This document shows, one piece after another, positions 1 to 64,000 of a stretch of 64,000 nucleotides of DNA. The stretch comes from Hamadaea tsunoensis DSM 44101 (GTDB lineage Bacteria; Actinomycetota; Actinomycetes; Mycobacteriales; Micromonosporaceae), in NCBI RefSeq assembly GCF_000428945.1, contig NZ_AUAX01000004.1, positions 372,001-436,000 of the forward strand, written 5' to 3'. The position numbers were made by a program, and so were the translations under genes. Position 1 is the first letter of the stretch, and every line of letters starts with the position of its first letter. Under the pieces are notes generated by a model. That model was not told the origin of the DNA, did no database searches, and saw only the letters and a list, made by a program, of their open reading frames with translations.

Positions 1-270
1 GCTCGGCACTCCCGTGGGCAGGCCGCCACCCGGCAACGGCGGCGTGCTCGGCAGCCCGGGAACACCGGGAACACCGGGGAGGCCCGGCACACCAGGAGCA
101 CTCGGTACGCCGGGCAGGCCCGGAGTCCCCGGCAGGCCTGGCGCGCCGGGAATCGAGGGCGGGGAGACCGGCAGGCCGGGCGGCTGCACGGGCAGCGCCG
201 GGAACAGGATGCCGAGCAGGCCGGTGAGCAGTGCGCCGACCGCGCCGAGAAGACCACCGATGGCGTCCAC
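1..270 (-). CDS. Collagen-like Gly-X-Pro repeat protein, cut by the window edge
   Basis: Read on the minus strand from a GTG at 270, preceded by a good ribosome site (AGAGGTGG at about 278-285). The first 25 residues are hydrophobic ([20 protein letters not shown]) and could be a membrane anchor or signal segment. From about residue 38 the chain is Gly-X-Pro triplets with Leu, Thr or Val in the middle, as in collagen-like proteins. The 3' end lies outside the window. The opposite strand is also open and collagen-like, but that reading ends in an Arg/Pro tail with no membrane segment, so I prefer the minus strand. Function unknown; a surface-exposed or secreted role is inference. Confidence 0.5.
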
Positions 271-546
271 GGGAGCCACCTCTCGCTAGGGGTGCGGGTC
301 GCGGGGTGAGCGGCCCTTCCCGCAATTATGGGATATGTCGGTCAACCCGGAAATCGCCCGGAAGGCGGCATTCAATGCACGATCTTGACGGGCGTCCCCG
401 GTGGGCGACCCTCGCGCGAGCCCGGTACTGTCTCGGCAACCGCAGTCGCACGTCGGGCTTCGTTCGAATGTGGTGACACCGGGACACGCTCAGGTCCCGG
501 TGGAGCATGTTCCGAGTTCGGCATGTTCAGGGTTCGGGGAGGAACT

Positions 547-1602
547 GTGACGCGCGTGTGGCTGGCCGTCGGGGTGGCACTGCTGCTGCTCGGCCTGATA
601 GGAATCGCGCGCCACCTCTACCGCAACTCGCCCCGCCAGCGAAAACTGCGCACCGCCGCGGAGGCGTACGCGGACGGGCTGCGGTTCGCCCGGTCGAGGC
701 AGACCGCCGCCGCGGAGACCGCCGGCCGGGACGCCCTGGCACTGTGGACCGAGATCGGCCCGGCGCCCGCGCTCGGCGTACCCGCGGCGGAACTGGGCCG
801 GCTGCTGACCGAGGCCGGCGCCCACCAGGCCGCGATCACCCAGCTGACCGCCGCCGAGGTGGTCCTCGCCGAACGCGCCCGCGTCGACTCCGCCCGGTTC
901 CGGCCGCAGCTGGCCGCCCTCTACACCACCCGGGCGGCGGCCGAAGCCGAACTCGGCGCGTACGCCGACGCGCTGCGCTACGACGGGCTCGCCCTGCCGA
1001 TCTGGCGCGCGCTGGCCGCCGACGACCCGGTCACCCACGAGCTGCCGCTCTACTCCTGCCTCGCCGGCGAAGCCCGGCACTTCGCCGGCATCGGCCGGGT
1101 CAGCGAAGCCCTCGCCGCCGCGCACGAAGCCCTCGCCGGGCTGCGCTCCATCGTCGACGCCGACGCGTACGGGCGTACCGACCACCGGCGCCGGGCCCGC
1201 ACGGCGATCGGCCGCGTGCTCACCGAACAGGCCGCGTACCTGCTGCTGGCCGACCGGGACGAGCAGGCCCTGCGGACCGCCGAGGAGGCCGAACGCGCCA
1301 CCCTCGCCGACAACGACCGCGACGGGCTCGGCCAGGCGCTGGCGACCAAGGCCGAATGCCTGCTGCGCCTCGACCGGCGTACCGAAGCCGAAGCACCGGC
1401 CCGGGAGGCGCTGAAGATCGCCCGCCTGCGGGTCGACGCCCGCGGCGACGTCGCGCGGGCGGCAGTGCTGGTCGCCGGGGCGCTGGGCCGCGGCGACGAG
1501 GCGTACCTGCTGGCCGGCGAGGCGGTCGAGATCTACGAGGTGCTCGGCGGCCGCCATCTCGCCGACCTCGACGTCGCGCGCGACCTGCTCAAGTCGCTCT
1601 AA
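547..1602 (+). CDS. Membrane-anchored TPR-type repeat protein
   Basis: The 351-residue protein starts at GTG 547, 3 bases after a GGGGAGGAA ribosome site; the open frame extends upstream but has no good site. Residues 4-22 (VWLAVGVALLLLGLIGIARH) form one membrane helix, followed by a basic stretch. The rest is Ala/Leu/Glu-rich helical hairpins of about 35-40 residues (for example around EAYADGLRFARSR and AYADALRYDGLAL), the pattern of tetratricopeptide repeats. Such proteins are usually docking platforms. No catalytic motif is visible and no partner gene is adjacent. The next gene is convergent. Confidence 0.7.
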   Translation: MTRVWLAVGVALLLLGLIGIARHLYRNSPRQRKLRTAAEAYADGLRFARSRQTAAAETAGRDALALWTEIGPAPALGVPAAELGRLLTEAGAHQAAITQLTAAEVVLAERARVDSARFRPQLAALYTTRAAAEAELGAYADALRYDGLALPIWRALAADDPVTHELPLYSCLAGEARHFAGIGRVSEALAAAHEALAGLRSIVDADAYGRTDHRRRARTAIGRVLTEQAAYLLLADRDEQALRTAEEAERATLADNDRDGLGQALATKAECLLRLDRRTEAEAPAREALKIARLRVDARGDVARAAVLVAGALGRGDEAYLLAGEAVEIYEVLGGRHLADLDVARDLLKSL

Positions 1603-1612
1603 ACCCGTCCCT

Positions 1613-2242
1613 CTACAGCTGGATCGCCGGGTGGCGCGGGTCGTCGACGCGTACCACCACGTCGGCGGCCGCCTGCGGGTCCGCCTCCTCCTCATACCGG
1701 GCGTACGCCGGCAGCCGCCACCGCTCCTCGTCGGCCGTCCGGCGGGCGAGCGCGCTCGCCGACAGGTGCAGGTGCACGGTGAGGTCGAACGGCAGCCAGC
1801 GGCCGAGCAGCAGCGTCCCGTCGACGATCACGACCGACCCCTCGGCCAGCGTCGTGTAGGGCGCCCGGGTCGCCCGGTCCGTCACGGTGTTCCACAGGGT
1901 CGGCAGTACGCGGCCGGAGCCGCCCGGTTCGAGCGGGTCGAGGACTTCGCGCAGCAGCCCGCCGGAGTCGAGCCAGTCGTCGTAGAACGAGTCCGGGTCG
2001 GTACGCCCCCGCTCGTACCGCAGCGACGCCGGCCGCAGGAAATCGGCGGTTCCGATACGCAGGACGGCGCGCCCGCGTACGCGCAGGGGTTCGACGAGAG
2101 CGTCGGCGAGCGTGCCGGGGCCGGCCGCGGGAGCGCCGTCGATCGCGATCCGGGGCCACGGTGCCGCCAGGGCGTCGATCCGCTCGACCAGCTCCCCGGC
2201 GAGGACGGCGGGGGAGACGGGCCGGAAGCGGGCGGCAGGCAC
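1613..2242 (-). CDS. Uridine kinase-like P-loop protein with degenerate Walker A
   Basis: The 209-residue protein begins at GTG 2242. It has the fold pattern of uridine kinase/phosphoribulokinase relatives: a strand RIAIDG followed by the loop at residues 36-44, then VLRIGTADFLRP, then SVVIVDGTLLL as the second core strand, then an HLHLS segment. Family members need GxxxxGK(S/T) for ATP binding. Here the loop reads GAPAAGPGT, with neither the Lys nor the following Ser/Thr in place. It may have lost kinase activity or use a different nucleotide contact. It stands alone between convergent and divergent neighbours. Confidence 0.55.
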   Translation of the reverse strand: MPAARFRPVSPAVLAGELVERIDALAAPWPRIAIDGAPAAGPGTLADALVEPLRVRGRAVLRIGTADFLRPASLRYERGRTDPDSFYDDWLDSGGLLREVLDPLEPGGSGRVLPTLWNTVTDRATRAPYTTLAEGSVVIVDGTLLLGRWLPFDLTVHLHLSASALARRTADEERWRLPAYARYEEEADPQAAADVVVRVDDPRHPAIQL

Positions 2243-2310
2243 AAGATCGAGCTTAAAGCGCCCGCCGGTTCCCCATGCCCGCGGGCCGCAACGGTGACAG
2301 ACTCTCCCGC

Positions 2311-3564
2311 ATGGAGACGGACCAGATCGTGATCGTCGGCGCGGCCCTCGCCGGCGCCAAGGCGGCCGAGGCGCTGCGCGAGGCCGGGTTCACTGGGAAG
2401 ATCGCCCTGATCGGCGCGGAGAACGAGCTGCCCTACGAGCGGCCGCCGCTGTCCAAGGGCTACCTGCTGGGCAAGGATCCCCGCGAGGGCGGCCAGGTCC
2501 ACGACGCCGACTGGTACGCCGCCCAGCACGTCGATCTCCATTTGGGCCGCACGGCGACCACTCTGGACACCGCGGCGCACACGGTGACGCTGGACGACGG
2601 AACCACGCTGCCGTACACGAAGGCGTTGCTGGCGACGGGGTCGCGCGTACGCACACTCGACATCGGCGGGATCGACAACGCGGGGGTGTACAGCCTGCGT
2701 ACGGTCGCCGACGCGGACAGACTCAAGGCCGTGCTGAAGCGGGACACCCAGGTGGTCGTCGTCGGTGCGGGCTGGATCGGGCTGGAGACCGCGGCCGCCG
2801 CCCGCGAGCACGGCTGCACGGTGCACGTCGTCGAGGTCGAACCACTGCCCCTGCTGCGGGTCCTCGGCGACGAGGTGGCGGCGATGTTCCGCGACCTGCA
2901 CCAGGCCCACGGCGTCACCTTCCATTTCGGCGTCGGCGTACGCGAGTTCGGCGGTCTCGACGGCCGCGTGACCGACGTGGTCCTCGAGAACGGCGTCGAG
3001 ATCCCGGCCGACGTGGTGATCGTCGGCGTCGGCATCCGCCCCGCGACCGAGCTCGCCGAGGCGGCCGGCCTGACGATCGACAACGGGGTGGCCGTCGACG
3101 AGATGCTGCGTACCAGTGACCCGGACGTGTACGCGTGCGGCGACGTCGCCTCGTGGCCGAGCAAGCTGACCGGTACCCGGCTGCGGGTCGAGCACTGGGG
3201 CAACGCGCTCAAGGGCGGCCCGGCGGCGGCGAAGAACATGATCGGCCCCGGCGAGCCGTACGACCCGGTGCCCTACTTCTTCTCCGACCAGTACGACCTC
3301 GGCATGGAGTACGCCGGCTGGGCCGCCCGGCACGGCTACGACCAGATCGTGACCCGGGGCGATCTGGCGGTGGCCGACGGCAAGGCGCCCGAATGCGTGG
3401 TCTTCTGGGTACGCAACGGCTGCGTCCTGGCCGGCATGAACATCAACGTCTGGGACGTGCAGGACGACATCCAAGCCCTGGTCCGGGCCGGTTACGAGGG
3501 CAAACCGGTCGACCTCGGCCGGCTCGCCGATCCGCAGGTGCCGCTGGGGGAGCTGCTGACCTGA
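2311..3564 (+). CDS. FAD/NAD(P)H-dependent ferredoxin-reductase-type oxidoreductase
   Basis: The 417-residue flavoprotein starts at ATG 2311; an in-frame GTG at 2275 adds 12 unlikely residues. The FAD-binding Rossmann motif VGAALAGAKAAE lies at residues 9-20, and ERPPLSKGYL follows as in rhodocoxin/putidaredoxin reductases. The NAD(P) motif VVVGAGWIGLE is near residue 150. The second FAD motif YACGDVASW is near residue 272, and a C-terminal reductase domain follows. Family members pass electrons from NAD(P)H to a ferredoxin feeding P450s or oxygenases. No ferredoxin or P450 gene is adjacent, so the partner is unknown. Confidence 0.85.
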   Translation: METDQIVIVGAALAGAKAAEALREAGFTGKIALIGAENELPYERPPLSKGYLLGKDPREGGQVHDADWYAAQHVDLHLGRTATTLDTAAHTVTLDDGTTLPYTKALLATGSRVRTLDIGGIDNAGVYSLRTVADADRLKAVLKRDTQVVVVGAGWIGLETAAAAREHGCTVHVVEVEPLPLLRVLGDEVAAMFRDLHQAHGVTFHFGVGVREFGGLDGRVTDVVLENGVEIPADVVIVGVGIRPATELAEAAGLTIDNGVAVDEMLRTSDPDVYACGDVASWPSKLTGTRLRVEHWGNALKGGPAAAKNMIGPGEPYDPVPYFFSDQYDLGMEYAGWAARHGYDQIVTRGDLAVADGKAPECVVFWVRNGCVLAGMNINVWDVQDDIQALVRAGYEGKPVDLGRLADPQVPLGELLT

Positions 3565-3655
3565 TCTTCGGGACGGGTTTGCCTGATTTACCCGCATCGG
3601 CCGGACCGCTGTGTATACCGTCCCTGTAGGTGTAAGACACCACCAGGGGGACGAA

Positions 3656-4447
3656 ATGGACATCGGATCTGCCTTGACGGACATGTGGCGCTCGGTGCTG
3701 CTCTTCATACCGAAGGCACTCGGGTTCATCGTGATCATGTTCGTCGGCTGGCTCATCGCCCGGGCGCTGCGCAGCCTCGTCCAGAAGCTGCTGGTACGCC
3801 TGCACTTCGACAGCGCGGTCGAGCGGGGACCCGTCGCGCGGGCGATGTCGGGAAGCAAGTACACACCGTCGGTGATCGTCGGTCTGCTGGTCTACTGGGC
3901 CGTCCTGCTGTTCACGTTGCAGCTGGGCTTCGGCCTGTGGGGCCCGAACGCGGTCTCCGACCTGATCCAGGGCATCGTGGCCTGGCTGCCGCGCGCCGTC
4001 GTGGCCATCGTGATCATGGTCGTGGCCATCGCGATCGCGAACGCGGTCCGCGACCTGATCAGCAACGCCCTGTCCGGGCTGTCCTACAGCCGGATCCTGG
4101 CGAACGTCGCGTTCGCCTTCATCCTGGGCCTGGGCATCATCGCCGCGCTCAACCAGATCGGCGTGGCCACCGCCATCACGACGCCGCTGCTCGTGGCGAC
4201 GCTCGCGACCGCGGCCGGCATCCTGATCGTCGGCGTCGGCGGCGGCCTCATCAAGCCGATGCAGGACCGCTGGGAACGGGCTCTCAACCGCGTCGAGAAC
4301 GAATCCGCCTCGATCAAGGACCACGTCTCGGCGCACGCGGCCGGCATGCGCGACGCCGAACAGGCGTACGCGGGGCAGGAGAAGACCAAGGAGATGACGG
4401 GTGCGGCGGCCGAGGCGGCCCGCGAACAGCACCCGATGGGAAGCTGA
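3656..4447 (+). CDS. MscS-related membrane protein with conserved TM-helix repeats
   Basis: The 263-residue protein starts at ATG 3656, six bases after AGGGGG. It has about five hydrophobic helices: residues 15-35 (FIPKALGFIVIMFVGWLIA), the segment around VGLLVYWAVLLFTLQLGFGL, AVVAIVIMVVAIAIANAV, ILANVAFAFILGLGIIAAL, and LLVATLATAAGILIVGVG. The tail is charged and alanine-rich. This matches small membrane proteins annotated as mechanosensitive-channel-family or TM-helix-repeat proteins. It lacks the full MscS beta domain, so channel activity is inference. A GC hairpin after the stop probably ends transcription. Confidence 0.75.
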   Translation: MDIGSALTDMWRSVLLFIPKALGFIVIMFVGWLIARALRSLVQKLLVRLHFDSAVERGPVARAMSGSKYTPSVIVGLLVYWAVLLFTLQLGFGLWGPNAVSDLIQGIVAWLPRAVVAIVIMVVAIAIANAVRDLISNALSGLSYSRILANVAFAFILGLGIIAALNQIGVATAITTPLLVATLATAAGILIVGVGGGLIKPMQDRWERALNRVENESASIKDHVSAHAAGMRDAEQAYAGQEKTKEMTGAAAEAAREQHPMGS

Positions 4448-4450
4448 GTC

Positions 4451-4639
4451 CTAGGGTTCGGGCGGGCCGTCCATTGGGCGGTCCGCCCTTTCGTAGTGCC
4501 GGTACTCCTCGTCATCTTTCCACTGGACGACGAAGATAATGATCATCACGGTCAGCGGCAGGCAGCCGAAGAACACGACGTCGAAAGAGTTGGCGCCGAC
4601 CAGCCAGCGGGTCGCGTAGACCTCGCCGTTCAGCGCCAC
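4451..4639 (-). CDS. Small single-helix membrane protein
   Basis: A 62-residue frame from GTG 4639 to TAG 4451. The centre is hydrophobic (FDVVFFGCLPLTVMIIIFVV), followed by an acidic cytoplasmic tail (WKDDEEYRHYERAD). No good ribosome site precedes the GTG. The frame stays open upstream (Pro/Ala-rich) with no ATG or GTG in the right place, and a nearby ATG at 4731 is in another frame and stops early. A sequence frameshift or a non-standard start is possible. Function unknown. Confidence 0.45.
   Translation of the reverse strand: MALNGEVYATRWLVGANSFDVVFFGCLPLTVMIIIFVVQWKDDEEYRHYERADRPMDGPPEP
4460..4488. terminator. GC hairpin between convergent genes
   Basis: Left arm 4460-4472 and right arm 4477-4488 form a stem of about 12 bp with one mismatch, one G-U pair and a 4-base loop, followed by TTTCG on the plus strand. 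It lies 12 bases after the stop of the membrane-protein gene. It also underlies the last codons of the small minus-strand gene, so it may serve both directions. Confidence 0.5.
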
Positions 4640-4758
4640 GAAGTCAGGCGGACCAGGAAAGGCGGCAGCCGGTACAGGCGCGGCCGTGGCACGGTCGACC
4701 GATGCCGGCCGGTCCCGGGTTCGGCGCTCATGGCGGCGAGCGTACCGGCCGGGGCAGG

Positions 4759-5088
4759 TCAGGCGGTCGGCAGGTAGCCGAACTGCCGGGCGAGCCAGCC
4801 CACCGACGCGAGGCGCAAACGCAGCCAGTGCGTCGTCTCCGGGGCCACGTTGGGCCAGTCCCAGCCGGCCGCCACGGTGACGACGCCGCGCGCGTACCCG
4901 GCCAGGTCGCCGGGGTGGATCTCGCCGACGCCGGGGCTGAGCGTGTCGCGTACGGCGGCGGCGTGCTGGTCGACCATCGCGACCAGGCCGGGCGGGGGAG
5001 CCGGGTCGGAGGCCTCGCGGTCGACGACGGCGAGGAACGCCGCGGGTTCCGGGGCGAGCTGCGCGGCCAGTTCCGTCACCATCCTCAT
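4759..5088 (-). CDS. Small conserved protein (DUF6401-like)
   Basis: The 109-residue protein starts at ATG 5088; a longer open frame upstream to 5244 looks non-coding. It contains VDQHAAAVRDTL near the middle and ends LASVGWLARQFGYLPTA, with Trp-rich stretches (GWDWPNVAPETTHWL). From memory this resembles the short actinobacterial DUF6401 family sometimes found near natural-product clusters. No such cluster is visible here and the assignment is tentative. No membrane segment or catalytic motif is seen. Confidence 0.6.
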   Translation of the reverse strand: MRMVTELAAQLAPEPAAFLAVVDREASDPAPPPGLVAMVDQHAAAVRDTLSPGVGEIHPGDLAGYARGVVTVAAGWDWPNVAPETTHWLRLRLASVGWLARQFGYLPTA

Positions 5089-5193
5089 GACGGGCCAGGC
5101 TACGTCGGCCCGGCCGCGCTCTGCTACACATTCCGGCCCGATGTGGCCGAAGGCGCTAGACAACCATGGTCCTTCCCGGCACGCTGTCCGGTT

Positions 5194-6621
5194 GTGCCGG
5201 AATCGCTGCCGCAGCAACTCATCCGCACCCGTCGCTTCGGGCAATCACCCTCCGTGATGACGTCGGAACCCTCCGATGTCGCCTACTCCTCACCGCAGGG
5301 GAACCGTCGGCTCGTCGTGCGTACCGACGACTCCGGCGTCGACCTCTGGCACGTCCCCCACCACACTTTCCGGTACGCGTCCGCGGGCCGCCCCATCCCC
5401 GTCGTGACGATGCGGCTGACGGATCCCGCCGTCGAGGTGCACTGGGATCCCGAGTTCCCCTACATCCCGGCGGCCGGCTGGGACGACCACGGCCCGTACG
5501 CCGTCGTGCAGACCCGCGACCAGCGCCGCCTGCGCATCCTCGCGATCGAAGACGACGGCACGACCCGGATCCTCGCCGAGGACACCGACCCCTGCTGGAC
5601 GACCGTGGTGCCCGGCCTGCCCGCGCGTACGCCGTCCGGGGCACTGCTGTGGCACGCCGGACGCCGGCTGACCGTCGACGGGACACCCGTGACACCGGAC
5701 GGGCTGTTCGTCAAGGAAGTGACCGGCGTCGACGGGGAGACCGTGCACTTCACCGGCTGGTCCGACCCGACGGCCCTGCGGGGCTGGAGCTACTCCCCGG
5801 GATCGGGGACTGCTTTACGCGTACTCGCGGAAAAGGAGCGAGAGGCGCCGGTGCTGGAGTTGCGCCGGGAGCGCTTGGTGCTCGGACCTCGGGCGCTGCG
5901 CGCGCACCTGTTCCTGCCTTCCTGGCATCGCGGCGAGCGACTGCCCGTGCTCCTCGACCCGTACGCGGGCCCCAGCCGCCAGCGGGTCACGGACGCCTTC
6001 GACTGGCACGACCCGGTCTCCCAATGGTTCGCCGAAGCGGGTTTCGCCGTCCTCGTCACCGACGGCGCCGGTACGCCCGGCCGGGGACCGGCGTGGGAAC
6101 GGGAGATCCACGGCGACCTCCTCGGCCCGGTCCTCGCCGACCAGATCTCAGCCTTGGAGTGCGTTGCCTCGATGTACCCGTTCCTCGATCGACAGCGAGT
6201 CGGGATTCGGGGATGGTCCTTCGGCGGCACGCTCGCCTTGTACGCGGTGCTGCGTCGGCCGGACCTGTTCCACGCGGCGGTCGCGGGCGCCCCGATCACC
6301 GACCAGCGAACGTTCCACGCCTACGTCCGCGAACGCCACCTCGGGCATCCCGCCACCTTCCCGGACCGGTACGCGGCCGCGGACCTGGTCGCGCTCGCGC
6401 CGGAGCTACGGCGGCCGTTGCTGCTCATGCACGGGACCGAGGACACGACAGTGCATCCGTCCAACACGGAACGCATGGCGGCGGCGCTGCGGTCGGCGGG
6501 CATCGAACACGAGGTGTCGATGATCGAAGGGATGGGACATTCGGTCATCGGCCTGGCCGGCAGCGAAGGGGTACTCGAACAGCAGCTCGCCTTCCTCCAG
6601 CGCACTTGCTTAGGAGGCTGA
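5194..6621 (+). CDS. Prolyl-oligopeptidase-family (S9) peptidase with shortened propeller
   Basis: GTG 5194 is chosen because the first residues (PESLPQQLIRTRRFGQSP) match the conserved start of actinobacterial S9/DPP4-like peptidases; ATG 5257 is an alternative. The product has 475 residues, while relatives usually have 600-700. After the N-terminal signature the sequence jumps to a late propeller blade (QGNRRLVVRTDDSGVDLW), so roughly 150-200 residues of propeller seem missing. The alpha/beta-hydrolase domain is complete: Ser in GWSFGG (about 341), Asp in GTEDTT (about 416), His in MGHSV (about 449). It may still cleave peptides, with altered substrate gating. Confidence 0.8.
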   Translation: MPESLPQQLIRTRRFGQSPSVMTSEPSDVAYSSPQGNRRLVVRTDDSGVDLWHVPHHTFRYASAGRPIPVVTMRLTDPAVEVHWDPEFPYIPAAGWDDHGPYAVVQTRDQRRLRILAIEDDGTTRILAEDTDPCWTTVVPGLPARTPSGALLWHAGRRLTVDGTPVTPDGLFVKEVTGVDGETVHFTGWSDPTALRGWSYSPGSGTALRVLAEKEREAPVLELRRERLVLGPRALRAHLFLPSWHRGERLPVLLDPYAGPSRQRVTDAFDWHDPVSQWFAEAGFAVLVTDGAGTPGRGPAWEREIHGDLLGPVLADQISALECVASMYPFLDRQRVGIRGWSFGGTLALYAVLRRPDLFHAAVAGAPITDQRTFHAYVRERHLGHPATFPDRYAAADLVALAPELRRPLLLMHGTEDTTVHPSNTERMAAALRSAGIEHEVSMIEGMGHSVIGLAGSEGVLEQQLAFLQRTCLGG

Positions 6622-6624
6622 CGG

Positions 6625-6813
6625 GTGGGGCGTGAAGGAAATGATCCGCGGATGGCCGCGCGGGTGCCGATCCGCGAAGGACAAGCCTTCCTCCGCCTGG
6701 CAATGGGCGAGCCGGAGTTCGCCGGACTGCTGGAGGTGGACGAGATGCTGCGCATGGCCGTGGAGTTCCTGCCGGCCTTCCACGACGAACTCGACTGTCT
6801 CCCTCGGGCTTGA
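6625..6813 (+). CDS. Small protein translationally coupled to the peptidase gene
   Basis: The 62-residue frame starts at GTG 6625, three bases after the peptidase stop. A perfect AGGAGG at 6612-6617, inside the peptidase's last codons, lies 7 bases before the start, which argues for real, coupled translation. The product (REGQAFLRLAMGEPEFAGLL, then EVDEMLRMAVEFLPAFHDEL) is an amphipathic helical protein without a recognisable family. The mobile-element zone begins immediately downstream. Confidence 0.6.
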   Translation: MGREGNDPRMAARVPIREGQAFLRLAMGEPEFAGLLEVDEMLRMAVEFLPAFHDELDCLPRA

Positions 6814-6862
6814 ATCTCGTATCAGGTACGGGTCTACCGTGGGGTGTCCCGAACGGAAACGT

Positions 6863-6997
6863 TCAGGACGCGTGCCACCGCGTCACGCTAAGCGTGACCG
6901 AAGTATCCGATACTGCGATCACGCGCAATAGCGCAAGTCGCTCCGGGGTCTCTTCCCTCCTATTCGTTGACACACAGACAAGCTGGCCAACCCTTAG
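6863..6997 (-). pseudogene. 3' fragment of a gene interrupted by the IS element
   Basis: Read on the minus strand, this piece continues the frame of the 8566-9077 fragment when 6998-8565 and one CTTAG copy are removed. It adds about 45 codons (RVGQLVCVSTNRREETP, then RLALLRVIAVSDTSVTLSV) to a TGA at 6863-6865. The LVCV...LALLRV...VTLSV pattern is the usual C-terminus of actinobacterial secreted or membrane proteins of this kind. The fragment has no start of its own. Confidence 0.75.
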
Positions 6998-7072
6998 TGA
7001 GTGTTTGAGAAGTTCTCATGACGCTTCGCGTGTCGTGGTCGCATGTCGTAGTGGATCGTCCATAGTGGTCGG

Positions 7073-7912
7073 ATGCCGCGCGAGCGTCGCTACCCCTCCG
7101 ACCTGACCGACGCCCAGTGGGCGCTGATCGAACCACAGCTGCCGCCCCCGCGCACAGGCGGGCGGCCCGAGAAACACCGACGCCGTGACATCGTCGACGC
7201 CATCTTGTATGTGGTCCGCACCGGCTGCTCGTGGCGGCAGCTGCCGGTCGACTTCCCGCCGTGGCCGACCGTGTACTGGTACTTCGTGCGCTGGGAGGAA
7301 GACAACCTCACCGAACGGATGCTGGCGGTCTTGCGCCGACGGGTACGCGCTGCCCAGGGCCGCAACGAGGAACCGTCGGCAGGGATCATCGACTCCCAGA
7401 GCGTCAAAGGCGCCGACACCGTGCCGCGCAAGACCCGCGGCTACGACGCAGGCAAGAAGATCAACGGCCGCAAGCGGTTCATCGTCACCGACACCCTCGG
7501 CCTGCTGCTGATCGTGTGCGTGATGGCTGCGTCCGTGCAAGACCGCGACGGCGCCAAGACCACCCTGCTAAGCCTGTACCTGTTCACCCCGGTCCGGTTC
7601 GTCTACGCCGACGCAGGCTTCGCCGGAATGCTGGTCGACTGGTGCCGGCGCATCCTGCACACGGTGCTTGAGGTGGTACGTAAGGCGCCCGGCCAGAAGG
7701 GGTTCGCCGTCATCCCGCGCCGCTGGGTGGTGGAGCGGTCCCTGGCGTGGCTGACCGCCCACCGGCGGCTGGCCCGCGACTACGAACGCCATCCAGCCAC
7801 CTCCGAAGCGATGATCCGCTGGGCCGCGATCAACGGCATGGTCCGTCGCCTGTCCCGCGGCAAACCCGCCACCCGTCAACGGGCCTGGACGCTCGATGAT
7901 CTCAGGATGTGA
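7073..7912 (+). CDS. IS5-family DDE transposase
   Basis: The 279-residue protein is full length for its group. The N-terminal domain (DLTDAQWALIEPQLP, then RRDIVDAILYVVRTGCSWR) is the usual DUF4096-type DNA-binding part. Catalytic acids: Asp in IIDSQSVKGAD (about residue 105), Asp in VYADAGFAG (about 180), Glu in WVVERSLAWL (about 223). No frameshift or stop is seen. It would catalyse cut-and-paste movement of the surrounding element between its 15-bp ends. A short GTGAAT...ATTCAC hairpin follows the stop, between it and the passenger gene. Confidence 0.93.
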   Translation: MPRERRYPSDLTDAQWALIEPQLPPPRTGGRPEKHRRRDIVDAILYVVRTGCSWRQLPVDFPPWPTVYWYFVRWEEDNLTERMLAVLRRRVRAAQGRNEEPSAGIIDSQSVKGADTVPRKTRGYDAGKKINGRKRFIVTDTLGLLLIVCVMAASVQDRDGAKTTLLSLYLFTPVRFVYADAGFAGMLVDWCRRILHTVLEVVRKAPGQKGFAVIPRRWVVERSLAWLTAHRRLARDYERHPATSEAMIRWAAINGMVRRLSRGKPATRQRAWTLDDLRM

Positions 7913-7933
7913 ATCGCAGCAGCCCAAAGGCAT

Positions 7934-8542
7934 TCACAGATCGGCCACGCACTCGTGGCAACGCTGGCGTGCCGCATCCAGGTTGGCATGATCATCCTCG
8001 AACGCCTCGCCGGCTCGACACATTGCAATCCAGAAAGCCCTGTTCTCCCTCCAGCGCATGCTGCCCAACGACTCCAACCGCAGGAACGCCTTCACCAAGC
8101 GTCCCGTTCGTAGGTCATTGAACAGCGTCACCGCATAGCCGCTCGGAACTCCCTCGACCGTGCCGAGCACGGCGCGCAAACGGGAGGCGATCTCTTGCTG
8201 GTCTTCGTTGAGCGTGACATCCGGATCGAAATAGCCGTGCCTGGCAAGCAGGTCCGCCGCGTCGGCTTCCTCATCCGCCTCGATCAGATCCCACAGACCA
8301 CCGAACTCCTCAAGACGCCTTTGGGCATCCGCTCGCGGCGATCCGGCAGCAACGCACACGGCGACGGCAGCCTCAGCGGGAGCAAACCCAGCAACGAGAA
8401 GCTTCACAAAGGCGTCAGGAGCTGCGGCTCCAGACGCCAATTGCTCACGAGCTGCCCGCTCCAGCAGTTCATCGTTCGACGACGCTGACATGTCGAACAT
8501 CATGTCGCACCAACCACGCGCGTCCAGAGGTGTAGCGGGCAT
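7934..8542 (-). CDS. IS passenger protein of unknown function
   Basis: The longest frame starts at ATG 8542 (202 residues), only 9 bases inside the right inverted repeat. In-frame ATGs at 8503, 8500 and 8491 are alternative starts. The protein is soluble, helical and acidic, with segments LLERAAREQLASG, FVKLLVAGFAPAEAAVAV, DADLLARHGYFD-like and LNEDQQEIASRLRAVLG, and three Cys near the C-terminus. I recognise no family, catalytic motif or DNA-binding helix. It has little room for its own promoter and may be read from the interrupted host gene, which runs in the same direction. Roles such as transposition control or host fitness are speculation. Confidence 0.7.
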   Translation of the reverse strand: MPATPLDARGWCDMMFDMSASSNDELLERAAREQLASGAAAPDAFVKLLVAGFAPAEAAVAVCVAAGSPRADAQRRLEEFGGLWDLIEADEEADAADLLARHGYFDPDVTLNEDQQEIASRLRAVLGTVEGVPSGYAVTLFNDLRTGRLVKAFLRLESLGSMRWRENRAFWIAMCRAGEAFEDDHANLDAARQRCHECVADL

Positions 8543-8565
8543 TACCGCGGCTTCTCAAACACTCA

Positions 8566-9077
8566 CTTAGGGAAACCCCGCGTCCGGTTGCTTCTGTCGC
8601 AAGGATCTTGACGCACTCCGCCGCAGTTGCCAGGTCGGTCTGGTAGGGAAAGGCGACCAATGAGGACGAAACAAATGGCGTTTGCAGTCTACCGCTCATA
8701 AACTTGAGGTCTGCATAACTAATCTGACTCACAGTCGAATCTCTTAGCGCAATGCTCCAGGGAGGAGTGTCGTCGAGCTCTAAATAGACCTCTTCACCCA
8801 GGGCGGGGGAGGTCACCACGATCTCTCCAGTCCAATCAAGATCCCATGAGCTCGGCCAAGCCGAAGGCGCAAGCGAAGGTGACACCGAAGGTGTCGGCAT
8901 CGCCGAGACGGCGGATGTCGCAGGCGGAGTGTATACATCTGTACGGCCGGTGTTCGCCTCTGAGCTGTTGGGCCCGGCGGAATAGATCTGCACGAGACCG
9001 ACGGCCACACTGGCCACGGCACACATGCCGGCAATTACGGTCCATCTGGCGACGGAGCGCTCGCCGAATAGTGACAT
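8566..9077 (-). pseudogene. 5' part of an IS-interrupted membrane protein gene
   Basis: From ATG 9077 the product has one membrane helix (WTVIAGMCAVASVAVGLVQI), a Ser/Pro/Thr-rich linker (TPSVSPSLAPSAWPSSWDLD) and an extracytoplasmic domain starting EIVVTSPALGEEVYLELDD. The frame reaches the element at codon CTA-AG(T), then reads 34 foreign codons to a stop at 8469. Removing the element joins it to 6863-6997 in frame, giving a protein of about 210 residues. An in-frame ATG at 9284 would add 69 residues of doubtful coding quality. The region is visibly lower in GC than its surroundings. Confidence 0.75.
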
Positions 9078-9588
9078 GGGCGTAGCGTAAAGAAGCTGAT
9101 TGCCAAATGCAAGATTGAGCCTCTTGGGTTCGGCCGCGGCGCCAGTGCCCGAAGATGATCTCCCCGGGCCGCTCTCTGGCGTGACATGGAGCCACAGCGC
9201 CGTCTGGAACTGTGCAGGACTGAGCCTATTGTTTGATTCTACGCAGTTCGGTCCCTCAGTAGACGAACCTGACTGCCTCGTCATCGATCTAGGCCCGGGC
9301 GGGTATTCAGTGAGCCTTTCCCAGTAACGGTTCGTAACTCGGTGTGGTCATGTGGTGCGGCCGTGTTCGATGTGCAGCTTGATCTCTTGGTCGAGACCAC
9401 TTCTACAGGGGCTTCACTCTTTTCCGTTGCACCGCAACCCTTGCGGCGTGTCGCACCAGGACACTCGCCCAGCGCGACGGGCGGTTACTGCGAAGGGCTC
9501 AATGCCTTCAATCACCGCGGACACGCGCGATTGGCCACCGGCCAACCTGAGCTTGCCTTTCGGGGCCATTTCGCAGGAGCAGGTCGCC
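9078..9588. other. Gap between the interrupted gene and the hydrolase gene
   Basis: About 510 bases without a convincing gene. On the minus strand 9078-9284 stays open in the frame of the interrupted gene and could be its 5' extension. On the plus strand 9100-9327 is open but codes for an implausible mixture. At 9339-9378 lies the left copy of a 40-bp inverted repeat described separately. 9379-9588 holds nothing I recognise; it looks like scarred mobile-element DNA. Confidence 0.5.
9339..9378. repeat. Left copy of a perfect 40-bp inverted repeat
   Basis: This segment is the exact reverse complement of 10857-10896. On the minus strand it encodes the last residues of a DDE_Tnp_4-like transposase (LHIEHGRTT and stop) plus 10 bases. 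Beyond it the two copies diverge. Both transposase tails point outwards from the enclosed hydrolase gene. Confidence 0.9.
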
Positions 9589-10497
9589 TCAGGGGGATGT
9601 CGCCTCAGGGTGCTCGAGCAGACCGTGCATCCTCATCCAGCTCACGAAGGAGTCGAACCAGTCGGTGCTGGTCGTCTCCTTCGGGTACATGCCGAATCCG
9701 TGCCCGCCCTGCTCGTAGAAGTGGAGCTCCACGGGCCGCCCGGCAGCGCGCCAGTTCTCCACTAGGGGGAACCCGCTCGGGTCGATCAGGCCATCGTCTG
9801 CGGCAAGTGCGATGAACAGCGGCGGCGCGTCGTCGGGTACCTCGAACGCCGTGAGCGGACCGTAGATGTCGCCGATGAAGGCCGGCTTCGCATCCTCACC
9901 GACAAGGGCGGTGGCGACGGTGAGCATGGCACCGGCGGAGAAGCCGACCATGCCGACGCGCTCGGGATCGATTGTCCACTCGGACGCTCGGCTGCGCACG
10001 AGCGCGAACGCTGCGCGGGCGTCGGCGATCTGCGGGTCCAGGGCGCGGAGCGCGGTGGCTGGGTCATGCCAGTCCGATGGACGTGGTCCGGCCAGCATCG
10101 CCCTGATCGCTACGGCGAAGTCGTCAAGGTCCTCCGGGGTCGGCTTGAGCCGGTACTTCAGCACGAAGGCAGCTACGCCGCGGTTCGCGAGCGCGCGCGC
10201 AACGTCCCAGCCCTCGTTCTCCATGGACAGGGACATGAATCCTCCGCCCGGAGCCACGATCACGGCGGTGCCCGTGGCCTTGGCCGGATCCGGCAGGAAC
10301 GGCGTGAGCGTGGCGATGCCGACGTTGCGGGCGAACATGCTGCCGTACTCGCTGTGCCAGGCCTCTGGTGCCGAGGCGTTCGGCGGCTGCCCGGTTCCGA
10401 GCTCGATGGCGTCAGGCTGTGCGGGGATGGCGATCGGCGTCATCCCGTGCTTCTCGGGCACCGCGGGGGCGTAGCTGGTGGACGAGGCCGTGGTCAT
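9589..10497 (-). CDS. Alpha/beta hydrolase of the esterase/BD-FAE type
   Basis: The 302-residue protein starts at ATG 10497, preceded by GGAGAG at 4 bases; the longer frame to 10557 is unlikely. Hallmarks are the oxyanion-hole motif APGGGFMSL, the nucleophile Ser in GFSAGA, Asp in AADDGLID and His in GGHGFGMY. A PEDLDDFAVAIRAML segment matches lipolytic or acyl-sugar esterases. There is no signal peptide, so it is probably cytosolic, and its substrate is unknown. It lies between inverted transposase remnants and may have arrived with them. Confidence 0.8.
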   Translation of the reverse strand: MTTASSTSYAPAVPEKHGMTPIAIPAQPDAIELGTGQPPNASAPEAWHSEYGSMFARNVGIATLTPFLPDPAKATGTAVIVAPGGGFMSLSMENEGWDVARALANRGVAAFVLKYRLKPTPEDLDDFAVAIRAMLAGPRPSDWHDPATALRALDPQIADARAAFALVRSRASEWTIDPERVGMVGFSAGAMLTVATALVGEDAKPAFIGDIYGPLTAFEVPDDAPPLFIALAADDGLIDPSGFPLVENWRAAGRPVELHFYEQGGHGFGMYPKETTSTDWFDSFVSWMRMHGLLEHPEATSP

Positions 10498-10683
10498 GAG
10501 CTCTCCATTCGGGCGATGCACCAAGACAACGCGATGTCCGCGCTCGGCGCTGAGCATAAGGTCGCCGCGATCACGCCGATGCGGGTGGCCTGATTATGCC
10601 TGTCCAGGCAGACCTGTTCGGCCTGCGCCGGCACTCCGTGCGCTTCGACTGGGGCCCGTAGGGCGCAGGCTGTCTGCGCTGAC

Positions 10684-10887
10684 GTGAGTGACGGCGCTCT
10701 GACCGACGACCAACGCCAGCTCAACTGGCTTCAGGCGTACGCCCGAGCCCGAGCCGAACAAGCCAACTCGCTGCTCAAGACCACCTTCAAGGCAGTACGC
10801 CGGGTCAGCTTGTCGCCCGACATCATCGGCGCCATCGTCACCGCCGCCCTCGTCCTGCTGCACATCGAACACGGCCGCACCACATGA
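10684..10887 (+). pseudogene. C-terminal remnant of a DDE_Tnp_4-type transposase
   Basis: The 67-residue frame carries ARAEQANSLLKTTFKAVRRV and IIGAIVTAALVLLHIEHGRTT, the characteristic end of IS5-group DDE_Tnp_4 transposases. The catalytic core is absent, so this is a dead fragment. Its last 31 bases are part of the 40-bp inverted repeat that also occurs at 9339-9378. Confidence 0.75.
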
Positions 10888-10896
10888 CCACACCGA
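10857..10896. repeat. Right copy of a perfect 40-bp inverted repeat
   Basis: Exact reverse complement of 9339-9378. It spans the final codons of the transposase remnant (stop at 10885-10887) and 9 further bases. Together the copies bound a 1,558-bp segment holding the hydrolase gene. Host-like coding sequence resumes seven bases to the right. Confidence 0.9.
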
Positions 10897-10902
10897 CTGG
10901 CT

Positions 10903-11136
10903 GTGTTGCGGCTGCCCGGGCGGCGGTTCCCCGGCCTCTTCGTTCAGGGCGACACGCTGTCCGCGCTCCGAGACCTTCTCGATGCCGCCGCGGACTCCGG
11001 GGACGGCGCCGACGTTTTGGCGGAGGCCCGTTCCACGGTGTACGAGTGGCTTCACTGCTACGAGGACGCACTCGACAAGCACGGCATCACGCTGCCCTAC
11101 GCGAAACCCGCCGACAACCGCGGAGAAGACGGCTAG
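10903..11136 (+). CDS. N-terminally truncated small protein (DUF6959-like)
   Basis: The 77-residue frame starts at GTG 10903, directly after the mobile-element remnant. It begins LRLPGRRFPGLFVQGDTLSA, which in relatives (from memory, DUF6959) is preceded by about 15-20 residues, and ends DALDKHGITLPYAKP as relatives do. The missing start and the repeat boundary at 10896 suggest an insertion removed the original 5' end. No ribosome site precedes the GTG. Its TAG stop is shared base for base with the opposite-strand gene. Confidence 0.55.
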   Translation: MLRLPGRRFPGLFVQGDTLSALRDLLDAAADSGDGADVLAEARSTVYEWLHCYEDALDKHGITLPYAKPADNRGEDG

Positions 11137-11498
11137 TCCCGATCGAGCCGGGCGCTGAGCGTCTTCGGCGCGACCATCCGGTACGCCTCTTCGCACAGCT
11201 CCCCGATCTCCGCCCAATCCACCTTCCCGTCCAGGCGTACCCCGACCCACCCACGATGTCCCACGTAGGGCGGCCGGAAGAACACCGCCGGATTCGAGGC
11301 GATCAGAGCTGCCTGTTCCTCCAAGGAAGACGCCACCCACAGGTGCGGGAAGTCGTGGTCGTGATGCCCACCGTCCCAGAGCATGACGAAGTTCTTCTTG
11401 TCGCGTACGAACCAGCCGGGGGAGCCGTGCGACAGCCGCTGGTTCACCTCGGGAAACCGCGAGCAGATCGCGTCCACCTGGGACAGAAGAGTGCTCAT
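11133..11498 (-). CDS. MmcQ/YjbR family protein
   Basis: The 121-residue protein starts at ATG 11498. It has the family pattern: an N-terminal ICSRFPEVNQRLSHGSPGWF, a central NFVMLWDGGHHDHDFPHLWV, and a C-terminal HRGWVGVRLDGKVDWAEIGEL followed by a helix that ends SARLDRD. These proteins have a CyaY-like fold and are often described as DNA-binding, but their role is unsettled. The ATG overlaps the stop of the upstream SDR gene by four bases (ATGA), so it is the last gene of a coupled three-gene operon. Confidence 0.85.
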   Translation of the reverse strand: MSTLLSQVDAICSRFPEVNQRLSHGSPGWFVRDKKNFVMLWDGGHHDHDFPHLWVASSLEEQAALIASNPAVFFRPPYVGHRGWVGVRLDGKVDWAEIGELCEEAYRMVAPKTLSARLDRD

Positions 11499-12274
11499 CG
11501 CGCCGTCCACCCTCCGTCGATCAGCAGCGTCTCACCGGTGATCAGCGACGCCGCCGGCGAGCACAGGAACACGACCGCGCCCGCGACCTCGATCGGCTCC
11601 CCGATCCGGTGCAGCGCCGCGATCCGCTCGACGACATCCGCATGAAACGACGGGTCGGAGAGAACAGCGGACGTACCGGGCGTACGGATGAAGGTGGGGG
11701 CGACGGCGTTCACCGTGATCCCGTAGCCGCCCCACTCCACAGCCAGGCATTTCGTCAGGTGGGCGATCGCTGCCTTCGTCATGCAGTACACCGACTCGCC
11801 GGGCAGCGCGATCGCTCCCGCCTGGGAGCCGAGGTTCACGATCCGGCCGTAGCCCTGCTCGATCATCACGCGGCCGGCGGCCTGGCTGGCGAAGAACGTG
11901 CCCTTGAGGTTGATCCCGAGGGTCGCGTCGAAGTCCGCCTCGGTGACGTTCTCGGCCAGGTTCTCCGGGGCGATGCCGGCGTTGTTGACGAGGATGTCGA
12001 GGCGGCCGAACTCGCGTACGGTGGCGTCGACCGCGGGGGCGATCTGGGCGGTGTCGGCCACGTCGAGCTGGAGTTTCAGGGCGCGGCGGCCGCGGGCTTC
12101 GATCTCCTCGGCCACACCCGCGTCCGCGGAGATGTCGCGTAGGCCCAGGGCCACATCGGCGCCCGCCTCGGCGAGCGCCAGGGCGATGGCCCGGCCCAGG
12201 CCCCGGGCGGCGCCCGTGACGAGGGCTACCTGGTCGCGTACGTCGAACCGGGGCAGGGCGGGTGTGAAGGTCAT
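11495..12274 (-). CDS. Short-chain dehydrogenase/reductase
   Basis: The 259-residue classical SDR has the cofactor motif TGAARGLG (about residues 20-27), NNAG near residue 96, and catalytic Ser in NLGSQAGA and Tyr/Lys in YCMTK. The GTFFASQAAGRVM and DGGWTAR end are typical of the glucose or 3-oxoacyl reductase branch. It should oxidise or reduce an alcohol/ketone with NAD(P); the substrate is unknown. It overlaps the genes on both sides by four bases (ATGA), so all three are co-translated. Confidence 0.9.
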   Translation of the reverse strand: MTFTPALPRFDVRDQVALVTGAARGLGRAIALALAEAGADVALGLRDISADAGVAEEIEARGRRALKLQLDVADTAQIAPAVDATVREFGRLDILVNNAGIAPENLAENVTEADFDATLGINLKGTFFASQAAGRVMIEQGYGRIVNLGSQAGAIALPGESVYCMTKAAIAHLTKCLAVEWGGYGITVNAVAPTFIRTPGTSAVLSDPSFHADVVERIAALHRIGEPIEVAGAVVFLCSPAASLITGETLLIDGGWTAR

Positions 12275-12669
12275 GCAGACAGGTTAGGGCCTGCCGTCGG
12301 TCCCTGCGGCGTCTCGCCACCCAGCAAGGGGCCGGCCCAGACCGGCTGGGGTTCGTTGCCGAACAGCGCCATCAGCAGCAGCGCGATCGCGCCGAGATGG
12401 ATGAGGCCTGTGGCCACGCCGGACAGGAGGAACAGGCTGACGAAGTCCACGGAGGTGTCGACCTGGCTGAGCACGCCGCCGAGGATCACCGGAAGGGCGA
12501 GGCTCAGCACCACGCCGGTCAGCAGGAGCACCGCGCCCCACACCGCCAGCCGGGACGCGCGCGGGCTGAGCCGGCGGCGGCGTACCAGGACGACGACGAG
12601 GACGCCGATGTAGAAGAGCAGGGAGACGATCCCCGAGATGCTGGACAGCAGGGCGTAGCGGACGCTCAA
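12271..12669 (-). CDS. Four-helix membrane protein
   Basis: The 132-residue protein starts at ATG 12669 and opens the three-gene operon. Hydrophobic helices lie at SGIVSLLFYIGVLVVVLV, AVWGAVLLLTGVVLSLALPV, FVSLFLLSGVATGLIHLGAI and ALLLMALF, with a basic loop RRRRLSPRASR after the first. The C-terminal tail is Gly/Pro-rich. It matches no family I can name. The gene overlap with the SDR suggests linked expression, not shared function. Confidence 0.7.
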   Translation of the reverse strand: MSVRYALLSSISGIVSLLFYIGVLVVVLVRRRRLSPRASRLAVWGAVLLLTGVVLSLALPVILGGVLSQVDTSVDFVSLFLLSGVATGLIHLGAIALLLMALFGNEPQPVWAGPLLGGETPQGPTAGPNLSA

Positions 12670-12708
12670 CGATTCCTCCGCAAGAGTGGGCAGGTCGGCA
12701 TCGTAGCG

Positions 12709-13668
12709 TCAGAACTCCAGCACCCAGCGGCTGCGGCGCTGCTTCACCGTGAACCCCGCCGCCTCGTACACGCCGACGGCACCGGTCGGGCTGTCGGCGT
12801 CCACGCCCAGCGACGCCTCGTCGTACCCTTGCGCTTTCGCGTCGGTCAGGCAGCGCGCGATCAGCATGCTCGCGACGCCCTTGCGGCGCCAGTCGCGCAC
12901 CGTCCCGATGGTCCCGATGTACGCCTCCCGCTTCCCGGTCGCCTCGGTGTTCGCATCGAAGTAGTGCGCGAGCAGGAACGACACGGGTACGCCGGCCGCG
13001 TCGAACGCGTGGTAGGACAGGTCCGGCCGGAAGGTACGCGTACCGGTGGCCCACTGCTTCCACGACTCGGCGCTCATCGGGGTGAATCCCCAGTGGTCGG
13101 CGAACGTCGTGTTGCGCAGTTCCAGGGTCGCCTCGTCGTACGCGAAGTCGAACGGCGCCACGCGTACGCCGTCGACGGGCGCCGGCGGGGTGACGTCGGT
13201 GTGCAGGTCGCGGACCATGGTGAAGAAGTAGCGGCGCTCGGCGAACCCGGCCCGCGCCAGCAGCTTCCCCTTGTCGGTGTTGAGCTCGGCGGCCTCGGCG
13301 TGCAGCTGCAGCGGCGCGCCCGGGAAGCGGGCGGCGTGCAGGTCCGGGGCGACCCTGACGGCCCACTCGACGAGCTGCGCCCCCACGCCCTGCCGCCGGT
13401 ACGCCGGATGCACCAGGGCGTCGAAGAAGATCCGGTGATAGGGCTCGCCGCTCGTACCGAGGTGCAGGATCGCGACGGCGACGAGGTGCTCGCCGTCCCA
13501 CACCGCCCGGGTGCCGTGCTCGAGGTCCATCATGGGCGACTCGATTTCCTCGGTGAGGTCCTCGGCGCTGTAGTACTCACCGGTCTGGTCGACGACCTCC
13601 GCCTCGGAGATCAGCTGCGCCCACGCCGTGGCGTCGTCTACGCGTACAGGAGAGAAGCGGAAGGTCAT
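12709..13668 (-). CDS. Tandem GNAT acetyltransferase
   Basis: The 319-residue protein starts at ATG 13668; the frame extends far upstream but without codon quality. Two GNAT domains follow each other: the first has VHPAYRRQGVGAQLVEWAV (acetyl-CoA loop RxxGxG), the second has TVRDWRRKGVASMLIARCL and ends VGVYEAAGFTVKQRRSRW. The double-domain layout is shared with mycothiol synthase and many actinobacterial acetyltransferases of unknown acceptor. The gene is transcribed alone, divergent from the small acetyltransferase gene beside it. Confidence 0.85.
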   Translation of the reverse strand: MTFRFSPVRVDDATAWAQLISEAEVVDQTGEYYSAEDLTEEIESPMMDLEHGTRAVWDGEHLVAVAILHLGTSGEPYHRIFFDALVHPAYRRQGVGAQLVEWAVRVAPDLHAARFPGAPLQLHAEAAELNTDKGKLLARAGFAERRYFFTMVRDLHTDVTPPAPVDGVRVAPFDFAYDEATLELRNTTFADHWGFTPMSAESWKQWATGTRTFRPDLSYHAFDAAGVPVSFLLAHYFDANTEATGKREAYIGTIGTVRDWRRKGVASMLIARCLTDAKAQGYDEASLGVDADSPTGAVGVYEAAGFTVKQRRSRWVLEF

Positions 13669-13722
13669 GGAACGGAAGGCTAGGCGGAGCCGCCGGGCCG
13701 GGCCACCGGGTTTTGGGCTTAG

Positions 13723-14034
13723 ATGGAGGGTATGGAGATCAGCGTGACCGACGTGCCGGAGAAGGAGCGCTTCGAGGCGCGGACCGCGGAGGGGGAGCTG
13801 ACGGGGTTCGTCACCTACCAGCTCACCGGGACGATCATCGTCTACACCCACACCGAGGTCTTCCCCCAGTACGAGGGCCAGGGCATCGCGTCGCAGCTGG
13901 CCAAGGCCGTCATGGACGACGCGCGGGACCGCGGGCGGACCGTGGTGCCGGTGTGCCCCTACATCGCGAAGTGGCTGGAGAAGCACCCGGAGTACGAGCC
14001 GATCGTCGCCCGGACGACGCGCAAGGTCCGCTGA
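13723..14034 (+). CDS. Small GNAT-like acetyltransferase (Acetyltransf_CG type)
   Basis: The 103-residue protein contains the compact acetyl-CoA fold seen in the YjdJ-like family: TGFVTYQLTGTIIVYTHTEV, then QYEGQGIASQLAKAVMDDAR, then VVPVCPYIAKWLEKHPEY. The Cys in VPVCPY is conserved in the family. ATG 13723 is used because GGAGGG sits only one base before the second ATG (13732), too close to work. The acceptor substrate is unknown. Confidence 0.8.
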   Translation: MEGMEISVTDVPEKERFEARTAEGELTGFVTYQLTGTIIVYTHTEVFPQYEGQGIASQLAKAVMDDARDRGRTVVPVCPYIAKWLEKHPEYEPIVARTTRKVR

Positions 14035-14157
14035 TACGCAGGCCGGTACGGAGCCGCGGGTACGGGTAAAGATCCGTACGTTGCCCGATGTCCCGCGGGC
14101 CCGCCGGTTCCTACTGTGATGGGGGTCCGAACCACCCCGATCACAGAGGGAACCCCG

Positions 14158-14904
14158 ATGCGTATCACCGCGACCGCCGTCACCCTGTTCGCCGGTCTCG
14201 CCCTGCTGGCCGGCTGCGACAAGTCCGGTACGCCGAGCACCGCGGCGTCGGCGCAGACCGACGTGTCCGCCAGCTCCTCGGCGTCCGCGGAGTCTCCTGC
14301 GCCCGTCGCACCGTCGTCGGCGGCGTCCGCCTCGCCCGCCGGATGCGGGCTGAGCGGTACCGCGTCCGGCGGCTCCGGACCGGCGGCGCAGTTCATGAAG
14401 GCGTGGCTGAAGTGCGACGCGGCGACCGAGAAGTCGCTCACCGAGGCCGGCGCGTACGCGCAGGTGCAGGCGATCGGCGTACCGAAGCTGGACATGACGT
14501 GGTCCTACGTCGGCTGTGACGGGGCGATGGGCTCGTCCTACTGCACCTACCGCAACAAGCTCGGCTCGGACATGATCATCAAGTTGCACAACGAGACGAA
14601 CAAGATCGCCGAGGTGAAGCTCGACGCGACGGTCTACTACACCGACGCCGAGAAGTACGCCCGCGAGTTCCTCGACGCGTTCACCAACCACAACAAGCCG
14701 CGCATGGTGGCCCTCGCGTCGCAGTCGATCGTGGACAGCGTCGTGGTCGACGCCCCGCCGGCCGGCTACAACCTGACCAAGGCGCCCGACGACGCGAAGA
14801 CGTTCAACGCCCAGTTCACCGCCACCGGCGAGTACTGGATCGTGACCGTGCACGGGGCGCTCGGCAAGGCGCACGCCGTCACCTACTTCGGCAACGCCGG
14901 CTGA
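14158..14904 (+). CDS. Lipoprotein of unknown function
   Basis: The 248-residue protein starts at ATG 14158 after AGAGGGA. Its signal peptide ends in the lipobox LLAGC (Cys about 19), so it should be lipid-anchored outside the membrane. A Ser/Ala-rich linker of about 45 residues precedes a globular part with paired cysteines (AGCGLSG, LKCDAATEK, YVGCDGAMGSSYCTYRN). The final region (YTDAEKYAREFLDAFTNHNK) looks like a SnoaL/NTF2-type repeat. No neighbour hints at a role. Confidence 0.75.
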   Translation: MRITATAVTLFAGLALLAGCDKSGTPSTAASAQTDVSASSSASAESPAPVAPSSAASASPAGCGLSGTASGGSGPAAQFMKAWLKCDAATEKSLTEAGAYAQVQAIGVPKLDMTWSYVGCDGAMGSSYCTYRNKLGSDMIIKLHNETNKIAEVKLDATVYYTDAEKYAREFLDAFTNHNKPRMVALASQSIVDSVVVDAPPAGYNLTKAPDDAKTFNAQFTATGEYWIVTVHGALGKAHAVTYFGNAG

Positions 14905-14945
14905 CCCTGCGCCTCTCGCGGCTCCAGCGCCGCCGGCTCCGGCCT

Positions 14946-15026
14946 CAAGATCCCGTTTGGATCAGGGTTTCGCACGTAATCTTGGACCAAGATTCGGGTG
15001 ATTTCCCTGATCCAAACGGGATCTTG
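14946..15026. repeat. Double-palindrome intergenic element, copy 1
   Basis: Outer arms (CAAGATCCCGTTTGGATCAG and its complement) enclose an inner palindrome AATCTTGGACCAAGATT. The element fills the gap between two convergent genes. Two further copies, at 31091-31170 and 37293-37370, share the same outer arms and the same central 35-40 bases with few changes. It could act as a bidirectional terminator or be a miniature mobile repeat. Confidence 0.9.
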
Positions 15027-15066
15027 AGGGCTGCGCGGCGGGATCTTGCGCGCGGCGCGCGGCCCG

Positions 15067-15588
15067 TCAGAGCAGCTTGTAGAAGAACGTCGTCGGCTGG
15101 AGCACGCCGAACGCGTCGGCCGAGTGGTCGGGCATCACGCCGTAGCGCGTCCAGCCCGCGGTCGCGTACAGGGTCTCGGCGGGGCTGCCGGTCATGGTGT
15201 CCAGCATCAGCGCCGTGATCCCACGCTCCGCGGCGGCCGCCTCCGCCGTCGCGAGCAGCCGCCGGCCCAGCCCCTGACCGCGCGCCTTGCGGTGCACGAG
15301 CAGCTTCGCGACCTCCGCGCGGTGCAGGCCGTTCGTATAGGTCCGGGTCAGGTGCAGCTGGACCGTGCCGACCACCCCTTCCGGCGTACGCGCGAGCCAC
15401 AGCAGCGCACCGCCGTCGGCCACGGATCCGGCTACCTCGCCACGCCACCACGCGGCCGCGTCGGCAACGGTGAAGGGGAGCACGAAACCGACGGGGGCAC
15501 CGTCCTCGACGGCGTCGGCGAGCACCTCGGCCAGGTCCGGGACGGCCGCGGCGAACATGGTGGCGTCCGCCTGGACGATCTCTGCCAT
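15067..15588 (-). CDS. GNAT family acetyltransferase
   Basis: The 173-residue protein starts at ATG 15588. The acetyl-CoA motif VHRKARGQGLGRRLLATAE (about residues 108-126) and the following ERGITALMLDTMTGS strand are standard for GNAT enzymes. The C-terminus (PAETLYATAGWTRYGVMPD) matches relatives annotated as PhnO-like or antibiotic acetyltransferases, but the acceptor cannot be read from sequence. The TetR gene lies 25 bases upstream in the same direction, so the two may be co-transcribed. Confidence 0.85.
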   Translation of the reverse strand: MAEIVQADATMFAAAVPDLAEVLADAVEDGAPVGFVLPFTVADAAAWWRGEVAGSVADGGALLWLARTPEGVVGTVQLHLTRTYTNGLHRAEVAKLLVHRKARGQGLGRRLLATAEAAAAERGITALMLDTMTGSPAETLYATAGWTRYGVMPDHSADAFGVLQPTTFFYKLL

Positions 15589-15613
15589 GGCGGCGAGCGT
15601 ACCGGCCGACGTC

Positions 15614-16165
15614 CTACGGGCGGGTCGCCAGGCCGTCAAAGATGATCTTCAGGGATCGGTCGCGTACCTCCGGCCCGACCCCCGCGTACGCCGCCCGCGA
15701 CGCGCCGATCAGCAACGCGTACACCTCAGGCAGGTCGACGTCGGTGCGCACGGCGCCGGCGGCCTGGGCCTGGGCGAGCAGGACGCCGACGGTGTCGTGC
15801 AGTTCCCGCGACGCGACCGCGGCCGGACCGTCCAACGCGCCGCCGGCCTCCGCCAGGGCCTCCGCGATGGCGATCTTGCTGGCCGAGTCCGCCACCATGT
15901 ACGCGAAGAAGTCGAAGAAGGCCCGCCCCGGATCCTGCGCGCCCGCCTCGGCCTTGGCCCGCCCGGCGAGCCGCGTGAACCGCTCGGTGAGCACGGCCTC
16001 CAGCAGCGCGGCCTTGGTGGGGTAGTGGCGGAAGACCGTCGCGATGCCGACCCCGGCGCGCCGGGCGACCTCCTCGGTGGAGGCGCCCTCGCCGCCCGCG
16101 CCGAACACCTCTTCGGCCACCACCAGGATCTTCGCCCGGTTGGCCTGTGCGTCGCTTCTGCTCAC
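15614..16165 (-). CDS. TetR family regulator
   Basis: The 183-residue protein starts at GTG 16165. The N-terminal helix-turn-helix is clear (STEEVARRAGVGIATVFRHY, then PTKAALLEAVL), followed by an all-helical ligand domain (FFDFFAYMVADSASKIAIAE). The intergenic region towards the divergent SnoaL-like gene carries two GGAGTNNNNACTCC palindromes, the likely binding sites, so it probably represses that gene and possibly itself. The inducer is unknown. Confidence 0.9.
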   Translation of the reverse strand: MSRSDAQANRAKILVVAEEVFGAGGEGASTEEVARRAGVGIATVFRHYPTKAALLEAVLTERFTRLAGRAKAEAGAQDPGRAFFDFFAYMVADSASKIAIAEALAEAGGALDGPAAVASRELHDTVGVLLAQAQAAGAVRTDVDLPEVYALLIGASRAAYAGVGPEVRDRSLKIIFDGLATRP

Positions 16166-16174
16166 CGGCCCATC

Positions 16175-16220
16175 TTGACATACGGAGTCGGTACTCCGTA
16201 TTTTCGGAGTGACCACTCCG
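16175..16220 (+). promoter_or_regulatory. Promoter with two TetR-type operators
   Basis: TTGACA (16175-16180) and TATTTT (16199-16204) are 18 bases apart and read towards the SnoaL-like gene. The palindrome TACGGAGTCGGTACTCCGTA fills 16181-16200, and a second, CGGAGTGACCACTCCG, fills 16205-16220. Both share GGAGTNNNNACTCC, with centres 22 bp apart, two helical turns. Bound regulator would block the promoter spacer. Confidence 0.85.
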
Positions 16221-16267
16221 TTTCGAGTTCCGGGCCGGAGTTTCGGGTCAAGTTCAGGAGGAACACC

Positions 16268-16669
16268 ATGGAACCCCGCGACGTATTCCTCGCACTGCTG
16301 CACGGCGTCTGCGACCAGCGCTACGACGACCTGCCCGCCCTGTACGCCGAGCACACCGACGTCAGCCACCCGTTCGACCCCGACCGGGCACCCGCCCTGA
16401 CCACCCGCGCCGAACTGGCCGCCCATTTCGGTCGAGCCCGCGGATACGTGGCACCGAAAGTGAAATTCGAGCCGGTGGACATCGTCGTCCACGAGACCGC
16501 CGACCCGGAGGTGATCGTCGGCGAGTTCACGTACGCCGGAACCGTCCTCGCCACCGGAGAACCGATGCGCGTACCCGGCATCTTCGTCCTGCGCGTACGC
16601 GACGGGGAGATCGTCGAATCCCGGGACTATGTTGACCATGCAGCGATGCGCCGGGCGCTGGCAGCCTGA
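16268..16669 (+). CDS. SnoaL-like/NTF2-fold protein
   Basis: The 133-residue protein starts at ATG 16268, six bases after AGGAGG. The family pattern is an N-terminal helix (DVFLALLHGVCDQRYDDLPA), then AEHTDVSHPFDP, then a sheet with EVIVGEFTYAGTVLATGEP and VPGIFVLRVRDGEIVESRDY. Such proteins are small hydrolases, isomerases or ligand-binding proteins. It is the probable main target of the divergent TetR regulator, so it may act on that regulator's inducer. Confidence 0.85.
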   Translation: MEPRDVFLALLHGVCDQRYDDLPALYAEHTDVSHPFDPDRAPALTTRAELAAHFGRARGYVAPKVKFEPVDIVVHETADPEVIVGEFTYAGTVLATGEPMRVPGIFVLRVRDGEIVESRDYVDHAAMRRALAA

Positions 16670-16778
16670 CCAGCGCTTTCCCTCCCCGCCAGGACGGCAC
16701 CGTCCGTCTGAAGTGGGCATAAAGTCGCGTTCCGGGCGGTAGCGTCGACAGGGACGCCGTCTGACGGGAGAACCACGC

Positions 16779-17018
16779 ATGGCGCAAGATCGCGTACCGG
16801 TGGGGGAGGCGCTCACCGGACTCAGCCTGCACCCGCTGCCCGACGGCTGGACCGCGCTCACCTGCATCGTCCTCGTCAAATGCCTCGACGACCAAGGGCA
16901 CCCCAGCTGGGCGTTCCGCACCGCCGGCGGCATGAACGACGAAGAACTGCTCGGCGCGCTCACCGTACGCACGGACATCCTGCGCCGGCGCCTCCTGCAG
17001 GACTACGGATCTCCCTGA
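16779..17018 (+). CDS. Small conserved hypothetical protein
   Basis: The 79-residue protein starts at ATG 16779 after ACGGGAG. It contains LSLHPLPDGWTALTCIVLVK and a short acidic helix MNDEELLGALTVRTDILRRR. This resembles small actinobacterial proteins without assigned function; no membrane segment, signal or Cys motif is present. The next gene starts 20 bases after its stop, so the two are probably co-transcribed. Confidence 0.6.
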   Translation: MAQDRVPVGEALTGLSLHPLPDGWTALTCIVLVKCLDDQGHPSWAFRTAGGMNDEELLGALTVRTDILRRRLLQDYGSP

Positions 17019-17038
17019 ACCGGCTTATCGTCGAACGC

Positions 17039-17494
17039 ATGCGCATCCGGATCGAAGGACACGACCTGCCCGGCCTGAACTGCGGCCCCGGCACGAACAA
17101 CTTCCCCGGCTACGACAACATCCACGTCGGAGTCCAGCGCAAGGACAAACCCGGCGACCTCCTCGACCCGCAGCCGGGCGACGCCGGCCACGTGACCTGG
17201 GACCTCGACACCACCGCGGCGACCATGCTCGACGGGCGGCTCGACGTTCGCGGTCCCTACATCTCCGGAGCACCCGGCGGCCGGTTCATCTACCTGTCCT
17301 GGGGATCCCTGGACAGTGCGGGCGGGTTCGGGATGTTCCGACGCGCCAAGCTCCAGCTCGACGCAGTCGATCCCGACACCGCCCGCACCGCCCTCGACAC
17401 CGGCCTGCTCACCGGCACACTGGGACTCACCGACCGGCACGGACATCCGCTCTGCGCATCAGTCCGGCCACCGGTCATCACCTGGACGGCCTGA
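17039..17494 (+). CDS. DUF5990 family protein
   Basis: The 151-residue protein starts at ATG 17039; the frame remains open upstream into the previous gene. It matches, from memory, the DUF5990 pattern: MRIRIEGHDLPGLNCGPG, then NIHVGVQRKDKPGDLLD, then GRFIYLSWGSLD, and the end DRHGHPLCASVRPP. The family has no assigned function and looks like a compact beta-rich protein. The stop lies four bases from that of the convergent epimerase gene. Confidence 0.75.
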   Translation: MRIRIEGHDLPGLNCGPGTNNFPGYDNIHVGVQRKDKPGDLLDPQPGDAGHVTWDLDTTAATMLDGRLDVRGPYISGAPGGRFIYLSWGSLDSAGGFGMFRRAKLQLDAVDPDTARTALDTGLLTGTLGLTDRHGHPLCASVRPPVITWTA

Positions 17495-17498
17495 CCCC

Positions 17499-18464
17499 CT
17501 ACAGTCCCGCGAGAATCTGCCGCTCCCGCTCGCGGCTCAGGCGGGCGGTCAGCGTCGCCGGATCCAGCGCGGCGAGCGTCTCGCGTACCGTCTGCGCCAG
17601 CGGGCGCGGCGCCAATCCCGCCGCCTCCGCGGCCGCCGGGCTCGCGGTGTCCACCGCCGCCTCATCCGGATCCGTCGTCCACAGCGGCAGATCGTCCCCG
17701 GTCACACCCAACTCCTTCAGGTACGCGCTGGGCACCCATCGCAACGACGTCCCCGCCGGACCGACGGCCGCCACGATCGCGTCCAGCATCGCCCCGAACG
17801 TGAACGGCGGCGCCGGACTGACCGCGTGGAACGTCCCGCCGTCCACCCGACCCAACAGTCCGACGGTGAACGTGCCGAGGTCGCGTACGTCGATCAGCTG
17901 CATCGGCGTGTCCGGATCACCGGGTGCCAGCACCTCACCGCCGTCGGCGATCCGGCGTACCCAGTAGTCGAACCGGGCCAGCCGGTCGCGCGGTCCCACC
18001 ACGTACGTCGGCCGCACCACCAGCGTCGACGGCCCGAACAACCGGTACGCCGCGCGCTCGCACGCGACCTTCAGCGGCCCGTACGTCACATCGGTCACCT
18101 CGTCCGGCACGGGCTCCGGCACCGCCAGGACCGGCGACGACTCGTCGAACCCGGGCGCGGCCGGCGGCGCGTACACCGACGTCGACGAGACGAACACGTA
18201 CCGCGGCGACCCGTCCAGCGCCGCCGCCAACCGCTCCACCTGCACCGGCCGGTACGCGCACACGTCGATCACGGCATCGAACACCCGCCCCGACAGCACG
18301 CCGAGGTCCCCGTCCCGGTCGGCGAGGATGTGCTCCGCTTCCGGGAACTCCTGCGCCCCTGAGCTGCCCCTGTGCAGGAGCGCCACGTCGTGCCCGGCCG
18401 CCAGGGCGGCGTGGGTGATGTGCCAGCCGACGAAGCGCGTACCACCGATCATCAGAATCCGCAT
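17499..18464 (-). CDS. NAD-dependent epimerase/dehydratase (extended SDR)
   Basis: The 321-residue protein has the N-terminal cofactor motif MIGGTRFVGWH (Gly-rich GGTRFVG, about residues 7-14), FVSSTSVYAPP as the Ser strand, and YGPLKVACE holding the catalytic Tyr/Lys pair (about residues 147-151). The domain ends in a region like other actinobacterial reductase/epimerase genes. It probably acts on a nucleotide-sugar or small ketone; the substrate is not evident. It stands alone. Confidence 0.85.
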   Translation of the reverse strand: MRILMIGGTRFVGWHITHAALAAGHDVALLHRGSSGAQEFPEAEHILADRDGDLGVLSGRVFDAVIDVCAYRPVQVERLAAALDGSPRYVFVSSTSVYAPPAAPGFDESSPVLAVPEPVPDEVTDVTYGPLKVACERAAYRLFGPSTLVVRPTYVVGPRDRLARFDYWVRRIADGGEVLAPGDPDTPMQLIDVRDLGTFTVGLLGRVDGGTFHAVSPAPPFTFGAMLDAIVAAVGPAGTSLRWVPSAYLKELGVTGDDLPLWTTDPDEAAVDTASPAAAEAAGLAPRPLAQTVRETLAALDPATLTARLSRERERQILAGL

Positions 18465-18914
18465 GGGAGCACATTATTGGATGATCTTGGTACGCGCTGG
18501 GGTAGCGGGGTAGTAGCCGCCGGTACGCCGCCCGCCGCGCTCATTTCGCGCTCCCGCGTCCGGCTCGCCGCGCGTTCCCGCCTTCATCGCGTCTCGGCAT
18601 TAATTACTGGATTACCGATATTTGTAATTAGTTAATACCTGAACGGGCCGGAAACGTAGAGCCACTCTCATATTCTGCGTACATCATAATGACCGTTATG
18701 GTGCGCCCAGAAAATCAGCTGGAACCGGCGCCGTGAATTACCGAATACGGGCCCGGGAAGCCCGGCAGGACCACGCCCGGGGGACCCGAGAACCACCCCG
18801 CCGTCCGGCCGGACGGCTCCAGGCGCCTCTCCTGCCCTGCCGCATAGCCTCTGAACAGGCAAAACGCCCTGAGAAGCCGCGTGCGCCGCCGCGCTCCCGA
18901 CCCGAGGGAAAACC
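18465..18914. other. Gene-free gap with an AT-rich core
   Basis: About 450 bases without a convincing gene. 18596-18740 is unusually AT-rich for this genome (runs such as ATTAATTACTGGATTACCGA and TTTGTAATTAGTTAATACC), which could hold a promoter or be bound by a silencer such as Lsr2. 18741-18846 is GC-rich with short open frames on both strands, neither plausible. A 28-bp repeat lies at 18847-18874. Confidence 0.6.
18847..18874. repeat. 28-bp motif, first copy
   Basis: Begins GCCTCTGA and ends AAACGCCCTGAGA. It aligns without gaps to 19524-19551, matching at 23 of 28 positions by my count. The two copies lie in the intergenic regions on both sides of the HAD-like gene, in the same orientation. 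Origin unknown. Confidence 0.6.
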
Positions 18915-19448
18915 CTAGGACCGATCCCAGGATCGCGAGATGATCCACTCCCGGCGAGGCGCCCGGGCGAACCACTCGATGCGGTCGACGTCGCCCGGCC
19001 GCAGTCCCCGTCGTGGATGCGGCCGGATGAGCAGCCCCATGCCCCGCTCGGTGAGCTCGCGGCGGACCGGCGCCTCGTCGGGGATCGCCGTGTCGTCCGT
19101 CCATACGAGCCGTCGGCCGGACGCGCGTACGCGGCGCGCCGCAGCGAGCTTCGCCGAGTCCGAGTCGCCGGCGAGCGCTTCCGCGTCCAGGGCGATGCCG
19201 AGCGGGGGCAGGCCGAAGAGTTGTTCGAGGGCGCCGGCGTCCGGGCACCAGGTCGTGCACCAGGCGACGTCGACGATGCCGGTCTCGTGGAGACGTCGGA
19301 TGCGGGCGATCAGTCGCGGCGCCCAGCGCAGTGGATAGTCCTCGCCGTCGGAGTGGACGGTGCCGCGGGACAGGTCGGGTCCCCAGACCGGCCGGCGGGT
19401 GTTGATCACGCCGTCGACGTCGAGGAGCCAGACAGGTGGGCGCGGCAT
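18915..19448 (-). CDS. HAD-like hydrolase-fold protein
   Basis: The 177-residue protein opens with WLLDVDGVIN, the HAD nucleophile motif DxDG (Asp about residues 10 and 12). It continues with VDVAWCTTWCPDAGALEQLF, similar to the HAD domains in Swiss-army-knife RNA-repair proteins and their stand-alone relatives. A later LVWTDDTAIPDE supplies the acidic motif that coordinates Mg. It could be a phosphatase; the substrate is not deducible. It sits alone between two copies of a 28-bp repeat. Confidence 0.7.
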   Translation of the reverse strand: MPRPPVWLLDVDGVINTRRPVWGPDLSRGTVHSDGEDYPLRWAPRLIARIRRLHETGIVDVAWCTTWCPDAGALEQLFGLPPLGIALDAEALAGDSDSAKLAAARRVRASGRRLVWTDDTAIPDEAPVRRELTERGMGLLIRPHPRRGLRPGDVDRIEWFARAPRREWIISRSWDRS

Positions 19449-19523
19449 TCCGCCATCATGGCCGATCGGGGCCGTCCGGACCGCCGGTGAGGGCGTCCCG
19501 AACGTCAGACCAGCTCAAAAAGG

Positions 19524-19551
19524 GCCTCTGACCTGCATAAACGCCCTGAGA
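19524..19551. repeat. 28-bp motif, second copy
   Basis: GCCTCTGACC then GCATAAACGCCCTGAGA, the partner of 18847-18874. It lies between the starts of the HAD-like gene and the end of the acyltransferase gene. Confidence 0.6.
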
Positions 19552-19597
19552 TGGACGGAGAGCGCCGAACGGGCCTGACCGAGGGGTAACACCAGGG

Positions 19598-20953
19598 TCA
19601 AACCGGCATTTTGCTGTCTTCCGGGGCGGATCGGACGGCCGGTTGGCTGATGATCGTCACCTTCGGCGTACGCGGGAGGCCCCGGTCGGGTCCGAAGCGC
19701 TGTTCGAACCACCGGGTGAGGCGTACGCCGAGTCGTTGGCCGGGCAGCTCGACGAACCGGTACGACAGGTCGGCCAGCAGCAGGGTCGCGGCGGCGAGGC
19801 CGAGGACGGCCAGGACGGAGCGCGGGCCGGGTCCCCAGCCGAGGATGGTCGCGTCGAACGGCTGGAGGACCACGATGTGCAGCAGGTAGACCGAGTAGCT
19901 GATCCGGCCGAGCCAGCGCAGTACGCGGGTCGGCTGCCGGTGGCGTAGCAGGAAGCCGACCGCGAACGTGGCTGCGGCGAGCCAGAAGGTGGCGACCTGG
20001 ATCTGCCAGTCCTTCGGGAAGTCCGGCCGCCACCGGTCGACGGTCCCGGCGATGGCCAGCGCGAAGAGTGCGATCGCGGCCGTCCGCCGGGAGATCTTCC
20101 CGTGGTGGGCGTGGTAGACGACCATGCCGCCGAACATGATCGATAACCAGAGGAGGAAGTTGGAGGTCGGCAGGTAGCTGATGATCGGCAGGGCCAGCGC
20201 GCCGAGGCCGAGGATGCCCGCGGGCAGGGCGAGCGTACGCCGGCCGGTGAGGAAGGCGGCCAGGACGGCGGCGAGCAGTGTGGCGACCACGAGGACGATG
20301 TCGCGGCGCAGGGCGGGGTCGTGGGTCAGGTAGTGCGCCGGGAGGGTCCAGCCGGCGGCGAGCGCGAGGCCGCACAGGGTGACGAGCCAGGTGGGGCTGA
20401 ACCGGAGCAGTCCGGTGGCGGCCAGTCCGGAGCAGATCAGGTAGAACATCATCTCCATGGACAGGGTCCACAGCACGACGGTGTAGCCGCGTACGTTGAG
20501 GGTTTCCTGGAGCATGGTCAGGTGGGCGACGGCGGAGGTGGCCGCGTGGTCGGTCGCGTACGCCGGCAGGTGTGACTGGGTCGCGAGGGTGACGGCGGCC
20601 CAGAGGAGGATGCTGAGGGCCCAGGCCGGGTAGAGCCGGAAGACGCGGCCGATCCAGAAGCCGCGCAGGCTTTCCTTGCGTTCGAGCGACATGGGGATGA
20701 CGTAGCCGCTGACGAAGAAGAACACGAGGACGCCGTAGAGCCCGATGTGCAGGTGGGACAGGGCGGGGTCGAGGACGGCGCCGAAGGCGCGCGGTTCGTA
20801 GTGGGAGAACAGGACGACGACGGCGGCGAATCCGCGTAAGGCGTCGAGCCAGCCGAGGCGGGACTGGGTGCGGGCCGGCTCGGTGGGCTGGGAGGCGGTC
20901 TTCAGCGGGCTTTGACCGGCACTGGTGGTGTCGGTCGCGGACGGGTGAGGCAT
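19598..20953 (-). CDS. Acyltransferase 3 family membrane enzyme (OafA/YrhL-like)
   Basis: The 451-residue protein starts at ATG 20953. After about 35 polar residues come the family signature LGWLDALRGFAAVVVLFSHY (Arg and His used in acyl transfer), LVFFFVSGYVIPMSLERK and about ten membrane helices. SYSVYLLHIVVLQPFD, near the C-terminus, is typical of the family. Members O-acylate cell-wall sugars, lipids or secondary metabolites; no neighbour reveals the acceptor. The divergent NUDIX-ureohydrolase gene lies 120 bases away. Confidence 0.9.
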   Translation of the reverse strand: MPHPSATDTTSAGQSPLKTASQPTEPARTQSRLGWLDALRGFAAVVVLFSHYEPRAFGAVLDPALSHLHIGLYGVLVFFFVSGYVIPMSLERKESLRGFWIGRVFRLYPAWALSILLWAAVTLATQSHLPAYATDHAATSAVAHLTMLQETLNVRGYTVVLWTLSMEMMFYLICSGLAATGLLRFSPTWLVTLCGLALAAGWTLPAHYLTHDPALRRDIVLVVATLLAAVLAAFLTGRRTLALPAGILGLGALALPIISYLPTSNFLLWLSIMFGGMVVYHAHHGKISRRTAAIALFALAIAGTVDRWRPDFPKDWQIQVATFWLAAATFAVGFLLRHRQPTRVLRWLGRISYSVYLLHIVVLQPFDATILGWGPGPRSVLAVLGLAAATLLLADLSYRFVELPGQRLGVRLTRWFEQRFGPDRGLPRTPKVTIISQPAVRSAPEDSKMPV

Positions 20954-21072
20954 CGCACATCCAGATCTCAGCTACGGCACACGAAATCCGCACACTACTG
21001 GACGCTTCGGGGTGTTTCCAGCGGGGCCGCTGTTTCGGCACGCCGAGGTGACGGCCGGTAGGGTCGGCGGGT

Positions 21073-22188
21073 GTGACGGTTCGTCTGGCGTTGGTGATTC
21101 TGGTGGATGCCGCTGGTCGCGTACTCGTGCAGTTGCGGGCGCCCGATGCGCGGGTGGCGCCGGGCCTGTGGTGTCTGCCGGGTGGGCATGTCGAGGCGGG
21201 TGAGACGCCGCTGGTGGCGGCGCGGCGGGAGCTGGCCGAGGAGACGGGCCTGGAACCTGAGGGCGACTTGCGTTTTGTGGATCATCATGTGTCGTCCGGT
21301 GTGGAGCGTTTCGTGTTCTGGGGCCGGACGTCGGCGGACGAGTCGCGGCTGGTGCCGGGTGAGGGTGCGGCGCTGGAGTTCGCGGCGTTGGAGGCGTCCA
21401 CGTGGGACGGCCGGCCGTTCGTTCCGCAGGACGCGGACATCCTAGGAAGATTTCGTCCGGTGGAGCCGGCGGTGGTCGAGGTGCCGCAGTGGCAGGGTTC
21501 CGGTGCCCGCGAGCCGCGGCGCCTGGCGACCGGCGCGCGGCTCATGGCGCGGATGCTCACCGAACTCCCCCGCACCGTCGAGGTGACGGATCTGCCCGGT
21601 ACGGCCCGCGCGGTACGCGCGCAGCTGCCGGGCGGGTACGCGGTCACGATCGGCGGGGACTGTTCGGTGGACCTCTCCCCCGTGGCCGCGGCGCGGGAGC
21701 GGTTCGGTGAGGATCTGGCGGTCGTGTGGTTCGACGCGCACGGGGATCTGAACACTCCGGAGTCCTCCCCGTCGGGCGCGTTCCACGGGATGGTGCTGCG
21801 GGCGCTGCTCGGTGAGGGGCCGGCGGGGCTGGTCGCGGGTACGCCGCTGACCCCGGATCAGATCACCCTCGTGGGTACGCGGTCGCTGGATCCCGAGGAG
21901 GAGCGGTTCATCCGCCGGCGCGGTATCCGGGTGCTGGGTCCGGGTGAGCCGGTGACCGTGGACCGGCCGGCCGTGTACGCGCACGTCGACCTGGACGTTC
22001 TGGATCCGTCGGCGTTCCCGCACGTCGGTTTTCCGGAGCCGGGCGGGCTGTCGGTCGCCCAGCTGACCGGGGCGCTGCGCGGGTTGCGGGAGCGCTCGGG
22101 GCTGGTGGGGGCGGCGGTCACGGAGTTCATGCCGGACTCCCCCGAGGTCGACCTTTCGGTGGTCCGGGCGGTTCTCGACGCGCTGTGA
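21073..22188 (+). CDS. Fusion of a NUDIX hydrolase with an arginase/agmatinase-like domain
   Basis: One 371-residue frame from GTG 21073 holds two enzymes. Residues 1-130 are a NUDIX hydrolase with box [10 protein letters not shown] then RRELAEETG (about residues 37-60). After a short linker, residues 150-371 form a ureohydrolase: GGDCSVD (relatives have GGDHS), [20 protein letters not shown], and [13 protein letters not shown], which together supply most Mn ligands. The first His is replaced by Cys. The ureohydrolase would release urea from a guanidino compound or hydrolyse a related bond. I know of no standard pairing of these domains; no stop or frameshift separates them. Confidence 0.85.
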
Positions 22189-22272
22189 CGGCCGGGGATG
22201 TCGAGAATCCGGTGCCGGCTCCGTCTCTGATGCGGGGACGCTCCCGTGGCGTCCGGCGAGGAGGGAGCCGAC

Positions 22273-22683
22273 ATGGCCAGGTATCTGCTGCTCAAGCATT
22301 ACCGGGGTGGTCCGGCGCCGGCCGGCGGCGACGTGCCGATCGACCAGTGGACGCCTGAGGAGGTCGACGCGCATGTGCGGTACATGCGGGACTTCGCCGC
22401 GCGGCTGACGGACACCGGCGAGTTCGTCGACAGCCAGGCGCTGCTGCCGGAGGGCACGTTCGTCCGGTCCGACGGCCCGGGCCGGCCGCCGGTCACCGAC
22501 GGTCCGTTCGCGGAGACGAAGGATCTGATCGCCGGGTGGATGGTGATCGACGTCGACAGCCGTGAGCGGGCGCTGGAGCTCGCGGGTGAGCTGTCGGCGG
22601 CGCCGGGTGCGGGCGGCGAGCCGGTACGCGAGTGGCTGGAGCTGCGCCCGTTCATGGCCTATCCCCCGGCTGTCACGGAATGA
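22273..22683 (+). CDS. YCII-related DGPF-domain protein
   Basis: The 136-residue protein starts at ATG 22273 after GAGGAGGGAG. It shows ARYLLLKHYRGG, then PEEVDAHVRYMRDFAARL and the diagnostic TDGPFAETKDLIAGWMVIDV. In actinobacteria DGPF proteins are encoded next to ECF42-type sigma factors, as here (17 bases upstream of the sigma gene). The domain has a ferredoxin-like fold. Its role relative to the sigma factor is unknown, but conservation of the pair suggests it acts with or is controlled by it. Confidence 0.9.
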   Translation: MARYLLLKHYRGGPAPAGGDVPIDQWTPEEVDAHVRYMRDFAARLTDTGEFVDSQALLPEGTFVRSDGPGRPPVTDGPFAETKDLIAGWMVIDVDSRERALELAGELSAAPGAGGEPVREWLELRPFMAYPPAVTE

Positions 22684-22699
22684 CGGCGGGAGGGCGGCG

Positions 22700-23845
22700 G
22701 TGGACGAGGTCGCTCTGCGGACGCTGACGCCGACGGTGATCGCGGTTCTGGTACGCCGGGGCGCGGATTTCGACACGGCCGAGGACGCCGTCCAGGAGGC
22801 CTTGATCGAGGCGGTACGCGTCTGGCCGCGGGGCCGGCCGCGTGATCCGCGGGGCTGGCTGATCACGGTGGCGTGGCGCAAGTTCCTGGACACCACGCGG
22901 GCGGAGGCGTCGCGGCGGCAGCGGGAGGACGCCGTCCTCGCCGAGCCGCCCGCGCTGCCGGGTCCGGCGGTCGACGACACGCTGCGGCTGTATTTCCTGT
23001 GCGCGCATCCGTCGCTGACCCCGGCGTCGGCGGTTGCGTTGACGTTGCGCGCGGTCGCCGGGTTGAGTACGCGTCAGATCGCGACGGCGTACCTGGTGCC
23101 GGAGGCGACGATGGCGCAGCGGATCAGCCGGGCGAAGCGGATGGTGTCGGGGGTCCGGTTCAACCGGCCCGGTGACGTGGCCACGGTGTTGCGGGTGCTC
23201 TATCTGGTGTTCAACGAGGGCTACTCCGGTGCGGTCGACCTCGCCGCCGAGGCGATCCGGCTGGCCCGGCAGGTGGCGGTCATGACCCGCGACGAGGAGG
23301 CGGCGGGTCTGCTGGCGCTGATGCTGTTGCACCATGCGCGGCGGGCGGCGCGTACGGGGGTGGACGGGAGCCTGGTGCCGCTGGCCGAGCAGGACCGGGG
23401 CCGGTGGGACACGCGGCTGATCGCGGAGGGCGTCGAGGTGCTGCAGGCGGCGCTGGCCCGCGACCGGCTGGGCGAGTTCCAGGCGCAGGCGGCGATCGCG
23501 GCGTTGCACGCGGACGCCCGGACGGCGCGGGAGACCGACTGGGTCCAGATCGTCGAGTGGTACGACGAGCTGGTGCGGTTGACCGGCAGTCCGGTGGCGC
23601 GGCTCAACCGGGCGGTCGCGGTCGGGGCGGCCGACGGTCCGCGGGCGGGTCTGGCGGCGCTGGCCGGGCTCGATCCGGCGTTGCCGCGCCATACCGCGGC
23701 GCTGGCGTACCTGCATGAGCAGGCGGGGGACGTGGCGGTGGCGGCGCGGCTGTACGCGCGGGCCGCCCGGGTCGCGTCCAACCTTCTCGAACGCGACCAT
23801 CTCACCCGGCAGGCCGCCCGTCTCAACGCTCGGCTGCGCGGGTGA
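22700..23845 (+). CDS. ECF42-type RNA polymerase sigma factor
   Basis: The 381-residue protein starts at GTG 22700 after GGCGGGAGGG. Region 2 (DTAEDAVQEALIEAVRVWP) and region 4 (LSTRQIATAYLVPEATMAQR, then ISRAKRMV) are clear. A C-terminal extension of about 200 residues (LRVLYLVFNEGYSG onward) has TPR-like helices. This long form with a DGPF partner and no anti-sigma gene defines ECF42. The extension is thought to control activity in that group. Target promoters are not identifiable here. Confidence 0.9.
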   Translation: MDEVALRTLTPTVIAVLVRRGADFDTAEDAVQEALIEAVRVWPRGRPRDPRGWLITVAWRKFLDTTRAEASRRQREDAVLAEPPALPGPAVDDTLRLYFLCAHPSLTPASAVALTLRAVAGLSTRQIATAYLVPEATMAQRISRAKRMVSGVRFNRPGDVATVLRVLYLVFNEGYSGAVDLAAEAIRLARQVAVMTRDEEAAGLLALMLLHHARRAARTGVDGSLVPLAEQDRGRWDTRLIAEGVEVLQAALARDRLGEFQAQAAIAALHADARTARETDWVQIVEWYDELVRLTGSPVARLNRAVAVGAADGPRAGLAALAGLDPALPRHTAALAYLHEQAGDVAVAARLYARAARVASNLLERDHLTRQAARLNARLRG

Positions 23846-23861
23846 GGTGATCGTGTCGGGT

Positions 23862-24278
23862 TCAGGCGGCCAGGAGCTGGTTGGCGCGTTCGGTGAGGGC
23901 GGTGAGGACCCGGGCGGTCGCGTCGAGGTCGTGCTCGTCGAGGTCGGCGAACAGGACGCGGGCGTTGGCGCCGATGGCCTCGCTGCGGTCGGCGTACCAG
24001 GTGCGGCCGTGGTCGGTCAGGCGGATCGTGTCCGGGGTGGTGTCGAGGTAGGCGCTGCTGGCGGCCAGGGACGCGTCGACGTCCGCGGCGGTGATCTTCA
24101 GGGCGTGGACGGCCAGGTCGGTGACGCGGGCCCGGTCGGTCTCTCCCCCGTTCAGCGCGGTCACGTTGATCAGGACCCACTCGTGGTAGCCGATGCCGGA
24201 GCCGGCCAGGGTGCGGTTGAGCAGGGCGCGGACGGCGTTCTCGGCTTCGCCGAGCATCCGGGGCGAGAAGGTGCTCAT
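23862..24278 (-). CDS. MarR-like winged-helix protein
   Basis: The 138-residue protein starts at ATG 24278 after AAGGGGAACACC. It has a MarR layout: GYHEWVLINVTALNGGETDR as the first DNA-binding helices, TDLAVHALKITAADVDASLA as the recognition part, then a wing (TIRLTDHGRTWYADRSEAIG) and a dimerisation tail. The recognition helix is less typical than in its divergent neighbour. Together they flank a region with repeated TAACGTTA-type sites. Confidence 0.7.
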   Translation of the reverse strand: MSTFSPRMLGEAENAVRALLNRTLAGSGIGYHEWVLINVTALNGGETDRARVTDLAVHALKITAADVDASLAASSAYLDTTPDTIRLTDHGRTWYADRSEAIGANARVLFADLDEHDLDATARVLTALTERANQLLAA

Positions 24279-24311
24279 GGTGTTCCCCTTCGTGAAGAAT
24301 CGTTTATGGCA

Positions 24312-24371
24312 CTAACGTTAGAGCCCCGAACGATATTTCGGCAACGTTAGCGTCACCAACGATTGCGTTAG
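24312..24371. promoter_or_regulatory. Cluster of TAACGTTAG-type operators between two MarR genes
   Basis: CTAACGTTAG (24312-24321) is a perfect 10-bp palindrome, CAACGTTAG (24342-24350) a near copy and AACGATTGCGTT (24358-24369) a spaced version. All lie in the 102-bp divergent gap, which is also AT-richer than its surroundings. They are likely sites for one or both MarR products. Confidence 0.7.
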
Positions 24372-24380
24372 GATGATCAC

Positions 24381-24839
24381 ATGGAGCCGTCCCCGCCCGT
24401 CGCCGGCGACCTGCCGGAGCTGGTCCGCGACCTGCCCAGCTGGCTGCTCACCCAGACCGCCGCGTACGCGCACCGGCTCGTGGGCGACGGCCTGGCCGAG
24501 ATCGGGGCGCGCCGCTACCACTACCGCGTCCTCGCCGCGCTCGCCGAGGACGGCCCGATGAGCCAGGCCGACCTGGGCCGCCGCGCCGGCATCCACCTGT
24601 CGGACATGGTCGCGACCGTCAACGAGCTGGCCGAGCAGGGCCACGTCGAACGGACCCCCGACCCGAAGGACCGCCGGCGCAACGTCATCACCCTCACCGG
24701 ACCCGGCCAGCACCAGCTGCAGATCCTCGCCCACCGGGTGGCGAGGATCCAGGACGACCTGCTCGCCCCGCTCGCCCCCGCCGAGCGCGAGGTGCTCACC
24801 GACCTGCTGCGCCGGCTGCTGGCGTACCACCGCGACTGA
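24381..24839 (+). CDS. MarR family regulator
   Basis: The 152-residue protein starts at ATG 24381. The core is standard: RRYHYRVLAALAEDGPMSQA, then DLGRRAGIHLSDMVATVNEL, then VERTPDPKDRRRNVITLTGP (wing with the DxRRR signature). Its own operator-like sites lie directly upstream. The proline iminopeptidase gene starts 17 bases after the stop and is probably co-transcribed, so the regulator may control the peptidase along with itself. Confidence 0.9.
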   Translation: MEPSPPVAGDLPELVRDLPSWLLTQTAAYAHRLVGDGLAEIGARRYHYRVLAALAEDGPMSQADLGRRAGIHLSDMVATVNELAEQGHVERTPDPKDRRRNVITLTGPGQHQLQILAHRVARIQDDLLAPLAPAEREVLTDLLRRLLAYHRD

Positions 24840-24855
24840 TTCAGGAGTACGCGTC

Positions 24856-25818
24856 ATGCCCCTGCACCCCGAAACCGTCCCGTACGCCTCCGGCCGCCTC
24901 GACGTGGGCGACGGCCAGCACATCTACTGGGAGACGTGCGGCAACCCCGACGGGAAACCGGCCGTGGTGTTCCACGGCGGCCCCGGTTCGGGCTTCGGTC
25001 CGGGCTGGGCCCGGTACTTCGACCCGGACCTGTACCGGGTCGTGCTGTTCGACCAGCGCGGCTGCGGCCGCAGCACGCCGTGGGCCGGCGACCCCGCGAC
25101 GGACATGTCGGTCAACACCACCCCCCACATGCTCGGCGACATCGAGCGGCTGCGCGAGCACCTCGGCATCGAGCGGTGGCTCGTCTTCGGCGGCTCGTGG
25201 GGCTCCACGCTCGGGCTCGCGTACGCGCAGGCGCACCCGGCGCGGGTCTCGGAGATGGTGCTGTTCAGCGTGGTCACCACGACCCGGCGGGAGGTCGAGT
25301 GGGTCACCCGGGACATGGGCCGGGTCTTCCCCGCCGAGTGGGCCCGGTTCCTCGCCGCGGTCCCTGAGGCTGAACGCGACGGGGACCTCGCCGCCGCGTA
25401 CAACCGGATGCTGGAGGACGGCGACCCGGCGGTGCGCGAGCGGGCCGCGCGGGCCTGGTGCGACTGGGAGGACGTGCACGTGGCCGTGGCCTCGGCCGGG
25501 CGGATCGAGTCCGACCCGCGGTTCGCCGACCCGGGTTTCCGCTACCTGTTCGCGCGGATGGTGACCCACTACTGGAGCAACGCCGGCTTCCTGCTCGACG
25601 GGCAGCTGGTACGCGACGCCGACCGGCTCAACGACATCCCCGGCCTGCTGTGTACGGGCCGGATGGACGTCAGCGGCCCGGCCGACGTCGCGTGGCAGGT
25701 CGCGCAGCGCTGGACGGCGGCGGACCTGGTGATCGTCGGCGGGGCCGGCCACGGCGCGGGTTACGGCGGCATCTCCGACGTCGTCCTGGAGCGCCTCGAC
25801 CGGTACGCGAAAGCGTGA
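24856..25818 (+). CDS. pip: Proline iminopeptidase (S33)
   Basis: The 320-residue protein starts at ATG 24856. It matches bacterial prolyl aminopeptidases: VVFHGGPGSG (oxyanion region), LFDQRGCGRSTPW, nucleophile Ser in VFGGSWGSTLGL (about residue 113), Asp in TGRMDVSGP and His in GGAGHGAG. These enzymes remove N-terminal proline from peptides in the cytosol. It is about the usual length. Co-transcription with the MarR gene upstream is likely. Confidence 0.88.
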   Translation: MPLHPETVPYASGRLDVGDGQHIYWETCGNPDGKPAVVFHGGPGSGFGPGWARYFDPDLYRVVLFDQRGCGRSTPWAGDPATDMSVNTTPHMLGDIERLREHLGIERWLVFGGSWGSTLGLAYAQAHPARVSEMVLFSVVTTTRREVEWVTRDMGRVFPAEWARFLAAVPEAERDGDLAAAYNRMLEDGDPAVRERAARAWCDWEDVHVAVASAGRIESDPRFADPGFRYLFARMVTHYWSNAGFLLDGQLVRDADRLNDIPGLLCTGRMDVSGPADVAWQVAQRWTAADLVIVGGAGHGAGYGGISDVVLERLDRYAKA

Positions 25819-25913
25819 ATCACACACCGTGAGCGGGCACCGTGTCATTTCCCCGCAACTGCGGCGTCTGCTTGCATGAGAGTTCTGCCTGCGACGGTGA
25901 GGGGTGAAGCGCG

Positions 25914-26063
25914 ATGGACCGGCGCAACCAGACGGAGAGCCGCGACGACGAGGCGTGGCCGCACGCGCTCGACCGGTGGATCTTCAGTGACGATCCGGTG
26001 ACCGAGGAGCGGCTGTCGGCGGCGCTGGCCTCGTCGTCGCGCCTGGAGCCGGCCGCGGACTAG
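25914..26063 (+). CDS. Small acidic protein
   Basis: A 49-residue frame starts at ATG 25914 after GTGAGGGG. The sequence is acidic and Trp-containing (ESRDDEAWPHALDRWIFSDD, then TEERLSAALASSSR). It resembles short actinobacterial peptides of unknown function. Its TAG stop (26061-26063) shares its bases with the TAG of the convergent cupin gene through the palindrome ACTAGT, which supports the frame being real. Confidence 0.5.
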   Translation: MDRRNQTESRDDEAWPHALDRWIFSDDPVTEERLSAALASSSRLEPAAD

Positions 26064-26404
26064 TCCACGAAGGCGATCTCGGCGGTCTGGCCCGCCTCCA
26101 GCAGGAAGTAGCCCAGGAACGTGACGCCGTCGGCCTGCGCGTCGAACTTGGCGACGCGGACGCCGGCGGGTTCGTGGAAGGTGTCGCCGGGACGCAGGAC
26201 GGTCTCGGGTCCGCCCTCGATCTGGTAGACCGCCGAGCCGGTCTCGACGCTGCCGAACACCGGACCGTTGTGCACGTGCAGACCGGCGGCCTGGCCGGGG
26301 GCGATGGTGATCCGGCGTACCTCGACCCGGTCGGTGGCAAGCGGCGCGGGCAGCGTCTGGTCGAGGACGACGGTACGCGTGACAGAGCTGTCGGGGGTGC
26401 TCAT
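26060..26404 (-). CDS. Cupin-domain protein
   Basis: The 114-residue protein starts at ATG 26404. It is a single cupin barrel: PGQAAGLHVHNGPVFGSVET supplies motif 1 (HxH then Glu), and LRPGDTFHEPAG supplies motif 2 (His). It should bind a metal and may be a small dioxygenase, isomerase or sugar-binding protein. The ATG overlaps the stop of the TetR gene (ATGA), so the two form an operon and are co-translated. Confidence 0.85.
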   Translation of the reverse strand: MSTPDSSVTRTVVLDQTLPAPLATDRVEVRRITIAPGQAAGLHVHNGPVFGSVETGSAVYQIEGGPETVLRPGDTFHEPAGVRVAKFDAQADGVTFLGYFLLEAGQTAEIAFVD

Positions 26405-26988
26405 GCGGTGCCTTTCCGGTGGGTGTGCAGAAGGGTGAGGATCCCGCCGACGGCGTCGTCGAAGGGGCCCTCGTCGCCGGCCGCCCGGGCGAGCACGTAA
26501 CCGCCCTGCAGGGTGGCCACGATCGCGGCGGCCACGGCCGGGCTGTCGAGCCGGTCGTCGAACTCCCCCGCGGCCCGGCCCTCGTCCAGGACGCGGGCGA
26601 GGGCGACGCGTACCGCGGCGAGGGTCGCCTCGACCGGCGCGCGCAGTTCGGGATCGGCCATGACGTCGGGGTCCTGGGTCAGCCGGCCGACCGGGCAGCC
26701 GCGCAGGACCGGCCGTTCCCGTCGCAGGTACGCCTCGATCCGGTCGTAGGCGCTGCCCGGCGCCGTGAACTGGGCCTCGGCGGCCGCCCGCAGTTCCTCC
26801 CCGGTACGCGTGATCGCCGCCAGCGCCAGGTCGCGTTTGCCGGCGAAGTGGTGGTACATGCTGCCCTGGCCGGCGCCGGAGCGCTGCTGGATGGCTTTCG
26901 GGCTGGTGCCGACGTAGCCGCGTTCCCACAGCAGGGCACGCGTGGTCTCGATCAGGCTCTCGCGGGTGTCCACGCCAGCACTGTACAT
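26401..26988 (-). CDS. TetR family regulator
   Basis: Up to 195 residues from ATG 26988; GTG 26973 is an alternative start five codons on. DNA-binding helices: SLIETTRALLWERGYVGTSP, then AIQQRSGAGQGSMYHHFAGK. The ligand domain (GCPVGRLTQDPDVMADPELR) matches the LmrA/YxaF-type branch. A 22-bp palindrome covers the first ATG, so the gene is probably autoregulated, either as a leaderless transcript or from the later start. It forms an operon with the cupin gene. Confidence 0.88.
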   Translation of the reverse strand: MYSAGVDTRESLIETTRALLWERGYVGTSPKAIQQRSGAGQGSMYHHFAGKRDLALAAITRTGEELRAAAEAQFTAPGSAYDRIEAYLRRERPVLRGCPVGRLTQDPDVMADPELRAPVEATLAAVRVALARVLDEGRAAGEFDDRLDSPAVAAAIVATLQGGYVLARAAGDEGPFDDAVGGILTLLHTHRKGTA

Positions 26989-27002
26989 ACCAATAGGTAC
27001 AG
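26981..27002. promoter_or_regulatory. Palindromic operator over the TetR start codon
   Basis: CTGTAC (26981-26986) and GTACAG (26997-27002) are perfect outer arms, with inner arms TACC and GGTA around AATA. Relatives of this TetR type bind similar TACCNNNNGGTA sites, so this is the likely autoregulatory operator. Confidence 0.7.
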
Positions 27003-27006
27003 AGGT

Positions 27007-27279
27007 CTAGCCCTGCCGCGACCGGCCGTAGAGGCGGGCCACCAGCCAGACGCCGAGCGCCGCGAGCACGACCTGGAAGACCAGCTCCCACCAGTCGATG
27101 CCCTTGGTGTCGGCCACCCCGAACGCCTGGGCGAGGGCCGTGCCGACGAGGGCCGCGACGATGCCGATCACGATGGTCAGCCAGATCGGGATCGCCTGCT
27201 TGCCCGGCACGACCAGGCGGCCGAGCGCGCCGATGATCAGACCCACGATGATCGCCGAGATGATGCCGCCGACACTCAT
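27007..27279 (-). CDS. GlsB/YeaQ/YmgE-family small membrane protein
   Basis: The 90-residue protein starts at ATG 27279 after AGGAG. It has three short hydrophobic helices: GGIISAIIVGLIIGALGRLV, WLTIVIGIVAALVGTALAQA and LVFQVVLAALGVWLVARLYG, with the conserved PGKQ loop after the first. Members are general-stress membrane proteins of unknown mechanism. It sits alone, upstream of the TetR gene in the same direction. Confidence 0.88.
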   Translation of the reverse strand: MSVGGIISAIIVGLIIGALGRLVVPGKQAIPIWLTIVIGIVAALVGTALAQAFGVADTKGIDWWELVFQVVLAALGVWLVARLYGRSRQG

Positions 27280-27391
27280 TCCCGCTCCTTCCGTCCGCGT
27301 ACCGCCGGTCGAGGTCCGCAGCGTCACGGTAAACCGCGGCGACCGGACATCACCGGCGAATGCCGAAGATCGGGTCGGGACGTATAACGCT

Positions 27392-28033
27392 CTACGCGAG
27401 CAGCAGCCAGGCCCCGTACGCCAGGCATCCCCCATTGACCAGGATCATCAGCCCGAGCCAGAACAGCGCCGGCACCCCGGTCACCGAGGCCAGCTGGGCC
27501 GGGTCGGAGCTGCGCAGCCGCCGCCCGCGCAGCTCGAACAGCGGCTTGACCCCGCCGATCAGCAGGAACCACACCCCGAGCGACGCGACGATCGTCTGCG
27601 TGTCGAAGGACGCGTACCGGGTGACGGCGTAGACGCCGGCGCCGACGACGAGCACGGCGAACAGGCCGAACCAGTTGCGGATCATCACCAGGACCAGGAA
27701 GAGCAGGACCAGGGTGATCCACAGCATCAGCGTGATCCGCCCGGCCGCCAGCGGGAACACCGCCGCCAGGCCGATCAGCGAGGGGGCCAGGTAGCCGGCC
27801 ATCAGGGTCAGCACCATGCCCAGCCCGCGCGGCTTGCCGCGGGCCACCGTCAGCCCGGACGTGTCGGAGTGCAGCCGGATCCCGCGCAGCCGCCGGCCGG
27901 TCAGCACCGCCACGAGCGCGTGACCGCCCTCGTGCACGATCGTGATCATCGTGCGCGCGTACCGCCAGATCGCGGGCACGAACACGACCACCAGGGCGGC
28001 GACGGCGGTGGCGAGGGCGAGGGGGCGATCCAT
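27392..28033 (-). CDS. M50-like integral membrane metallopeptidase
   Basis: The 213-residue protein starts at ATG 28033. The zinc motif TIVHEGGHALVAV (HExxH form, His about 34 and 38) lies in the first part, and about six hydrophobic helices follow. The Peptidase_M50B pattern fits: LRGIRLHSDTSGLTVARGKP after the motif. Site-2-type proteases cut membrane-bound regulators. No substrate or anti-sigma gene is adjacent, so its target is unknown. Confidence 0.8.
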   Translation of the reverse strand: MDRPLALATAVAALVVVFVPAIWRYARTMITIVHEGGHALVAVLTGRRLRGIRLHSDTSGLTVARGKPRGLGMVLTLMAGYLAPSLIGLAAVFPLAAGRITLMLWITLVLLFLVLVMIRNWFGLFAVLVVGAGVYAVTRYASFDTQTIVASLGVWFLLIGGVKPLFELRGRRLRSSDPAQLASVTGVPALFWLGLMILVNGGCLAYGAWLLLA

Positions 28034-28089
28034 CCGGCGAACCTACACCGCCGGCGTTTACAACCGCCGGACGGCACAGTAGGGTCCTC

Positions 28090-28101
28090 TATAACGTTAT
28101 A
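28090..28101. promoter_or_regulatory. Perfect 12-bp palindrome between divergent genes
   Basis: TATAACGTTATA lies 46 bases before the GH127 start and 57 bases before the protease start. In a genome this GC-rich it stands out, and it could hold overlapping -10 boxes or a repressor site for the secreted enzyme. Confidence 0.5.
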
Positions 28102-28146
28102 TCTATCGATGCCGCTGGGTCGGAGCGGCGATGTCGAGGAGGCATC

Positions 28147-31017
28147 ATGCTCCGTCGCACCGTCCTGCGCGGCAGCCTGGCCGTCGCCGGAGGTCTGGCC
28201 CTCGCGGGCACCGCGGTCACCGAGGCGTGGGCGGCCAGCCCCGTCGTACTCGTCGGCGACACCTCCAGCGGTGGCATCTACCACCCCTACCCCGCCGGCC
28301 TGACCCGCACCCCGTTCCTGAAGCTGCCCGCCGGGAGCGTACGCGCGAACGGCTGGCTCGCCCAGCAGCTCGGGCTCGACTCCAACGGCATCGCCGGGCA
28401 GTACGACCAGGTGTCGCACTTCCTCGTCTACGCCGACTGCGGCTGGGTCAACCCGGCCAAGGCCGGCTGGGAGGAACTGCCCTACTGGCTGCGGGGCCTG
28501 GCCGGGCTCGCCGCCGTCACCGGCGACGCCGGACTGCGCTCGAAGGTGAGCACCTGGGTCAACGGCATCGTGGCCACCCAGCAGTCCGACGGCTTCTTCG
28601 GACCGGCCTCGCTGCGTACGTCGCTGGGCGGCGGGCCCGACTTCTGGCCGTTCATGCCGCTGCTGCAGGCGCTGACGATCTACCAGGAGTACTCCGGCGA
28701 CAGCCGGATCGTGCCGATGCTGACGAAGTTCCTCCAGTACCAGAACCAGTTCGGCGCCTCGGCGTTCAACCAGTCGTGGGGCTCGGTCCGCTGGGCGACC
28801 AACCTCTACAGCGTCTTCTGGCTGTACGCGCGTACCGGGGACGCGTTCCTGCTCAGCCTGGCCGACAAGATCCACCAGTACGCGAAGAACTACGTGAACA
28901 ACCTGCCCAGCTACCACAACGTCGACCTCGCGCAGGGGTTCACCGAACCGGCACTGATGGCGTTGCGCGGCAACACCTCGCTGACCCAGGCGACCTACAA
29001 CGACTACGCGAACATCCAGAACAACTGGGGCCAGTTCCCCGGCGGCGGATTCGCCGGCGACGAGAACATCCGCACCGACCAGCACGACCCCCGGCAGGGC
29101 TTCGAGACCTGCGGGATCGTCGAGTACATGCAGAGCTTCGAGACGATGACCCGGCTGACCGGCGACCCCGGCTGGGCCGACGGCTGCGAGAACCTCGCCT
29201 TCAACAGCCTGCCCGCCGCCCTGGAACCGGGCACGCACCGCGCGCTGCACTACATCACCAGCGCCAACAGCGTCCAGCTCGACAACCGGGCCAAGACCGC
29301 CGGCCAGTACCAGAACGGCTTCGCGATGCAGGCGTACCTGCTGGGCGTCGACCAGTACCGGTGCTGCCCGCACAACTACGGGCAGGGCTGGTCGTTCTTC
29401 ACCGACAACCTGTGGCAGGCCACCGCCGACCGCGGCCTCGCCGTCACCATGTACGCGCCCAGTACCGTCAGCGCCCAGGCCGGCGCCGCGGCCGCGAACG
29501 TCACCATCACCACCGACACGACCTACCCGTTCACCGGCACGGTCACCCTGCGCGTCACGACCTCCGGTCCGATCTCCTTCCCCCTGTACGCGCGGATCCC
29601 CGGCTGGTGCGCCAACCCGTCGATCACCGTGAACGGGTCGGCCGTCGCGACCGGGGCCGGGGCGCGGTACACGGCGATCAACCGGACCTGGAACAACGGC
29701 GACACCGTCGTGCTGACCTTCCCGATGACCCCGAAGACGACGACGTGGACCGCGAACTCCGGCGCGGTGTCGGTGAGCAACGGGCCGCTGACCTACTCGC
29801 TGGCCGTCGACCAGAACTTCCTGCGCAGCAACGACCCGAACAGCGCCTGGCCCGAATACAGCGTGTACGCGACCTCGGCCTGGAACTACGGCCTGGTGCC
29901 CGGCGGCGCCCTGTCGGTGGTGAACACCGGCGCGACCGGCAACCCGTTCACCCCCGCCGGTACGCCGATCGCCCTGACCGCGCAGGCCAGGGCGATCCCG
30001 AACTGGCAGGCCGACCCGGAGAACGTCGTCACCACCCTGCAACCGAGCCCGGCCGCGACCAGCGAGCCGCAGCAGAGCGTCCGGCTGATCCCGATGGGGG
30101 CGGCCAGCCTGCGGATCACCGCGTTCCCGACCGTCGGCGGCAGCCGGACCTGGCAGCTGCCGAGCACCCCGTCGGCGTCCTACTGCTTCGGCGGCGACAC
30201 GGTCACCGGGATCAACAGCGGCTACGACCCGTCGAGCTCCTACGATCAGTCCCACCGCCGCCTGACCTGGTGGGACCACCTCGGCACCGCCGAATGGGCC
30301 CAGCTGTCGTACGCGCTGCCGGTGACCGTCTCGACCGCCGGCGTCTACTGGTACGACGACACTGGCCACGGGTCGTGCCGCGTACCGGCGTCGTGGCACC
30401 TGGAGTACCTGACGAGCTCGGGCAGCTGGGCGGCGGTCGGGGGCGCTTCGGCGTACAACCGCAGCGTCAACGCGTACAACAACGTGTCCTTCACCGCGGT
30501 GACGACGACGGCGCTGCGGGTGGTCGTGCAGCTGCAGGCCGGAGTGTCGGGCGGGATCCTGCAGGTGGTGACCAACGCGAGCCCGGCCGCCGCCAAGGCC
30601 GGGGTCTGGTACCGCGTGCAGAACGCCAACAGCGGCAAGGTGCTCGGAGTGGCCGGGATGTCCACCGCGGACAGCGCGAACGTCGTGCAGTACGCCGACA
30701 ACGGCTCCGCCGACCACCTGTGGCGCTTCGACCACCAGGGCGACAACTGGTACAAGATCGTCAACCAGAACAGCGGCCTGCTCCTCGCCGTCAGCGGCGC
30801 GTCCCGGCTCAACAGCGTCAACGTGCAGCAGTACCACGACAACGGGACCGGCGACCACCTGTGGACGCTCGTCGGCGACGGCGGCGGGTGGCTGCGCGTC
30901 CGCAACCTCAACAGCGGCCTGGTGCTCGGCGTGTCCGGGATGTCGACGGCCGACAGCGCGCAGGTCGTCCAGTTCGAGGACAACGGCACCGCCGACCACC
31001 GGTGGAAGCTGCTCTGA
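28147..31017 (+). CDS. Secreted GH127-type beta-L-arabinofuranosidase with ricin-type lectin tail
   Basis: The 956-residue protein starts at ATG 28147. A twin-arginine signal (RRTVLRGSLAVAGGLALAG) directs secretion of the folded enzyme. The catalytic module has an alpha/alpha barrel with the family's Glu in FETCGIVEY (about residue 320) and the Cys-rich CCPHNYGQG (about 405), where relatives place the nucleophile Cys and zinc ligands. Residues 820-956 contain three ricin-B repeats (NSGKVLGVAGMSTADSANVV and two variants) for carbohydrate binding. It probably releases arabinose from plant-wall glycans. No transporter is beside it. Confidence 0.88.
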   Translation: MLRRTVLRGSLAVAGGLALAGTAVTEAWAASPVVLVGDTSSGGIYHPYPAGLTRTPFLKLPAGSVRANGWLAQQLGLDSNGIAGQYDQVSHFLVYADCGWVNPAKAGWEELPYWLRGLAGLAAVTGDAGLRSKVSTWVNGIVATQQSDGFFGPASLRTSLGGGPDFWPFMPLLQALTIYQEYSGDSRIVPMLTKFLQYQNQFGASAFNQSWGSVRWATNLYSVFWLYARTGDAFLLSLADKIHQYAKNYVNNLPSYHNVDLAQGFTEPALMALRGNTSLTQATYNDYANIQNNWGQFPGGGFAGDENIRTDQHDPRQGFETCGIVEYMQSFETMTRLTGDPGWADGCENLAFNSLPAALEPGTHRALHYITSANSVQLDNRAKTAGQYQNGFAMQAYLLGVDQYRCCPHNYGQGWSFFTDNLWQATADRGLAVTMYAPSTVSAQAGAAAANVTITTDTTYPFTGTVTLRVTTSGPISFPLYARIPGWCANPSITVNGSAVATGAGARYTAINRTWNNGDTVVLTFPMTPKTTTWTANSGAVSVSNGPLTYSLAVDQNFLRSNDPNSAWPEYSVYATSAWNYGLVPGGALSVVNTGATGNPFTPAGTPIALTAQARAIPNWQADPENVVTTLQPSPAATSEPQQSVRLIPMGAASLRITAFPTVGGSRTWQLPSTPSASYCFGGDTVTGINSGYDPSSSYDQSHRRLTWWDHLGTAEWAQLSYALPVTVSTAGVYWYDDTGHGSCRVPASWHLEYLTSSGSWAAVGGASAYNRSVNAYNNVSFTAVTTTALRVVVQLQAGVSGGILQVVTNASPAAAKAGVWYRVQNANSGKVLGVAGMSTADSANVVQYADNGSADHLWRFDHQGDNWYKIVNQNSGLLLAVSGASRLNSVNVQQYHDNGTGDHLWTLVGDGGGWLRVRNLNSGLVLGVSGMSTADSAQVVQFEDNGTADHRWKLL

Positions 31018-31090
31018 CAGACCTTCACCCCCCGCCGCCGGGTGGCGCCCCGGCGGCGGAATGGCGCCCCGTGTCGCAGCGGGGCCGCCT

Positions 31091-31170
31091 GAAGATCCCG
31101 TTTGGATCATGTTTCGCACGTAATCTTGGCCCAAGATTCGGGTGATTTCCCTGATCCAAACGGGATCTTC
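31091..31170. repeat. Double-palindrome intergenic element, copy 2
   Basis: Outer arms GAAGATCCCGTTTGGATCA and its complement are perfect, and the inner palindrome AATCTTGGCCCAAGATT carries one centre change against copy 1. It fills the gap between the convergent GH127 and MarR genes, ending three bases before the MarR stop. Confidence 0.9.
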
Positions 31171-31173
31171 GAG

Positions 31174-31680
31174 CTAGTCGGCGGCCAAGGCTTCGGTGGC
31201 GTGGTGGCCGGCGACGGTCGTGCGCCGCACGAAGTCCTGGATGGTCTGCAGCTGCTCGTCGCTGTAGTCGGCGAACAGTGTGTCCATGGCCGCGTTCATC
31301 CCGGCGAACAGCTCGAACAGCTCGCCGTTGCGGTCCTTGAGCGCGCGCAGCGACACCGCCCGCCGGTCGGGGCCGTCGGGGTCGCGTTCACGCGCGATCC
31401 AGCCGCCCTTCTCCAGGCGGTCGAGGATGCCGGTCATCGTCGCCGGGTGCAGGCCGGCCCGGCGGGCCAGCGCGCTCGGGCTCAACGGGCCGTGCCGGAC
31501 GATGAGGTCGAGGCAGTCGAGGTCGACGTCCTTCAGCTCGGCGCGGACGCCCACGTGGTGGTTGAGCAACGACAGCTGCACGCTCAACTCGCGCAGGTTC
31601 TCCTTGATGTCGTTGGTCAGCCGCCGACGGCGCCGCGCGTCCGATCCCCCGGCCCGCACGCCAGACGATACGGAACTCAT
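31174..31680 (-). CDS. MarR family regulator
   Basis: The 168-residue protein starts at ATG 31680. After a basic N-terminus (RRRRRLTNDIKENLREL) come the winged-helix elements DLDCLDLIVRHGPLSPSALA, RRAGLHPATMTGILDRLEKG and the wing RERDPDGPDRRAVSLRALKD. It is divergent from the phosphotransferase gene with a 64-bp gap between starts, and may control it. The ligand is unknown. Confidence 0.9.
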   Translation of the reverse strand: MSSVSSGVRAGGSDARRRRRLTNDIKENLRELSVQLSLLNHHVGVRAELKDVDLDCLDLIVRHGPLSPSALARRAGLHPATMTGILDRLEKGGWIARERDPDGPDRRAVSLRALKDRNGELFELFAGMNAAMDTLFADYSDEQLQTIQDFVRRTTVAGHHATEALAAD

Positions 31681-31744
31681 ATGTTACGCTCCTCGTGTCG
31701 TATCTACGCCGTCAGCGTATCAGGAAGCCGTTATCCTTTCCCGG

Positions 31745-32560
31745 ATGCAGCGCGTACCGCGGCTCGACGTCCCCGCCGCCCTCGACCGGATCGAGCAGGT
31801 CCACGGCGTCCGGCTCACGTTCGAGGGACCCTGCCCCGGCGGCGAGGTCGGCGCCGCCTACGTCCGCCACCCCGACGGCACCCGGGCCGTGCTGAGCTCC
31901 GGCAACCCCCGGTCCGCCCCGTTTCTCGCGATCGCGAAGGCGGCCGGACTGCCGGTCCCCGCGTACGGGCTGATCGTCGACAGCGGCCCGCACACCGTCA
32001 TCGTCCAGGAACTGCTGCCGGGACGACCGCCGGAGCACCCCGACGCCGGGCTCGTCGCCCGGATGCTGGCCGTGCACGAGGGATTCGCCGGGCTCATGGC
32101 CGGTACGGGTGAACCGGTGACGCTGTACCTGCGTACCAGCGGGCCGGGGTTCTGCCTGCACGAGACCCTCGCCGGACACAGTCCGCGGACGCGCCGGCTG
32201 CTCGACCGGGTACGCGAGGTCGGCGAGGTGTACGACACCGCGTACGGCGACGATCTGGTGCACCTGGACTTCCACTGCGGCAACGTGCTGACCGAGGACG
32301 GCCGGCTGACCGGCATCGTGGACTGGGACGGGGCCGGGCGCGGCGACCGGGCGATCGACCTGATGACGCTGCGCTACGACCTCGCGCTGAAGGCACCGCA
32401 CCTGACCGGGCCGGTCGACGAGCGGCTGGCGGCCGTCGGCGACCTGCCCCGGCTCGCGTACGCGATGCACATGGGCCTGCGCCTGGTGGACTGGAGCATC
32501 CGCCACCACGGACCGGCGGACGTCGACTTCTGGCTGGACGAGGCCGAGCGGTGGACGTGA
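31745..32560 (+). CDS. Aminoglycoside-phosphotransferase-fold kinase
   Basis: The 271-residue protein starts at ATG 31745. The APH catalytic loop is [10 protein letters not shown] (Asp in the position of the base) and the Mg loop is [12 protein letters not shown]. The N-lobe ([12 protein letters not shown]) matches the hinge. The enzyme should transfer a phosphate to a small hydroxyl substrate. Whether that is an antibiotic or a metabolite cannot be told. The divergent MarR gene may regulate it. Confidence 0.85.
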
Positions 32561-32612
32561 GGCGTCCCGTCATGATCGTCGGTGTCGGCGGGCCCTGGTA
32601 GCGTGCGGGACC

Positions 32613-33536
32613 GTGGCTTACCCCGGATACCCCTCCAACAACGACCCACAGGAGCCCGCTTCTCCCTACGGTCCACCGCCGAGCTACCCGCCGGCGTACG
32701 GCGACGGCACCCAGCCCGCGGGCTACGGCACCCCGCCGCCCTACGGCACCGAGCAGCCGCCGCCGGCCCAGCCGCCGTACGGGCAGCCGGCCTACACCCC
32801 GCCGCCCACGTCGGCCCAGCCGGCATACGGTCAGCCCGCGTCGGGTCAGCCCGCCTACGGTCAGCCCGCGTCGGGTCAACCGGCTTACGGGCAGCCCGTC
32901 TACGGGCAGCCGCCGGTGTTCGGGCCCCCGGCGAAGCAGGGCACGAACGGCTTCGCGATCGCGTCGCTGATCTTCGGCATCCTCGGCGGCGTCCTGTTCG
33001 CCGTCATCTTCGGCATCGTCGCGCTCACCCAGATCCCCAAGCGCAACCAGGGCGGCAAGGGCCTGGCCATCACCGGCCTGGTCCTGTCCGTGGTGTGGCT
33101 GCTGGTCTGCGGCGGGGCCATCGCGATCGGCGCCCTGAGCGACAAGTCCACCGGCACCACCGGCAACGACGGCCTCACCACCTCGCAGACCAGCGACCTG
33201 AAGGTCGGCGACTGCGTCAACGGCATCAACGGCAAGGACGGCACCCAGTTCAGCCGCAACCCGCCGAAGGTCGCCTGCACCACGCCGCACGAGGGCGAGG
33301 TGTTCAAGGTGATCACCATGGCGGACGGCTCGTTCCCCGGCGACACCGAGGTGCAGAAGCAGAGCGAGGACGGCTGCGGCGGCGCGCTCGACAGCTACGC
33401 CCCCGCGGCCAAGACCGACAAGCTCGAGATCTACTTCCTGTACCCGACCCGGTCGAGCTGGCTGGGCGGTGACCGCGACATCACCTGCTTCGCGGTCAGC
33501 GAGGGCGACAAGATCGTCGGCCCGCTCAACGGCTGA
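32613..33536 (+). CDS. Pro-rich DUF4190 membrane protein with extracytoplasmic domain
   Basis: The 307-residue protein starts at GTG 32613. About 105 residues are Pro/Gly/Tyr/Gln-rich, with three near-identical 10-residue repeats ([10 protein letters not shown] type) encoded by 30-bp tandem units. Two membrane helices follow ([40 protein letters not shown]), the DUF4190 pair. The outer domain ([45 protein letters not shown]) is the Cys-rich septum-formation-like module. Such proteins are common in mycelial actinobacteria, without known function. Confidence 0.85.
32818..32907 (+). repeat. Three 30-bp tandem repeats in the Pro-rich region
   Basis: Units at 32818, 32848 and 32878 differ at a few positions. 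Each encodes ten residues rich in Gln, Pro, Tyr and Gly. Copy number is likely to vary among strains by slippage. Confidence 0.8.
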
Positions 33537-33550
33537 CCCCTTCCGCCGCG

Positions 33551-33583
33551 ACAGAGGACGCATCCACCGGGTGCGTCCTCTGT
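33551..33583 (+). terminator. Perfect 12-bp stem terminator
   Basis: ACAGAGGACGCA (33551-33562) pairs with TGCGTCCTCTGT (33572-33583) around a 9-base loop, 14 bases after the stop of the Pro-rich protein gene. It ends 13 bases before the next start and so separates the two transcripts. Confidence 0.8.
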
Positions 33584-33596
33584 CTACACTGCGGCT

Positions 33597-34004
33597 GTGG
33601 AGATCCGCCGAATCACCGACGCTTCGGCCGTCCGCGCCGCCGGGCACCTGTTCGACCAGGCCCCCGAACCGGCCGCGACCGCGCGCTTCCTCGCCGACGA
33701 CCGCCACCACCTGCTGATCGCGTACCTGGACGGGCAGCCGGCCGGCATGGTCACCGGCGTCGAGATGACCCATCCCGACAAGGGCACCGAGATGTTCCTG
33801 TACGAACTCGGCGTCGACAAGGCGTACCGGCGGCGGGGTGTGGGCCGGGCCCTGGTCGGCGCGCTCGCCGACCTCGCCCGCGAACGCGGCTGCTACGGCC
33901 AGTGGGTGATCACCGACGAGGACAACGACGCCGCCCGCGCCACCTACGGCGGCAGCGGCGGCCGGCCCGCCGAACACCAGGTCGTCTACGGCTGGGACTT
34001 CTGA
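33597..34004 (+). CDS. GNAT acetyltransferase of the AAC(3)-I-like type
   Basis: The 135-residue protein starts at GTG 33597. It has EMFLYELGVDKAYRRRGVGR, then ALVGALADLARERGCYGQWV, then TDEDNDAARATYGGSGG, the pattern of AAC(3)-I-type enzymes (ELAV...RRxGIG...TE). These acetylate aminoglycosides or related amines, but many chromosomal relatives have other roles. Its 3' end overlaps the convergent membrane-protein gene by 19 bases. Confidence 0.82.
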   Translation: MEIRRITDASAVRAAGHLFDQAPEPAATARFLADDRHHLLIAYLDGQPAGMVTGVEMTHPDKGTEMFLYELGVDKAYRRRGVGRALVGALADLARERGCYGQWVITDEDNDAARATYGGSGGRPAEHQVVYGWDF

Positions 34005-34408
34005 GGCATCCCCCGGGTCAGCGCGATCAGCGCGAGCGGGCCCAGCACGCCGACCACCAGGCTCACGATCTGCACGATCGCATCCACCCGGGGTACGCCC
34101 ATCAGATGGTTCGCGTGGAAGATCAGATGAAACACCCCGAACACCAGGTACGCCGCCGCGGTCGTGCGGATCAGCAGCCGGTCCATCGTGTACGCCGACA
34201 CCGCGAACAGCAGCGCCAGCGCGAGATTCAGGGCGCCGAAGTCCCGGATGAAATGCTCGTTGTACGCCGGCAGCCACGTCTCCCACGGGTGGCTCGGCAG
34301 CGGGAACGTGTCGTAGAACCGGCGCGGCCAGAACAGCGGCCATGTGCCGGTGGCGACCTGCTCCACCGCGCCGAACAGGAGCCCGAGGCGCAGCAGCACC
34401 ATTTTCAT
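33986..34408 (-). CDS. Four-helix membrane protein
   Basis: The 140-residue protein starts at ATG 34408. It has hydrophobic helices LLRLGLLFGAVEQVATGTWP, FGALNLALALLFAVSAYTMD, AAYLVFGVFHLIFHANHLMG and IVQIVSLVVGVLGPLALIAL. The His/Asn-rich third helix (FHLIFHANHL) is conserved in such small actinobacterial proteins. Function unknown. The gene starts 20 bases after the methyltransferase stop and is probably co-transcribed with it. Confidence 0.7.
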   Translation of the reverse strand: MKMVLLRLGLLFGAVEQVATGTWPLFWPRRFYDTFPLPSHPWETWLPAYNEHFIRDFGALNLALALLFAVSAYTMDRLLIRTTAAAYLVFGVFHLIFHANHLMGVPRVDAIVQIVSLVVGVLGPLALIALTRGMPQKSQP

Positions 34409-34428
34409 GCCGGGCACTCTACTGGGGC

Positions 34429-35244
34429 TCATTCCGGCTTCGCCCCGGCGGCGACGAGGGCGCTCGTGGGCATCGCCAGCAGCCCGTCGTCGTCGAGATG
34501 CCGGCCGACCAGTTCCTCATAGGCCTCGCGGACCCGCCGGAACCGGTCGGCCGGCAGCGCGAGCAGCAGCGTCCCGAACGCGCCGAGCCCGTTGGCCGGC
34601 CCGCTCCACCAGTCCTGCGGATCCGTCCGGTGCACCCAGGCGACCTCGGTGCAGGACACCCCGGCGAGCCCGCCGCGTTCCAGCAGCCCGGTGAGGCCGT
34701 CCGGAGTCCGGGCGAAGTTCTTGCCGGCCTCGACACCCGGCAGGTCGCCCGGCCGCTCGACACCGGCCGCCGTCAGCGCCTCGCCCCACAGCCGCTGCAA
34801 CGGCGGCTGCGGATGCGGCCACACGGAGACCGCGACCCGGCCGCCGGGGCGTACCACCCGGGTCAGGGCGGCGACCGCGGCCCGGGGATCACCGACGTGG
34901 TTGACGACGAAGTTCGCCACCGCCGCGTCGAACCGGCCGTCCTCGAACGGCAGGTCCGGCAGCACCGCGTGGCGCACGTCCGCCCCGGGCACGCGTACGC
35001 GGGTGGCGTCGAGCATGCTCGGCTCGGCGTCGACGGCGGTCACGATCGCGCCCCGCTCGACGGCCAGCGCGGCGACCGTGCCGACCCCGGTCCCGGCGTC
35101 GAGGACGCGTACCCCGTCGCCGACCGCGGCCGCGTCGAGCAGCGACCCGGCCGGATAGGCGCACAGGGTCGCGAACCCGCGCCGGTACGCCTCCGCCCGC
35201 CCCGCCCACTGCCGCCGCTCATGCTCGTCGAACGCCGTCGTCAC
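34429..35244 (-). CDS. Class I SAM-dependent methyltransferase
   Basis: The 271-residue protein starts at GTG 35244; the frame stays open to 35730 but that part overlaps the divergent Hsp70-like gene. SAM motifs: VRVLDAGTGVGTVAALAVER (motif I), VTAVDAEPSMLDAT (acidic ribose-binding), and VRPGGRVAVSVWPHP (post-III). It looks like a UbiE/MenG-type small-molecule methyltransferase. The substrate is unknown. Confidence 0.88.
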   Translation of the reverse strand: MTTAFDEHERRQWAGRAEAYRRGFATLCAYPAGSLLDAAAVGDGVRVLDAGTGVGTVAALAVERGAIVTAVDAEPSMLDATRVRVPGADVRHAVLPDLPFEDGRFDAAVANFVVNHVGDPRAAVAALTRVVRPGGRVAVSVWPHPQPPLQRLWGEALTAAGVERPGDLPGVEAGKNFARTPDGLTGLLERGGLAGVSCTEVAWVHRTDPQDWWSGPANGLGAFGTLLLALPADRFRRVREAYEELVGRHLDDDGLLAMPTSALVAAGAKPE

Positions 35245-35325
35245 GTGATCGCCCCCCGGTGTGCTCGCCCTCGCTGGATCTTGACTGACCGTACCGGGTG
35301 GCCGGCGGTCGATATCCTGCCCGGC

Positions 35326-35691
35326 ATGGAGACCTCCGGCCGACCGGTCGCCCTGCGCGCCGCCGCCCTCGCCCGCGCCGTCGGCATCGAGACCGCCGGC
35401 GGCCGGTTCACGCCGCTGATCAGCGCCGGGACGCGCGTACCGTGCCGGACCGCGGCCACGTTCACGACCGCCGAGGACCACCAGCGGTTCATCAAGATCT
35501 CCGCGTACGCGGCGGACGGCGACTTCACCGCCGGCGGCGACGAACTCGGCCGGTTCGAGGTCGTGCTGGCCGACGCCGGGCCGGCCCGCGTACCGCAGAT
35601 CCGGGTGTCGTTCGGAGTGGGCGAGGACGGCGCGTTCGCGATCGGCGCCTACGACGAGCACGGCCGCGCGCTGGACGTACGCCGACTTTGA
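35326..35691 (+). CDS. Stand-alone Hsp70 (DnaK) substrate-binding beta domain
   Basis: The 121-residue protein starts at ATG 35326. Its whole length after residue 15 follows the DnaK substrate-binding beta-sandwich: VGIETAGGRFTPLISAGTRV, then ATFTTAEDHQRFIKISAYAA, then DELGRFEVVLADAGPARVPQ, then IRVSFGVGEDGAFAIGAYDE. DnaK has the same order (LGIET, AEDNQ, LGxF, PQIEVTFDIDADGI). The ATPase domain and helical lid are absent, and no broken dnaK is nearby. It could hold unfolded peptides without ATP or act on DnaK. This role is inference. Confidence 0.8.
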   Translation: METSGRPVALRAAALARAVGIETAGGRFTPLISAGTRVPCRTAATFTTAEDHQRFIKISAYAADGDFTAGGDELGRFEVVLADAGPARVPQIRVSFGVGEDGAFAIGAYDEHGRALDVRRL

Positions 35692-35735
35692 TCTTTTCGG
35701 GGGCTGGCCGGGGGCGGCCGGCGGTGCCAAGATCC

Positions 35736-36260
35736 GTGGCTGTGCTCTTCGACCTCTCGCCGGACGGCCGCGACGTGGCCGACCCGGTCGGCCGCTACCG
35801 GCCCACCCCGATGTACTGGCTGATCACCATCCTGCCGCTCGCCGCGATCCCGGCCGTCCTCCTGATCTTCCTGGTACGCGACGCCGACTGGATGCCGCCC
35901 GTGCAGCTCGGCTTTCTCTGCCTGGGTCTCGTCGGTTCCCTCAGCGGGTCGGCGTTGCACGTGCTGCACACCGCGCGCGAGATCACCGTGACCGAGCGGA
36001 CCCTGCATTGGCGTACGCTGTCCGGCCGCGGGGCGGTGCCGCTGGACGCGCTGGTGGACGCCCGGTCGAGTTACCTGCTGAAGGTGATGAGGCTGCGTAT
36101 CCGCGACGAGCGGACCCTGTGGCTCATTCCCTCGCTGGCGACTCGTCAGGTGCTGGAGCACCTGCGGTTCCTGCGCAAGGACCAGGGCGGCCTGGCCGTC
36201 GACTACCGGCTGTCGCAGACGAACTTCCTGCCGGCGCACACCTACCAGCGTTTGCGCTAG
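35736..36260 (+). CDS. Two-helix membrane protein with PH-like domain
   Basis: The 174-residue protein starts at GTG 35736 (or GTG 35742). Two helices (YWLITILPLAAIPAVLLIFL, LGFLCLGLVGSLSGSALHVL) are followed by a beta-rich part: REITVTERTLHWRTLSGRGA, then VPLDALVDARSSYLLKVMRL, resembling the bacterial PH-like domains of small membrane proteins. Function unknown. Its TAG shares bases with that of the convergent HIT gene. Confidence 0.65.
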   Translation: MAVLFDLSPDGRDVADPVGRYRPTPMYWLITILPLAAIPAVLLIFLVRDADWMPPVQLGFLCLGLVGSLSGSALHVLHTAREITVTERTLHWRTLSGRGAVPLDALVDARSSYLLKVMRLRIRDERTLWLIPSLATRQVLEHLRFLRKDQGGLAVDYRLSQTNFLPAHTYQRLR

Positions 36261-36670
36261 CCGAGGGCTTCGCGGATCGCGGCGGCCGCCTTCTCCGCGT
36301 CGTCGGGGGTCGCGTACTTGGTGCGGGGCCAGAAGAAGCCCTTGAGCCCGTCCCCTTTGGTCCGGGGGACGACGTGGGTGTGCAGATGCGGCACGCTCTG
36401 GCTGACGACGTTGTTGATCGCGACGAACGTGCCCTGCGCGTCCATCCCGGTACGCACGGCCGCCGACAACCGCTGCACGACCCCGAAGTACGCGCCGATC
36501 TGCTCGGCGGGCAGGTCCGGCAGGGTGACGACGTGCCGCCGCGGCGCGACCAGCACGTGCCCGGGAAACAGCGGCCGGATGTCGAGGAACGCGACGAGCA
36601 GGTCGTCGGCGTAGACGGTGACGGCGGGCTCGTCGCCGGCCGTGATCGCGCAGAACAGACAGGTAGCCAT
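36257..36670 (-). CDS. HIT family hydrolase
   Basis: The 137-residue protein starts at ATG 36670. The CxxC of the N-terminus (CLFCAI) and GHVLVAPRRHVVTLPDL fit the family, and the active site is VPHLHTHVVPR (HxHxHxx). Members hydrolyse dinucleoside polyphosphates or nucleoside phosphoramidates. The C-terminal region (GLKGFFWPRTKYATPDDAEK) is shared with many actinobacterial HIT proteins. It is divergent from the YbaK-like gene. Confidence 0.92.
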   Translation of the reverse strand: MATCLFCAITAGDEPAVTVYADDLLVAFLDIRPLFPGHVLVAPRRHVVTLPDLPAEQIGAYFGVVQRLSAAVRTGMDAQGTFVAINNVVSQSVPHLHTHVVPRTKGDGLKGFFWPRTKYATPDDAEKAAAAIREALG

Positions 36671-36730
36671 CTCGGTTTCGCAGCATAGCCGCCGGTGGGC
36701 GCCGATCGCGGGATGCCTACGATCACCGGT

Positions 36731-37276
36731 ATGACTGCTGCCCCGATCGGCCGTTTCGAGCAGGCGTGGCCCGCCCTGGACCGCGAGGATCTCGTGGCCC
36801 CGCCGGTGGTCGCGGCGCTGCGCGGGTTCGCCGGCGCCGACCAGGTGCTGGTCGTCGACACCGACCCGGACAACGCCGACACCGCCGTCTTCGGCGAGGT
36901 CTACGGTGTGCCGCCGGAACTGTCGGCGAACTGCGTGGTGGTCGCGGGCCGCCGCGGCGAGACCACGACCATGGCCGCCTGCGTGATCCTGGCCAGTACG
37001 CGCGCCGACGTCAACGGCGTGGTCCGCAAGCGGCTCAACGCGCGTAAGGCGTCGTTCGCGCCGATGGACGCGGCCGTGTCGGAGACGGGCATGGAGTACG
37101 GCGGGATCACGCCGATCGGGCTGCCGGCCGGGTGGCCGTTGTGGATCGACGCGGCGGTGGCCGACAGCGCGTGGGTGGTCATCGGCAGCGGCCGGCGCCG
37201 CGGCAAGATCTTGATCGCCGGCAAGGTCCTGGCCCAGATCGCCGGCGCCGAAGTGGTTCCCGACCTCGCGAACTGA
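36731..37276 (+). CDS. YbaK/EbsC-type aminoacyl-tRNA deacylase
   Basis: The 181-residue protein starts at ATG 36731. It has the editing-domain pattern: VYGVPPELSANCVVVAGRRG, then ACVILASTRADVNGVVRKRL, then TGMEYGGITPIGLPAGWPLW and the end GRRRGKILIAGKVLAQIAGA. The Lys in the second strand that usually helps catalysis (K in VxRKRL) is present. Such proteins hydrolyse mischarged aminoacyl-tRNAs. It is followed by the third intergenic palindrome element. Confidence 0.88.
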   Translation: MTAAPIGRFEQAWPALDREDLVAPPVVAALRGFAGADQVLVVDTDPDNADTAVFGEVYGVPPELSANCVVVAGRRGETTTMAACVILASTRADVNGVVRKRLNARKASFAPMDAAVSETGMEYGGITPIGLPAGWPLWIDAAVADSAWVVIGSGRRRGKILIAGKVLAQIAGAEVVPDLAN

Positions 37277-37292
37277 CCGGCCCACCCGCTCC

Positions 37293-37370
37293 CAAGATCC
37301 CGTTTGGATCAGGTTTTCGCACGTGATCTTGGGCCAAGATTCGGGTGTTTTCCCTGATCCAAACCGGATC
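37293..37370. repeat. Double-palindrome intergenic element, copy 3
   Basis: The left arm CAAGATCCCGTTTGGATCAG is identical to copy 1 and the inner palindrome is ATCTTGGGCCAAGAT. The right arm ends degenerate (AAACCGGATCAGGG instead of AAACGGGATCTTG). It sits between the convergent YbaK-like and methyltransferase genes. Confidence 0.85.
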
Positions 37371-37400
37371 AGGGAGCTGCGCGGAGCGGGGCGCAGCGGG

Positions 37401-38126
37401 TCAGGTGGGGCGCAGGCGGAAGACGCGGGTCTGGTAGGGCAGGGCGATCGTCTCCCGGCCGGCCACGTCGGGGTGCGTGGCGAGCAGTTCGCGTACCTGG
37501 TGTTCGAGGGTGGCGCGGGTCTGCGGGTCGGCGGTCAGGTAGTACGACCGGGACCGGATCAGGTCGACGATCCCGTCGGCTGTCATCGGCACCTGGTGCT
37601 GGAAGACCGCGCCTTCGGGCGTACCGAACCAGGGGGCCGTCTCGCCCCAGGTCCAGCCGCCGGCCGCGCCGTGTCCTTCGGAGCCGACGATCGCGCTGAG
37701 CCGGGCGACCCAGGGGACGTGTTCGTCGCGTACGTTCCAGACGGGAGCCAGGACGCCGCCGGGCCGCAGTACCCGGCGGATCTCCGGCAGGGCCCGCTCC
37801 GGCGTGAACCAGTGGTACGCCTGCCCGACCATCACCGCGTCGACGCTGCCGTCCGGGAGCGGGATCCGTTCGGCGCTGCCCAGCAGTGGTTTGGTGCCCG
37901 CGTGGGTGGCGAGGACGGCCAGCATCCGCTCGTCGGGGTCGACCGAGACGACGTCGTGCCCGGTGTTCTGCAGGACCCGGGTCAGCAGTCCGGTCCCGGC
38001 GCCGAGGTCGAGGACGCGTACGCGCTTCGGCCCGATCGCCCAGTCGATCGCCGGCCGCGGGTAGGTCGGGCGGATCGTGTCGTACAGGTGGGCGGCCGGG
38101 CCGAAGGACAGCGCATGCTCGGTCAT
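37401..38126 (-). CDS. Class I SAM-dependent methyltransferase
   Basis: The 241-residue protein starts at ATG 38126. It has VRVLDLGAGTGLLTRVLQNT (motif I), DVVSVDPDERMLAVL, and VLRPGGVLAPVWNVRDE. The conserved QAYHWF places it with SmtA-like or trans-aconitate-like methyltransferases. The start lies four bases after the EamA stop, so it is the second gene of an operon with the exporter and may modify the exported compound. Confidence 0.88.
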   Translation of the reverse strand: MTEHALSFGPAAHLYDTIRPTYPRPAIDWAIGPKRVRVLDLGAGTGLLTRVLQNTGHDVVSVDPDERMLAVLATHAGTKPLLGSAERIPLPDGSVDAVMVGQAYHWFTPERALPEIRRVLRPGGVLAPVWNVRDEHVPWVARLSAIVGSEGHGAAGGWTWGETAPWFGTPEGAVFQHQVPMTADGIVDLIRSRSYYLTADPQTRATLEHQVRELLATHPDVAGRETIALPYQTRVFRLRPT

Positions 38127-38130
38127 GATC

Positions 38131-39072
38131 TCAGCGTACCGGGGCGGTCTCCGTGATCCGCGGGGTGGAAACGACCGGGGCGGCGGTCTGGGCGGCGCGG
38201 CGGTTGACGAGGTTGGCGCCGAGCAGCGCGCCGACCGTGATCGCGGCGCCGAGCAGTTCGACCGGTTCGACCTTCGCCCCGCCGACGGCGGCGATGATCA
38301 GGGCGATGATCGGGGGCAGGTTCATGAACAGCACGGCCGTGGAGGCGCCGAGCGCGCGGACCGCGACCGTCCACAGCAGAACCGCGGCGACCGAGCCGAT
38401 GAGCGAGATGTAGAGCAGGTGCGGGGTGACCGCGCCCAGGTCCGACAGCGACGGCAGGTGCGCGGCGCCGACGAGGTCGGCGACGGCGGTGGCGGCCACG
38501 GTGACGATCGCGCCGCCGATCATCGTCAGGGTGGTGAACCGCAGCGGGCTCCAGCCGGGGAACTTGCCGGCCCCGTAGGTGTACAGGGCCCAGCCGAGCA
38601 CGGAGACGAATGACATCAGGTCGCCGAGACCGCCGTGCCCGAGGTTGTCGAGGTGCCCGCGGGTGATGACCAGGAACAGCCCGAACAGGGCGACCACGGC
38701 CAGGCCCAGGATCGCCGGCCGGGGCCGGACGCCGTCGAGCCCCCAGCGCAGCAGCTGGGTCAGCAGCGGGGCGAGCGCGACGAACAGGGCGGCGTTCTGC
38801 GGGGAGGTGTAGCCGAGGGCGACGTTGAGCAGGATGCTGAACGCCGCGAAGCCGGCCGCCCCGTAGAACAGGACCGCGCCGAGCCGGCCGTCGAACCGCA
38901 GTGCCGTGCGGCCTTCGCGCCACAGCAGCAGGCCGGCGAGGACCAGTGCCCCGAGGATGAACCGCAGGCTGGAGAAATGGTACGCGTCCACGTGGTGCAT
39001 GGCGGACGCGAGCACGCTGAACTGGAAGCCCCAGATGACCACCGCACCGAGCGCGGCGAGACGACCCTTCAT
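38131..39072 (-). CDS. EamA/DMT-family transporter
   Basis: The 313-residue protein starts at ATG 39072. It has ten predicted membrane helices as two five-helix EamA halves (ALGAVVIWGFQFSVLASAMH; LMSFVSVLGWALYTYGAGKF). The pattern is that of RhaT/YdcZ-like drug/metabolite exporters. The promoter region contains repeated GAAC/GTTC half-sites shared with the divergent ArsR gene, so its expression is probably controlled by that regulator. Substrate unknown. Confidence 0.88.
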   Translation of the reverse strand: MKGRLAALGAVVIWGFQFSVLASAMHHVDAYHFSSLRFILGALVLAGLLLWREGRTALRFDGRLGAVLFYGAAGFAAFSILLNVALGYTSPQNAALFVALAPLLTQLLRWGLDGVRPRPAILGLAVVALFGLFLVITRGHLDNLGHGGLGDLMSFVSVLGWALYTYGAGKFPGWSPLRFTTLTMIGGAIVTVAATAVADLVGAAHLPSLSDLGAVTPHLLYISLIGSVAAVLLWTVAVRALGASTAVLFMNLPPIIALIIAAVGGAKVEPVELLGAAITVGALLGANLVNRRAAQTAAPVVSTPRITETAPVR

Positions 39073-39098
39073 GGCCGTTCCCTCTTCCCACGAGCTAT

Positions 39099-39162
39099 AG
39101 TTCCGTAGAACTCGAACAATGGAGAATCTAGGCCGATGTTCGAGAAAAGTCGAACTAGTTCG
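39099..39162. promoter_or_regulatory. Operator array between EamA and ArsR genes
   Basis: Three palindromes of GAAC/GTTC words: AGTTCCGTAGAACT (39099-39112), GTTCGAGAAAAGTCGAAC (39138-39155) and CGAACTAGTTCG (39151-39162). The last two share the word CGAAC, so they could compete for a dimer. ArsR proteins typically bind such sites between divergent genes. Confidence 0.7.
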
Positions 39163-39185
39163 CGCGTACTGTGAAGGAGCCCACA

Positions 39186-39494
39186 GTGACCGACGAGGAG
39201 CCGCAGCTCACCGACGTGCCGGTGACCGCCGTCCTGTTCGCGTTGAGCGACCCCACCCGCCTGGACATGGTCATCGAACTGCGCGGCCTGGGCGAGACGC
39301 CGTGCGGGACGCTGCGCACGGACCTGCCGAAGGCGACGCGCTCGCACCACCTGAAGGTGCTGCGCGAGGCGGGCCTGACCCGGCAGCGGCGCGAGGGCAC
39401 CGCGAAGTACCTGCGGCTGCGCGAGGACGAACTCGCGCAACGCTTCCCCGGCCTGCTCGACACCGTCCTGGCCGACGCCGCCGCCCATCGCTGA
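39186..39494 (+). CDS. ArsR/SmtB family regulator
   Basis: The 102-residue protein starts at GTG 39186, six bases after AAGGAG; GTG 39171 would overlap that site. DNA-binding region: FALSDPTRLDMVIELRGLGE, then CGTLRTDLPKATRSHHLKVL (recognition helix SHHLKVL), then the wing REGTAKYLRLREDEL. No Cys pair marks a metal site except Cys in TPCGTL, so the inducer may be non-metal. It is divergent from the EamA exporter. Confidence 0.9.
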   Translation: MTDEEPQLTDVPVTAVLFALSDPTRLDMVIELRGLGETPCGTLRTDLPKATRSHHLKVLREAGLTRQRREGTAKYLRLREDELAQRFPGLLDTVLADAAAHR

Positions 39495-39537
39495 CCCCCT
39501 GACCCGGCGGGCGCCGGCGACCGTACACAATGGCCGG

Positions 39538-40821
39538 ATGGCCACCACAGCCGTCGTCGTCGGCGCCAGCATCACCGGACTCGCCGCCGCCCGCGCCCTC
39601 GCCGACTCCTTCGACCAGGTCCTCGTCGCCGACCGGGACGTTCTGCCCGGCGACGCCGAACCACGCCGCGGCGTACCGCAGGGCCACCACGGGCACGTGC
39701 TCCTCGGCGCCGGCCAGCGCGCCCTCGCGGAGCTGTTCCCCGGCCTGCTCGACGAACTCGTCGCCGCCGGCGCGGTCCCGTTCGACCCCAGCCTCGACAT
39801 GATCGTGCACCGGCGCGTCGAATGGACCCGGCCGCCCAGCGGCCTGCGGCTGGTCTCCTTCAGCCGGCCGCTGCTCGAACACACGCTGCGGACCCGCGTC
39901 GCCGCGCTGCCCAACGTCACGATCAGGTCTGCGACGGCCGTCTCCGCGCTGACCGGGGACGCCTCCCGCGTCACCGGCGTCATGATCGACGGTATGCCGC
40001 ACCCCGCCGACCTGGTCGTCGACTGCACCGGCCGCGGCAGCCGGTCCGACGGGTGGCTGCGCGACCTCGGCTGCCCCACCCCGGCGGTCACCGAGGTCAC
40101 CGTCGACGTCGGGTACGCCTCCCGGCTGCTGCGGCGTACCGAGTCCGACCTGCCCGGCGCGAAGGCGGTGTTCGTGCTGCCCGCGGCCCCGCAGGAGACC
40201 CGGCTCGGGGTCGTCCTGCCGATCGAGGGCGGCCGGTGGATCGCCTCCCTGGGCGGCTGGTTCGGCGACTTCCCCACCGACGCCGACGGGTTCACCGAAC
40301 ACGCCGGCCTGCTGCCGAACCCGCACGTCGCCGGGCTGCTGTCGCGCGCCGAACCGATCACCGACGTGCACGTGCACCGGCTGCCGTCCAACCGCCGCCG
40401 GCACTTCGAGAAGCTGGACCGCGTACCGGCCGGGTTCGTGGCCCTCGGCGACGCCGTGTGCAGCTTCAATCCTGTCTACGGGCAGGGCATGACGATCGGC
40501 GTCCTGGAGGCCGCCGAACTCGGCCGGCGGACGCGTACCGGGACCGATCTCGACGTGCCCGCCTTCTACGGATGGCTCGCCGACCTGCTGAAGGTCCCGT
40601 GGCGGTTCGCGGCCGGCGCCGACTTCGCGTGGCCGCAGACGAAAGGCGCCCGCCCCGACGGCAACGCCCTCATCCGCCGCTACACCCGCCGCGTCCAGCG
40701 GACCGTCGCCTACGACCCGGTCGTGCGGCAGGTGTTCACCGCCGTCCAGCACATGCTGCTGCCGCCGACCGCCCTGTTCGCGCCCCGGATCGTCCTGCGC
40801 GTGCTGCGCGTACGCCGCTGA
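39538..40821 (+). CDS. FAD-dependent monooxygenase/reductase (aromatic-ring hydroxylase fold)
   Basis: The 427-residue protein starts at ATG 39538. The FAD motif VVVGASITGLAAARAL lies at residues 5-20, CTGRGSRSDGWLRDLG near the middle, and the second FAD motif GFVALGDAVCSFNPVYGQGM near residue 310. It belongs with geranylgeranyl-reductase-like and PHBH-fold enzymes; a halogenase is unlikely as no WxWxIP motif occurs. The substrate is unknown. It follows the ArsR gene by 43 bases and could be in its transcript. Confidence 0.82.
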   Translation: MATTAVVVGASITGLAAARALADSFDQVLVADRDVLPGDAEPRRGVPQGHHGHVLLGAGQRALAELFPGLLDELVAAGAVPFDPSLDMIVHRRVEWTRPPSGLRLVSFSRPLLEHTLRTRVAALPNVTIRSATAVSALTGDASRVTGVMIDGMPHPADLVVDCTGRGSRSDGWLRDLGCPTPAVTEVTVDVGYASRLLRRTESDLPGAKAVFVLPAAPQETRLGVVLPIEGGRWIASLGGWFGDFPTDADGFTEHAGLLPNPHVAGLLSRAEPITDVHVHRLPSNRRRHFEKLDRVPAGFVALGDAVCSFNPVYGQGMTIGVLEAAELGRRTRTGTDLDVPAFYGWLADLLKVPWRFAAGADFAWPQTKGARPDGNALIRRYTRRVQRTVAYDPVVRQVFTAVQHMLLPPTALFAPRIVLRVLRVRR

Positions 40822-40886
40822 CCGGTCGGTCACATCCTGCCGCTTTCGCCCTGCCCCGCGGCGCCCGCCGGGGCAGGATGGAGGCC

Positions 40887-41720
40887 ATGCAGACAGTCAC
40901 GTTGAACAACGGCACGGTCATGCCGCAGCTGGGCTTCGGCGTCTGGCAGGTCCCCGACGACGAGGCGTACAAGGCGGTCACCGCCGCGCTGGCCGCCGGC
41001 TACCGCAGCATCGACACCGCGAAGCTCTACTTCAACGAGGAAGGCGTCGGGCGGGCGCTGGCCGAGTCCGGTGTCCCGCGCGCCGACCTGTTCGTGACCA
41101 CGAAGCTGTGGAACGACGAGCACGACTACGACAAGGCGCTGCGCGCGTTCGACACCAGCCTCGCCAAGCTCGGCCTCGACTACGTCGACCTGTACCTGAT
41201 CCACTGGCCGGTCCCGAAGCAGGACCGCTACCTCGACGCGTGGAAGGCCCTGCAGAAGGTGTACGCCGACGGCCGCGCCAAGGCGATCGGCGTGTCCAAC
41301 TTCCGCGTCGCCGACCTCGACCGGGTCCTCGCCGGCGCCGACGTCGCCCCGGCCGTCAACCAGATCGAGCTGCATCCGCGGTTCAGCCAGCCGGAACTGC
41401 GCGCGTACCACGCCCGGCACGGGATCCACACGGAAGCGTGGAGCCCGCTCGGCCAGGGCAAGGGCCTGCTCGACGACCCGGTACTCGCCAAGATCGCCGC
41501 AGCGCACGACCGTACGCCGGCCCAGGTCGTCCTGCGCTGGCACCTGCAGCTGGGCAACATCGTCATCCCGAAGTCGGTGACCCCGGCCCGGATCGCCGAG
41601 AACTTCGACGTCTTCGACTTCACCCTCAGCGACGACGAGGTCGCCGAGATCACGGCCATGGACCGGGGAGCGGGCGGCCGGATCGGCAACGACCCCGCCA
41701 CCATGAACTGGATGGGCTGA
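40887..41720 (+). CDS. Aldo/keto reductase
   Basis: The 277-residue protein starts at ATG 40887 (ATG 40878 is possible). The catalytic tetrad is visible: Asp and Tyr in SIDTAKLYFNEEGVG, Lys in TTKLWNDEH, His in YLIHWPVP. The NADPH region IPKSVTPARIAENFDVFDF is conserved. It matches the 2,5-diketo-gluconate-reductase branch found in actinobacteria. It should reduce aldehydes or ketones with NADPH. Confidence 0.92.
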   Translation: MQTVTLNNGTVMPQLGFGVWQVPDDEAYKAVTAALAAGYRSIDTAKLYFNEEGVGRALAESGVPRADLFVTTKLWNDEHDYDKALRAFDTSLAKLGLDYVDLYLIHWPVPKQDRYLDAWKALQKVYADGRAKAIGVSNFRVADLDRVLAGADVAPAVNQIELHPRFSQPELRAYHARHGIHTEAWSPLGQGKGLLDDPVLAKIAAAHDRTPAQVVLRWHLQLGNIVIPKSVTPARIAENFDVFDFTLSDDEVAEITAMDRGAGGRIGNDPATMNWMG

Positions 41721-41738
41721 CCCCGTCCCCGCCGGCGG

Positions 41739-42473
41739 TCAGCTACGGCCGGCGGTCAGGTACTGCCGGGCGGCCCGGGCCAGGTCCTCCGGCCGGGCCG
41801 TCTGCACGTCGACGTAACCGAGCTTGCGCAGCCGCCGCTCGGCCCGTTCACCGAACCGGCCGGCCACGGTCACCGGGCCGCTGACGCGCAACCGGACCCG
41901 GCCGGCGGCCACCGTCAGCCCGCGTACCGACGTCCACGGGACGGCCATGGACGCCTGCGGCAGCCGCAACCCGGTCGCGTCGAGCTCGACGATGTGCACA
42001 CCGGCGGCCGCCGGACCGTTGTACGCGATCGCCGTGGACACGAGCACGAGCATGACCCCGGGGCACACCCACTGCGCCGGGTCGGCCAGGACGACCAGCG
42101 CGCCCGCCCCGACGGCGAGAAACGCCCCGATCGACCCGACATAGGCCCACCGGTGCGCGGGTCCGATCCGCAGCGCGGCCGGGGTGCCGGGGACGTCCGT
42201 CGCGGCGACCGCCTCGATGGACCGGTCGATCAGCCGCCGGCCCCGGTTCGCGACCACCAGCATGTACACCAGCCCACCGACACAGGGGATCATCGGCAGC
42301 AGGACCGGCAGGTCGGCATCGTCGGCGATCCGTCCGGTCCGCATCGCGTACCAGACGGCGACATAGCCGGCCACGGTGAGCGCGAACCCGCCGAACAGCG
42401 CCCACATCGCCGACCTGCTGAGCCGCCGGCCGCGGGCGAGGAGCTCCTCGGCGGTCACCGGCGCCGCCACCAC
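41739..42473 (-). CDS. Multi-helix membrane protein with PH-like domain
   Basis: The 244-residue protein starts at GTG 42473. Four helices (MWALFGGFALTVAGYVAVWY; DLPVLLPMIPCVGGLVYMLV; GSIGAFLAVGAGALVVLADP; CPGVMLVLVSTAIAYNG) precede a soluble part with VPWTSVRGLTVAAGRVRLRV, a PH-like pattern. Function unknown. The start overlaps the stop of the upstream gene by 19 bases, so they are co-translated. Confidence 0.65.
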   Translation of the reverse strand: MVAAPVTAEELLARGRRLSRSAMWALFGGFALTVAGYVAVWYAMRTGRIADDADLPVLLPMIPCVGGLVYMLVVANRGRRLIDRSIEAVAATDVPGTPAALRIGPAHRWAYVGSIGAFLAVGAGALVVLADPAQWVCPGVMLVLVSTAIAYNGPAAAGVHIVELDATGLRLPQASMAVPWTSVRGLTVAAGRVRLRVSGPVTVAGRFGERAERRLRKLGYVDVQTARPEDLARAARQYLTAGRS

Positions 42474-43507
42474 CGTCGCCGGCGGGACTCGTCACCGGAA
42501 CGGCCGGCCCGGGCCAGAGCCGCGTGGGCGACCCGGCGGTCGTCCGCCCGGCAGCCGGGCGTGATCAGCATCAGCTGCGCCAGGGACGTCTCGATCGTCA
42601 CCAGCCGCGGTGCCGCGATGGCCGCGTCGAGCCGCCCGCGCACCAGCTCGCGTACGCCGGAGCGGTGCCCGGGTTCCCGGAAGGCGGCCGTGACGAGGGC
42701 GAACAGGGCGGCGTCGGTGGTCCAGTCCTCGACGCCGAAGGCGAGGTCGATGAGGGCCGCGCGGCGGTCGGATGTGGCCCACGGCTGCTCGGGCCGGTGG
42801 TGCAGCAAACCCAGGCACACCCAGGGTTGCAGCAGCCGGTACCAGTACGTCGGCGTCGACTGGGCCAGATGCCGCCAGCGGGCCGTGTCCGGCGGGCCGG
42901 GCAGGTGGGCGAGCAGCCCCAGCAGGTCCGCCAGCGGCAGCTCGCCGAGCGGCGCGGCCTGCAGGTAACCCGACAGCGGCGACGGCCACGGCTGGTCGGC
43001 GACCTGGTGCAGCACCTCGACCGCGAGCGGGCTCGGGGCCGCGACCGCCGGCACGGGCAGGATCCCGTCGTAGCGCCACGGCATGTGCGTCCCCCGCCGC
43101 AGCGGTACGCGGATGTCCGGCGCCGGGAACGCGCCGATCTCGACCGCGACCGGGCCCGCGACCCGGTGGAACGCGGTCGTGGCGCTGGCCGGTTCCGCGG
43201 CGGTGACCCCGAGTCCGGTCAGGACGACGTCCTCGCCTTTCGCGCGGCGGGCACCGACCTCGTCGGCGATCCGGCAGATCGCCTCGGCCGGCATCGGGAC
43301 CCAGTTCAGCCACGGCTGGCGGGCGCCGGCCATCGCGAACAGGATCTCGGTCGTGCCGCACGGATGCGGATCGTCGAGGACCGCGAGCAGGTCGGAGACG
43401 TCGCCGCGGGCGCGGAACCGTTCCGCGCGGCGGGCGGCGGCCCGGTGCGGGAAACGCGGATCGGCGGCCATCCGGGCGAGTTCGGCGTCCACGTTCTCGG
43501 GAAGCAT
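42455..43507 (-). CDS. Large hypothetical protein, possibly helical-repeat
   Basis: The 350-residue protein starts at ATG 43507. It begins with AELARMAADPRFPHRAAARR and GDVSDLLAVLDDPHP, then TEILFAMAGARQPWLNWVPM. Later parts are helical (LADLLGLLAHLPGPPDTARW; AALIDLAFGVEDWTTDAAL). I recognise no family. The spacing of Leu/Ala helices fits a HEAT-like solenoid. It forms a two-gene operon with the membrane protein behind it. Confidence 0.6.
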   Translation of the reverse strand: MLPENVDAELARMAADPRFPHRAAARRAERFRARGDVSDLLAVLDDPHPCGTTEILFAMAGARQPWLNWVPMPAEAICRIADEVGARRAKGEDVVLTGLGVTAAEPASATTAFHRVAGPVAVEIGAFPAPDIRVPLRRGTHMPWRYDGILPVPAVAAPSPLAVEVLHQVADQPWPSPLSGYLQAAPLGELPLADLLGLLAHLPGPPDTARWRHLAQSTPTYWYRLLQPWVCLGLLHHRPEQPWATSDRRAALIDLAFGVEDWTTDAALFALVTAAFREPGHRSGVRELVRGRLDAAIAAPRLVTIETSLAQLMLITPGCRADDRRVAHAALARAGRSGDESRRRRWWRRR

Positions 43508-43571
43508 GGCGGGCAGCGTAGCCCAGGCCGGCACCTGCCGCGATCCCGGCCGCTACCGGGATCCGCGGCGC

Positions 43572-43985
43572 TCAGGACTCCCAGCGCAGCACGATCAGCG
43601 CCCAGATCAGCAGCAGCGCGAACGACGCCGACACCAGCAGGAACGCCGCCGCGCGGACGCCGTCGCGCTGCACGGCGTGCCAGTCGTCGCGGGCGCCGAA
43701 CCGGGCGGAGCCCTGCGGGTCGGCGGGGTCGTAGCGCACGCGTACCGGGTCGCCCGCGTGCACGCCGACCGCCGGCGCCTCGAAGACGATCCGCCGGCCC
43801 GCCGGCGTCTCGAACGCGAACGAGTAGCGGTCCCCGTCGAGGTGCGACACGCACTCACCGGCCGTCGTCCGCAGCGACAGCAGCGCCCGCGCCGCCGCCG
43901 ACGCCTGCCGCCCGTCGCGGACCGCCAGATACCCGAACAGGACCGTCACCGCGAGCATGAACAGCCCGAACAGCCCGAACGGCAC
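43572..43985 (-). CDS. DUF3592-like membrane protein
   Basis: The 137-residue protein starts at GTG 43985, six bases after GGGAGGG; an ATG at 44030 would overlap the divergent NUDIX start. Two helices (FGLFGLFMLAVTVLFGYLAV and AAFLLVSASFALLLIWALIV) enclose an extracytoplasmic domain with FAFETPAGRRIVFEAPAVGV and VRVRYDPADPQGSARFG, the DUF3592 pattern. Function unknown. Confidence 0.75.
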   Translation of the reverse strand: MPFGLFGLFMLAVTVLFGYLAVRDGRQASAAARALLSLRTTAGECVSHLDGDRYSFAFETPAGRRIVFEAPAVGVHAGDPVRVRYDPADPQGSARFGARDDWHAVQRDGVRAAAFLLVSASFALLLIWALIVLRWES

Positions 43986-44028
43986 CAGAACCCTCCCGGG
44001 GGTGGACAAGGCGTGGAGACTGGAAGGC

Positions 44029-44517
44029 ATGGTAGCCCGGATCGCGCTCATCATGCTGGTCGACGACGACGGCCGCATCCTCGTGCAGATGCACGACGTG
44101 CAGGCCGCCACGCACCCGAACCGGTGGAGCCTGCCCGGCGGCCTCGTCGCCGCCGGCGAGACCCCCGCCGCGGCCGCCCGCCGGTACGCGCAGGAACAGG
44201 CCGACGTCCCGATCCAGGGCGACGTCGAGGAGGTCTGGGCCGGATTCGTGCCCGGGCACCGGGTGCCGACGTTCGCGTTCTGGGCGCGTACCACCGCCGG
44301 ACCCGCGGACGTGGCGGCCGAGGTCGGCCTGTCCGCCACCGACAAGATCATCCCCCGGCCGGGGGTGCGTACGCGTTTCCTGTCCGGCCCCGACCTGCTC
44401 ACCGGACGCGCGTACACGCTGGCCGCGGGCTACGTCCTCAGCCGGTTCGCCGACTCCCCCCTCTACGAGCGCATCACCGAACAGCTGCGCCTCGAACGCC
44501 TCACGCGCCTGACCTGA
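44029..44517 (+). CDS. NUDIX hydrolase
   Basis: The 162-residue protein starts at ATG 44029; the frame is open upstream but lacks a ribosome site. The NUDIX box reads LPGGLVAAGETPAAAARRYA QEQ, with Tyr-Ala-Gln-Glu-Gln where typical members have REhxEE: the second Glu that binds Mg is replaced, though one Glu remains. Activity may be altered. Its product resembles ADP-ribose-type NUDIX proteins. A 43-bp gap separates it from the divergent DUF3592 gene. Confidence 0.78.
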   Translation: MVARIALIMLVDDDGRILVQMHDVQAATHPNRWSLPGGLVAAGETPAAAARRYAQEQADVPIQGDVEEVWAGFVPGHRVPTFAFWARTTAGPADVAAEVGLSATDKIIPRPGVRTRFLSGPDLLTGRAYTLAAGYVLSRFADSPLYERITEQLRLERLTRLT

Positions 44518-44540
44518 CCGCCCCCGCGTACGCTGCGGGT

Positions 44541-45509
44541 ATGCGTGCGATCGTGGTCGACCGCCATGGCGGTCCCGAAGTGCTGACCTACGCCGAGAAG
44601 CCCGACCCCGTCCCCGGACCCGGTGAGGTACTCGTCGACGTGCTGGCCGCCGGCGTCAACTTCATCGACGTCTACCACCGCGAAGGCCGCTACCCGCTGC
44701 CGCTGCCGCTGACCCCCGGCGGCGAAGGCGCCGGCCGGGTCACCGCGCTCGGCGACGGCGTCACCGGATTCGCCCCCGGCGACCTCGTCGCCTGGGGCCA
44801 GGGCGCCGCCAGCTACGCCGAACGCGCCGCGCTGCCCGCCGCGAGCCTCGTCCACGTTCCCGACGGCGTCGCACCCGACCTCGCCGCCGCCGCGATGCTG
44901 CAGGGCATGACCGCCCACTACCTCGTCACCGACGTCCACGAGATCCACCCCGGCGACCAGATCCTCGTCCACGCCGCCGCCGGCGGCATGGGCCTGCTGC
45001 TCACCCAGCTCGGCAAACTCCTCGGCGCCCGCGTCATCGGCACCGTCTCCACCGCCGACAAGGAGACCCGCGCCCGCGCCGCCGGCGCCGACGAGATCAT
45101 CCGCTACGACCAGGAACCGTTCGCGCCCCGCGTCCGCGAACTCACCGGCGGGTCCGGAGTGGACGTCGTCTACGACGGCGTCGGCCGGTCCACCTTCGAC
45201 GGCTCCCTGGAAAGCCTGCGCCGCCGCGGCCTGCTCGCCCTCTACGGCGCCGCCAGCGGCGCCGTACCACCGTTCGACCCGATGCGCCTGCAAGCCGCCG
45301 GATCGGTGTTCCTCACCCGGCCCACCCTCGGCCACTACATCGCCGAACGCGCCGACCTCGAACGCCGCGCCCGCGACGTGTTCGGCTGGATCACCGCCGG
45401 GCAGCTCGACATCGCCGTCCACCACCGCTACCCGCTCGCCGACGCCCGCCAGGCCCACGAAGACCTCGAAGCCCGGCGTACCAGCGGCAAACTCCTGCTC
45501 ATCCCGTGA
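44541..45509 (+). CDS. NADPH:quinone oxidoreductase (zinc-free MDR family)
   Basis: The 322-residue protein starts at ATG 44541. The family features are VNFIDVYHREGRYPLPLPLT, the NADPH motif VHAAAGGMGLLLTQLGKLLG (about residue 145), and VDVVYDGVGRSTFDGSL. No zinc ligands are present, so it is the QOR type. It should reduce quinones or enals with NADPH. Its TGA overlaps the ATG of the DUF3052 gene (TGATG), so the pair is translationally coupled. Confidence 0.92.
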   Translation: MRAIVVDRHGGPEVLTYAEKPDPVPGPGEVLVDVLAAGVNFIDVYHREGRYPLPLPLTPGGEGAGRVTALGDGVTGFAPGDLVAWGQGAASYAERAALPAASLVHVPDGVAPDLAAAAMLQGMTAHYLVTDVHEIHPGDQILVHAAAGGMGLLLTQLGKLLGARVIGTVSTADKETRARAAGADEIIRYDQEPFAPRVRELTGGSGVDVVYDGVGRSTFDGSLESLRRRGLLALYGAASGAVPPFDPMRLQAAGSVFLTRPTLGHYIAERADLERRARDVFGWITAGQLDIAVHHRYPLADARQAHEDLEARRTSGKLLLIP

Positions 45510-45913
45510 TGGCCGGCTACGCGAACACCCCGCTACCGGCCAAACTCGGCATCCGCACCGGCCACCGCGTCGCCGTCCTCGGCGGCGCGCTCCCCGGCGG
45601 CCTGCCACCCGACGTCACCGCCGTCGACAGCCTCACCGGCCCGCTCGACGTCGTCGTCGTGTTCGTCACCGCCCGCGCGGACCTGGCCCACCACCTACCC
45701 CGCGTACGCGCCGCGATGGCGCCCGCCGCCGGATTCTGGGTCGCCTGGCCGAAGAAGGCCGCCGTGAAAGCCGGCCTCGCCGACCCGACCGACATGACCG
45801 AAGACGCGATACGCGACCTCGCCCTGCCGACCGGCCTCGTCGACAACAAGGTCTGCGCCATCGACGACGTGTGGAGCGGACTACGCCTGGTCATCCGCCG
45901 CGAACTGCGCTGA
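45509..45913 (+). CDS. DUF3052 family protein
   Basis: The 134-residue protein starts at ATG 45509 inside TGATG. It has the DUF3052 pattern: LPAKLGIRTGHRVAVLGGAL, then VVVVFVTARADLAHHLPRVR, then GFWVAWPKKAAVKAGLADPT, and the end LVDNKVCAIDDVWSGLRLVI. The family has no established function. Gene coupling to quinone reductase is the only hint. A strong hairpin follows the stop. Confidence 0.88.
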   Translation: MAGYANTPLPAKLGIRTGHRVAVLGGALPGGLPPDVTAVDSLTGPLDVVVVFVTARADLAHHLPRVRAAMAPAAGFWVAWPKKAAVKAGLADPTDMTEDAIRDLALPTGLVDNKVCAIDDVWSGLRLVIRRELR

Positions 45914-45943
45914 GCGCCGCGGCCGGTCGCCCGGCCGCGGCGC
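45914..45943. terminator. Perfect 13-bp GC hairpin between convergent genes
   Basis: GCGCCGCGGCCGG (45914-45926) pairs exactly with CCGGCCGCGGCGC (45931-45943) around TCGC. It starts right after the DUF3052 stop and ends seven bases before the MerR stop, so it can end transcription from both sides. No U-tract is present. Confidence 0.8.
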
Positions 45944-45950
45944 CCCCACG

Positions 45951-46709
45951 TCACGCCCGGGCGACCGCGTTGGCCAGGATCGCGTCGTGCACGAACCGGG
46001 CCAGCCCCGCCCGCTGGTTCTCGTAGTTCGCCGTGAACCGCTCGTCGGCCAGATACATCTCCGCCAGACCCGTGTGGATCTCATACGAGCAGTCGTAGTA
46101 GAACTTCGTGATCTGCAGCCGGTGCTCCTCCGCCAGATCCATCGCGACCCGGCCCTCGGCCGGCTCACCCGCGTCCAGCGCCGCCACCCACCGCGCGTTG
46201 AGGTCCTCCGACTCCGCCCGGATACGAACCCAGTCGTCCTTCGAATACCCCGACGTACGCCGAGCCGACTGCGCGTACGCGTCGGTGTCCCCCCAGCGCT
46301 CCTGCGCCTCCGCCGCGTACGCGTCCGGATCGAAATCGCCGAACGCCTCGAACTTCTCCTCCGGGGTCAGATTGACGCCCACCTTGTGTGCCTCCATCAG
46401 AAACTCGACACCCGCCACCATCTGCCGCAACCGGGCGATCCGATCCAGCAGCAGCCCATGCTGGCGGCGCAGATGCGCCCGCGGATCGGTGTCCGGATCG
46501 TCGAGGATGACGGCGATCTCCTCGAGGGTGAACCCCAGCTCCCGGTAGAGCAGAATCCGCTGCAGCCGCTCCAGATCGGCGTCGTCATACCGCCGGTACC
46601 CCGCGGCCGACCGCCCACCCGGCGTCAGCAGCCCGATCTCGTCATAGTGGTGCAGCGTACGCACCGTGACACCGGCGAGCTCCGCCGCGCGCCCTACCGG
46701 ATAACCCAT
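45951..46709 (-). CDS. MerR family regulator with TipAS ligand-binding domain
   Basis: The 252-residue protein starts at ATG 46709 after GGAAGGAGGGGG. The MerR helix-turn-helix is YPVGRAAELAGVTVRTLHHY, then DEIGLLTPGGRSAAGYRRYD. The C-terminal half matches TipAS (MEAHKVGVNLTPEEKFEAFG; YAQSARRTSGYSKDDWVRIR), which in TipAL binds thiopeptide antibiotics. It lacks a second target gene nearby, so it probably controls itself and distant genes. The Cys in KFYYDCSYEIH sits where TipAS relatives carry a Cys. Confidence 0.9.
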   Translation of the reverse strand: MGYPVGRAAELAGVTVRTLHHYDEIGLLTPGGRSAAGYRRYDDADLERLQRILLYRELGFTLEEIAVILDDPDTDPRAHLRRQHGLLLDRIARLRQMVAGVEFLMEAHKVGVNLTPEEKFEAFGDFDPDAYAAEAQERWGDTDAYAQSARRTSGYSKDDWVRIRAESEDLNARWVAALDAGEPAEGRVAMDLAEEHRLQITKFYYDCSYEIHTGLAEMYLADERFTANYENQRAGLARFVHDAILANAVARA

Positions 46710-46760
46710 GGCGTCCCCCTCCTTCCGGCATCGAGCGTGCGCCCTGCCGCTACGTGAGAG

Positions 46761-47597
46761 TCAACGCCCGTCCCCGCCGAAAGTGAGCCGCACCACCATC
46801 GGCCGCTGCCGCCCCAGCACCGGCACGAACCGCAGCCGCGCCGCCACCCAACCGGCCACACCCCGCCCCGACCGGCTGCGGACCTCGCGTACACCCCGGA
46901 TCGCCGGCGACAACGTACGCAGCCGCGGCAGATCACGGGCCGCGACGAACCAGCGCAACGGCGGCGGCCGATAACCCGACGAGCCACCCGCCGACACGAC
47001 CAGCTGCCGGTCGACGAGCGGAGTGACGGCGTCGAACACGAACCAGGCGCCGGGAAACCGCTCCGCGCACGCCACGATCAGCGCCTCCGCGTCCGCCGGC
47101 GGCAGATACATCAGCAACCCCTGCGCCGTGATGATCACCCCGTGCGCCGGGTCGACCTCATCCATCCACGACCCGTCGAGCGCCGAACCGGCATGCACCC
47201 GCACCCGGTCCTCCGCGGGCAGCAGCCGCGTCCGCAACGCCGCCGAATCCGGCAGATCCACCGACAACCACCGCACCCGGCCGTTGTCGACCCGCCAGAA
47301 CGTCGTCTCCAGACCCTCACCGAGCGCCACGACCGTCGCGTCCGGACGGTCGGCCAGAAACGCCCGGATCTCATCGTCGAAACACCGCGACCGCAGAGCG
47401 ATCGTCTGCGCCTGATGCGGGAAACCCCGGCCGAACCGGGCCGCGAACGGGAAATCGAGCCGATCCGCCAGCGCCACCCCCACCGGATCCGGCAACACCG
47501 TACGCGGATGCCGGGCCTCACTCGTACGGTGGAACAACGTCCACAGTGCAGTCTCCGGAACACCGCTGAGCACGGGGTCGATACCCATGATCGCCAT
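46761..47597 (-). CDS. Leucine-carboxyl-methyltransferase-like SAM methyltransferase
   Basis: The 278-residue protein starts at ATG 47597 (or ATG 47588). It shows the LCM/TcmP family: ETALWTLFHRTSEARHPRTV, then FPHQAQTIALRSRCFDDEIR, then VVALGEGLETTFWRVDN (motif I) and ITAQGLLMYLPPADAEALIV. These enzymes methylate carboxyl or hydroxyl groups, often in secondary metabolism. Its stop overlaps the promoter of the MerR gene downstream. Confidence 0.85.
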   Translation of the reverse strand: MAIMGIDPVLSGVPETALWTLFHRTSEARHPRTVLPDPVGVALADRLDFPFAARFGRGFPHQAQTIALRSRCFDDEIRAFLADRPDATVVALGEGLETTFWRVDNGRVRWLSVDLPDSAALRTRLLPAEDRVRVHAGSALDGSWMDEVDPAHGVIITAQGLLMYLPPADAEALIVACAERFPGAWFVFDAVTPLVDRQLVVSAGGSSGYRPPPLRWFVAARDLPRLRTLSPAIRGVREVRSRSGRGVAGWVAARLRFVPVLGRQRPMVVRLTFGGDGR

Positions 47598-47661
47598 GGT
47601 AGCCGCCGCCGCCACACACGCGCGCACCCTTCACGGCACCCGGACCGCTAGCCTGGCGCAC

Positions 47662-48354
47662 ATGCCGGAAACGACCTGGGACGGACTGCCGATCGCCGAC
47701 GACCACCCCCGCGGCGCGGGAGTCGTCACCCGCCGCCCCGGCCCCGACGGCCCCGAATACCTCCTCCTGCACCGCCACCACCACGGCCCCGACTACGAAG
47801 GCGACTGGGCGTGGACCTCCCCGTCCGGCGCCCGCCTGCCCGGCGAACCCATCCTCACCGGCGCCCTGCGCGAACTCGGCGAGGAAGCAGGCCTCACCGG
47901 CGTCGAGATCCGCCCCGTCGACCTGTCCGGCCCATGGGCCGCGTTCGCCTGCGAGATCACCGCCACCACCCCGGTCGTCCTCGACCACGAACACGACCGG
48001 TACACCTGGACGACGCGTACCCAGGCCCTCGCCCGGCTCGCCCCCGCCTCGGTCACCGCCCTGTTCGCCCGCGGCGCCGACCTGCACCTGCCGCACATCG
48101 CCTTCGACACCACGACGGTGACCCTCGACGGCAAACCCGCCGGAACAGCCGACTACGACGGGACCACCCTGCACGTGCACGTCGACGCCGACGACACCAT
48201 CGCCACCCAGGTCATCTGGGTCTACCTCCGCGACGTCCTGCTCCCCGCCGACCCCGACCTCCACCAGGTACGCGGCCACGACACCGCGACGTACACGCGC
48301 GCCGGATTCGTCGACGGAATCCTCGACCGGACCCGGGTGTTCGGCAACCTGTGA
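47662..48354 (+). CDS. NUDIX hydrolase
   Basis: The 230-residue protein starts at ATG 47662. The NUDIX box is SPSGARLPGEPILTGALREL, then GEEAGLTGVE, with the Glu pair present. The rest (VLDHEHDRYTWTTRTQALAR, then DTIATQVIWVYLRDVLLPAD) adds an extra domain of about 90 residues after the fold. It resembles larger actinobacterial NUDIX proteins. The substrate is unknown. Confidence 0.82.
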   Translation: MPETTWDGLPIADDHPRGAGVVTRRPGPDGPEYLLLHRHHHGPDYEGDWAWTSPSGARLPGEPILTGALRELGEEAGLTGVEIRPVDLSGPWAAFACEITATTPVVLDHEHDRYTWTTRTQALARLAPASVTALFARGADLHLPHIAFDTTTVTLDGKPAGTADYDGTTLHVHVDADDTIATQVIWVYLRDVLLPADPDLHQVRGHDTATYTRAGFVDGILDRTRVFGNL

Positions 48355-48387
48355 CTGTCCGGCCCCGGGGCTCAGGGACCGAGCGAC

Positions 48388-49305
48388 TCAGGCGAGATCG
48401 GCCGGGTTGGTGTTCGCCCCGCACAGCACGACCGCCACCCGCTCACCGTCCGCCGGCACATACGCCCCACCCGACAACGCCGCGTACGCCGCCGCCGCAC
48501 CCGTCTCCGTCACGATCCGCCACTCGTCCCACAACCGCCGCCGCGCCGCCAGAATGTCCTCATCGGACACCAGCACCGCACCCATCCGCGTACGCGACGC
48601 AACATCGAACGCGATCCGGCCCACCGACGGCGCCCCCAGCGAATCCGCCGCCACCCCGCTCACCGAAACCGGAACGACCTCACCGGCCGCCAACGCCGAA
48701 TGCATCGCCGACGCCGTCCGCGGCTCGACCGAGACCACCCGCACACCCGTGGGCTCCAACGCCGCCGCGATCCCACCGATCAGCCCACCGCCGCCGACCG
48801 CCACCAGAACGGTGTCGACCTCGACATCCGCGACCAGCTCCAGCGCGACCGTCCCCGCACCCGCCACCATCGGCACCTGATCGTACGCATGACACTGATA
48901 CGCCCCGGTCACCCGCGCCCGCTCCACCGACGCCGCCCACGACTGCGCGTACTCGGTGCCGGTCTGCACCACCGTCGCACCCAGAGCCTTCAACCGGGCC
49001 ACCTTCACCGCCGGAGCGGTCACCGGAACATGGATCTCCGCCGGCACACCCACCTGCGCCGCCGCCCACGCCACCGCGATACCGGCATTACCACCCGACG
49101 CCGCGATCACCCCGGCCGCGGGTAACTCACCCCGCTCCGCGGCCGCCAGCACGTTGTTCAACGCACCCCGCGCCTTGAACGAACCCGTATGCTGCAAAAA
49201 CTCCAGCTTGAACCACACACCGTCGGCGGCGGGGAGAACAGGGGTCCGGCGTACACGCCCGGAAATCCGGGTCGCGGCCGCCTCGACGTCGGCAAAGGTC
49301 AACAC
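48388..49305 (-). CDS. PLP-dependent threonine/serine dehydratase-like enzyme
   Basis: The 305-residue protein starts at ATG 49305. The PLP Lys lies in TGSFKARGALNN (about residue 44), the phosphate loop in ASGGNAGIAVAW, and GGGGLIGGIAAAL (about residue 176) binds the cofactor. It matches threonine ammonia-lyase and serine racemase relatives. It lacks the C-terminal ACT domain of biosynthetic IlvA, so a catabolic or racemase role is more likely. Confidence 0.88.
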   Translation of the reverse strand: MLTFADVEAAATRISGRVRRTPVLPAADGVWFKLEFLQHTGSFKARGALNNVLAAAERGELPAAGVIAASGGNAGIAVAWAAAQVGVPAEIHVPVTAPAVKVARLKALGATVVQTGTEYAQSWAASVERARVTGAYQCHAYDQVPMVAGAGTVALELVADVEVDTVLVAVGGGGLIGGIAAALEPTGVRVVSVEPRTASAMHSALAAGEVVPVSVSGVAADSLGAPSVGRIAFDVASRTRMGAVLVSDEDILAARRRLWDEWRIVTETGAAAAYAALSGGAYVPADGERVAVVLCGANTNPADLA

Positions 49306-49322
49306 CGAGCCAGCCTAGCCGG

Positions 49323-49853
49323 TCACGCCCCGACGCCGTCGCGCTCCAGATCCGCCAGACCCCGCACCCGCTCCACCAGATACACCGGACCCTCCGGCCG
49401 CGCCGCCAGCCGATGCACCGTCACCGTCGCCGCCGCCCGATCCACCGGATCCGGATCCACCCGCCAGAACTCCGCGATACCCGCCCGCGCGTACCGCAGA
49501 AGATGCGGATCCGGATCGACGGCACCGATCCGCACCACCGCGGCCACCGACGCCGGCCGATGAAACAACCGGCCCGCCACCGGCGGCGACAGGAACGCCA
49601 GCACGTCCGCCACCACCCCCGTACGCGGACCGAACGCGATCCCCGCACCCGCCAACGCCGGCCACAAACCCGCCTCGAACACCTTCACCAGCCGCTCGGC
49701 CAACCGATCCGCCCACGACGGCGGCGGGGGCGACAACGACAACGCACCGTCGCACACCTCATAGCGGTAACCGGTCACCGGCAACGACTCCGCGTACGCG
49801 ACCGTCCACCCGGCCGGCGCCCGCCCCACCGTCAGCAACGGACTCGCCCTCAC
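49323..49853 (-). CDS. Uma2-family (DUF820) protein with altered active site
   Basis: The 176-residue protein starts at GTG 49853, overlapping the upstream stop (GTGA). It follows the Uma2 PD-(D/E)XK pattern: YRYEVCDGALSLSPPPPSWA, then GVVADVLAFLSPP, then YARAGIAEFWRVDPDPVDR. Typical members have a catalytic VVEVxSPS strand; here it reads AAVVRIGAVDP, without that Glu. It may therefore be an inactive nuclease. It ends the three-gene PadR operon. Confidence 0.75.
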   Translation of the reverse strand: MRASPLLTVGRAPAGWTVAYAESLPVTGYRYEVCDGALSLSPPPPSWADRLAERLVKVFEAGLWPALAGAGIAFGPRTGVVADVLAFLSPPVAGRLFHRPASVAAVVRIGAVDPDPHLLRYARAGIAEFWRVDPDPVDRAAATVTVHRLAARPEGPVYLVERVRGLADLERDGVGA

Positions 49854-50605
49854 CCGGCCACCACCCGCGGCAACCGGCCCACCGACCACAGGAACGCCAA
49901 CCCCAACGCCGTCGCGAACACCATCAACACCGCACTCGCCGTCGTCGCCACCGCCACCGCGCCCCGGTTCAACCCCGCCGGCGCCACCAGCAGCATCGCC
50001 CGCACATAACCGAGCCAACCACCGTCCGAACGCAACCCCGGCAGCACGCGTACATGCCACACCAGCACCGCGGCCCCCAGACAGACCCGCGTCGCCACCG
50101 CCGGACCCCAGCGCCCCGCCACCGCGACGACCCCCACCACACCCAGCAACCACAACAACGCCAGCGGCGGCCGCCCCACATAGACCGCCGCGTTGTGCAA
50201 AGCCAGCACCACCGCCAGCAACCCCGGCACCGCCCACGGCGCCAACGCCCGCGCCCGCCCCAGCACATGCCCCGCCAGCGCACCCGCCACCAGCACCGCG
50301 AACGCCAGCAACACCACCGCCACCGGCAGACCGCCACCGCTCAACCGCCGCGGCCGCGCCAGCCGCATCGCCTCACCGACCGCACTCGCCAGCACCGGCG
50401 CCGCCAGCAACGCGGCCAGCAACACACCCTCCACCGAACGCGTACGCTCCACCAGCGCCCGCGCCAGCACATCGACCGCGTCACGGACCGGCCGCCGGGA
50501 CACGGCGAGCAGACCGGCGATCTCCTCGCCGTAGCGGTCGCGGACACGCCGGGGATAGACGGCCACCACACCGGCCACCAGCACACCCGGAATCCGGACA
50601 CTCAC
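49850..50605 (-). CDS. Multi-helix membrane protein of a PadR operon
   Basis: The 251-residue protein starts at GTG 50605, overlapping the PadR stop. It opens with VAVYPRRVRDRYGEEIAGLL, the phrase common to membrane proteins encoded behind PadR regulators. About six hydrophobic helices follow. Such proteins are thought to influence membrane stress responses, but the function is unknown. It overlaps the Uma2-like gene by four bases. Confidence 0.75.
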   Translation of the reverse strand: MSVRIPGVLVAGVVAVYPRRVRDRYGEEIAGLLAVSRRPVRDAVDVLARALVERTRSVEGVLLAALLAAPVLASAVGEAMRLARPRRLSGGGLPVAVVLLAFAVLVAGALAGHVLGRARALAPWAVPGLLAVVLALHNAAVYVGRPPLALLWLLGVVGVVAVAGRWGPAVATRVCLGAAVLVWHVRVLPGLRSDGGWLGYVRAMLLVAPAGLNRGAVAVATTASAVLMVFATALGLAFLWSVGRLPRVVAG

Positions 50606-50925
50606 GACAGCGCCACCCGCCCCAGCCGCGACAAACCGGTCGACGCCATCGAACGCATCCGCGCCAGCTCGGCGGCCAGCGCATCCCGGCCGGCCTGCGT
50701 GATCCCGTACGGCTTGCGGCGCTCCACCTCCGGCAGCGCCTCGATGAACCCCAGCTCCTCCAGCCGGCCGATCGCCCCGTACAGCGTCCCCGGGCCCGGC
50801 CGCGTACCGCCGACGGCGGCGATGTCGTCCTGCATCGCGTACCCGTGCTTGGGACCGCTCGCGAGGCTGATCAGGATCAACAACGCCGGCTCCGAGAACC
50901 GGCCGAAGCCCGGCAGACCGGTCAT
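50602..50925 (-). CDS. PadR family regulator
   Basis: The 107-residue protein starts at ATG 50925, with GGGAGG four bases before; GTG 50928 is the alternative. It has FSEPALLILISLASGPKHGY, then GTRPGPGTLYGAIGRLEELG (recognition helix), then VERRKPYGITQAGRDALAAE. The short C-terminus marks the PadR-s1 type. An inverted repeat upstream is its likely operator. The three-gene operon is PadR, membrane protein, Uma2-like protein. Confidence 0.9.
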   Translation of the reverse strand: MTGLPGFGRFSEPALLILISLASGPKHGYAMQDDIAAVGGTRPGPGTLYGAIGRLEELGFIEALPEVERRKPYGITQAGRDALAAELARMRSMASTGLSRLGRVALS

Positions 50926-50934
50926 CACGCCTCC

Positions 50935-50970
50935 CTACTACGTACGCCGATGCTACGCACGGCGTAGTAG
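50935..50970. promoter_or_regulatory. Inverted repeat upstream of the PadR gene
   Basis: CTACTACG (50935-50942) and CGTAGTAG (50963-50970) are perfect outer arms. TACGCCG (50943-50949) and CGGCGTA (50960-50966) form an inner pair. It lies just before the start and is a probable autoregulatory site. Confidence 0.7.
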
Positions 50971-50990
50971 CAGGGTCAAGGAGTCCGGCG

Positions 50991-51410
50991 TCAGACCTCG
51001 GTCACCAGCGAGACCTCGATGTTGCCCCGGGTCGCGTTCGAATACGGGCACACCTCGTGCGCCCGCGCCACCAGCCGCTCGGCGTCGTCGGCGGGCATGC
51101 CGGGCAGGCGTACCAGCAGCTCGACGGCCAGGCCGTAGCGACCGTCCCCGATCCCGCCGATCGACACGCGGGCCGTCACCGTCGTCTCCGGCAGCTGCAC
51201 CTTGCCCAGCCGGGCGACCGCCTTGAGGGCACTGTGCAGGCAGGCCGCGTACCCGGCTGCGAACAGCAGCTCGGGGTTGGCCGCCCCGCCGGCGCCGCCC
51301 ATCTCCTTCGGCACGGCCAGGTCGAGATCCAAGATGCCGTCCGAGGTACGCGCGTGGCCGTTGCGTCCATCGCCGGTGGCGACGGCTTCGGCAGTGTAGA
51401 GAGTCTTCAT
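50991..51410 (-). CDS. ohr: Organic hydroperoxide resistance protein (Ohr/OsmC family)
   Basis: The 139-residue protein starts at ATG 51410. The two redox Cys lie in FAAGYAACLHSAL (about residue 58) and HEVCPYSNATRGNIEV (about 122), and the start KTLYTAEAVATGDGRNGHAR is typical of Ohr. It reduces organic hydroperoxides using lipoylated proteins as electron donors. A perfect palindrome 23 bases upstream is a likely OhrR operator, but no ohrR gene is beside it. Confidence 0.92.
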   Translation of the reverse strand: MKTLYTAEAVATGDGRNGHARTSDGILDLDLAVPKEMGGAGGAANPELLFAAGYAACLHSALKAVARLGKVQLPETTVTARVSIGGIGDGRYGLAVELLVRLPGMPADDAERLVARAHEVCPYSNATRGNIEVSLVTEV

Positions 51411-51432
51411 GCCCGAAACGCTAACCCATTTC

Positions 51433-51446
51433 GGTTGTGCACAACC
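51433..51446. promoter_or_regulatory. Probable OhrR-type operator
   Basis: GGTTGTGCACAACC, a perfect 14-bp palindrome, lies 23 bases before the ohr start. MarR-type peroxide sensors bind similar TTGTNNACAA sites. Confidence 0.7.
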
Positions 51447-51656
51447 ATTCCCTGCGGCCCGATGTGGCGGGATGCACTCGGTATCGAATGAAGATCAACA
51501 AGGGGGCTTCTGGTAATCGGTGCCGAAGGCACTCCTCATGAAAGCTTGAAGAGCACTCCCCCATGACCCGGATAGCCGGTCACATCGCGTAACGCGTCCT
51601 AGGACGCTAGGTATGAAGGAAGAAGCCAGGGTCTGCCAGCTCACTCCGCGACCGCC
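51447..51656. other. Gene-free gap without identifiable content
   Basis: About 210 bases between the ohr control region and the monooxygenase promoter. The minus strand is open here but the translation (SALQAFMRSAFGTDYQKPPC) is not a known domain. It is where a divergent TetR or OhrR gene would be expected, and none is readable. Confidence 0.4.
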
Positions 51657-51705
51657 TTGACATCCGTGGAACGCCGTTCCAAGCTTGGCATGGAACGTTG
51701 TTCCA
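51657..51705 (+). promoter_or_regulatory. Promoter with two TetR-type operators before the FAD monooxygenase
   Basis: TTGACA (51657-51662) is followed by TGGAACGCCGTTCCA (51667-51681) and TGGAACGTTGTTCCA (51691-51705), two 15-bp palindromes TGGAACNNNGTTCCA with centres 24 bp apart. A weak -10 (AAGCTT region) overlaps the first site. This double operator implies a dedicated repressor, which is not encoded nearby. Confidence 0.8.
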
Positions 51706-51732
51706 GCAGTTCGAGACGGATAGGTAGGGATC

Positions 51733-52860
51733 ATGATGACGACACCGGTGACGATCGTGGGTGCGGGCCTCGGCGGGCTCACCCTGGCCCGGGTCCTGCA
51801 TGTGCACGGCATCCCGGCGACGGTCTACGAGGCGGATGTCTCCCCCGATGCCCGTACGCAGGGCGGCCAGCTCGACATCCACGAGCACAACGGCCAGGTG
51901 GCGCTGGCGGCGGCCGGGCTCACCGACGCCTTCCACGCGATCATCCACGCGGGCGCGGAGGCGGCCCGGGCGCTCGACCCGGCCGGGAAGGTGCTCCTCG
52001 ACCAGCCCGACGACGGCACCGGCGCCCGGCCGGAGGTGCTGCGCGGCGATCTGCGGCGCATCCTCCTGGACTCGCTGCCCGCCGGGACCGTCCAGTGGGG
52101 GCGGAAGATCACCGACGTCACGGCGCTCGGCGGCGGCCGGCACGAGCTCACGTTCGCGGACGGAACGCGCGCGACCGCCGAGATCCTCGTCGGCGCCGAC
52201 GGTGCCTGGTCGAAGATCCGTCCGCTGCTGTCGGATGCGAAGCCTGAGTACTCCGGGACGACCTTCGTCGAGACCTACCTGTACGACGTGGACGAGCGCC
52301 ACCCCGCCGCGGCCGCGGCCGTCGGTGTCGGCGCCATGTACGCGCCCACCCCCGGCCAGGGCATCACCGCGCACCGGGAGGCGGGCGGCGTCCTGCACAC
52401 CTACGTCCAGCTCAACCGGTCCACGGAGTGGGTCGACGGGATCGACTTCGCCCGTCCCGGCGCGGCGGACCGGGTGGCGGCCGAGTTCGACGGCTGGGCC
52501 CCGGAGCTGACCGCGCTGATCACCGAGTCCGACACCGTCCCGGTCGCCCGCATGATCTACGCGCTGCCGGACGGGCACCGGTGGGCACGCGTACCCGGAG
52601 TGACCCTGCTCGGGGACGCCGCGCACCTGATGCCGCCGTCGGGCGAGGGCGCGAACCTCGCGATGCTGGACGGCGCGGAGCTCGGCCTGGCGATCGCCGC
52701 CCAACCGGACGACGTCGAGGCCGCCCTGGCCGCGTACGAGGAGAAGATGTTCCCGCGGAGCGCCGCGGAGGCCGTGGACGCGCACGAGATCGTGGACCTG
52801 TGCCTCGGCGACCGGGCGCCCTACGGGCTGATCGAGTTCTTCACCGGCGCGAACGCCTGA
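51733..52860 (+). CDS. TetX-like FAD-dependent monooxygenase
   Basis: The 375-residue protein starts at ATG 51733. The FAD motif VTIVGAGLGGLTLARVL is at residues 6-22, Arg-containing QGGQLDIHEHNGQVALAAAG follows, and the second motif is VTLLGDAAHLMPPSGEGANL (about 295). This is the layout of TetX and related flavin monooxygenases, which hydroxylate polyketides such as tetracyclines. Activity on an antibiotic cannot be assumed. Two TetR-type operators upstream suggest inducible expression. Confidence 0.88.
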   Translation: MMTTPVTIVGAGLGGLTLARVLHVHGIPATVYEADVSPDARTQGGQLDIHEHNGQVALAAAGLTDAFHAIIHAGAEAARALDPAGKVLLDQPDDGTGARPEVLRGDLRRILLDSLPAGTVQWGRKITDVTALGGGRHELTFADGTRATAEILVGADGAWSKIRPLLSDAKPEYSGTTFVETYLYDVDERHPAAAAAVGVGAMYAPTPGQGITAHREAGGVLHTYVQLNRSTEWVDGIDFARPGAADRVAAEFDGWAPELTALITESDTVPVARMIYALPDGHRWARVPGVTLLGDAAHLMPPSGEGANLAMLDGAELGLAIAAQPDDVEAALAAYEEKMFPRSAAEAVDAHEIVDLCLGDRAPYGLIEFFTGANA

Positions 52861-52885
52861 CCGCGAACGACGCGGCAGACACGAC

Positions 52886-52915
52886 GGGCGGCCTTCCCGA
52901 CAGGGAAGACCGCCC
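52886..52915. terminator. GC hairpin between convergent genes
   Basis: GGGCGGCCTTCCC (52886-52898) pairs with GGGAAGACCGCCC (52903-52915) with one mismatch and a GACA loop. It separates the monooxygenase gene from the convergent sdhB. Confidence 0.75.
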
Positions 52916-52926
52916 GGACTACGTGC

Positions 52927-53669
52927 TTAGGACGACGCCTTGAGGGCGTGCCGGAAGTCGGCGTTGAGCCGGGAGATCGCGGCCAGCGGGATCCCCTTCG
53001 GGCACACCGCCGTGCATTCGCCGGTGTTGGTGCAGCCGCCGAAGCCCTCCTCGTCGTGCTGGTGCACCATCCCGAGGACGCGCGAGTCCCGTTCCGGCTG
53101 CCCCTGCGGCATCAGGCCGAGGTGCGTGATCTTCGCGGCGGTGAACAGCATGCCGGAACCGTTGGGGCAGGCCGCGACGCAGGCACCGCAACCGATGCAG
53201 GTCGCCGCCTCGAACGCCTCGTCCGCGTCGGGCTTCGGCACCGGGACGGCGTGCGCGTCGGGCGCGGAACCGGTCGGCGCGCTGATGTAGCCGCCGGCCT
53301 GGATGATCCGGTCGAACGCGCCGCGGTCCACCACGAGGTCCTTGACGACCGGGAAGGCCCGGGCGCGCCACGGCTCGATGTCGATCGTCTCGCCGTCGGA
53401 GAAGTGCCGCATGTGCAGCTGGCAGGTCGTCGTCGCCTTCTGCGGGCCGTGCGGCGTACCGTTGATCACCAGGGAGCACATGCCGCAGATGCCCTCGCGG
53501 CAGTCGTGGTCGAACGCGACCGGCTCCTGCCCGTCGAGGGTGAGCCGCTCGTTGAGGACGTCGAGCATCTCCAGGAACGACATGTCCGGCGACACGTCGT
53601 CGAGGTCGTACGGGACCATGCTCCCGGCGTCCTGCGGACCGTTCTGACGCCAGATACGCAGCTTGAGCT

Positions 53670-53673
<4 letters not shown>
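52927..53673 (-). CDS. sdhB: Succinate dehydrogenase iron-sulfur subunit
   Basis: The 248-residue protein starts at GTG 53673, overlapping the sdhA stop (GTGA). The [2Fe-2S] ligands lie in [20 protein letters not shown], the [4Fe-4S] ligands in [14 protein letters not shown] and the [3Fe-4S] ligands in [15 protein letters not shown]. The subunit passes electrons from FAD to quinone in the membrane complex II. It is the last gene of sdhCAB. A terminator hairpin follows. Confidence 0.97.
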
Positions 53674-55604
<1,931 letters not shown>

Positions 55605-55609
55605 AACTG

Positions 55610-56338
55610 TCAGCCCACCAATCCGAAGGTCACGCCGAGCGGCACGATGAGGAAGCCCCCGCTGATGACCACCGACACCACGAGCGCGGCCGCCTTGAGG
55701 GCGCGCTGGCGGCGGGCGTTGCTCACGCCCAGCGTCTGCAGCGCCGACCAGAGGCCGTGCCGCAGGTGGAAGCCGATGAGCACCATCGCGAGGACGTAGA
55801 AGGCCGTGACCCACCAGCGGCTCGGCGCGAAGTCCTGGGTCACCGCGGCGTACGCCTGCGTGGTGTCCGAGACCGGGTTCACCGTCCGGGTGGTCAGGTC
55901 GAGGATGTGCCAGATGATGAACAGCAGCACGATGACCCCGCCCCAGCGCATCGTCCGGGCCGCGTAGCTGCCGCGCACCTTCGGGCGGTGGGCGTAGCGG
56001 ACCGGGCGGGCCTTGCGGGCGCGGATCGTGAGCACGGCCGCCGACCAGATGTGCGCGACGACCGCCACGGTCAGGACGGCCCGCTGGATCCACAGGTACC
56101 ACTCGTTGGGCAGCACCGGGTTGCCGATGGTCCGCAGCCAGTGGGCGTAGTGGTCGAACGCCTCGGCGCCGACGAAGATCTTGAGGTTGCCCAGCATGTG
56201 CACGAAGAGGAAGGCCACGAGCAGGCCGCCGCTGGCCGCCATGATCATCTTCAGGCCGACGGACGCGCGCCGCACGGTGGGCCGGGCCGGTACGCCGGTC
56301 GGCGGTGCGACGGGACGAGGAGGAGACGCTACTGCCAC
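55610..56338 (-). CDS. sdhC: Succinate dehydrogenase cytochrome b subunit
   Basis: The 242-residue protein is started at GTG 56338; a TTG at 56377 would add 13 residues. Five membrane helices with His residues for heme ([61 protein letters not shown]) match the single-gene anchor of the B. subtilis type. The gap to the divergent LysR gene holds a T-N11-A box, so complex II may be regulated by that protein. Confidence 0.9.
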
Positions 56339-56396
56339 ATCAGGTGACGCTAGGAGCCATCTGAACGGGCCGTCCAATGCATGATGGACTCATTTT

Positions 56397-56415
56397 CGAT
56401 AGCCGTAGACTATCG
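56397..56415. promoter_or_regulatory. LysR-type binding box
   Basis: CGATAG (56397-56402) and CTATCG (56410-56415) are spaced by seven bases, giving T-N11-A inside ATAG-N7-CTAT. It lies just before the LysR start and 59 bases before sdhC, a typical divergent arrangement. Confidence 0.75.
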
Positions 56416-56417
56416 TC

Positions 56418-57347
56418 GTGCAGCTCCAACAGCTCCGTTACTTCGTCGCAGTGGCTGATACCCGGCATTTCACCCATGCGGCCGAACTGATCGGTGTGAC
56501 CCAACCGTCACTGAGTAAGCAGATTCACGCCCTCGAAGCGGACCTCGGGGCGGAGCTGTTCACGCGTACGCGGGGGGCGGTGGCGCTCACCCCGGCCGGC
56601 GAGGCGCTGCTGCCCCTGGCCCGCCGGATCGTCGCCGACGCCGACACCGCCCGCGTCGAGGTCCAGGAGCTGGTCGGGTTGCGGGCCGGCCGGCTGCGGC
56701 TCGGGTCCACGCCGTCGCTGTCGGTCAGCCTGCTGGCCCCCGTCCTGCGCCGGTACGCCGACGCGTACCCGCGGGTGCGGCTGCACATCGAGGAGTCCGG
56801 CTCGCAGGACCTCGTCCGGCACCTCGTCGCCGGGCAGCTCGACCTGGCCGTGATCGTGCTGCCCGAACGCGGGACCGACCCGAGTCTGCGTACCGAGCCG
56901 ATCCTGCGGGAGAGCCTGGTGTGCGCGTCCTCGCTGAGCATGCCCCCGCCGACCGAGCAGCCGCAGTTGCGCATCACCGAGCTGCGCGACCAGCCGATGG
57001 TCATGTTCCGGCACGGCTACGACCTGCGCGACGCGACCGTCGCCGCCTGCGAGCGGGCCGGGTTCACCCCCACGTACGCCGTCGAGGGCGGCGAGATGGA
57101 CGCCGTCCTCGCGTTCGTCGAGGCCGGCCTCGGCGTCGCCCTCGTGCCGTCGATGGCGGTCGCCGGGCGTACGCGGCTGCGGATCACTCCGCTGGCCCGG
57201 CCGGCCGTGTACCGGACGGTGGCGCTCGCCCACCGCCGGGACGTGACCCCGACCCACGCCGCCCGGGCGCTGCGCGACACGCTGCTCGCGTACCTGACCG
57301 AGGCGGCCGCGTGGAGCACGCTGCCGCCCGGCGTCGACCCGCTCTGA
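56418..57347 (+). CDS. LysR family regulator
   Basis: The 309-residue protein starts at GTG 56418. The N-terminal helix-turn-helix is LRYFVAVADTRHFTHAAELI, then GVTQPSLSKQIHALEADLGA, and the ligand domain begins GRLRLGSTPSLSVSLLAPVL. It is divergent from sdhCAB with a LysR box in the gap, so it may sense a TCA-related acid and control complex II. This link is inferred from position. Confidence 0.92.
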   Translation: MQLQQLRYFVAVADTRHFTHAAELIGVTQPSLSKQIHALEADLGAELFTRTRGAVALTPAGEALLPLARRIVADADTARVEVQELVGLRAGRLRLGSTPSLSVSLLAPVLRRYADAYPRVRLHIEESGSQDLVRHLVAGQLDLAVIVLPERGTDPSLRTEPILRESLVCASSLSMPPPTEQPQLRITELRDQPMVMFRHGYDLRDATVAACERAGFTPTYAVEGGEMDAVLAFVEAGLGVALVPSMAVAGRTRLRITPLARPAVYRTVALAHRRDVTPTHAARALRDTLLAYLTEAAAWSTLPPGVDPL

Positions 57348-57386
57348 GCCCGGCCGCGCCAGGAACGGCCATCCCGCCACGAGCGC

Positions 57387-58892
57387 TCATGACGTCTGGA
57401 AGTCCGCCATCATCGCCATGTCCTCGTGTTCGAGGTTGTGGCAGTGCAGCAGGAACGCCCCCGCGTAGTCGGTGAACCGGGTGACGATCTCGGCGCCCTC
57501 GGCCGGCCGCAGGTCGATGGTGTCCTTCCACCCGGCGTCGTACGCCCCCGGCTCGAACAGGTTGCGCGACAGCACCTGGAAATGGTTGAGGTGCAGGTGG
57601 ATCGGGTGGTGGTAGTCGGTCACGAACCGCCACACCTCGATGCTGCCCAGCTTCGGCGTCGCGAGCGCCCGGCCCGGCTTGTACTCCAGGTCGTTGACCG
57701 TCCAGGTCCCGCCGGGCGTCTGGTGGAACCGGAACGTCCGCGTCGCGACGGCCTTCGCCGGGTCCAGCACCGGGATCTCGGCGAGCGTCGCGGGCACCGA
57801 CGAGTCGTCGCCGCGATCCGAGCCCGTCACGTCGAAGCGCATGACCTCCCGCATCCGGCCGGACGCGAACGTGTTGACGAGGCGTACGCGGGTGCCGGGC
57901 TTGTACTTCGCGAAGTCGACGACCACCTCGAACCGCTCCCCCGGAGCAAGCTGGACCGCATCGTGGCCGACCGGCCGGGCGAGCAGGCCGCCGTCCGCGG
58001 CGATCTGCACGAAGGCGTCCCCGCCCGGCGGCTGCGGATCGAGTTCGAGCCGGTAGCGGCGGGCGTTGGCCGCGTTGAGCAGCCGCAGCCGGTAACGCGC
58101 CGGATCCACCGCCAGCACCGGCCAGGGCGCCCCGTTGACCAGCTGCACGTCCCCGAGGACACCCGGCATCAGCGCCTTGTACAGGAACGAGCCGTCGGCC
58201 GCGAACGACCGGTCGGCCAGCATGAGCGGGATGTCCCGGTCCCCGCGCGGCAGCGGCAGGGCGTCGGACTCGTCGTCGCGTACGAGATGGAAGCCGGCGA
58301 GGCCCTTCCACACGTTCGGGGCGGTCGCGCCCATCCGGTGGTCGTGGTACCAGAGCGTGGCCGCCGGCTGGTCGAACGGGTACGCGTACTCCCGGGAACC
58401 CTGCGAGACGTCGCGCTGCATGGTGTTCATCCCGGACATGGACGCCATGTCGTGCCCGGAGACGGGCATGACCAGGTCGATCGGGTAGCCGTCGCTGTCG
58501 GCGGGCGTGTGACCGCCGTGCAGGTGGACCACGGACGCCTCAGGCAGCTGGTTGGTGTGCTTGACCACGGTCTTGCGGCCGGAGCGGGAGACGATCGTCG
58601 GGCCCGGGAAGGTGCCGTTGTAGGTCCACGCCGGGGTCTTCAGTCCCGGCAGGACGGACAGGGTGGAGATGCCCTGGGTGATCTCGTAGTAGTCGGTCGT
58701 CCCGTCCGTACGCGACGGCGTCAGCACGGCCGGGATCGGCAGCGGGACCTGGAACGCGGGCGGGATCGGCGCCTCGCTGCCCAGCAGCTGCCCGGTCTGG
58801 CTGCCCGGCTTGAGCAGCTCGTAGAGGCCGGTGCCGAGAACCGCCGCGCCCGCCAGGCCGACGCCGGCCCGCAGGAGGTTCCGCCGGTTCAC
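57387..58892 (-). CDS. Multicopper oxidase (CotA/bilirubin-oxidase type)
   Basis: The 501-residue protein starts at GTG 58892. A twin-arginine signal (NRRNLLRAGVGLAGAAVLG) sends it outside. All copper-binding motifs are present: VVHLHGGHTPADSDG, LWYHDHRMGATAPN, HHPIHLHLNHFQVLS and LLHCHNLEHEDMAMM. A Met-rich insert (GHDMASMSGMNTM) near residue 145 may bind extra copper. It probably oxidises phenols, metals or pigments. It is co-translated with the small membrane protein gene upstream (GTGA). Confidence 0.93.
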   Translation of the reverse strand: MNRRNLLRAGVGLAGAAVLGTGLYELLKPGSQTGQLLGSEAPIPPAFQVPLPIPAVLTPSRTDGTTDYYEITQGISTLSVLPGLKTPAWTYNGTFPGPTIVSRSGRKTVVKHTNQLPEASVVHLHGGHTPADSDGYPIDLVMPVSGHDMASMSGMNTMQRDVSQGSREYAYPFDQPAATLWYHDHRMGATAPNVWKGLAGFHLVRDDESDALPLPRGDRDIPLMLADRSFAADGSFLYKALMPGVLGDVQLVNGAPWPVLAVDPARYRLRLLNAANARRYRLELDPQPPGGDAFVQIAADGGLLARPVGHDAVQLAPGERFEVVVDFAKYKPGTRVRLVNTFASGRMREVMRFDVTGSDRGDDSSVPATLAEIPVLDPAKAVATRTFRFHQTPGGTWTVNDLEYKPGRALATPKLGSIEVWRFVTDYHHPIHLHLNHFQVLSRNLFEPGAYDAGWKDTIDLRPAEGAEIVTRFTDYAGAFLLHCHNLEHEDMAMMADFQTS

Positions 58893-59320
58893 GCCGCCTC
58901 CCCCGTCACAACGTCCGCACCGGCCGTGACGGCCGACTCAGGACCGGGCGAGGCGGCGCGCACCGGACGGCTGAACGCCATCCGCGCCCCCTGGGCCAGG
59001 CCGAACACCAGCAGCGTGCCGAGCAGGACGTGCACGCTGAGGATGCGCGAGCCGCCGAGGAACGCCTGCAGGGCGATGACGAACGGCATCACGATCCCCG
59101 GAACGAGGATCGAGCGCGGCGCCCCGGCCCGCCGGGCGAAGATCACCACGACCAGCTGGATCAGCGAGACCGCCAGCATGGCCATCGCACCGATCATGTG
59201 GACCCTGATCATGTTGTAGTTGCCGTCGAGGAAGCTGCCCGCCAGCGCCGCCTGCCCGGCGGCGAGGACCACCAAGGTCGTGGCGGTCACGCGGTTCAGC
59301 ACGAAGGACACACGTCTCAT
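58889..59320 (-). CDS. Four-helix membrane protein in the multicopper oxidase operon
   Basis: The 143-residue protein starts at ATG 59320. Helices are at NRVTATTLVVLAAGQAALAG, VHMIGAMAMLAVSLIQLVVV, SILVPGIVMPFVIALQAFLG and VHVLLGTLLVFGLAQGARM. The His in VHMIG and VHVLLG could bind heme, as in cytochrome b561-type proteins, but this is not certain. Overlap with the oxidase gene suggests it helps supply electrons or insert the enzyme. Confidence 0.75.
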   Translation of the reverse strand: MRRVSFVLNRVTATTLVVLAAGQAALAGSFLDGNYNMIRVHMIGAMAMLAVSLIQLVVVIFARRAGAPRSILVPGIVMPFVIALQAFLGGSRILSVHVLLGTLLVFGLAQGARMAFSRPVRAASPGPESAVTAGADVVTGEAA

Positions 59321-59476
59321 GCCAGGCACGATGCCGCGTACGCCGCCCGGTGTCGTCGTGCCGGCGAAGGCAATCGCGCCTGCTCCCAGCGCAGTACGCG
59401 TACCGTCCCGGACGTACTCCCCCGGTACGCCGGTGGCCCGACGCGGACCCGCCGACCGTTCCTCTACCGTCGGCGT

Positions 59477-60601
59477 ATGCGCAGACAGCTGGCCATCTCC
59501 GCCGCAGTGGGCGGGCTCGCGTACGCCGGGGCGCTGGCGGCCCCGCCCGGCCGCGTACCGCTGGACGGGCTCGCGTACGCGCTGCTCGCCCTCGCCGCCC
59601 TCGCGATCGCCTTCCGGTGGCGGGCGCCGGTGCCCGTGCTGGCCGTCACCACGGTGGCGGTCGTCGTCTACATCGACCGCGGCTACCCGGGCGTCGTGCC
59701 CGCGGTGCCGATGATGTTCGCCCTGTACGCGGCCGTGAAGCAGCGCCATCGCGCCGCCTCGGTCCTGGCCATCGTCATCACCGTGGCGGTCGGGTTCGCC
59801 GGTCAGCTGATGGCCACCGGCCGCAGCGCCCCCGCGCCGGACGTGTTCCAGGGCTGGTTCCTGCTCGCCGGCTGGATGGTCGCGGCCGGGCTGACCGCCG
59901 AGTTCGCCCGCCAGCGCGAGGCCACCGTCGAGGCCGAACGGCGCCGGGCCGAGTTCGCCGAGCGGACCCGCGAGGAGACCGCGCGCCGCCGGGCCGACGC
60001 CGAACGCCTGCGCATCGCCCGCGAGCTGCACGACTCGCTGACCCACAGCATCTCGATCATCAAGGTGCAGGCCGGGGTCGCCGTCCACCTGGCCCGCAAG
60101 CACGACCAGCCCGTCCCCGAAGCGCTCCTCGCCATCCAGGAGGCCAGCGGCGACGCCATGCGCGAACTGCGCGCCACCCTGGAGGTCCTGCGCGACGATC
60201 ACCCGAGCGCCCTCCAGCGGCTCGACGCGCTCGTGGCCGGCGCCCGCCGCGGCGGCCTGCCCGTCCAGCTCACCGTCCACGGTGCCGCCCGGACCCTGCC
60301 CGCCGCGGTGGACCAGGCCGCGTACCGGATCATCCAGGAGGCGCTGACCAACACCGCCCGCCACGCCGGCCCGGCCGCCGCCTCGGTCGAGCTGCACTAC
60401 GAAGATCACCAGCTCGGCGTACGCGTGCAGGACACGGGATCGGCCGCGGACCCGGTCGTCCCCGGCGTCGGCCTGTCCGGGATGCGCGAACGCGTGACCG
60501 CGCTCGGCGGCTCGCTCGCGACCGGGCCGATGTCCGGCGGCGGCTTCGCCGTGCACGCCGTGTTGCCGCTGCCCCTCCCCGCCACCGGAGCAACCTCATG
60601 A
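59477..60601 (+). CDS. Sensor histidine kinase, NarL/DesK type
   Basis: The 374-residue protein starts at ATG 59477. About five membrane helices (for example DGLAYALLALAALAIAFRW; FLLAGWMVAAGLTAEFA) are followed by a coiled coil and the HisKA_3 box IARELHDSLTHSISIIKVQA (phospho-His about 184). The ATPase part has IIQEALTNTARHAGPAAASV (N box) and VGLSGMRERVTALGG (G box). It has no extracytoplasmic domain, so it may sense membrane state. It overlaps the response regulator gene. Confidence 0.92.
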   Translation: MRRQLAISAAVGGLAYAGALAAPPGRVPLDGLAYALLALAALAIAFRWRAPVPVLAVTTVAVVVYIDRGYPGVVPAVPMMFALYAAVKQRHRAASVLAIVITVAVGFAGQLMATGRSAPAPDVFQGWFLLAGWMVAAGLTAEFARQREATVEAERRRAEFAERTREETARRRADAERLRIARELHDSLTHSISIIKVQAGVAVHLARKHDQPVPEALLAIQEASGDAMRELRATLEVLRDDHPSALQRLDALVAGARRGGLPVQLTVHGAARTLPAAVDQAAYRIIQEALTNTARHAGPAAASVELHYEDHQLGVRVQDTGSAADPVVPGVGLSGMRERVTALGGSLATGPMSGGGFAVHAVLPLPLPATGATS

Positions 60602-61263
60602 TCAAGGTACTGATCGTCGACGACCAGGCCCTCATCCGCGCCGGTTTCCGGGCACTCCTGGCCGAAGAGGACGACATCGAGGTCGTCGCCGAAGGTACCC
60701 ACGGCGGCGAAGCGGTCGAGCTGGCCGTCGCGTACCGGCCGGACGTGGTCCTGCTCGACATCCAGATGCCCGGCCTGGACGGGATCGAGGCGACCAGACT
60801 GATCAGCGGGGACGAGCGGCTGGCCGGCGTACACGTGGTGATCCTGACGAACTACGGCCTGGACGAGTACGTCTACGACGCGCTGCGCGCGGGCGCCGCG
60901 GGGTTCCTGGTGAAGGACACCGACCCGGCGGACCTGCTCCACGGCATCCGCGTCGCCGCGCGCGGCGACGCGCTGCTGTCCCCGGCGATCACCCGCCGGC
61001 TGATCGGCGAGTTCGTGGCACGCCGGCCGCGCGGCGCGGTCGCGGACGCGCTCGGCGTGCTGACCCACCGCGAGCGGGAGGTGGTGGCGCTGGCCGCGCG
61101 CGGGCTGTCCAACGAGGAGATCGCCGAGACCGCGGTGATCAGCCTGGCCACGGCGAAGACCCACATCAGCCGGGCGATGACCAAGCTCCACGCCCGCGAC
61201 CGTGCGCAACTCGTGGTCTTCGCCTACGAATCCGGCCTGGTCCTCCCGCCCGACCGCACCTGA
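60598..61263 (+). CDS. NarL-type response regulator
   Basis: The 221-residue protein starts at ATG 60598, overlapping the kinase stop (ATGA). The receiver domain has VLIVDDQALIRAGFRALLAE, phospho-Asp in DVVLLDIQMPGLDGIEA (about residue 54) and Lys in GFLVKDTDPAD. The LuxR helix-turn-helix is LTHREREVVALAARGLSNEE, then ISLATAKTHISRAMTKLHAR. It forms a pair with the kinase; target genes are not evident. Confidence 0.95.
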   Translation: MIKVLIVDDQALIRAGFRALLAEEDDIEVVAEGTHGGEAVELAVAYRPDVVLLDIQMPGLDGIEATRLISGDERLAGVHVVILTNYGLDEYVYDALRAGAAGFLVKDTDPADLLHGIRVAARGDALLSPAITRRLIGEFVARRPRGAVADALGVLTHREREVVALAARGLSNEEIAETAVISLATAKTHISRAMTKLHARDRAQLVVFAYESGLVLPPDRT

Positions 61264-61331
61264 CACGACCGCCGCCGTCGCACGTTCCAGCTCTTGTCGC
61301 GACTGTCCGACTTGCACCCCCACCTTCCCGA

Positions 61332-61399
61332 CGATCTTGCGCGAATGTCTCGAATTTCGTCGGGAATGCGCGGAATGCCGGTACATTCGCGCAAGATCG
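61332..61399. repeat. Perfect 17-bp inverted repeat with a 34-base loop
   Basis: CGATCTTGCGCGAATGT (61332-61348) is repeated inverted at 61383-61399. It lies 69 bases after the response regulator stop and 38 bases before the phosphatase start. It may act as a terminator or a regulatory structure. It shares the word CAAGATC with the 80-bp elements but not the rest. Confidence 0.85.
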
Positions 61400-61436
61400 G
61401 CGCTGCGGCTCAGGTGGACGTGGCTATGCTCGGCCG

Positions 61437-62048
61437 ATGGCAGTGGACCTGGTCTACGAGACCCACTCGATCACCACCGACAACGAGTCCGGCCACGCCA
61501 CCGGCTGGCTGCCCGGCGAGCTCTCCGAGACCGGCCGCCGGTTCGCCGCCGACCTCGGCCGGCGCCACCGCGACGACGGAACCGTGGCCGTGTACGCCTC
61601 CGACCTGCGCCGCGCTGTCGAGACCGCGGAGATCGCCTTCGACGGCAGCGGCATTCCGATCCACACCGACGCCCGGCTCCGCGAGGTGAACTACGGCGAC
61701 TGGAACGGGATGCCGGTCAGCCGCCTCGAAGCTGAGCGGTCCGCCCGGATCGACACGCCGTTCCCGGGCGGCCAGAGCTACCGCGAGGTCGTCACGCAGA
61801 CGGCGGACCTGCTGCGGGAGCTGGCGTTGAAGCACGACGGCGAGCGGATCGTCCTGATCGGACATTCGGCCACCCGGCACGCGCTCAACGTGCTGCTGCA
61901 GGGCGCCCGCCTGGAGGATCTGGTGGACGCCCCGTTCAAGTGGCGCGAGGGCTGGGAGTACGTGCTGCCGGCGGGCTGGACCCTGAGCCTGACCATCACG
62001 GGCACGACGACCACCAAGTCCGTACACGTGACGAAGAGCGACTGCTGA
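61437..62048 (+). CDS. Histidine phosphatase family protein
   Basis: The 203-residue protein starts at ATG 61437. It begins VDLVYETHSITTDNESGHAT, in which ETHS replaces the usual RHG catalytic triad, then AVYASDLRRAVETAEIAF, EVNYGDWNGMP and IVLIGHSATRHALN (second His). This ETHS form recurs in many actinobacterial relatives, from memory. Its activity and substrate are unknown. The convergent thioesterase gene ends 23 bases away. Confidence 0.85.
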   Translation: MAVDLVYETHSITTDNESGHATGWLPGELSETGRRFAADLGRRHRDDGTVAVYASDLRRAVETAEIAFDGSGIPIHTDARLREVNYGDWNGMPVSRLEAERSARIDTPFPGGQSYREVVTQTADLLRELALKHDGERIVLIGHSATRHALNVLLQGARLEDLVDAPFKWREGWEYVLPAGWTLSLTITGTTTTKSVHVTKSDC

Positions 62049-62070
62049 TCGGAGCAGGAACCGACGGCGG

Positions 62071-62484
62071 TCACAGGTCCAGGAGGGCGTGGTCGGTGGA
62101 CAGCTCGCGGAACCGCGCGGCGGGATCGCTGACCAGCCGCCGGGTCTCCAGGTCGAGCAGCCCGCCGACGCTGGCCAGCTCGGCGACCACCGTCCCGTCC
62201 GCCTTCGTGTAGCGCTGCTCGATCCGGAACGTCTTGCCCTCGCCCCAGAGGAACTTCAGCGACACGTCGACCTCGTCGCCGCCCCGCAGTTCGCGCAGGT
62301 AGCGGATGGTGACCTCCAGCGCGACCGGCCCGACCCCCGCGGCGATCAGCTTGTCCTGGGGCAGCCCCGCCGCACGCAGCGCTTCCCAGCGGGCATGCTC
62401 GGCGTACTGGAGGTAGACGGCCTGGTTGAGATGCCCCTGGGTGTCGAGTTCGTACCCTCGCACCACGATCCGCACGGTGAACAC
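62071..62484 (-). CDS. Hot-dog fold acyl-CoA thioesterase
   Basis: The 137-residue protein starts at GTG 62484. The 4HBT pattern is ELDTQGHLNQAVYLQYAEHA (Asp and His of the active site), then VALEVTIRYLRELRGGDEVD, then FRIEQRYTKADGTVVAELAS. It should hydrolyse acyl-CoA or acyl-ACP in the cytosol. No adjacent acyl pathway identifies its substrate. It is transcribed alone. Confidence 0.85.
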   Translation of the reverse strand: MFTVRIVVRGYELDTQGHLNQAVYLQYAEHARWEALRAAGLPQDKLIAAGVGPVALEVTIRYLRELRGGDEVDVSLKFLWGEGKTFRIEQRYTKADGTVVAELASVGGLLDLETRRLVSDPAARFRELSTDHALLDL

Positions 62485-62559
62485 GCGCCCACGTTACCCA
62501 GAGGGGTATGACGGTACGAGCGGGCGCGCCCTACGGCACGCCCGCTCGTCTGGTGCGGG

Positions 62560-63405
62560 TCAGGAGATGCAGATCCCCATGACCTCGACCTCCCAGGAAC
62601 TGCCGAACGGTCCGATCTCGCGGGCCGTCACCTCGGCCGTACCCACGTTGAGCTTGGGGTTGACCGTGGCCAGCGACACCCCGCCGAGCGCGTACGTGAT
62701 CGCCCCGCCCGCGCCCGACAGCTCCGGCGTGGTGCCGCCGCACATCGAGGTGTCCTCGGTCTTGGGCGTCACGGAGTTGTTCGCGCTCGGGAACGACGTG
62801 TACGCCATCGACCCCGGGCTGTACGCGCACATCGCCTGCACCGAGAACGAGTAGTTCCCGGGCGTGCCGTAGTTGTACGCCGTGGCCGAGACCTGGTTGA
62901 GCGCGCTGGTGAACCGCAGCTCGTCGATGGCCACCTGGCCGTTGGCACTGTCCAGGAAGTAGCCGCCGCCGACCGTGTACTTGCCCGTCGGGCAGGTCGC
63001 GACCGGGGTCTTGTAGTTCGGGTCCGGCCCGAGGGTCGCCTGCACGATCGTCAGGCCGGACAGCGTACCGGCGGGTGCGCACACTCCGTAGACCTCGACG
63101 GTCCAGTTGGCCGTCGTCGAGATCGCCTCGATGCCGAACGCCGTGGCGGTCGCGCCGGTGGCCGTGTCGGCGTACGCCTTGGTGAGCAGGACGTCGCCGT
63201 TGCCGGTGACCGCTCCGCCGACCGTGGTCAGCTTGTCGCCGGGGTTGCAGCTCACCGTGATCGACTTCGATGACAGCGAGTCGTTGGCGCTGATGTTGTG
63301 CACCCGGTACAGGCCCAGGCTGGCGTGGGCCGGAGCGGCCGGGCCGACCAGCGCCGCGGCGGCCACGAGGCCGGCACAGAGAGCCAGTTTGAGGATGGAT
63401 TTCAC
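62560..63405 (-). CDS. Secreted Cys-rich repeat protein
   Basis: The 281-residue protein starts at GTG 63405, with GACGAGG nearby upstream. A Sec signal ends near AAPAHASLGLY. The mature protein repeats a Cys-paired unit: CNPGDKLTTVGGAVTG ... WTVEVYGVCA, then CPTGKYTVGGGYFLDS ... FSVQAMCAYS, then the closing CGGTTPELSGAGGAITYALG ... WEVEVMGICIS. It is likely a beta-rich extracellular protein. The same unit occurs in the divergent protein at 63555. Confidence 0.82.
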   Translation of the reverse strand: MKSILKLALCAGLVAAAALVGPAAPAHASLGLYRVHNISANDSLSSKSITVSCNPGDKLTTVGGAVTGNGDVLLTKAYADTATGATATAFGIEAISTTANWTVEVYGVCAPAGTLSGLTIVQATLGPDPNYKTPVATCPTGKYTVGGGYFLDSANGQVAIDELRFTSALNQVSATAYNYGTPGNYSFSVQAMCAYSPGSMAYTSFPSANNSVTPKTEDTSMCGGTTPELSGAGGAITYALGGVSLATVNPKLNVGTAEVTAREIGPFGSSWEVEVMGICIS

Positions 63406-63554
63406 GGGACCTCGTCCCTTCGTCGGCCACCGTGGACGGTGGCGTCTGCCGTCGAGACTCCGGACCGGCCTCCGCGCTACGTCAGCGCGCGGCGTACCCG
63501 GCCGGGCTGACGCGGGCATGACGCGACCGTGACACCCCGGCCAAGACTGGCGGC

Positions 63555-64000
63555 ATGGGTCTCACACATCTGATGATCATTACGGCGCTGGCGGCCGGCG
63601 GAGCCGCTCCCCTCGACGCCCCGGCGACACCGGGGCGGTACGCCGCGGCCACCGCGGTGTCGGTGGCGACGGCGAAAAGCGTCCGGGTCGACTGTCCCGC
63701 CGGGACGGTCGTCTTCGGTTCCGGCGGCCGGGTCGTCGACGGCTTCGGCGGCGTGGTGCTGACCGGGATCATGCCCGACCCCGCCCTGCGTTCGGTCACC
63801 GCGTACGCGGTCGCCCGGCCCGGGCACAAGGGTCCCTGGGGACTGGTCGCGTACGCGGTCTGCCTGCCGGAAAGCGGCCTCGCCCCGGTACGCGTCGCGG
63901 CGATCGGCGCCGGCTACACGGTGACGGCCTCGTGCCCGACCGCGACGGTCCTGTACGGCAACGGTTTCCTGCTGCCGAACGCCGACGCGGCCACCTACGC
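63555..64000 (+). CDS. Secreted Cys-rich repeat protein, cut by the window edge
   Basis: The frame from ATG 63555 remains open to the window end (148 residues). A short hydrophobic start (THLMIITALAAGGAAPLDAP) looks like a signal peptide. The repeated unit is CPAGTVVFGSGGRVVDGFGG, then WGLVAYAVCLPESGL, then CPTATVLYGNGFLLP, matching the units of the divergent neighbour at 62560. The two may be old duplicates. Function unknown. Confidence 0.75.
   Translation, partial: MGLTHLMIITALAAGGAAPLDAPATPGRYAAATAVSVATAKSVRVDCPAGTVVFGSGGRVVDGFGGVVLTGIMPDPALRSVTAYAVARPGHKGPWGLVAYAVCLPESGLAPVRVAAIGAGYTVTASCPTATVLYGNGFLLPNADAATY

Follow-up and report, generated by a model that had tools for sequence, protein, structure and literature searches.

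Transporter insertion sequences (tIS) are described in passages of PMC3129680 and PMC9330008 as insertion sequences that combine their own transposase and ends with a passenger unrelated to transposition. Such elements are named in the IS1 and IS1595 families in a passage of PMC8496243, and one IS6 member, ISDsp3, is named as a transporter IS in a passage of PMC7986276. Among the literature matches listed, whose scope does not extend to ISfinder, there was no IS5 or IS427 transporter IS. Could an element of the IS5 family carry a gene in the same manner? Here we describe a candidate from Hamadaea tsunoensis DSM 44101, located in a 64,000-nucleotide stretch of contig NZ_AUAX01000004.1 (positions 372,001 to 436,000), hereafter the window.

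Like the named transporter IS, the window element has its own transposase and ends, and an unrelated passenger lies inside both ends. Unlike them, it belongs to an IS5 lineage in which related transposases are accompanied by unrelated cargoes, on either side of the transposase, and one relative keeps the relic of a shifted end. With the plain IS5 elements of Micromonosporaceae it shares the transposase family (82% DNA identity to the element of genome G268, at locus L023), similar ends and the TNA target, whereas the right end of the plain elements lies a few bases after the transposase stop and leaves no second gene. As in composite transposons, a gene would be moved between IS ends; in contrast to these, there is one end pair and no second flanking IS copy, a single transposase lying between the two TTA copies. 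The element may be the collapsed product of a composite structure. We consider it highly probable that it is a transporter IS, namely an IS5-family element that has its right end on the far side of a captured gene and whose transposase moves that gene as part of the element. Transporter IS as such are already known; we take the IS5-based form with several cargoes among related elements to be new because no IS5 case appears among the literature matches listed.

The element, its ends and its insertion site

Self-comparison of the window reveals an inverted repeat pair at 6991-7012/8551-8572 (22 nt, 95% match). The IS5-family element itself spans 6997-8566 (1570 bp), with terminal inverted repeats GTGAGTGTTTGAGAAG that agree at 16/16 positions. 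Short terminal inverted repeats and a short target duplication, both required of the IS5 family, are thus present (16/16; TTA here, TNA in related copies), and a TNA duplication fits some IS5 subgroups, for example IS427. The preliminary description had placed the element at 6993-8570, with 15-bp ends and a CTTAG duplication. That reading describes the same join, shifted by one base, because the pre-insertion target, reconstructed as CCCTTAGGG, is near-palindromic; 16-bp ends with a TNA duplication, in this case TTA, are the better reading. Distinct copies whose ends are paired and whose TNA flanks are identical number 49 (a count that includes 3 copies later judged not clean); in 32 of them a C precedes and a G follows the TNA. 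The cargo copies in G091, G106 and G015 are without this outer C and G, and the duplicated unit is therefore best called TNA.

The earlier view of a real IS5 element with exact ends and an intact transposase is otherwise borne out: the open frame matches NCBIfam NF033580 with E 5.7e-63 (212.9 bits, cut-off 110). A scan of 6900-8700 for sigma-70-like promoters found none, which says little, since none was seen for the transposase either.

Table. Features of the window element and of the reading frame that it interrupts. Positions are those of the window.
Feature	Positions	Strand	Basis
Downstream part (C-terminus, stop) of interrupted ORF	6863-6993	-	joined-flank frame
Target duplication, left copy, TTA	6994-6996	.	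read from sequence
Left terminal inverted repeat, GTGAGTGTTTGAGAAG	6997-7012	+	16/16 against right end; motif recurs in relatives
IS5-family DDE transposase, 279 aa, frame intact	7073-7912	+	NCBIfam NF033580; Pfam DUF4096, DDE_Tnp_1
Passenger gene, up to 202 aa; alignment with homologues suggests that the true start is at 8491, giving 185 aa; predicted all-helical	7934-8542	-	homologues, dN/dS, model
Right terminal inverted repeat	8551-8566	-	pairs with left end
Target duplication, right copy, TTA	8567-8569	.	read from sequence
Upstream part of interrupted ORF; hydrophobic stretch by eye	8570-9284	-	joined-flank frame

When the flanks are joined, an ORF continues in frame over 303 codons from stop to stop. 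Its upstream part has no match in Pfam or NCBIfam, and a search of 199 other genomes of the family found no homologue of the ORF at E <= 1e-4. Insertion sites in relatives had been put forward as a check on the element. No empty site was found: the three other genomes of the genus contain nothing that corresponds to the right flank, and they match the left flank at chance level only. With no counterpart in other genomes, the case for the empty site comes from the frame that stays open when the flanks are joined. Recent or continuing mobility had also been suggested. The window copy combines an open transposase with exact ends and equal flanks, which points to recent mobility, against which stands the lack of an empty site in another genome; mobility of the lineage is better supported, by an element found at two sites in another genome of the genus (see below).

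Further along the window, two 40-bp arms at 9339-9378 and 10857-10896 are perfectly complementary. The right arm overlaps the end of a DDE_Tnp_4-like transposase remnant (10684-10887), and an alpha/beta-hydrolase gene (9589-10557, minus strand) lies between the arms. The segment 9339-10896 may be a decayed composite in which two inverted IS remnants surround a gene.

The passenger gene and the other cargo-bearing copies

The passenger is a 609-bp ORF that fills the space from the transposase stop to near the right end. It is convergent with the transposase, beginning near the right end and running toward it. A search of 354 Micromonosporaceae genomes recovered homologues with about 30-50% identity in 11 other genomes, those of G096, G097 and G098 being partial or split. 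A 397-genome sample of the order added one homologue outside the family (G619), and one plasmid record, from Streptomyces tendae, has a homologue at 33%. Contigs searched with the single passenger sequence gave no relative, while the alignment gave two loci. In its own genome the passenger was found at two places only, the window element and one further copy of the unit.

This further copy lies on another contig (C14, 13997-15315) and supplies what the preliminary description had proposed to look for, a second unit with the same passenger. It is 83-84% identical in DNA to the window element over the aligned parts, its ends match with one mismatch, and the passenger sits in the same place and orientation (73.5% amino acid identity by tblastn). 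The C14 transposase has lost about 250 bp and carries a frameshift, the passenger is still open, and the flanks are unequal (TCA/TTA). Owing to the deletion with frameshift and the unequal flanks, C14 looks dead as an autonomous element. Between the two copies the passenger has a dN/dS of 0.27 at a dS of 0.48 (Nei-Gojobori script); the corresponding values for two parts of the transposase are 0.11 and 0.18. Judged by this ratio the passenger is under purifying selection and, taken together with the homologues in 11 other genomes, the ORF is a coding gene. The claims that a convergent non-transposase gene lies inside the ends and that this is a cargo-carrying form of IS5 are both upheld by these comparisons, the same passenger being found in the same place in C14.

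What might the passenger do? Searches of Pfam, NCBIfam, PADLOC and PHROGs gave no match. Among PDB sequences the best hit, to a LacI-type regulator (E 0.019), was judged to be chance. The AlphaFold model, built on an alignment of 3 sequences, is a confident one with 11 helices and a pLDDT of 88.1, and Foldseek returned no PDB or BFVD match for it at E <= 0.001. Gene neighbours of the stand-alone homologues vary between loci. One homologue adjoins a SUKH-like gene that falls below the Pfam cut-off (25.3 against 27 bits), which is too thin a basis for an immunity role. Our best guess, a doubtful one, is an accessory interaction or immunity-type protein.

Could it instead be an accessory transposition protein, a regulator or inhibitor of the transposase? 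Its retention with the transposase in the window element and in C14, under purifying selection, speaks for such a role. Yet unrelated proteins occupy the same place in close relatives, 39 of 46 clean relatives are without a passenger, and a window-type transposase was found near none of the 11 stand-alone homologues (checked over about 7 kb on each side or to the contig end, two of them on short contigs). A role in transposition therefore seems very improbable.

Direct comparison of copies was also possible in G133, a genome of the same genus, where one element with a different cargo, an HflX N-terminal-domain (HflX-N) protein, occupies two sites, one flanked exactly by TAA and the other by TCA. 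Of 1487 aligned positions 1454 are the same in both copies, and 29 of the 33 differences constitute one insertion. This is good evidence, drawn from sequence comparison, that in this genome a cargo element moved in one piece. A skeptical reading would have chance neighbours, a plain IS beside a resident gene followed by the leftover end of another IS copy, which never moved jointly. Solo ends do exist in G133 (L186 and L187). The occurrence of the same cargo and transposase at two sites here, and at two in G133 that each have their own exact TNA flanks, argues against chance association, which we regard as a slight possibility, and would imply movement of the transporter IS together with its passenger.

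Plain and cargo-bearing relatives

A related transposase (E <= 1e-10) is encoded in at least 204 of 354 Micromonosporaceae genomes. We examined 112 of the stronger transposase places, drawn by similarity among the matches listed, for paired ends. Of these, 54 had no end pair with matching TNA flanks and 9 were duplicates, leaving 49 distinct elements. Ten elements were first scored as cargo-bearing and three of them were dropped on inspection: the reverse-transcriptase gene of L155 was read as part of a group II intron within a plain IS5 relative (G257 C1), the ends of L170 were spurious, and the second gene of L029 was the adjoining transposase of another family. Without these three the clean set comprises 46 elements. 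Plain relatives of 915-945 bp account for 39, including four from outside the family (L112, L114, L120 and L133), and cargo-bearing elements for 7; this is not a population rate, because the places were chosen by similarity to the window transposase among the matches listed. That IS5 elements are normally transposase-only, as the preliminary description stated, agrees with the prevalence of these ~930-bp relatives. Passenger-free copies had been expected to speak against a cargo-carrying form. They do exist, with nearly the same ends, in G268 and G333, and show only that the plain form is usual. At one locus (L075; G016 C1 2,456,810-2,462,321) three copies of a plain relative are closely spaced in the same direction.

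C14 and the elements in G092 and G328 have paired ends with unequal flanks and were counted as cargo elements outside the 7 of 46. In total, ten cargo elements from eight Micromonosporaceae genomes carry seven kinds of cargo, which are mutually unmatched (best between-kind blastp E = 1.9). Seven elements hold their cargo on the right, after the transposase stop and before the right end: the 202-aa gene in the window element and C14, the HflX-N protein (PF13167) in both G133 elements and in G092, a 144-aa protein with no family match in G091, and a protein with a weak AAA match below the cut-off in G328. The other three hold it on the left, after the left end and ahead of the transposase: DUF7919 in G106, HAD_SAK_2 in G015 and a 151-aa protein with no family match in G196. 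None of seven proteins (the six other cargoes and an ORF at L186) matched a defence system in PADLOC. C14, G133b, G091, G092 and G106 have a disrupted transposase frame; that of the window element is intact. When right-cargo elements with different cargoes are compared, homology stops at the 3' end of the transposase and restarts at the terminal repeat, so the cargo forms a clean module.

We then considered how cargo is distributed on a transposase tree of 44 rows. These come from a subset of the fetched places, with G133a added by hand; a place was omitted if its ends could not be recognised or had >4 mismatches, if it exceeded 1000 bp, or if it was identical in sequence. Cargo elements occupy three places, a clade of six that includes the window element (99/94), a clade of three (96/93) and G196 alone. 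The cargo state requires 3 changes, whereas shuffled labels need 9.1 (none of 500 shuffles came as low), a clustering to which near-copies add. A single clade for all ten cargo rows is rejected (p-AU 2.7e-12), and one gain of cargo with later losses is compatible with the tree. The clade of six holds three cargo kinds. On the best tree G091, with its different cargo, is nested among the HflX-N elements (99/97), which, if right, would mean cargo replacement; the nesting is not secure, because a topology that unites the three HflX-N rows passes (p-AU 0.247). Under either topology the clade of six would have seen at least two cargo changes or separate gains.

Possible routes of cargo acquisition

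From these elements we infer how the lineage may act, how it may have captured genes and whom the cargo may benefit. The transposase would act at the two 16-bp ends, carry the gene along and insert at TNA targets, in a Micromonosporaceae lineage whose elements have similar transposases and ends and hold different cargoes on either side of the transposase. An adjoining gene could be trapped when a second copy of an end, from another IS copy, lies beyond it; the inner end would then decay, leaving the outer end in use. The passenger probably benefits the host, and hence the element.

If the outer copy is used instead, the original end is expected to remain as a relic. Nine cargo positions were scored for an inner end against 500 shuffles and sequence windows, and a clear relic emerged at only one. 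G196 retains a damaged inner left end, GAGC--GTTTGAGAAG, about 70 bp upstream of the transposase, where the left end of plain elements lies; none of 500 shuffles and none of 95 windows scored as high. A relic in C14 is weak (15/500 shuffles and 0/163 windows as high) and that in the window element weaker still (44/500 and 13/163). No inner-end relic was detected on the left in G106 and G015 by the shuffle test, nor on the right in G133b, G092, G091 and G328 (4 of 6 positions). Outside these nine positions, the decayed copy L186 of genome G133 bears two tandem left ends 439 bp apart, both after CTGA and the inner one with 3 mismatches; a 107-aa ORF lies between them, and a transposase remnant follows the inner end. 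(This segment, L186 2150-2604, G133 C1 near 5,916,600, lies near a gene that matches an ALF repeat.) The inner end of G196 and the tandem ends of L186 hint at capture by outward relocation of an end.

The main rival to end relocation is exchange between element copies, in which cargo is swapped by way of the shared transposase gene and the shared end and not freshly captured from the chromosome. The abrupt limits of homology at the transposase 3' end and the terminal repeat would be expected of exchange [the same limits that define the module], as would the position of G091 on the best tree. L187 in G133 (1994-2536; G133 C1 near 2,008,020) also fits, since it consists of an HflX-N gene and the right end of the lineage without a transposase. 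The cargo module of a complete element in that genome matches it at 88% identity. Against this, the tree that unites the HflX-N rows is not rejected and the right side offers only about 20 bp of homology. We hold exchange to be possible, though unlikely, as the source of the cargoes.

If IS5 elements are annotated by their transposase only, genes that travel along may be overlooked. The change from an IS to a cargo transposon is otherwise mostly inferred from finished products; here the steps of capture are testable, because plain elements, elements with seven cargoes, a damaged inner end (G196) and tandem ends (L186) coexist in one genome family. We propose tentatively, and with a little less than even confidence, that this IS5 sub-lineage is a minimal cargo-swapping transposon, in which a 0.9-kb transposase module repeatedly acquires new ends beyond adjacent genes, to its left or right, and shuttles individual accessory genes from one actinobacterial genome to another, the vehicle being inherited and the cargo replaced. 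The element lineage may thus act as a minimal gene shuttle.
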